A stretch of DNA of 23,042 bases, from the IMG/VR virus record IMGVR_UViG_3300042368_000332, positions 1-23,042 of that record. The stretch is one strand, 5' to 3'. This DNA comes from a virus. The notes below the pieces were generated by a model. The model made no database searches. It saw only the letters and a program-made list of their open reading frames with translations, and was not told where the DNA came from. Every line of letters starts with the position of its first letter. Position 1 is the stretch's first letter. The translations under genes and the position numbers were made by a program. This document shows, in pieces, positions 1 through 23,042 of this stretch.

Positions 1-8
1 CGAGTCCA

Positions 9-380
9 ATGATCAAAGTCAACGCCATGTCTCAGGCGCAGCTAATCAAGCTGCTGCTCGACGGCACGCACACCTGCACCGAACTAGCCGAGGCAACCGG
101 TTTGCATTACGTCACCGTGCTGCACTATTGCCGGGAGCTTTACAAGGCCGGAGCCGCACACATCCATATGTGGGAGAAAGACAGCCGAGGCAGGGACTTG
201 CTCAAGGTCTACAAGTTGGGACACGGCAAGGATGCCAAGCGCCGAAAGATGAGTGCGGCAGAGCGTCAGCAGAAGTACAGAGACAAAAAGAAGCACGCTC
301 AGATGGTGCAAGTAACCACCGGGAACGGTGAGTACGAACCCCGCGCCAATGGCCGGATTGGTTACAAGGTGGCCTCGTGA
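9..380 (+). CDS. Small winged helix-turn-helix DNA-binding protein
   Basis: A 123-residue basic protein. Residues about 8-55 read as a helix-turn-helix/winged helix: LIKLLLDG, then TCTELAEATGLHYVTVLHYC as the turn and recognition helix, then a short wing (AHIHMWEKD). The second half is very basic (KDAKRRKMSAAERQQKYRDKKK, about 75-95), a style seen in small phage proteins. A role in transcription or replication control is inferred; no partner or operator can be seen. The start is uncertain: the ATG at 9 has only eight bases before it in the window and no visible ribosome site, and ATG 27 is an alternative. Its TGA overlaps the GTG of the next gene (GTGA), so it is the first visible gene of the early operon. 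Confidence 0.75.
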   Translation: MIKVNAMSQAQLIKLLLDGTHTCTELAEATGLHYVTVLHYCRELYKAGAAHIHMWEKDSRGRDLLKVYKLGHGKDAKRRKMSAAERQQKYRDKKKHAQMVQVTTGNGEYEPRANGRIGYKVAS

Positions 381-628
381 TCTCCTGCATGGGCGGTTGG
401 TGCGACCGCAGAGAAAAGTGCCTGTACTACCAATACCCTTCTATCAACCATGTCGAGCGACTATGTGAGGACGGCAGCTATGACGCATTTGTATCGAGAG
501 TTTCACTTGCGCGATCTGAGCGTGTGGAACACCTTTGTGGCCTTCGTGGGGTCGAACGCGAAAGCAATGGCCGACGGGGGGACTCCCCTTCGGCTTATCG
601 TCACCACCGCAGAGACAAAGAGGAATAG
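377..628 (+). CDS. Small four-cysteine phage protein, tail overlapping ninB
   Basis: An 83-residue reading frame with a GTG start inside the stop of the preceding gene (GTGA overlap). The N-terminal ~45 residues look genuine: cysteines at 4, 9, 15 and 30 (CMGGWC, REKC, ERLC) resemble a small metal-binding fold that I associate with short proteins of beta-proteobacterial phages. From about residue 35 the frame runs 149 bases inside ninB in another phase, and its sequence turns Arg/Ser/Gly-rich with no recognisable family character. So the start and N-terminus are well supported but the true end is less so: either the tail is overprinted on ninB or a base has been lost or gained that removed an earlier stop. 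Function unknown. Confidence 0.55.
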   Translation: MISCMGGWCDRREKCLYYQYPSINHVERLCEDGSYDAFVSRVSLARSERVEHLCGLRGVERESNGRRGDSPSAYRHHRRDKEE

Positions 629-890
629 CGAACAAAACAAAAGGTATTGGGGACTTGTCCTAAAGACCATTGCCGCGACCGCTTGGGTGCAGGGCAAGCA
701 GCACTCAGCCGATGTGTGGCATGAGTTCTTTGCTAGAAAGTTTGGCGTATGTGAGGACGTGACCTTGCCGGACGGTGAGGTCGTCAGTCGCCGTAGAAGT
801 ACGACAGACATGAGCGTGTCGGAGTTCACTACCTACATGAACGAAGTCGAGTCTTACGCCGTGCAGAGCTTGGGGGTGGTCTTTGAATAA
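480..890 (+). CDS. ninB: NinB-family recombination protein
   Basis: 136 residues from ATG 480. That start is preferred over ATG 450 because a GAGG-type ribosome site lies about nine bases upstream and the protein then begins like NinB (MTHLYREFHLRD). Family signature: KRNSEQNKRYW near residues 44-54, followed by a helical segment (WVQGKQHSADVWHEFFARKFG) and a C-terminal STTDMSVSEFTTYMNEVE stretch, matching the NinB (lambda Orf/NinB) layout and usual length of about 140 residues. Lambda NinB/Orf is a single-strand DNA binding recombination mediator that helps the annealing pathway bypass RecFOR; the same job is inferred here because ERF, YqaJ and SSB lie downstream. The stop overlaps the TTG start of the next gene by eight bases. 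Confidence 0.85.
   Translation: MTHLYREFHLRDLSVWNTFVAFVGSNAKAMADGGTPLRLIVTTAETKRNSEQNKRYWGLVLKTIAATAWVQGKQHSADVWHEFFARKFGVCEDVTLPDGEVVSRRRSTTDMSVSEFTTYMNEVESYAVQSLGVVFE
570..594 (+). other. Strong GC hairpin inside ninB
   Basis: GCCGA at 570-574 pairs with TCGGC at 590-594; inside, a GGGG run (576-581) pairs with CCCC (585-588). No T tract follows, so it is not a normal terminator. It lies where ninB and the preceding small gene overlap and could slow ribosomes or polymerase, or be a by-product of coding. Confidence 0.4.
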
Positions 891-1188
891 GTATCCTTAT
901 GTGCGTAGCAAGCGCATCCTTGAGTTCTGCCGCACGGTGCCTTGTCAGTCGTGTGGAGTGTCGGACGGCACTGTGGTCGCAGCGCACTCCAACCAAAGCA
1001 TTCACGGCAAGGGCATGGGCATCAAGGCTTCAGACCAATTTGTAGCTGCGATGTGCCGCGCCTGCCATTACGAGATCGACCAAGGCAGAGCGTCTTTCGA
1101 GGGCAAGCTGATGATTTGGAATGCAGCACATGAGCGAACCAAGACCCTTCTCAAACGCGCAGGACTGTGGCCCGATGAGCAACCCTGA
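883..1188 (+). CDS. HNH/treble-clef nuclease-like protein (DUF1364-like)
   Basis: 101 residues from a TTG codon at 883, chosen because a strong GGGGGTGG ribosome site sits at 872-879 and the start overlaps the ninB stop. Metal-binding pattern: C21-x2-C24, AAHSN (33-37), then C58-x2-C61-H62 with E64 and D66. The CxxC...AH...CxxCHxExD order is that of small phage treble-clef/HNH-fold proteins such as DUF1364 (in the class of lambda nin-region proteins). Nuclease activity is inferred from this fold; the family is poorly characterised. It sits between NinB and a Vsr-like nuclease in the recombination block and overlaps the latter by 14 bases. Confidence 0.7.
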   Translation: MNKYPYVRSKRILEFCRTVPCQSCGVSDGTVVAAHSNQSIHGKGMGIKASDQFVAAMCRACHYEIDQGRASFEGKLMIWNAAHERTKTLLKRAGLWPDEQP

Positions 1189-1495
1189 AGAACTATTCGC
1201 CCTGCACCTTCGCGCCATGCGAATCATGCCCCCGGTGCGAGAGTACAAGTTCCATCCCAAGCGCCGGTGGAGGCTCGACTTCGCGTGGCCTGATGACCTG
1301 ATCGCCGTCGAGATCGAAGGTGGCGTGTGGACGGGTGGGAGGCACACGACAGGCGTGGGCTTCACGCTTGACTGCGAGAAGTACGCCGAGGCGATCTGTC
1401 GGGGTTGGACGATCCTGCGGGTCACGAGTGGACAGGTCAGCAACGGACAGGCGATTGATTGGCTTACTAGGGTTTTCACCCTTAAAACACGCTAA
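1175..1495 (+). CDS. Vsr/DUF559-like endonuclease
   Basis: 106 residues from ATG 1175, with AGGA ten bases upstream; an earlier in-frame ATG at 1121 lies deep in the previous gene and lacks a good site. The core reads EYKFHPKRRWRLDFAWPD (residues 23-40), AVEIEGG (44-50), TGGRHTTGVGF (53-63), DCEKYAEAICRGW (66-78), ILRVTSGQV (80-88). This is the small PD-(D/E)XK fold of Vsr and DUF559 proteins, with D35 and the E46/E48 pair as likely metal ligands. Vsr nicks DNA at T:G mismatches; phage relatives are simply annotated as endonuclease-domain proteins and their substrate is unknown. It is coupled to the HNH-like gene upstream and followed by the first clear gap of the early block. Confidence 0.8.
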   Translation: MSNPEELFALHLRAMRIMPPVREYKFHPKRRWRLDFAWPDDLIAVEIEGGVWTGGRHTTGVGFTLDCEKYAEAICRGWTILRVTSGQVSNGQAIDWLTRVFTLKTR

Positions 1496-1528
1496 CATCT
1501 GACGACAATAGAGCTTTTACGGGACTAA

Positions 1529-1666
1529 ATGATGACGCTTTCACCTAACAAACAAAAGAACCCCCTTGGTTGGCCTTTCGGAGCCTTACCACCCAAGGTG
1601 CTGTCGCGCCTGCTTGCCGAGCAGAAACGCGACAAGATTGCCAAGGCTCCACCCGCACCCTTCTAA
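1529..1666 (+). CDS. Small hypothetical protein (45 aa)
   Basis: An open frame starting with two consecutive ATG codons at 1529 and ending with TAA at 1664-1666. It fills most of the 185-base gap between the Vsr-like nuclease and the ERF gene. The product begins MMTLSPNKQKNPLGWPFG and ends in a Lys/Ala/Pro-rich stretch (KAPPAPF). The only ribosome-site candidate is GGGA, about six bases before the first ATG, which is weak. The LGWPFGALPPKVLSRL segment looks like real protein sequence rather than random translation, but I do not recognise a family. The 33 bases before it show no convincing promoter. Confidence 0.45.
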   Translation: MMTLSPNKQKNPLGWPFGALPPKVLSRLLAEQKRDKIAKAPPAPF

Positions 1667-1680
1667 GTGAAAGACAAGAC

Positions 1681-2319
1681 ATGGAAAAACAGAACGTCTA
1701 TCAATTGATTTCCGCAGTAGCAGGAGAGCTATCAAACGCCGGAATCAAGAAAACGCAGCGAAACAATCAAGGCACGGGATACAACTTCCGAGGCATTGAC
1801 GATGTTTACAACGCAATCGGCCCGCTGTTGGCAAAGCATGGATTGAGCATCCTTCCGCGCACTCTTTCGCGGGATTGTGTTGAGCGCACAAGTGGTCAGG
1901 GCAGAGCCTTGTTTTATGTGACCGTGGACATGGAATTCGACTTTGTAAGCGCCCATGACGGTAGCAAACACACGGTCAAGATGTATGGCGAAGCAATGGA
2001 CTCGGGGGATAAGGCGACCAATAAGGCCATGAGCGCCGCGTACAAGTACGCAATGTTCCAAGCCTTTTGTATTCCAACTGAAGGCGACAACGATGCCGAC
2101 TCATCGACGCATGAAGTTGCATCACGCAACGCGCCTTCTGATGATGCCTACGCCGCTTTTGAGCGTCAGTGGCTACCCATGCTCCAAGACGCTGCAATGG
2201 AAGGCGTAGCGGCCCTAAATAAGCAGTTTGCGGCCATGCCCAACACGGGACAGAAGCGTGCTTTGTGGGCAGCGCATGGGCCTTCCCTTAAGAACGCAGC
2301 AGAGAAGGCAGGCGCATGA
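1681..2319 (+). CDS. erf: ERF-family single-strand annealing recombinase
   Basis: 212 residues from ATG 1681 (the open frame extends upstream, but this start gives a normal ERF N-terminus, MEKQNVYQLISAVAGEL). Hallmarks of the P22 Erf family: GYNFRGIDDVYNAIGPLL (33-50), followed by a beta segment, then GEAMDSGDKATNKAMSAA (103-120) and YKYAMFQAFCIPTEGD (121-136). The C-terminal ~70 residues are a variable region. ERF proteins form rings that anneal complementary single strands during phage recombination and genome circularisation. The companion exonuclease (YqaJ) and SSB lie just downstream in the same operon, so this is the annealing half of a two-component recombination system. Its stop overlaps the next start (ATGA). 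Confidence 0.92.
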   Translation: MEKQNVYQLISAVAGELSNAGIKKTQRNNQGTGYNFRGIDDVYNAIGPLLAKHGLSILPRTLSRDCVERTSGQGRALFYVTVDMEFDFVSAHDGSKHTVKMYGEAMDSGDKATNKAMSAAYKYAMFQAFCIPTEGDNDADSSTHEVASRNAPSDDAYAAFERQWLPMLQDAAMEGVAALNKQFAAMPNTGQKRALWAAHGPSLKNAAEKAGA

Positions 2320-2543
2320 TGATGAAGGTATATGACGGTGGGCCTGCGTTTCCCCAAGAGCGCACATTGCCTTGCGGGTCACATGAAGAATGCGAAGGGC
2401 TTTCGATGAGGGATTACTTTGCCGCACAAGCGTTAACCGGCATTTGCGCGAATCAGGACAACCGTATGTACGGAAGTTCTATGGAGTTTGCTAGAGCTTG
2501 TTACAGGCTTGCAGACGCGATGATTGCGGCAAGGAGGCAATGA
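2316..2543 (+). CDS. Small conserved phage protein of unknown function
   Basis: 75 residues, ATG overlapping the ERF stop by four bases (ATGA), and its own stop overlapping the YqaJ start in the same way. The product has a recognisable phage style: YDGGPAFP near the N-terminus, GLSMRDYFAAQALTG (about 28-42) and a terminal RLADAMIAARR helix. Short proteins with GxSxRDYFAAxAL and a final ADAMxxAR helix are frequent in phage recombination/replication blocks, but I know of no assigned function. No membrane segment or metal site is seen. Confidence 0.75.
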   Translation: MMMKVYDGGPAFPQERTLPCGSHEECEGLSMRDYFAAQALTGICANQDNRMYGSSMEFARACYRLADAMIAARRQ

Positions 2544-3145
2544 TGGAACAGAAGTCACCTGAATGGTTCGCCGCCCGTCTAGGCAAGGCCACCGCCTCTC
2601 GAATTGCTGATGTGATGGCAAAGACAAAGACCGGCTACGGAGCGTCGCGGGAGAACTACCTGATGGAGCTTGCCCTAGAGCGCATCACCAATGCTCAAGC
2701 GCCGTCGTTTATGAACGCCGCGATGCAGTGGGGTGTTGATCAGGAACCCGCAGCCCGGTCAGCGTATGAGTCCACAACAGGAAACTTCGTGACCGAGGTC
2801 GGGATGATCGACCATCCCACGATCCCCATGTCCGGGGCATCGCCCGACGGGTTTGTCGGGGACGATGGGCTAATCGAGATCAAGTGCCCCGAGTCCAAGC
2901 AGCACCTGAAGAACCTGTCCACCCGCAAGCCTGACACGAAGTACGTCTATCAGATGCAGTGGCAGATGGCGTGTACGGGTCGGAAGTTTTGCGAATTCGT
3001 GAGCTATGACCCCCGTTTCCCTGACCACCTTCAACTGATGATTGTTAGGGTTGACCGCGATGACGCACTGATCGCGGAGATTGAGAAGGAAGTGCGTTTG
3101 TTTCTAGATGAAGTGACCAAGATGGTCGAAAGGATTTCCCAATGA
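2540..3145 (+). CDS. YqaJ-family viral recombinase (lambda-Exo-like exonuclease)
   Basis: 201 residues from ATG 2540; the start is fixed by a near-perfect AAGGAGG site at 2531-2537 and ATGA coupling to the preceding gene. The family pattern is clear: SPEWFAARLGKATASRIADV at the N-terminus, WGVDQEPAAR with E69, GASPDGFVGDDGLIEIKCPE with D103, E113 and K115 as the PD-(D/E)XK metal/catalytic residues, and YVYQMQWQMACTG (135-147) as the conserved Gln helix. Lambda-Exo-type enzymes digest 5'-ended strands of duplex DNA to expose 3' single strands for an annealing protein; here the partner would be the ERF protein two genes upstream. SSB follows with an ATGA overlap. Confidence 0.92.
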   Translation: MMEQKSPEWFAARLGKATASRIADVMAKTKTGYGASRENYLMELALERITNAQAPSFMNAAMQWGVDQEPAARSAYESTTGNFVTEVGMIDHPTIPMSGASPDGFVGDDGLIEIKCPESKQHLKNLSTRKPDTKYVYQMQWQMACTGRKFCEFVSYDPRFPDHLQLMIVRVDRDDALIAEIEKEVRLFLDEVTKMVERISQ

Positions 3146-3543
3146 TGAAGCTAATTGGAGTCGGTCGCATCGGTAAAGATGTCGAACTGCGCCGCACGGC
3201 AGGTGGTGAGCCGGTCGCCAACATTTCCCTTGCGTGGAATTACGGCATGAAGGATCAAACCGGCAAGATGCCCTCTCAGTGGGTAGACGCCACGCTATTC
3301 GGCAAACGCGCCGAGTCGCTTGCGCCCTACCTCAAGAAAGGCGTGACGCTGTTCGTGGACCTGAAGGATGTCCATGTGAAGACCTTTAAGGGCAACGACG
3401 GCAATCAAAAGAGCAGCTTGACCGGCATCGTGGACAGCGTTGCCTTTGCCGGGGACAGGCTTAAAGAGTCCCCACCTTCCGCGTCGGGTCGTCGCCATGA
3501 CCCCGACAACAACCCTGAAATCTTTGACGAGGTGCCTTTCTGA
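3142..3543 (+). CDS. ssb: Single-stranded DNA-binding protein
   Basis: 133 residues. An OB-fold SSB: MMKLIGVGRIGKDVELRRTA, then GEPVANISLAWN, QWVDATLFGKRAESLAPYLKKG (46-67) and the beta-strand VTLFVDLKDVHVKTFKG. The short low-complexity linker (SPPSASGRRHDPDNN) leads to an acidic-hydrophobic C-terminal tip, IFDEVPF, equivalent to the DDIPF tip by which SSBs recruit other repair proteins. It lacks the longer linker of host SSB. The start overlaps the YqaJ stop (ATGA) and its stop overlaps the next start by one base, so it is translated together with the recombination pair and would protect the strands they expose. Confidence 0.93.
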   Translation: MMKLIGVGRIGKDVELRRTAGGEPVANISLAWNYGMKDQTGKMPSQWVDATLFGKRAESLAPYLKKGVTLFVDLKDVHVKTFKGNDGNQKSSLTGIVDSVAFAGDRLKESPPSASGRRHDPDNNPEIFDEVPF

Positions 3544-3743
3544 TGAAAACTCTATTCATTCTCCTCATCGCCGCCGCCAACCTCTCGCCGGTTGTGGCCT
3601 TCGCCCGTGCGGGTACGCTGATTTCTTGTGAGGGCATCAGCACCGCGCAAGGTTATCGGTATGTCGGGACGTACTGTGTGGACTATCAATGCAAGTACAC
3701 CACCACCCGCGTGTTCACTTCTTACTGCCCGTTCAGCCTCTGA
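3543..3743 (+). CDS. Small secreted/periplasmic four-cysteine peptide
   Basis: 66 residues, ATG sharing a base with the SSB stop (TGATG). Residues 1-21 are a textbook signal peptide: MKTL, a hydrophobic core FILLIAAANL, then a likely cleavage after VVAFA. The mature ~45 residues contain four cysteines (29, 45, 50, 62), enough for two disulfides once exported, and many Tyr/Thr residues. No lipobox. Function is not recognisable. Its place in the early operon, rather than the lysis cassette, allows an envelope role early in infection such as superinfection exclusion, but that is inference only. Confidence 0.7.
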   Translation: MKTLFILLIAAANLSPVVAFARAGTLISCEGISTAQGYRYVGTYCVDYQCKYTTTRVFTSYCPFSL

Positions 3744-3745
3744 CC

Positions 3746-3898
3746 ATGAAATCATCACACTACAAGACACCCCGCACGATGGCCGAATGCGAGTTCGTGG
3801 TCGGTTACCCAATCATTGAGCAACACAACTCGAGCGAATGGCGCATGGCCGCCGTTTGCATCGGAGTCGTCTTGGCAATCCTTTGGATATTTAGATGA
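3746..3898 (+). CDS. Small single-TM protein (50 aa)
   Basis: A 50-residue frame with ATG 3746, two bases after the previous stop, ending in a TGA that overlaps the next start (ATGA at 3895). The N-terminal half is soluble (MKSSHYKTPRTMAECEF, with GYPIIEQH following); the C-terminal half MAAVCIGVVLAILWIF is a clear membrane-spanning helix ending in Arg. KTPRTMAECEF resembles the start of other tiny phage proteins, and exact coupling on both sides argues that it is real. Predicted to sit in the inner membrane with the N-terminus cytoplasmic; function unknown. Confidence 0.65.
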   Translation: MKSSHYKTPRTMAECEFVVGYPIIEQHNSSEWRMAAVCIGVVLAILWIFR

Positions 3899-4323
3899 GA
3901 CAACTCTACGAAACTCAGAAGCATCTGAGCGTAGAGCAACAGATAGCGGATCGGTTCGCTGAAAGGGCGCAGAGCCACCTGATGAAGCTGCCGATTCGCT
4001 ATCACCTTGACTACGCAATGACGCGAGGCGAAAGAGTCTTGGCGTTTGTGGAAATCAAGACCACGAAGTACGACATTGAGACACATGACCGCTATGGAGG
4101 GTTCAAGGTCAGTTTTGCCAAGTGGTCAGCAGCAGAGCAGATGTGCCGGGTCGCTAAGTTGCCCTTCTACCTTGTGGTTGGCTTTCCTGATTGCATTGGC
4201 TATACCAAGACCATAGACTTTTCCCATGACGGGATCGTGTGGTGGGGCAGACAAGACCGAAGTGACTCTCAGGACATGGAACCGGCGGTCAAGCTAAACA
4301 TGACGCGATTCATGGGGCTGTGA
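3895..4323 (+). CDS. PD-(D/E)XK nuclease-like phage protein
   Basis: 142 residues, ATGA-coupled to the mini-membrane gene. The first half shows the order expected of a PD-(D/E)XK nuclease core: a helix with a Glu (E14, LSVEQQIADRFAER), D39 in YHLDYAM, then AFVEIKTTKYD with E53 and K55, then GGFKVSFAKWSAAEQM and a hydrophobic strand FYLVVGFPD. D39-x13-E53-x-K55 is a typical active-site spacing. I infer a nuclease or nuclease-fold protein; it could also be an inactive relative. There is no extra DNA-binding domain. It would be the fourth nuclease-like gene in this early block. Confidence 0.6.
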   Translation: MRQLYETQKHLSVEQQIADRFAERAQSHLMKLPIRYHLDYAMTRGERVLAFVEIKTTKYDIETHDRYGGFKVSFAKWSAAEQMCRVAKLPFYLVVGFPDCIGYTKTIDFSHDGIVWWGRQDRSDSQDMEPAVKLNMTRFMGL

Positions 4324-4514
4324 TGAACTACAAGAAACGAATAGACGAAACGCACAAGCTCGCAGATGTTTTGCTCAACAAAATCTACGACGAAGCAAAA
4401 GCCATTTGTCCTGACGATGACATCTCAAGGCTAAACCGCGAAATCGGTATGCTTCATGGAACCATCCGAAACCTGATGATTGACCTTGAGTTGTCCAAAG
4501 ATGAAGTGCCCTGA
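4323..4514 (+). CDS. Small helical hypothetical protein
   Basis: 63 residues from ATG 4323, which shares one base with the preceding stop (TGATG); GTG 4320 directly before it is an alternative that adds one residue. The product is charged and mainly helical (MNYKKRIDETHKLADVLLNK, later DISRLNREIGMLHGTIRNL), possibly a short coiled coil. No motif or family recognised. Its last 14 bases overlap the start of the zinc-ribbon gene. Confidence 0.6.
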   Translation: MNYKKRIDETHKLADVLLNKIYDEAKAICPDDDISRLNREIGMLHGTIRNLMIDLELSKDEVP

Positions 4515-4773
4515 GTGTGGTTTGTTCCTTCGCACCCTTGAGACAAGGAAGACAGAGCAGTGGACAAGGCGCAGCCGAATGTGCAAGAACAAACACAAGG
4601 TCTTGACCCGTCAGAAGCCCGGACAGGCCGAGACTATCGTGCGTCTGAGCAATTTCGCGCCGAGTGCGAAGCCCGCTACGTCCTTGCCAAACCCCTTGCA
4701 GAGCGTCGGGAGTATCTTCGCGGTGTGGAGGAACACCGAGGGATTACAGGCCGCAAGTACCTTGAGCGAGTGA
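4501..4773 (+). CDS. Phage zinc-ribbon protein with out-of-frame-like tail
   Basis: 90 residues from ATG 4501. The N-terminal ~38 residues look like a zinc ribbon: MKCPECG with C3 and C6, a basic strand (TRRSRMCKNKHKVLTRQ) with C28 and H32 as the other ligands. Similar small CxxC...CxNxH proteins (NrdR- or Ogr-like ribbons) occur in phage early regions and probably bind nucleic acid. From about residue 40 onward the frame lies inside the following gene in a different phase and reads as Ser/Ala/Pro-rich sequence without family character. The N-terminus is well supported; the tail may be overprinted or the result of an indel that removed the original stop. Confidence 0.6.
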   Translation: MKCPECGLFLRTLETRKTEQWTRRSRMCKNKHKVLTRQKPGQAETIVRLSNFAPSAKPATSLPNPLQSVGSIFAVWRNTEGLQAASTLSE

Positions 4774-4817
4774 TTCTTTCCGAGTGGCAAAAGAAAGCCC
4801 CCGCTAAGGGGGGCTAA
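4560..4817 (+). CDS. DUF7696-like small phage protein
   Basis: 85 residues from GTG 4560, with AGGAAG eight bases upstream, nested by 214 bases in the zinc-ribbon frame. The conserved-looking portion is in the second half: FRAECEARYVLAKPLAERRE (32-51), YLRGVEEHRGITGRKYLERV (52-71), then SEWQKKAPAKGG. The CEARxVL...RRxYL..VE..RG pattern matches, from memory, the DUF7696 family of beta-proteobacterial phages; the function is unknown. It is the last gene of the early operon and its final codons form the stem of the terminator that stops the opposing late transcript. Confidence 0.65.
   Translation: MDKAQPNVQEQTQGLDPSEARTGRDYRASEQFRAECEARYVLAKPLAERREYLRGVEEHRGITGRKYLERVILSEWQKKAPAKGG
4789..4815 (-). 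terminator. Rho-independent terminator of the late operon
   Basis: Read on the minus strand, GGGGGCT closes a stem with its partner AGCCCCC (arms at 4809-4815 and 4796-4802, six-base loop) and is followed at once by TTTCTTTT (4796-4789). That is a normal intrinsic terminator about 45 bases beyond the glycosyltransferase stop. On the plus strand no T tract follows, so it mainly serves the late direction. Confidence 0.7.
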
Positions 4818-4841
4818 CCCGAGAATGCCCTCAAACTCGGG
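4818..4841. other. Second hairpin in the convergent junction
   Basis: CCCGAG (4818-4823) pairs with CTCGGG (4836-4841) around a 12-base loop, directly after the early operon's last stop codon. No T tract follows on either side. It may stabilise the 3' end of the early transcript or aid Rho-dependent ending. Confidence 0.4.
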
Positions 4842-4858
4842 GGAGGAGACATCAGCAA

Positions 4859-5911
4859 CTACGCTTCCATCATAGCGAGGTTGGCCTTGATGCGCTCATC
4901 ACTTGGCGCAAATTCCAAGGCTTTTTTGCAATGCTCAAGCGCCTCGCCCTTCATGCCCAAGTGCCATGCCGCGATGCTTAGGTAGTCGTGCGGCTTTTCT
5001 GTCCACACCGCAGGGTCCATTGTGTAGACCGCAGCCTTGTCTTTGATCTCGAGGGCTGTTCGACAGGCCGCATAGCACTCGGGCCAATTGTGCGTTGAGT
5101 AGGCCAACTCAGCCACCCGCACCCAAGGCTCTCGCGTGTAGGGAGCTTCAGCGGTGGCCCTACGCGCCCAGGTCAGGGCTTGCCAATAGTCGCCCTTGGC
5201 CTGATAGGCTTCCGACAGCAGGCGCATCGCGTAGCAGCGTTCGTTCTGCCAGGTCGCCTGGGGCATTTGCAGGTAGTGATTGAGCCGGTCAATCGCCTCA
5301 TCCCAAAGCCGATAGAAGGTCAGTTCCCGAGCAAAGTAAAAAGCGTTGCGAGGCTCATTGGGGTTCTCTTTGACCGACATACGCAGCAGATCAAGATACT
5401 GCCCACGGGACTTGGTTGGGTCGGGGTAGTGACTTACCAAAAGCATATCGGTTTCTGCGTATACCTCATTGATGCGAACATCAGGAATTGGATATTCATG
5501 GACCGGACAGAAGAATGAGTAGCCGTGTCGGGCAAAAATCTTCTCGTACTTGAATCGAATGCCGTGCCCCCAGTCAAAAAGATAGCGCAAGCGAGTGGTT
5601 TTGCCCATCTCCCAAACGCGCTCAATTTCCTCGCGCCATCCGGGTTCTAGTACCTCATCCAAGTCAAGGCTGACGATAATGTCAATGTCTTTGGGCGTGA
5701 GAGCAATCGCCGCATTACGCGCCGCATCGAATCGCCACGGGCTGATGCAGATGTCATGGACCGTTGCGCCGCATTCCTTGGCAAGCTCAACCGTGCGGTC
5801 TGTGCTGCCTGTGTCGGCTATGAGGATCAGATCGGCATCTTTGGCTGAATCGCAAAAACGCTTGACAAACTGCTCTTCATTTTTTGAGATCGCATTCACG
5901 CAAATTTTCAT
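4859..5911 (-). CDS. GT2-family glycosyltransferase with TPR domain
   Basis: 350 residues. The start is ATG 5911 because AGGA lies six to seven bases upstream and the product then opens with the GT-A strand MKICVNAISKNEEQFVKRF; a longer open frame to 5998 would overlap the endolysin gene. GT2 features: IADTGSTDRT (31-40), a DxD-type metal site SLDLDEVLEPGW (D83/D85), and RFDAARNAAI. Residues about 200-345 are helical TPR-like repeats (WDEAIDRLNHYL, YQAKGDYWQALTWARRA, GEALEHCKKALEFAPSDE). Such enzymes add sugars to proteins, envelope components or other acceptors. It is the last late gene, eight bases after the endolysin; decoration of the Ser/Thr-rich fibre proteins or of host surface glycans are both possible. 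Acceptor unknown. Confidence 0.85.
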   Translation of the reverse strand: MKICVNAISKNEEQFVKRFCDSAKDADLILIADTGSTDRTVELAKECGATVHDICISPWRFDAARNAAIALTPKDIDIIVSLDLDEVLEPGWREEIERVWEMGKTTRLRYLFDWGHGIRFKYEKIFARHGYSFFCPVHEYPIPDVRINEVYAETDMLLVSHYPDPTKSRGQYLDLLRMSVKENPNEPRNAFYFARELTFYRLWDEAIDRLNHYLQMPQATWQNERCYAMRLLSEAYQAKGDYWQALTWARRATAEAPYTREPWVRVAELAYSTHNWPECYAACRTALEIKDKAAVYTMDPAVWTEKPHDYLSIAAWHLGMKGEALEHCKKALEFAPSDERIKANLAMMEA

Positions 5912-5919
5912 GTCTTGTC

Positions 5920-6423
5920 CTATGAGAGAAACAAAGCGATTTCCGCTTCCCTCCTTTTTACCAAACCCGGCAGCACTTTGCCACCCCCCATCGTCCATTG
6001 ACGAAAAGCATCTGCTGCGCCTTCCCAGTCGCCTCGGTTGGCACGCATCCGAATCTGACTGCGCTGAAGGTTGCCTAGACCGGCATTGAAGGCAAAAGAG
6101 ACAAGAGCGTCAAAGCTGCCTTGACGCCCAACCACACCGGGAACAAGTCGAAGAACACCACGTTCAAAAGTGCCGACATCATCGCGGAATAGCTCATCGA
6201 TCTCGGTCTTCGTCCATACGCGATTGTCTTCGGGCTTGATGTTGTATTCATTGCGAATCATCCCGGTGTAGCCTTCTTTTCGGACCACCGGCAATCTAAT
6301 CTGTTCTTGGTAGAGAACATGGCCGTAACCCACGGTCCAAATCACCGCCGGGCATAAATATGGCTTGCTGCGGAAACCCTCATACTTGTGCATGAGGTCT
6401 TCGCCTGCCTTGCTCAGTTTCAC
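5920..6423 (-). CDS. GH24 phage lysozyme (endolysin)
   Basis: 167 residues from GTG 6423, which forms a GTGA overlap with the holin stop; a TTG four codons upstream is possible. The T4/P22/P1-type lysozyme catalytic pattern E-8aa-D/C-5aa-T is exact: E15 in YEGF, C24 in PYLCPA, T30 in WTVGYGH. Cys replaces the commoner Asp, an accepted family variant. Later conserved segments are FDALVSFAFNAGLGNLQRS and GLVKRREAEIALFLS. It hydrolyses the MurNAc-GlcNAc bond of peptidoglycan. There is no N-terminal signal or SAR-type membrane segment, so it must leave the cytoplasm through the holin encoded directly upstream. Confidence 0.93.
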   Translation of the reverse strand: MKLSKAGEDLMHKYEGFRSKPYLCPAVIWTVGYGHVLYQEQIRLPVVRKEGYTGMIRNEYNIKPEDNRVWTKTEIDELFRDDVGTFERGVLRLVPGVVGRQGSFDALVSFAFNAGLGNLQRSQIRMRANRGDWEGAADAFRQWTMGGGKVLPGLVKRREAEIALFLS

Positions 6424-6923
6424 TTCTTGGCCCAACCGCGCGACCCGAACCAGTAGCCGATGATGCCGCCGAGGATTGCCATCTCATCGGTCGAGAAGAT
6501 CAGGTCGGCATATTGAATGATGTCATCCATGCTCTGAATAAGCTGTGGATGGTTCCACAAATACCAGGCCATGAAAGCGTTAATGGCAACCAACTCAAAC
6601 ACGAAGATGTAGGTCACGGTCGGACGCACAGTGCCGACATAGTTTGCCACCCACCGGCTTGCCTTCTCAAGCACTTGCTCATCGTGCTTCAGCGCCGCCT
6701 CGGTCATTCGGGCATCAGTCTCTAACATCACCTGTTCGGTGCGGATTTCCTCCATCCGCGCCTGCGCCGCAAACCCTGCTGCTGCTAGTTGTAGCTCTCG
6801 CTCAGTCTGCACTTGCATCATTCGCAGTTCGTGCGCCTGATCAGCTTTGTTCTGAAAGAAGTCTAAGAGCTTAGGAAGACCGCTGATCAGCAAGCCGCCA
6901 AGGGTCGAGAGTAGAGAAAGCAT
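6420..6923 (-). CDS. Holin, 3-TM (GTA-holin-like) family
   Basis: 167 residues, start sharing a base with the preceding stop (TGATG) and an AAGGTGAGG ribosome site upstream. Layout: a hydrophobic N-terminal helix (MLSLLSTLGGLLISGLPKLL), a long Gln/Glu/Ala-rich coiled coil (about 25-88), a membrane helix TYIFVFELVAINAFMAWYLW (104-123), and a third hydrophobic segment MAILGGIIGYWFGSRGWAKK (148-167). The VRPTVTY lead-in and GYWFGSRGW tail are characteristic of the 3-TM holins named after gene-transfer agents. It would form the inner-membrane lesion that releases the endolysin, whose gene overlaps its stop. Confidence 0.8.
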   Translation of the reverse strand: MLSLLSTLGGLLISGLPKLLDFFQNKADQAHELRMMQVQTERELQLAAAGFAAQARMEEIRTEQVMLETDARMTEAALKHDEQVLEKASRWVANYVGTVRPTVTYIFVFELVAINAFMAWYLWNHPQLIQSMDDIIQYADLIFSTDEMAILGGIIGYWFGSRGWAKK

Positions 6924-7417
6924 CAGTGCCTCACCTTGTCTGCTAAATAGTAAAGAATCGCCAATAAAGCGGTTCCAAGAAACGCAATCGCCGTACCGTA
7001 CTTGACGTTGAGCATGAACTCCTGCTGCCGCAGGCGATGCTCACGCTCCTTCTTCTCGCGCTCCTTCTTCAGCCGGATGCGCTCCATGATCATCTCGTTG
7101 TACACGTTCTCACCGTAGTGAGCGATGATCAGAATCTTGAGTTCGTACTCCTGCTTGACCAACGCCTGCTTGTGCATCGTGATCTGCAAGGCTTCGTTCT
7201 CAATGCTGTCTTCGTGCAGCAGTCGCTTGAAGACAGAGGGCTTCTTGTTGGCCTTCTCGTTGGCTAGGCGGTTGAAGTCACCGAAAGCCCCGTACCACTT
7301 ACCGATCTGACCGGCAACGTCCTGAATCTCGCGCCCAGTGGCGACAAGTTTCTTGACCGCGCTAAAGGCGGCATTCGCTGCTGAGACTGCCGCAAGAATG
7401 CCGGTGATCGGTTCCAT
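6923..7417 (-). CDS. Membrane-anchored coiled-coil protein of the lysis cassette
   Basis: 164 residues; start and stop each share one base with the neighbouring genes (TAATG upstream, TGATG downstream). An Ala-rich N-terminus (MEPITGILAAVSAANAAFSA), a middle soluble region (QIGKWYGAFGDFNR), a very charged coiled coil (RIRLKKEREKKEREHRLRQQ, about 113-132) and one C-terminal membrane helix (AIAFLGTALLAILYYLA, about 143-159) ending DKVRH. I recall similar proteins from tailed phages of aquatic bacteria but know no assigned function. Its place between two other membrane proteins suggests a lysis or lysis-timing role (antiholin or spanin-like); no spanin lipoprotein partner is seen. Confidence 0.7.
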   Translation of the reverse strand: MEPITGILAAVSAANAAFSAVKKLVATGREIQDVAGQIGKWYGAFGDFNRLANEKANKKPSVFKRLLHEDSIENEALQITMHKQALVKQEYELKILIIAHYGENVYNEMIMERIRLKKEREKKEREHRLRQQEFMLNVKYGTAIAFLGTALLAILYYLADKVRH

Positions 7418-7638
7418 TACTTATCTGCCTTGTGGTCTAGCTTGGCGAAGATTTGTTTGCAGATGTCTTTGATTTCATCAATGTCGCGGTGGAAATCTTC
7501 ACGGCTAACGTATTGCTTTGGCATCTCGCGCACATCGTTATCAAGCCGTTCAATGGCTTTGGTGATGTTGTTCAGCACCCACCCACCGAAAAAGGCGGCA
7601 AGGCCAATCAGTGCGTTGAAAACAATCTGCGCTTCCAT
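7417..7638 (-). CDS. Small one-TM coiled-coil protein, holin/XhlA-like
   Basis: 73 residues from ATG 7638, preferred because AAAGGA lies nine bases upstream; the ATG three codons earlier (7647) has that site immediately against it. Residues 3-20 (AQIVFNALIGLAAFFGGW) form a membrane helix, followed by an amphipathic charged stretch (ITKAIERLDNDVREMPKQYV) and REDFHRDIDEIKDICKQIFA, a probable coiled coil. This N-terminal TM plus coiled-coil layout is seen in small phage lysis proteins and is topologically similar to XhlA-type accessory proteins. Role inferred from position at the head of the lysis cassette, 14 bases after the giant adhesin gene. Confidence 0.65.
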   Translation of the reverse strand: MEAQIVFNALIGLAAFFGGWVLNNITKAIERLDNDVREMPKQYVSREDFHRDIDEIKDICKQIFAKLDHKADK

Positions 7639-7652
7639 CTCGCCCATTCCTT

Positions 7653-10600
7653 TCAAGTAGGCCAAAACATAAGAAAGAAGTTCCCGGTCGAAGCCGCTGC
7701 GGGAGCCGCTGAGAATATCCACCCTAACGAACCGTTGTTCGTGGAGTTTGCACCGGCATACCAAGTGTCAGTCAAGGAGTAGGCACGCACGCCCGTGATC
7801 GTCAGGTAGTCCACGTTCACCGTGCCACTGGTCAGGATCAGCGTGCCCGGTGAAGATGCGGAAGTGCCTTGAACCGTCAGCAACCGACCTGCTTCACCCG
7901 CGCCAGTCCACTGGCTTACCCTCTGAGTCGTGGTGCCAAGCGTGATGTTGGCAGCGCCGGTGCTCTTGTAGGTGTTAGTGATGTCTTTGAACGTGTTGTT
8001 GCCAGTGATGGTCAGTGCGCCTGCTCCGCCTTGGTTAAGTGTGATGTTGGTGTAGTCCACTCCGCCACCTGCAAAGGTTTTGGCAGATGCGTTGGTCAAA
8101 CTGATTGTTCCTGTTCCTGTAAATGTCGTAGGAACCGTTGAAGGTGAGTAAGTAAAGCCACCCGAAAGGGTTACAGTGCTAGTGCCAATTGCAAGCGTTC
8201 TTGATAAGGTTGTTTGAGCAAGCACCAGGCTAGAAAGCGTTGCACTAAACCCGTTGGTGTCTAGCGTACCCTGTGTGTGGCTGATGTTATTAGAAGATGT
8301 AAAAGCATCTTGAAGCGTTACTGAACCGCCCGGAGTATTGACTGTAAACGGTTGCGTAAAAGTTACGCCTGCGCTCGTAACCGTCTGACTGCCACGCCCT
8401 GCAAGAGTAACAACGCCCGAACCTGTGAACGTTGTGCCCGTGCCGTTAATCCAGTTGCCGTAGATGGTTGGTGTCTGTGCGCCCGTCGCCAACGTCATCG
8501 TGTTGGTCGTCCGAGCCGACATATCAATCGTGCCGATGTTGTAGGCAGCGTTGATGGTGATGGTGTTCCCGCTAGAAGGAAATGGCGTAGGGCTTGACGG
8601 AAACACCGCAGTATCTTGCGCCAAAGGGAAATTATTGATTGCCGGTGTCCCGCCATTTGTTAAAGACCATCTGGCGTTTCCTGATCCCCACGTATCCCCA
8701 ATAGATTGGCCCCACCACACCGTCTTGGCCACAGGGAACGTAATCCCGCTGTTGCCCTTGCAGTCACCCAACCGAGTACCCGATGCCGGAGCCGCTGCGC
8801 CTGCGATGGTGATGTCGCGGAAGTCGGCGTCTGTAGCAGAGACAGCAGCACAAGTCAGCGTGCGGGTGGTGCCAATCGTGTCTGACCGGACAAAGTGCCG
8901 CATCGTGGCGTTGGTGCCTGCGGATAGCGTCAAAGTGCCGGTGATGGTTTGGTTGGCTGATACGGAAACAACCTTCAGACCGGCAGAGGTTATTCCCGTG
9001 AACGATAGGTTATTAAAACTGTTGGCCCCGTTGATTGTTACAGTGCCTGATGAAGTGTTTGTAAAATTGACATTATAAAAAGAAAGGCCACCTCCGTTAA
9101 ATACGCTGTTTGACGAACAATTTATTTGTGAGGTTCCGGCATTTAGTGTTAAATTTATTGAGTTTGTAAAACCTGTAGGCAAACTTTGAATAGAAATTGT
9201 TGACGACCCTAGAGAGAGTGAGCGTGTATTTGCGTTTGAAGACGCAAATCCTCCAATCGTTACTGCGTAATTGGCTGTATCAAAATCTCCGTTTGTAACT
9301 GTCAGCGATGTGCCTGCGGCCCCATCTGACCAAGCACTTCCAAGCGACCATCCACATCCGACACCATTAACTACCGGATTCCCGGCAACTGTTACCCCGT
9401 TAGTCGTGAAGGTCTTGCCAGTTGTAGACCCCGAAAGAACCAAAAGCCCGGTAAATGTACGGGTCAACCCCGTGGCAGGCAGCGTGATGTTGCCGTGGCA
9501 GATCAGCGTTGAAGTCCCCGCAAGCGTCACGTTACCCGATGCCGGACCTGCGATCGTCAGTTGATTGCATCGGCTTGTGGCGTTGACCGTAGCGGTATAA
9601 GCCGTGGCATTGGATGCAGCATCAAAGATCACATTGTCGAGGCTTGTGGGGACAGATGCTCCACCGCCACCGCCCGATCCAGTAGACCATCTGTTCGTAT
9701 CTGACCAGTTGCCCGTACCACCGACCCAGTAACGGGTTGTGGCCGCCGGGGTTGCAGTTCTGAACACAGGTGCGCTTGCGGTGCCGGTGGAGTTGGCTCC
9801 GGCGTAGAACTCTCCAGGACTTGTAGCCGAAAAGCCAATCGACCCCATCGCAAGGTAGTCGATGCCTGAAGTAGCCGCGCCCGCGAGAACGTGGCTTGTG
9901 CCAGTTCCTGACAGCGTGACGACATTGCCTGCCGTGCCCGTTACCGTCCACTTACCAAAGGTCTGCGTTGTAGAGCCGAGATCAATGGTGTGGGCTACGG
10001 TCTTGGTGGAGGCAAGTTCAGTAAACTGGTTATCGCCTTCAATAATCAGCGTAGATGTTCCTGTTGAGCCACCTATCGTGAGTTTGTTATAGGAAAGTCC
10101 CCCACCCCTAAAAGTCCTATTCGTTGCGCTTGTATTTGATAAAACAATGTTAGCAGTGCCTTTGTAAAGAACAGGGTTAGAACTAAAATTCCACAAATTT
10201 CCAGTGCTAGAAAGCGTCCATGTTCCAGAACCCATTTTTAAGGTGGTGGCAAATGTCGGCACAGCAAACGATCCCGTCGTCACGTTGTACGTCACCGCAT
10301 CAAACGTGCCGCTAGTAAGGGTCAGGGTTCTTGCGGCAATTAGCGTTAGAGCGTCTGCCAGTTGGACTGTGCCCGTTGCGGAATCGATGGTTATGGCCCC
10401 ACTCCATATGTTGCCACCACTGGTAATGGTTTGCGTTCCACGACCCGCGAATGTTGGCGCACCTGTTGTCCCGGGTGTGACGCCACTTCCTAGCAAAACA
10501 TTACCGTGGTAGAAGGGGCCGGAATTTGACCAATCAATCGTGCAGGCAGAAGTTCTGCCTGACATATTTAATGTGCCAATGTTCCATGCTGCGTTGGTCG

Positions 10601-12773
10601 TAATCGTGCCCGCGCTGCCAGTGTTGTCGAACACCGCCGTGTCTTGCGCCAAGGGAAACTGATTGATGTCAGGCGTGCCGCCGGATGACGGTGCCCATGC
10701 TGTAGCACTCCAGTTCTGAGTGCCTGCAAGGTTCCAGTAGACCGTCTTAGGAGACGGGAACGCGATGCCCGTGTTCCCACCGCAGTTGCCTGCACGGGTA
10801 GGCGATGATCCGGCAGCAGCCCCGGCAATCGTGATGTCGCGAAAGTCGCAGTCAGTTGCGCTGAGGCTGTTTACGGTGAGGGTGCGGGTAGTGCCGAGGG
10901 TGTCGGAGCGCAGGAAGATACGGCGAACAGCGGTTGCCCCGGCGCAGGTAAGAGTGCCGTTGATTATAAAATTACCGGATGGGACAAATTGAATTAACCC
11001 TGCGCCAGAAGGTGCGGTTATAGTTAAGTTATTGAAAGTCGTTGTTGCTGTTGTAGCCATTCCAATATTTTTTGCCCCTACGCCAGTAAATGTGACGTTG
11101 TAATATGTCAGCCCGCCAAAACTAAAACTAAGATTAATGTTTTCTGCCGTAATATTTATTTGTGAAGTACCGGCATTAAAAGTCAGATTGGTGGACACGT
11201 TCATTGAAGGGCCGCCAGTGCCACTCAACGTCAACGTACTCGAACCAAGCGTAATTGTTCTGACGTTACTGTTGCTAGAAGACAAAGACCCGGCAGTGAC
11301 GTTGTAGTTCTTGGTGTCAAACGTGCCGTTGGTGACGGTAAGCGTGCGTGACCCAATGTTCAACGCATCAGCAAGTTCTAAAACGCCGCCATAAGAGTCT
11401 AAGGTTATATCGCCAAGTGTTTTCCCCGCAGAAGTAATGATTTGCGTATTTCTACCGCTAAGAGTCATTGTTCCAAGGTTAGCGTTATAAGTAACGCCGG
11501 AACCAAGGGTTAAATTTCCATAAAATGTTGGATTGACGCTTGCAGAAAATGTCATAGCGTTAGTGCGCGTAGACATATTCAAAGAACCAATATACGTTAT
11601 AGGCGAGTCCAACGTAACCGTAGCAGATGTGTTCAGGCCCGTGTTCTCAATAACCGCCGTATCTTGAGCGAGAGGGAAGTTATCTGTGCTGACAGCACCA
11701 CCCGAAGATGCTGCCCATGCGTTTGCTGACCAGTTGCCACCTGCGGCAAGGTTCCAATACACCGTCTTGGGCGTGGATGCTGTGATGCCGCGAATACCGC
11801 GCAAGTCTCCAATCCGAGTGCCCGAGATGGGCGCAGCAGTGCCGATGACGTAGATGTCGCGGAAGTCTGCGTCGGTCAGACTTGGGGCGCTGTTGATCGT
11901 GAGGGTTTGAGCAAGGCCGTAGGTTGCTCCACGGAACCACACGCGCCGATTGCCTGCTGTGCCGGTAGTGGACAGCGTGCCGTTGATGGTTTGGCGGGAA
12001 TTGAAAGTGACTTCAGTTACACCGGCAGTAGAGCGGGCAGTAATGGTTAAGTTATTAAATGTGTTAATTGCAACTATTGAGTTTGTTCCCGAAGTTGTAC
12101 TTGTAAATGCAACATTGTAAAAAGTTAGACCCGTTCCACTTGCAGCGCCGCCTGTAATGCTAGTATCAGACGCCGTAAGATTAATCTGTGATGTTCCGGC
12201 GTTAAATGTTAAATTAGTGTTTGTCCCTGCAACAATTCCATTTGCATTAGTTAAAGTAATTGTACTACTTCCAAAATTTATTGTTCTTGTATTGCTGTTG
12301 CCAGAAGATAGTGCTTGTGCAGTTACTGCATAGTTGTTTGTAGTAAAAGTACCTTGCGTAACAGTCAAAAAACCTGAAGATGTCAGCGCATCACCAAGAG
12401 TGGTGGTAATGCCTGAGCCGCTAATTGTTATTGGCCCAATTGTTTTCCCGGCGGTCGTGAGCGTACCCGTCGCATTAAATGTTATTGTCCCGCTATAAGT
12501 AACCGTCATCCCGGCCACAAGCGTGACGCTACCCGATACGGTGATGGCCGCGCTACCGGCAATAGTTCCCGTAAACCCGGTGCAGTTGATGGACTTCGCA
12601 CCTGTATTCCCGGTAGAAATGGTGCAAGTGCCAGTGGACAGATTTGTGAAGAACACATCGTCAGCACTGGTGGGAACAGACGCACCTCCGGCTCCCCCGG
12701 ATGTGGTGGCCCACTTAGTCCCTGCGGTGCCGTCCCAACTCGCAGTCCCGCCAACCCAAAATCTGTCAGGCAC
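7653..12773 (-). CDS. Giant repetitive beta-rich tail adhesin/fibre protein
   Basis: 1706 residues from GTG 12773, with an AGGAG site six bases upstream. Composition is overwhelmingly Thr, Ser, Gly, Asn, Ala with alternating hydrophobics, as in beta-helix or beta-sandwich adhesins. No signal peptide, membrane segment or catalytic motif. It is five tandem modules of about 335 residues, each opening with an aromatic header (FWVGGTASW at 5; YWNLAAGGNW at 339; YWNLAGTQNW at 679; YWVGGTGNW at 1015; WWGQSIGDTW at 1353) followed by a PTSxDxVxF or FPLAQDTAV segment. Recurrent blocks are NLTFNAGTSQIN, YYNVxFT, TFNNLTITA, DADFRDI and SGTRxGD. Modules 3 and 5 end in a different tail with WYAGANST-type sequence. 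The C-terminus is FFLMFWPT. It lies between fibre and lysis genes, so it is most likely a virion host-contact protein; attachment point and receptor unknown. Confidence 0.8.
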   Translation of the reverse strand: MPDRFWVGGTASWDGTAGTKWATTSGGAGGASVPTSADDVFFTNLSTGTCTISTGNTGAKSINCTGFTGTIAGSAAITVSGSVTLVAGMTVTYSGTITFNATGTLTTAGKTIGPITISGSGITTTLGDALTSSGFLTVTQGTFTTNNYAVTAQALSSGNSNTRTINFGSSTITLTNANGIVAGTNTNLTFNAGTSQINLTASDTSITGGAASGTGLTFYNVAFTSTTSGTNSIVAINTFNNLTITARSTAGVTEVTFNSRQTINGTLSTTGTAGNRRVWFRGATYGLAQTLTINSAPSLTDADFRDIYVIGTAAPISGTRIGDLRGIRGITASTPKTVYWNLAAGGNWSANAWAASSGGAVSTDNFPLAQDTAVIENTGLNTSATVTLDSPITYIGSLNMSTRTNAMTFSASVNPTFYGNLTLGSGVTYNANLGTMTLSGRNTQIITSAGKTLGDITLDSYGGVLELADALNIGSRTLTVTNGTFDTKNYNVTAGSLSSSNSNVRTITLGSSTLTLSGTGGPSMNVSTNLTFNAGTSQINITAENINLSFSFGGLTYYNVTFTGVGAKNIGMATTATTTFNNLTITAPSGAGLIQFVPSGNFIINGTLTCAGATAVRRIFLRSDTLGTTRTLTVNSLSATDCDFRDITIAGAAAGSSPTRAGNCGGNTGIAFPSPKTVYWNLAGTQNWSATAWAPSSGGTPDINQFPLAQDTAVFDNTGSAGTITTNAAWNIGTLNMSGRTSACTIDWSNSGPFYHGNVLLGSGVTPGTTGAPTFAGRGTQTITSGGNIWSGAITIDSATGTVQLADALTLIAARTLTLTSGTFDAVTYNVTTGSFAVPTFATTLKMGSGTWTLSSTGNLWNFSSNPVLYKGTANIVLSNTSATNRTFRGGGLSYNKLTIGGSTGTSTLIIEGDNQFTELASTKTVAHTIDLGSTTQTFGKWTVTGTAGNVVTLSGTGTSHVLAGAATSGIDYLAMGSIGFSATSPGEFYAGANSTGTASAPVFRTATPAATTRYWVGGTGNWSDTNRWSTGSGGGGGASVPTSLDNVIFDAASNATAYTATVNATSRCNQLTIAGPASGNVTLAGTSTLICHGNITLPATGLTRTFTGLLVLSGSTTGKTFTTNGVTVAGNPVVNGVGCGWSLGSAWSDGAAGTSLTVTNGDFDTANYAVTIGGFASSNANTRSLSLGSSTISIQSLPTGFTNSINLTLNAGTSQINCSSNSVFNGGGLSFYNVNFTNTSSGTVTINGANSFNNLSFTGITSAGLKVVSVSANQTITGTLTLSAGTNATMRHFVRSDTIGTTRTLTCAAVSATDADFRDITIAGAAAPASGTRLGDCKGNSGITFPVAKTVWWGQSIGDTWGSGNARWSLTNGGTPAINNFPLAQDTAVFPSSPTPFPSSGNTITINAAYNIGTIDMSARTTNTMTLATGAQTPTIYGNWINGTGTTFTGSGVVTLAGRGSQTVTSAGVTFTQPFTVNTPGGSVTLQDAFTSSNNISHTQGTLDTNGFSATLSSLVLAQTTLSRTLAIGTSTVTLSGGFTYSPSTVPTTFTGTGTISLTNASAKTFAGGGVDYTNITLNQGGAGALTITGNNTFKDITNTYKSTGAANITLGTTTQRVSQWTGAGEAGRLLTVQGTSASSPGTLILTSGTVNVDYLTITGVRAYSLTDTWYAGANSTNNGSLGWIFSAAPAAASTGNFFLMFWPT
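7656..12761 (-). repeat. Five tandem ~1-kb coding repeats in the giant adhesin
   Basis: Modules (read right to left): 1, 12761-11760; 2, 11759-10740; 3, 10739-9732; 4, 9731-8718; 5, 8717-7656. Header spacing is 334, 340, 336 and 338 residues. Headers fall into two types: WVGGT...ASVPTS (modules 1 and 4) and YWN/WWG...FPLAQDTAV (2, 3, 5). Endings also fall into two types: DADFRDI...SGTRxGD (1, 2, 4) and IDYL...YAGANST (3, 5). The array is thus two super-units, 1-2-3 and 4-5. Confidence 0.85.
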
Positions 12774-12776
12774 GAT

Positions 12777-12956
12777 TTACTCCTGTGCGGGTGCTTCTTC
12801 TGCGGGAGGCGCGGTAACAACGGCGATCCAGTTGTTCACGCGCTCTGCCTTCATTGCCTCAATCTGCTCAGGAGTGAAGGTGTGGTCATCGGGCAGATGC
12901 AGGGCATCAGCGAACTTGCCGTGAGGCGTCTGAAACTCAAAGTCGATCTTGATCAT
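12777..12956 (-). CDS. Small phage protein (59 aa) between fibre genes
   Basis: A 59-residue frame from ATG 12956 to TAA 12777-12779, in the 192-base gap between the collagen-like fibre and the giant adhesin. An AAGGA site lies about six bases before the ATG, and its last codons carry the ribosome site of the adhesin gene. The product begins MIKIDFEFQTPHGKFADALH, continues LPDDHTFTPEQIEAMKAER and ends in an acidic Ala/Pro tail (PPAEEAPAQE). I recall short proteins with this TPHGxFxDALHLPDDHT pattern next to tail-fibre genes in phages; the job is unknown, perhaps a fibre-associated or assembly factor. Confidence 0.75.
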   Translation of the reverse strand: MIKIDFEFQTPHGKFADALHLPDDHTFTPEQIEAMKAERVNNWIAVVTAPPAEEAPAQE

Positions 12957-12965
12957 GTCTTTTCC

Positions 12966-15104
12966 TTAAGCTTGAGTTGTGACAGCAACTACATCCCAAC
13001 GGGTGTTGTTGGTGTTGTAGATGCACCCGACGTAAGTGGTTTTGTTGATCGTTGTGGCCGTGGGTAGCGTTACACCGATGGCGGTGTAGGTGCCGTTCCA
13101 GTTCAGCGTTTGAGATGTGCCGTTATCAAGGATGCGGAACACCAAGCGATTGCCGTTTACCGGCGTGCCAATTGGCGCGTTGATCGCCAAGGTTGCGGCA
13201 AGCGCAGTGAAAGCATAAACGTCAAACGATGCCACATCAGGCGTGACAGACGATGCCGAAGCTGCGCTCGACACCCTCGGGTCAATCCGCTTGTTGGTCA
13301 GCGTCTGAGCGTCTGTGGTTCCGACAATCGCGCCACTCGGGGCCGTGAGCGATGTGCCCCATGCGGAGCCGGTCGATACCGCGATTCCTGCGCCGGGGTA
13401 AACAGTCGGACCTTGAGCGCCAGTAGGGCCGGTGGGTCCAAGATCACCTGGCACGCCTTGAATGCCTTGCGGTCCTTGCGGTCCGGTAGGCCCGGTATCA
13501 CCGATGGTTCCTTGCGGCCCGGTTGGTCCGGCTGCGCCAGTATTTCCTTGTGCGCCCGTGGGGCCGGTTGGGCCTTGAATGCCCTGCTCACCCTGGATGC
13601 CCTGCACGCCTTGCGGCCCGGTTGGGCCAATGTCACCTTGCGGTCCAGTAGGGCCAACAGAACCCGTGGGGCCGGGAACAGTAGAAGCTGCGCCGGTAGG
13701 CCCAGTCGGTCCTTGAATGCCTTGACTGCCTTGCGGTCCCGTGGGGCCTGTTGCGCCAATATCGCCGGGAGTGCCCTGAATACCTTGCGGTCCTTGCGGT
13801 CCAGTCGGGCCAACAAAACCTTGAGGGCCGGTCGGTCCTGCTGATCCCGTGGGACCATTCTGCGTGTAGGTGACTTGGGTGGCCGTGAAGATAACGCCGG
13901 GGATGACCGGCGAAACCGGCGAGGTGCCTGCGGGTACGGTTTGGATCGATATTTGGGTATCCGTTACCGCCCAAATCATTTCGATGTAATCTGCCGCCGC
14001 CAACTTCAATACAAAGTTGACGGTCATCAGACCATATCCGTCCACGCCGCCGTGACGCTGCTGAATACTCAGCCTGCTGTCGGAGTCAGGAACATCGCCC
14101 GAGCTTCCCGCATTGTTCTTCCGCAGCCACACGTTGACATCGTGAATCTGCGTGTCGGTGTTGACGAACTGAATCGAGAACGTCAGGCTATAAGTGCCCG
14201 CCTGCGAGAACGTGACTCGGCTGTTTGAGACAACGCTAATCCCGTTTGAGTCGGGGTCGGTGTTGTTGAGCGTGACCGAATAAGCTGTATTTGCAGCCGC
14301 AGCAGTTTGATCTTGGGTAGACCAAAACGATCCCCAATAAGCAACCGTGCCGCCTGCGCCGGGATTGCCTTGCGGTCCGGTCGGGCCGGTAGAGCCTTGT
14401 GGTCCCGTAGGGCCGACAAAGCCTTGATCGCCCTGCACGCCCTGCGGTCCCGTTGGGCCGTGGTCGCCTTGGATTCCTTGAGGGCCGGTGGGACCAGTAG
14501 GACCGGGAACGGTTGATTGCGCTCCAGTAGCTCCGGTTGGCCCGGTGGGGCCGATATTACCCTGTGGGCCGGTCGGCCCGGTGTTGCCCTGGATGCCCTG
14601 TTCGCCTTGGATGCCTTGAACGCCTTGTGGTCCCGTGGGTCCAATGTCGCCCTGTGCGCCCTGTGCCCCGGTGGGTCCGGTTGCGCCAACAGCGCCCTGC
14701 GGCCCGGTCGGGCCGACAGCTCCGGTCGGGCCGACATTGCCCTGCGGTCCTTGAACACCTTGCGGCCCGGTGGGGCCGTGGTCGCCCTGACTGCCTTGCG
14801 CCCCAGTCGGACCAGTTGGGCCTGCTATGGTTGACGCAGCACCAGTAGGCCCGGTAGGTCCAGTATTGCCTTGCGCCCCAGTTGGCCCAGTTGGCCCTGT
14901 AATGCCTTGCGAACCCGTAGGACCAGTTGCGCCGGTAGGCCCGGTTGCGCCCTGTGGCCCAGTCGGTCCTGCTGCACCTTGAGGGCCGGTCGGCCCGGTA
15001 GCTCCTGCAACGCTGCGGTCTAGCCTGACGTTAATGTCGGGAGTTGGCGTGACTTGAAGGTTGACGTTGTTGCCATCTTGGACAACTACCTTGATGTTGC
15101 TCAT
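12966..15104 (-). CDS. Collagen-like tail fibre protein
   Basis: 712 residues, ATGA-coupled to the upstream gene. Domain order: N-terminal 33 residues ([20 protein letters not shown], likely attachment); collagen Gly-X-Y arm 34-252 made mainly of [10 protein letters not shown] and GIQGEQG units; a globular domain 253-416 starting [16 protein letters not shown] with a beta-sandwich pattern ([20 protein letters not shown], then VWLRKNN), reminiscent of C1q/TNF-like knobs; a second collagen arm 417-566; and a C-terminal domain 567-712 with the phage-fibre motif [20 protein letters not shown] and a terminal beta domain ([10 protein letters not shown]). Expected to trimerise as a thin fibre with a knob in the middle and one at the tip. 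The Gly-X-Y repeat is broken at three places by STVP/STIA inserts. Confidence 0.88.
13407..13856 (-). repeat. Collagen-like Gly-X-Y coding repeat, distal arm
   Basis: About 50 Gly-X-Y triplets (fibre residues 417-566), mostly GPTGPQG, GIQG and GPTGPTG. One break, AASTVPG, lies near residues 472-478. At DNA level the strand is a low-complexity series of 9-base units such as ggtccggtt and ggtccttgc variants. Confidence 0.85.
14349..15005 (-). repeat. Collagen-like Gly-X-Y coding repeat, proximal arm
   Basis: About 73 Gly-X-Y triplets (fibre residues 34-252), richer in GATGPTG and GVQGIQG units, with breaks AASTIAG near 89-95 and AQSTVPG near 195-201. Synonymous codons vary from unit to unit, so exact DNA repeats are short, which would limit slippage. 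Confidence 0.85.
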
Positions 15105-15589
15105 ACAACCACCACACCGTCAGACCGCACCAAGAACAGCAAGAAGATGATTGCATCATCTTGCGGCGTGGTTCCGCTTGCGGGGAAAGAGACTTTGACG
15201 CGACCCGAAAAGCCTACGCAGTTGGCGGCATTGATTTCCAACTGAGGGTCGGTGTTGATCAGCGACCAAGTGGAATCGTCAATCACCAAGGTGCAAGTGC
15301 CTGCGGCATCGACCCGGTTGGTGATCGTCAAGCTAACCGGCGTGGGGGTCGGCGTGTAGTCGGCAATGTCGAAGGTCAACCCGTTGCGGGTATCTACGAT
15401 GTTGCTGACTTGTCTGCGAACAATCTGCGCGTCAATCGTGGCGCCCGTCAGATTAATCGGCAAGCCGGTGGCGCAGTTGGTAAATGCGAGGTTCCAATAA
15501 GTTTTTTGGTTCCAAACCAACTCGCCGGCAAGAATAGGATTGTCGAACCCGCTGACTTGAGCAAGCGTGTTCTTGTTGAAGATCGCCAT
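15101..15589 (-). CDS. Phage structural protein, baseplate/tail-fibre connector type
   Basis: 162 residues from ATG 15589, with AGGGG about six bases upstream. Beta-rich, with [20 protein letters not shown] at the N-terminus, then [26 protein letters not shown] (44-60) and a C-terminal [32 protein letters not shown]. The [10 protein letters not shown]...R segment resembles the start of baseplate upper-protein-like domains. I recognise it as a common neighbour of phage collagen-like fibre genes but not a named family. It sits between the J-like tail tip and the fibre, with ATGA coupling to the fibre, so it may attach or support the fibre. Confidence 0.65.
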
Positions 15590-15618
15590 GCGATTCCCCT
15601 AACTCGGGTGGTGACGCT

Positions 15619-15636
15619 CCCCACGCTCTTGCGGGG
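15619..15636 (-). promoter_or_regulatory. Hairpin in the 76-base leader before the structural gene
   Basis: The only real gap between late structural genes is 15590-15665. On the minus strand it holds CCCCGC-AAGAGC-GTGGGG, a six-pair stem (one G-U pair) with a six-base loop, about 30 bases before the ATG at 15589 and without a T tract. It may be a weak attenuator, processing site or translational element. No convincing promoter is visible in this gap. Confidence 0.4.
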
Positions 15637-15665
15637 CTACGGATGGTGTCTTATCTTGCCAAATT

Positions 15666-18600
15666 CTATTTAAGTTTAGCCTCTAAGTCAGCAACTTTTT
15701 GCGACAACTCTTGCACCGCTTTGATCAGCGGAGCGATGAATTCGTTATAGCGCAAACCCTGAGTGCTGTCGGAATCGTCCTTGTCTGCCAACACCCACCC
15801 GGCAAAGCTATCCACGCCAAGCTGATCTAGGGTCGCTTTGACCTGTTGAGCACTCAAGCCGTGGAAGGTACGCACGCCTTCCCGAGCCGGTTCGATTTCC
15901 CGTTCGCCCGTCAGGTTGCCCTCATCGTCGAAGACATTTTCTTTGACCGCAGCCTGCGCCACCTTCCACTTATATTGGATGGTTTGCAGCTTATTGATGA
16001 AGTTAAGCCCGAGAGGGTTGTCACCAAGGATGTTCTTTTCCCGTTCGTCCGAGGTGTTGACCGACCCGCTGACCGCATACACATCCACGAATCGGAAGGA
16101 TGCCGCGCCCAAGGTCATTGAGTTGTCTACCTCGGGGCGAAGGAACACATCTTCTACACGAGCGCGAGATGTTCCTTTTGTTCCAAATAGGACAGCTTTA
16201 GGATTGCTTGAACCCGACGCGCCAGAGATTAAATAAAGCGCATCGTTGCCGTCTGTGTAGGCATAGGCACCAAGACCACCGGCTGCTGTTCTCCACCGAA
16301 GTTCACCGGATTGCGGAAGTTGAATGCCGCTTGCGTACAAACCTTGTGCTACGGAGTTGCTTTCAAAATATCCACCCCAACCAGTGAATGAATTGCCGTA
16401 TACGCCTTTGCCGTAATAAGAATAACCATCAACTCCGGCTTGAGCTACTGAAGATGTAGACGTTGTGCCTTGTACTCCATAAATCGCGCCACTACCGTAA
16501 ATGCCCGAACCTTGATTGCCTGATGAGGATGATCCGAGATGGTTGGCTTGTATGGCATAACCGCTAAGGTATGAGTTTTGAGCCAACAGACTTGTGGAAG
16601 TTGTGGACGAACCTTCAACCCACACAGTCACGTTTTGACCAAGAGTGCTGTTGTTGCCTGAGAACTTCGCAGTGCCGCCAATGTTTAGGTTGCTTGCGCC
16701 GGTCAAACTAAGAGCAGAGCCGTCCCAAAGCAACGATGCGGCAGATGACCCAATACTGAACTTGTAAGCACTGCCGCTGTAACCAAGGAAAAAGCCCGTG
16801 CCGGTGTTGTAGTCGGTTTGACCACCCCTGATCTTGCCAAGTGTATTAAGCGTGATCGTGTCTTGGACCGTCAAAGCACCTGTGTTGACCGTGATGGCAG
16901 ATAGGGTGCCAACCTTCAGACTTGAGATGTATGGTGTAGTCCAAGTGGTTTGATCTGTTGCGGGATCGTAGATACCGTCAGATTGATAGAGCGAATTGGT
17001 GCTAGTTGGATCAGGGTCAGACGCTCCCCATGTCGCAGCAAATCCCCATGTAGAAGCTGATTGGGCACTACTCGGGAATGATGCAGACCCGCTAGTTGCA
17101 ATGGTTCCCGAAACAGGCGCGGGATTGTTAGGCACACGCGCAAAGCAAATACGCGCACTTGTACCGGCTGCACCGGCATATCCAACAGAAAGAATGCTTG
17201 CGGTAACCCAATTGATCGTTGTTGTAACCGCAGATGCTGCATCAATCAACGAAACCGTTGCCTCCCAAAGCGTAAAGCCGGGGCTAGGTGGGCTAGTAAT
17301 TGTGTTTGTCCACCCGAAAGGATTAGGCGCAAAGGTGCCAGTTGCCCATGTATATGTGGAGGTGCCCGATGGTCCTGCCGGAATAGTTGCATCCCACTTA
17401 TAGACGCTTACACGCGCCGTCTTGCTTCCGGTTGCGCCCGTGGGTCCGGTCGGGCCATTAGCCGATGTAGCCGTTACCGTAAAACCGGATGCCCAAGAAA
17501 CAATCGTAGATGTGACACCACCGGCAGCAGTAACCGGCTTAACAGCAATCCACAAATAAAGTCCCGGTGTCCCCGGATTGGCAGGGATTGACACACCCCA
17601 ACCATTGCCGCCGGTGTAATTTGTATTAGTGCCGGTTGTCCAATCGTAGGTTGATTGACCATTAGGATTGCCCGGTGTAACAGGCGACCATTGATAAAGA
17701 TATGCGTCAGCATATTGATTACCGCTAGTGCCGGTCGGACCTGATGAGCCTGTCGGACCACTACTGCCGGTAGGCCCGCTAGACCCCGTAGGCCCGCTAC
17801 TTCCTGTAGGTCCACTACTGCCCGTAGGTCCGCTACTGCCGGTAGGCCCAGTAGTCCCTTGATCTACAAAAGTCCATTGCAGCGTAGCCGTGGCAGTTTG
17901 AGAAACAGTGCCATCAGAATTCTTAAATCGAACCGGAACCGTCAGGGTTGCCGGTGATGAGGTCATTGCAGTTGGAATCCCCCACTCTGCATAACTGCCA
18001 CCATCGGTGATTGCACCAAGCGCCAAACCACCCGTAGTTGTAATGCTTGAATAGCCGGTGGTGGAACTGCCACCAATACGCCAACTATTGTTTACAAAAG
18101 AAGGGTCGGAATCAGTTTGCGCTGTAACAAAGTTGATTGCATCAGCACCGGAGGTTCCATAAAGCCGCGCAATCAGTCCTGTGAAAGATGGGACATTGTT
18201 GGTTCTAGGCACCGACATTACTGCCGGTGAGAAAGTCGCAATGAATGCAGATTGCGCCCCGACCGGTGCCCACACAAGAGCAGAAGAAGTCGAAGAAAGC
18301 TGCGAATCAGCTACATCGTTTGCAACCTTGAATGCGAAATAGTAAGTTCCCGCAGGAAGGTTGACATTGGAAAATTTGAAAGCAAGACCCGGTGTGTAGG
18401 CTTGCGAATCAGAAGAATACTCAGTGCCCCAAACCTTCCAATCAGTGACAGAAGGAATGGCAACCGTTGTGTAATAAAGCGTGATGCTTGTGACGCGCCC
18501 AGTTGTCGGCACATTGCAAGTGACGCTGAAAGAAGGGACAGCCGCCGATGGCGCAAGATCACCAACTACGGGAGCTGCAAGCGCAGAGAAGAAAAACGCT

Positions 18601-20093
18601 GAAGAAAGATCGCTATTGGGTGCCGGTGTGAATTGCTTGATGTTCTGATCGTCGTAAACGGCAGCGTTGTATTCCGTGCATTCAATCTGTGCGCCAAGGT
18701 TGCCGTCGGGCAGCGTCGTTTCGCTGACCTTAATGGCGCGGAACAGCTTGTTCGTCCAACCGTAGTCGCTGTTTGTGATGCTGATGACATCGCCCGCATC
18801 AACCTGAATGCCGGGGTATGCGGTCGAGAACGTGACAATCAAGTCCTCACGCGCCTGCTCGAGCATCCGGTTGGCGATGTACTGCGCCTGCACCGAGTCG
18901 TTGATCAGATCGAACGTCACCGTGGCTTTGTTGGCCGGTTCGTTCGCATACATCAATGCGCTTGGCGTTTCCAAGAAAATCAGGTTGGGCTGATCCTTGT
19001 TGCCCTTCCACGGGAACGTGGCCTCGACTTGGTTGATGCTCTGCGTGATGTCGGAGATGCTTACCCGCAGTTCGCCGATGATGTTGGAGTCATCAAACGA
19101 GAAGGATGACGACTCTGCCTTGTTAATCACCGGCATCCACTGACCCGTGGTTTCTTGGTACGCAAGCCAAGAGTCGCAAGCAGTGAGAATGCGGTCGATG
19201 TTGCTTAGGACGTTCTCGCCCGTGTTCAGCACACCGTTGATCCGATACCGAGCTTGAGTAGTAGACCCGCCCGTGTAGGGGATGTATGTGATCAGTTGGT
19301 CAGAGTAGGTGTTCAGCGCCCCACAAGCCGTGGTGTTGATGTTGCCGATGGGAACCGCACAACCATACACATCCGACTTCAGGTAGTCCTCAAGCACATC
19401 GCCGGGGCGTGCCGCGCCTGCGCTCTTGAGGTAGTGCGAAACCTTGAAGGTAAGGGGCTGAAGACCCGTCGTGCCCGCTTCGCTGTTGTAGGTGAGCTTG
19501 ACGATGGCGAATGCCAATCCGTTCATCTGTCGGTTGGTTGCAGGCCACCGCAGACTAGGTGTGATGTCAGAGCCACCCATCACCACACTCGGAGCAGAAC
19601 CGGTCACGTTGACAATCGTGCCCGCCGCATTGGAGGTGTAGAGGTTGATGTAGAGGTTGCCCGAAATCTTCGTATCTACGTTGCCCGCGCCGTCAGTCAA
19701 AGATACAACTTTGGTGGGGTCGGTGCCGTCAAAGGTGACGAGTCGGTCACCGTAGTAGAACTGCGTGCGGTCATAAGTGAACTGACCATCAGGTGAGATG
19801 TTGCTGATTGCCAAGACGTAGTACATCGTCTTGTTGTCGGTGGACAACACCGCATCAACGAACGTGCCGCCTAGCCAAGCATCGCCATAGACAACCGGAA
19901 TCGGGTTGTTTGCGCTTGGGGGGATTTGCTGCCGTGAGCCGGGATCGACTTGGTTGGGTGCCCTGTTTGACCCAAATGTGCGGGTGACGACGTAGGACAG
20001 CGCGTAGTTGGCCGCAAACGCAATGGCTACATATGCGAAGGTTCCTGCCGCAGCCGCGCCCAAAACGGCGGTGGCAATTATTGTTCCGACCAT
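15666..20093 (-). CDS. J-like tail-tip/host-specificity protein with S74 chaperone
   Basis: 1475 residues from ATG 20093 (AAGGA seven bases upstream). N-terminal 1-36 is hydrophobic (AVLGAAAAGTFAYVAIAFAA), usual in this tail protein group, followed by NNPIPVVYGDAWLGGTFVDA and the tail-tip core to about 490 (lambda gpJ-like hub, with GDVISITNSDYGWTNK). Residues 510-745 are beta-sandwich (Fn3-like) domains, 749-790 seven GPTGSS-type units, 791-979 two tandem copies of a ~95-residue domain, and 1060-1340 a beta-rich receptor-type region (GIYGSGAIYGVQG, GKGVYGNSFTGWGGYF). The end is an S74 intramolecular chaperone: VNTSDEREKNI (about 1345-1355) with the usual Ser-Asp cleavage site, FHGLSAQQV, YNEFIAPLIKAVQEL and a terminal coiled coil. 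The chaperone trimerises the distal part and is then cut off. It is the main receptor-binding candidate. Confidence 0.88.
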   Translation of the reverse strand: MVGTIIATAVLGAAAAGTFAYVAIAFAANYALSYVVTRTFGSNRAPNQVDPGSRQQIPPSANNPIPVVYGDAWLGGTFVDAVLSTDNKTMYYVLAISNISPDGQFTYDRTQFYYGDRLVTFDGTDPTKVVSLTDGAGNVDTKISGNLYINLYTSNAAGTIVNVTGSAPSVVMGGSDITPSLRWPATNRQMNGLAFAIVKLTYNSEAGTTGLQPLTFKVSHYLKSAGAARPGDVLEDYLKSDVYGCAVPIGNINTTACGALNTYSDQLITYIPYTGGSTTQARYRINGVLNTGENVLSNIDRILTACDSWLAYQETTGQWMPVINKAESSSFSFDDSNIIGELRVSISDITQSINQVEATFPWKGNKDQPNLIFLETPSALMYANEPANKATVTFDLINDSVQAQYIANRMLEQAREDLIVTFSTAYPGIQVDAGDVISITNSDYGWTNKLFRAIKVSETTLPDGNLGAQIECTEYNAAVYDDQNIKQFTPAPNSDLSSAFFFSALAAPVVGDLAPSAAVPSFSVTCNVPTTGRVTSITLYYTTVAIPSVTDWKVWGTEYSSDSQAYTPGLAFKFSNVNLPAGTYYFAFKVANDVADSQLSSTSSALVWAPVGAQSAFIATFSPAVMSVPRTNNVPSFTGLIARLYGTSGADAINFVTAQTDSDPSFVNNSWRIGGSSTTGYSSITTTGGLALGAITDGGSYAEWGIPTAMTSSPATLTVPVRFKNSDGTVSQTATATLQWTFVDQGTTGPTGSSGPTGSSGPTGSSGPTGSSGPTGSSGPTGSSGPTGTSGNQYADAYLYQWSPVTPGNPNGQSTYDWTTGTNTNYTGGNGWGVSIPANPGTPGLYLWIAVKPVTAAGGVTSTIVSWASGFTVTATSANGPTGPTGATGSKTARVSVYKWDATIPAGPSGTSTYTWATGTFAPNPFGWTNTITSPPSPGFTLWEATVSLIDAASAVTTTINWVTASILSVGYAGAAGTSARICFARVPNNPAPVSGTIATSGSASFPSSAQSASTWGFAATWGASDPDPTSTNSLYQSDGIYDPATDQTTWTTPYISSLKVGTLSAITVNTGALTVQDTITLNTLGKIRGGQTDYNTGTGFFLGYSGSAYKFSIGSSAASLLWDGSALSLTGASNLNIGGTAKFSGNNSTLGQNVTVWVEGSSTTSTSLLAQNSYLSGYAIQANHLGSSSSGNQGSGIYGSGAIYGVQGTTSTSSVAQAGVDGYSYYGKGVYGNSFTGWGGYFESNSVAQGLYASGIQLPQSGELRWRTAAGGLGAYAYTDGNDALYLISGASGSSNPKAVLFGTKGTSRARVEDVFLRPEVDNSMTLGAASFRFVDVYAVSGSVNTSDEREKNILGDNPLGLNFINKLQTIQYKWKVAQAAVKENVFDDEGNLTGEREIEPAREGVRTFHGLSAQQVKATLDQLGVDSFAGWVLADKDDSDSTQGLRYNEFIAPLIKAVQELSQKVADLEAKLK
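17157..17723 (-). repeat. Tandem duplication of a ~95-residue domain in the tail-tip protein
   Basis: Copy 1 (residues 791-889, bases 17723-17427) and copy 2 (890-979, 17426-17157) share YxW near the start, then STYDWTTGT versus STYTWATGT, GW, PGLYLWIA versus PGFTLWEA, and STIVSW versus [16 protein letters not shown] linker ends copy 1. A third, degenerate start (ARICFARVPNN) follows copy 2. Confidence 0.65.
17724..17849 (-). repeat. Seven 18-base units encoding GPTGSS
   Basis: Exactly 126 bases: six GPTGSS units and one GPTGTS, residues 749-790 of the tail-tip protein. The plus strand shows 18-base variants of gtaggcccgctactgccg. It is a short collagen-like hinge between the hub half and the distal half. 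Confidence 0.9.
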
Positions 20094-20096
20094 TTT

Positions 20097-20543
20097 TTAT
20101 TCCTTGCAGTACGTCGAGTCGATCTTCTTAAAGCCTCGGCTTTCTAGATCAATCTTAGGACTTTGTGGCATCAGCGAAATGATGACAACCTCTGCCCGTT
20201 CCTGATCAATCAATTCTTGTGCTTTCTTGTTGTAGGCCAAAAACAATTTGCCGCCAATCGTTGTGTTCCTATGCTCAGGCGCGACCCACCAAGCTAGTTC
20301 CCTGACTTCGTTAACCTCGGGGCACCACACATTCGGCACCACGATCCCCGCCGCCATCCCGCGATATTCGTTGTCCACCAAGACAAAGCCGCGACCAATG
20401 ATGAGTGAGGAAAGCAGGCTGCGTATGTGTTGCTCGTCGTGTAGTCTCTTGTCTCTCAGTTTAATGATCGGGGACTCTGCCGCATATTGCCGCATCATCT
20501 CGACGCAGGAATCTATGTCGAACTTGTTTGCTTCCCTGATCAT
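20097..20543 (-). CDS. GNAT-family acetyltransferase in the tail operon
   Basis: 148 residues, ATGA-coupled to the upstream tail gene. GNAT layout: MIREANKFDIDSCVEMMRQY (strand and helix 1), GRGFVLVDNEYRGMAAGIVV (strands 2-4), EVRELAWWVAPEHRNTTIGG (about 78-97), the acetyl-CoA loop region where RxxGxGG is replaced by RNTTIGGKLF, then EVVIISLMPQ and RGFKKIDSTY. It transfers an acetyl group from acetyl-CoA to an amine; the acceptor cannot be told. A gene of this type between tail-tip genes, where lambda has tail-assembly genes K and I, suggests modification of a tail or host protein. It could equally be a cargo gene. Confidence 0.82.
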   Translation of the reverse strand: MIREANKFDIDSCVEMMRQYAAESPIIKLRDKRLHDEQHIRSLLSSLIIGRGFVLVDNEYRGMAAGIVVPNVWCPEVNEVRELAWWVAPEHRNTTIGGKLFLAYNKKAQELIDQERAEVVIISLMPQSPKIDLESRGFKKIDSTYCKE

Positions 20544-21226
20544 TGTCCGATGGTGTCTTCGTACTCAATCCTTGGAACCGTCGTGCCGCCGTTGCCGCCG
20601 TTTATGCCGCCCGGACTTGCCACGCCACCACCGGATGCAGGCTTGCCGAAGTCGAAGTAGGTGCTAGAAATCGCGTCAACACGATCCATTGACGTTTCGC
20701 TAGTACCGTAGCGGTCTTGCCAAATTGCCTTGTTGGTCTTGGACGATGCCACATAGGTTTCTAGCACCCGCTTCATGGAGGTGCAGGAAATCGAGCAAGT
20801 GGCAATCCTGCTTCGTACCTCGTCGTTCCAATCCTCGGTAATCGAAACGTTGGTGATGATGCCTTGGTAGCGTTTGAAGAACTGCTGCGTCGGCGTGGTG
20901 ATGATCTGATTCTCAGAGTCAAGGAAGCCGCGCCAAATTTCGACCGTACTTCCTTTGATGTCTGCGCTCAGGATTAACGCGACGTTGGCCGGGTTGATGC
21001 CGGTGAGCGACACCATCATGTCGGTCGAGGTTGACTTGATGTTGCGCTCGACCTGACCGATCCCGAGCAGCGACCCCATCCCTGAGAACGTGATCCCGCT
21101 GACGGTGACAGGCGCAGCCGCATTGCAGAATGTGTAGGTCGTTGGCGAGGTCTTGCCAACCACCATCCTGACAAACTCAGCGTGTCGGATGTTTGCGCTG
21201 TTCAGCGCGGTCATCGTGGTACTCAT
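20540..21226 (-). CDS. Tail-tip/baseplate-hub protein (lambda L/DUF2163-like position)
   Basis: 228 residues from ATG 21226, ATGA-coupled on both sides. The core contains FVRMVVGKTSPTTYTFCNAA, IGQVERNIKSTSTDMMVSLT, VEIWRGFLDSENQI (beta-rich), RYQGIITNVSITEDWNDEVR, ISCTSMKRVLETYV and KTNKAIWQDRYGTSETSMDR with FDFGKPASGGG near the C-terminus, ending in a Gly-rich tail. The pattern of two hub-like beta domains, a RYQGxIT strand and the later SxxRVxxI...FDFGK helix resembles tail-tip proteins such as lambda L or the DUF2163 hub of gene-transfer agents. Name is by position and style. Interacts presumably with the J-like protein and the 216-residue protein before it. Confidence 0.65.
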   Translation of the reverse strand: MSTTMTALNSANIRHAEFVRMVVGKTSPTTYTFCNAAAPVTVSGITFSGMGSLLGIGQVERNIKSTSTDMMVSLTGINPANVALILSADIKGSTVEIWRGFLDSENQIITTPTQQFFKRYQGIITNVSITEDWNDEVRSRIATCSISCTSMKRVLETYVASSKTNKAIWQDRYGTSETSMDRVDAISSTYFDFGKPASGGGVASPGGINGGNGGTTVPRIEYEDTIGQ

Positions 21227-21873
21227 GGCGCGACGTTCTCCCGGAACACGAACGGTTGATCCCAGTTCACAAACGCGCCATTGGTCATCGGCGTCAGCGA
21301 GTAAGTCGGGCAGACTTCGGCATACACCGGAAAGTAGACCGCAGACCCGACTGCCGTAAGCGTGCCCGTGCTAGGCGTGCCGATGACGGGGCGGTGCAGA
21401 TTGACGTTAACGGTTGAGCCGCTGCCGCGTAAGACTTGTTGCGTGACCTTGTAGACGTAGCTGCCGAGTTGCAGGAAGTCGCCCGCCGCGAAGACAACGA
21501 CAGACGACCCGACCGCAGGCAGATTGCCTACTGAGATGGTCTGCGAATTTGCCGCAGGAACAGATGCAAGTGTCAGCGCCGCAGCCTGCCCTGCGCTGAG
21601 TCCACCCTTGTACTCGGTGAACCAAGAAAGCGTGGTTCCGCTGAACGTGATGTTTGCGGGGAGTTCGCGGTCTAGGTTGTCGATGGTCTGAATCACATCC
21701 CGCACCTGTGGGTAGTACAGGTAGTTGTGAGGGACGATGGTGAAGACCCAAGGAACGGAAGTAAGGTACTGCGCCGTCCTAATTTGCCCGCCTCGGGTGA
21801 CTTGCTGACCGACCGTGCGCCGGTTGTTCACAGTCATGGACTGCTGAATGTCAACGATGGTCTGAAACGACAT
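21223..21873 (-). CDS. Minor tail protein (distal-tail position)
   Basis: 216 residues from ATG 21873, directly after the tape-measure stop (TAAATG), with GGGGAG eight bases upstream. The first ~75 residues have TVNNRRTVGQQVTRGGQIRT, LTSVPWVFTIVPHNYLYYPQ and DVIQTIDNLDRELP; the rest is beta-rich (SVVVFAAGDFLQLGSYVYKV, FPVYAEVCPTYSLTPM). The SxPWVFxIVPHxYLYYPQ pattern is one I associate with small tail proteins placed just after the tape measure in siphoviruses, where lambda has gpM. Expected to be part of the tail-tip complex; no enzyme motif. Confidence 0.65.
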   Translation of the reverse strand: MSFQTIVDIQQSMTVNNRRTVGQQVTRGGQIRTAQYLTSVPWVFTIVPHNYLYYPQVRDVIQTIDNLDRELPANITFSGTTLSWFTEYKGGLSAGQAAALTLASVPAANSQTISVGNLPAVGSSVVVFAAGDFLQLGSYVYKVTQQVLRGSGSTVNVNLHRPVIGTPSTGTLTAVGSAVYFPVYAEVCPTYSLTPMTNGAFVNWDQPFVFRENVAP

Positions 21874-23042
21874 TTACATTCTCCCCGGCGTGACAGCCAA
21901 GCCTTTTTGCGCGTACTGATTTGCCGCCCAAATTGCCTTAGAACTACCAAGTAGCCTTTGCTCAAACGACTTCACATCAATCGCTTGGATGTTGTAGTTC
22001 GTGATGTTGGTTGACGCACCCGCGCTTTGCAGATTGTGATTTGGAATGATGGTGCCACTCATGCGGGGCACAAACAGTTCAGGCCCGCGCTCACCCACAA
22101 GGTAAGCAGAGTTGCCCGTTACAGGCCCGCCCATCGCCCGCGCAGGAAGGTTGAAGCCAAAGATGCTCGACAACAACTTCATGGCCGAAGCCTTCAGTTG
22201 AATGGCAATCATGTCGAGGATGATGCTGCGGGCAAACTCTTTGAAGTTGAGCTTGCCGGTACGCACGAAGTCGTCAAGCGCACGAGTCATGTTGCCCATT
22301 AGCGAACCGAACATCATTGCGCCGGTTTCCATGTCCCTCGGGAATTCTTTGAAGAAGTCGCCCGCAGCCTTTTTTAAGCCTTCAAACACGCCGATGTCTT
22401 GATTGGCTTTTTCCTCTTCATCTCGAATTTGTTTGATGAGTTTAAGCCTGCGATCATAGATTTGATTAAGACGCTCTTGCGCCGCTTCTCGGTCTGCGGG
22501 AAGCAACTCAGCTTGCCTAAGTTTTTCTTGTTCCTCGGCTTGTTGTGCGGTCAAAGTAATGAAAGACCGAAGGTACTGATAGTTGTATTCCTTGATGTCT
22601 TTTCTCTGCGACTCAAGATGAAGCAATCTTTCTTCGGTAGTGATGGCTCGATTTTGTGCCTCGTCGCCCTTGACGATTTGATCAACGTACTTTGCGTAAG
22701 CAATTGACGCCTGCTCTCGTGCGACAAATTCTTCGTCTGCACGGCGCATACCATCCACAAAGCGACGACGACGCTCCAACTCTGCGCGTTCTTCTTCTTT
22801 CTTGCGCTTTTCTTCTTCGGGATCAACTCCCTTTTTAATATCCCTGAGCTTGCCGCCTGTCTTGCCGTCAGCGGTCATTGCGGGTTCAACGGGTTCAGCC
22901 CTTCGCACATCGGCCTGCGTTGCTTGCTTTTGCGGCCCGCGAAGTTCGTCTAGCAGCTTGATGGCATCTGCTAATTCTTTCCTGTATCCCGACTTCCAAA
23001 ACTTTCCGACATTTGGGTCGGCAATCTTGGCGTTCAATCTTT
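21874..23042 (-). CDS. Tape-measure protein, C-terminal part (cut by window edge)
   Basis: The frame is open from the right edge; a TTG at 23037 is not taken as the start because tape measures are far longer than the ~388 residues visible. The visible part has a charged coiled coil (KEEERAELERRRRFVDGMRR, then QASIAYAKYVDQIVKGDEAQ and EKLRQAELLPADREAAQER), then the lambda tape-measure C-terminal domain: MMFGSLMGNMTRALDDFVRT, KLNFKEFARSIILDMIAIQL and MKLLSSIFGFNLPARAMGGP, followed by YLVGERGPELFVPRMSGTII. That last segment is a hallmark of lambda-type tape measures. It sets tail length and passes into the host during DNA ejection. The 5' part lies beyond the window. Confidence 0.88.
   Translation of the reverse strand, partial: RLNAKIADPNVGKFWKSGYRKELADAIKLLDELRGPQKQATQADVRRAEPVEPAMTADGKTGGKLRDIKKGVDPEEEKRKKEEERAELERRRRFVDGMRRADEEFVAREQASIAYAKYVDQIVKGDEAQNRAITTEERLLHLESQRKDIKEYNYQYLRSFITLTAQQAEEQEKLRQAELLPADREAAQERLNQIYDRRLKLIKQIRDEEEKANQDIGVFEGLKKAAGDFFKEFPRDMETGAMMFGSLMGNMTRALDDFVRTGKLNFKEFARSIILDMIAIQLKASAMKLLSSIFGFNLPARAMGGPVTGNSAYLVGERGPELFVPRMSGTIIPNHNLQSAGASTNITNYNIQAIDVKSFEQRLLGSSKAIWAANQYAQKGLAVTPGRM

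Follow-up and report, generated by a model that had tools for sequence, protein, structure and literature searches.

In T2-type phages (T2, PP01 and S16), a separate tip adhesin, gp38, sits at the end of the gp37 fibre, to which it is joined through its own N-terminus (PMC12892980). In freshwater phages, host recognition proteins are largely without annotation. Limnohabitans phage DC31 is a cultured, long-tailed phage whose genome carries an adhesin of the kind described here, although the study of Limnohabitans phages, in discussing host range, describes DC31 and DC33 as having tail proteins that are not identified (PMC12195039). The gp37/gp38 papers and the DC31 paper form the close background in the literature; otherwise we found nothing on point.

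We analysed a viral DNA stretch of 23,042 nt (IMG/VR record IMGVR_UViG_3300042368_000332), hereafter the window. It is a fragment of a tailed freshwater phage that encodes a tape measure, a distal tail protein, a hub/S74 protein, a collagen-like fibre, a small gene with the start MIKIDF, a large adhesin, small lysis-region genes and a lysozyme. From gene position and anatomy we infer that this adhesin is located in the virion as a tail fibre, and we consider it probable that it combines a fixed five-module stalk with an exchangeable C-terminal tip. Within a collection of phage records the protein had one match, in phage DC31 (PQ492658), which is a five-module homologue of approximately 51% identity. 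The DC31 gene spans the ends of the deposited record (PQ492658.1; L082 19998-24119 and L265 8984-10210) and is not annotated as a whole; the only ORFs entered for one part are small, antisense and hypothetical, and the other part is entered as hypothetical protein XLZ15478.1.

Five modules in one gene between tail and lysis genes

The adhesin gene lies between the tail and collagen-fibre genes on one side and the lysis genes on the other. An AGGAG is found directly 5' of its GTG start, and an in-frame TAA stop precedes the start. The features discussed below are as follows, with V and N denoting the two header types and A and B the two ending types.

12966..15104, minus strand: collagen-like tail fibre protein, 712 aa, next to the small gene and upstream of the adhesin
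12777..12956, minus strand: small companion gene, 59 aa, MIKIDFEFQTPHGKFADALHLPDD..., with homologues immediately before the adhesin gene in many relatives
7653..12773, minus strand: five-module adhesin, 1706 aa, a single frame with a GTG start
11766..12773, minus strand: module 1, V header and A ending, residues 1-336
10746..11765, minus strand: module 2, N header and A ending, residues 337-676
9738..10745, minus strand: module 3, N header and B ending, residues 677-1012
8724..9737, minus strand: module 4, V header and A ending, residues 1013-1350, opening the second V...B unit
7779..8723, minus strand: module 5 up to TGVRAY, N header, residues 1351-1665
7713..7778, minus strand: last B ending, its seam and cap, SLTDTWYAGANSTNNGSLGWIF, residues 1666-1687
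7653..7712, minus strand: the window's own tip, a short hydrophobic C-terminus ending in GNFFLMFWPT, stop codon included

An earlier note on this DNA had described five modules of about 335 residues in two super-units and had called for a self-alignment. When this was run, the strongest lags were 340, 674, 342, 1014 and 679 residues, and all ten module pairs aligned end to end over approximately 310-330 positions with 30-48% identity (z = 8-40 relative to shuffled sequences), which bears out the modules. The headers are found at residues 3, 335, 675, 1013 and 1349, the A endings at 286, 626 and 1300, and the B endings at 961 and 1644. Modules are about 340 aa long and follow the order V-A, N-A, N-B, V-A, N-B, as the note had read it from two types of header and two of ending. 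The module bodies likewise fall into two classes that track the ending, namely modules 1, 2 and 4 (A) and modules 3 and 5 (B). As in other proteins with the YWVGGT header, a V header (YWVGG..W...PTSxD) stands at the protein start (residues 3-45), a B cap (WYAG..NST....GW, residues 1671-1687) precedes the tip, internal junctions are of the types A|N or B|V only, and the gene lies among tail-fibre genes.

Some of the surroundings recur with the adhesin. Of 82 related loci, 21 had the small gene, with the consensus MIKIDFxFxTPHGKFADALHLPDD, and 25 had the collagen-like protein's C-terminal domain; where inspected, the former lay directly before the adhesin and the latter upstream of it. Both recur near relatives of the adhesin in otherwise different phages, and the small gene may be coupled to the adhesin. 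The window further encodes a glycosyltransferase (phrog_13126), close to the lysis genes, and an acetyltransferase (phrog_1249), flanked by tail genes, at 4859-5998 and 20097-20543 respectively.

Searches of the adhesin against Pfam, PHROGs and NCBIfam gave no accepted family, and phmmer gave no match among PDB sequences. Structure prediction with AlphaFold2 was run on two-module segments with alignments derived from the loci. Both models consisted almost entirely of strands (modules 3+4, pLDDT 85.2 and pTM 0.80; modules 4+5, pLDDT 81.6 and pTM 0.74). The internal B ending of module 3 was confidently placed in the former model, while the C-terminal WYAG cap and tip of module 5 had a pLDDT below 50 in the latter. 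Foldseek matched the BFVD entry A0A6J5T8W4, named 'Parallel beta-helix repeat' (E 5e-50, TM 0.83, 51% identity), and against the PDB returned no match at E <= 1e-3, only insignificant beta-helix matches. The strand pattern and the match to A0A6J5T8W4 lead to an all-beta solenoid as the predicted fold.

Module order in close relatives and in the wider family

Eighty IMG/VR loci were fetched with the window protein, a set that favours full-length relatives. All 53 complete proteins, the window's included, had five modules in the same order with the endings A-A-B-A-B. For some fifth headers the HMM call was V; the listed ones read FPLAQD, and the P-motif was used for counting junctions. When 230 modules of 46 proteins were placed in a tree, each of the positions 1 to 5 formed its own clade, and in the full-module tree modules 1 and 4 were sisters, as were modules 3 and 5. 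Position-specific clades together with a fixed order imply that the number and order of modules have not changed since these proteins shared an ancestor, and the sequences thus give no sign of copy-number turnover since then.

Because this sample favours full-length relatives, we sampled the family a second time, using a DNA pattern for the V header at a start codon, which yielded 118 viral stretches. Among 63 distinct complete proteins, 17 had one header, 37 had two, one had three and eight had five; none had four or six modules. The second header of two-module proteins was mostly N after an A ending, and V after B in three cases. Within the five-module set we counted 161 A-to-N and 51 B-to-V junctions and no A-to-V or B-to-N junction, with four junctions that the regular expressions left open fitting the rule by eye. 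Thus, the two header and two ending types proposed in the earlier note hold, but they do not combine freely.

A modules (1, 2 and 4) clustered with those that come first in two-module adhesins (74 of 77, with no outsiders), and B modules (3 and 5) with those that come second there and with single-module proteins. Because an A ending invariably leads into an N header, and a B ending either into a V header or to the end of the chain, V...B corresponds to a complete adhesin. Proteins that consist of V...B with one or two modules are common. On the basis of these sequence patterns, the window protein is therefore best interpreted as a three-module and a two-module V...B adhesin fused in tandem. 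The occurrence of V...B units as stand-alone proteins also lends support to the two super-units of the earlier note. The second unit lacks the N-A module, as that note says, through either loss there or gain in the first unit: AU tests rejected neither alternative grouping of modules 1, 2 and 4, the third grouping (that of the best tree) being weakly supported.

Several further observations concern the ends and genomic context of family members. A hydrophobic C-terminal motif (GNFFLMF, NFLMFF) recurs in one-, two- and five-module adhesins (window 7653-7712, L153, L163, L167, L227 and L261). Five one-module adhesins (L173, L200, L214, L224 and L236) have LRSFTQPRRF or a similar sequence at the C-terminus, and in each case a conserved gene of 100-101 aa (MxMNxKAVTTCxGYQQIT) comes next. 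A scan of genome contigs returned one relative, on a contig with phage genes that is filed under a Verrucomicrobia MAG. A Verrucomicrobia-binned contig with phage genes (L083, 7041-15064) carries both a one-module adhesin with a repeat tip and a five-module adhesin.

Stalk alleles, the seam and split genes

The module bodies themselves vary between sister phages. One relative (L006) matched the window at about 92-100% identity across most of 15-20 kb, dropped to 63-90% in the module bodies of the adhesin and was back near 91% in the tip region (7.5-8.0 kb). Another (L078) had the same pattern of allele replacement from the other side. At the sequence level, this pattern is in-register exchange of stalk alleles, and for this reason we do not claim that the tip is the sole variable part. 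Conservation also fell in the middle of the body in each module; tips were replaced completely while module bodies remained alignable.

Many relatives terminate at or shortly past the TGVRAY of module 5, and beyond this point the proteins diverge into a short hydrophobic tail, long repeat tails or FYGS repeats. In many relatives RAY or RAYPL forms the end of the ORF, and a -1-frame ORF follows that starts with M(T/SN)WYAGxNSTNNGS(L/F)GW. This is the motif that closes the fused proteins, and its counterpart in the window (7713..7778) thus corresponds to the start of the separate tip gene of split relatives; the window adhesin itself is fused, with no tip gene downstream. A pattern scan for ATG...WYAGxNSTNNG starts found 68 contigs, in each of which the start overlapped the stop codon of an adhesin (ATGA, TAATG or TGATG); the 23 distinct genes upstream of tip ORFs that were complete all encoded five modules. 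A two-module adhesin (L203) was split at the same ATGA, while six others (L172, L175, L185, L234, L240 and L248) were split some 20-25 residues earlier and had a tip gene in which the cap occurs once or twice; in the tip genes of L172 and L240 the motif occurs twice in succession. Fission and fusion are thus recurrent at one seam, with a second seam used by two-module relatives.

On the stalk tree (60 rows), which is approximate as recombination within stalks affects any single tree, tip classes changed 22 times. In two pairs with similar stalks (L021/L058 and L003/L007) the DNA was mostly unrelated from 75 nt past the seam; before it, the L021/L058 stalks were 83-99% identical, with a single exception among the 300-nt blocks sampled. 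Of 34 split genes, 30 had AGG or AGA as the Arg codon of TGVRAY, located about 8-14 nt from the tip start, versus 6 of 38 fused genes (Fisher p = 6e-10), and AGR made up 72 of 353 codons at a control Arg (DFRD). Because the sequences are related, we also used an independent-pairs test, for which the tree omitted the 30 residues before the seam; five to seven pairs pointed in the same direction and none in the opposite one (median p 0.03), and the split or fused state changed 12 times on this tree. This SD-like codon pattern supports separate initiation of the tip ORF, probably by translational coupling, even though a cassette moving together with the SD-like codon would produce the same pattern. 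Programmed frameshifting at the seam was considered and set aside in favour of reinitiation.

We propose the following model. The stalk, whose module number is held constant at five, would be a beta-solenoid that arose when two V...B adhesins (three and two modules) were joined end to end. Diversity would arise in two ways: whole or partial alleles would be swapped in register between related phages, and the C-terminal tip would be replaced at one constant position, the seam within the last B ending. This tip is either fused, as the short hydrophobic one of the window or the long repeat tails of others, or supplied by a downstream gene that is probably translationally coupled. With its N-terminus repeating the cap motif of the B ending, a separate tip would dock non-covalently through this cap. 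The tip, the module bodies or both would bind the receptor. A more specific version, which we regard as possible though somewhat short of even chances, is that of a split beta-solenoid in which the stalk lacks its final cap and the separate tip supplies it in trans, such that tips with a common cap could be plugged onto different stalks. This arrangement suggests a plug-in tip for host cell recognition and offers a directly testable model of tip docking. The recurrent seam, together with the translation signal that marks split versions, would also aid in finding adhesins and tips in metagenomes by sequence.

Alternative explanations and comparison with known systems

The earlier note had suggested that module copy number shifts by unequal recombination as a way to tune reach or receptor. 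The modules are homologous, and with one, two, three and five modules in the wider family the copy number must have changed at some time. As a current process we deem this very unlikely, given no copy-number variant among the 53 complete close proteins and position-specific clades without mixing in the 46 relatives analysed; the predicted range of two to six modules in relatives did not materialise, as the close family always has five. A less remote alternative, even though we still find it unlikely, is that the module bodies bind the receptor or a surface polysaccharide, with the tip serving mainly as an assembly or capping element. It draws on the sister phages L006 and L078, which retain the flanking genes and differ in stalk alleles, and on the mid-body dip in conservation. 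The L006 pattern would also fit a stalk that binds the receptor along its length, the tip being incidental, but complete tip turnover while the bodies still align speaks against this reading. The predicted all-beta solenoid could also belong to an enzymatic tailspike, a polysaccharide lyase or hydrolase on a beta-helix, and the insignificant Foldseek matches do include PL6 alginate lyases and the HK620 tailspike. However, neither the PDB search at E <= 1e-3 nor the Pfam, PHROG and NCBIfam searches returned a glycan-degrading enzyme family, and we consider an enzyme highly improbable.

Two further alternatives concern the split genes. The downstream ORF might encode a folding chaperone that stays outside the fibre, like T4 gp38, which acts on gp37 and is released after assembly (PMC12892980). 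This is improbable in our view, as the ORF starts with the cap that closes the fused proteins, and the remainder is a repeat array of the kind seen as fused C-termini in other members. Alternatively, the splits could be sequencing errors or programmed frameshifts, in keeping with the -1 frame of the tip relative to the adhesin. Several distinct overlap sequences across the 68 contigs, the enrichment of the SD-like codon with its phylogeny-aware support, the lack of an obvious slippery run and the second split position in two-module relatives make this the least credible of the alternatives.

We thus return to the five-module stalk with an exchangeable tip. Autotransporter passenger domains and phage beta-helix tailspikes resemble the adhesin in its predicted extended beta-solenoid, yet with Foldseek values of E > 0.05 and TM of about 0.2 or less, no relation to them is demonstrated. 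Much closer are the one- and two-module YWVGGT...PTSxD phage adhesins (such as BFVD A0A6J5T8W4), with which it shares headers, A and B endings, the junction rule, tip types and the fold match; the window protein stands apart in that its branch has a fixed number of five modules and a B|V junction inside the protein. The adhesin of Limnohabitans phage DC31 is a five-module homologue like that of the window and differs in its tip, a SIYYGS repeat.

As for the T2-type pair, we found no sequence family in common with gp37/gp38 (the window adhesin and the one tip searched, that of L018, had no PHROG match). In the window no separate tip gene directly follows the fibre gene, while many relatives have one. 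As these searches showed no homology and the window protein has its tip fused, we keep the adhesin outside the T2-type pair, to whose way of working its own would be analogous. The feature in common is a fibre whose receptor-binding tip is a separate end protein, the tip function here being assigned by analogy; the adhesin described here differs in its predicted beta-solenoid stalk and in a tip that copies the stalk's own last cap and alternates between fused and split forms.
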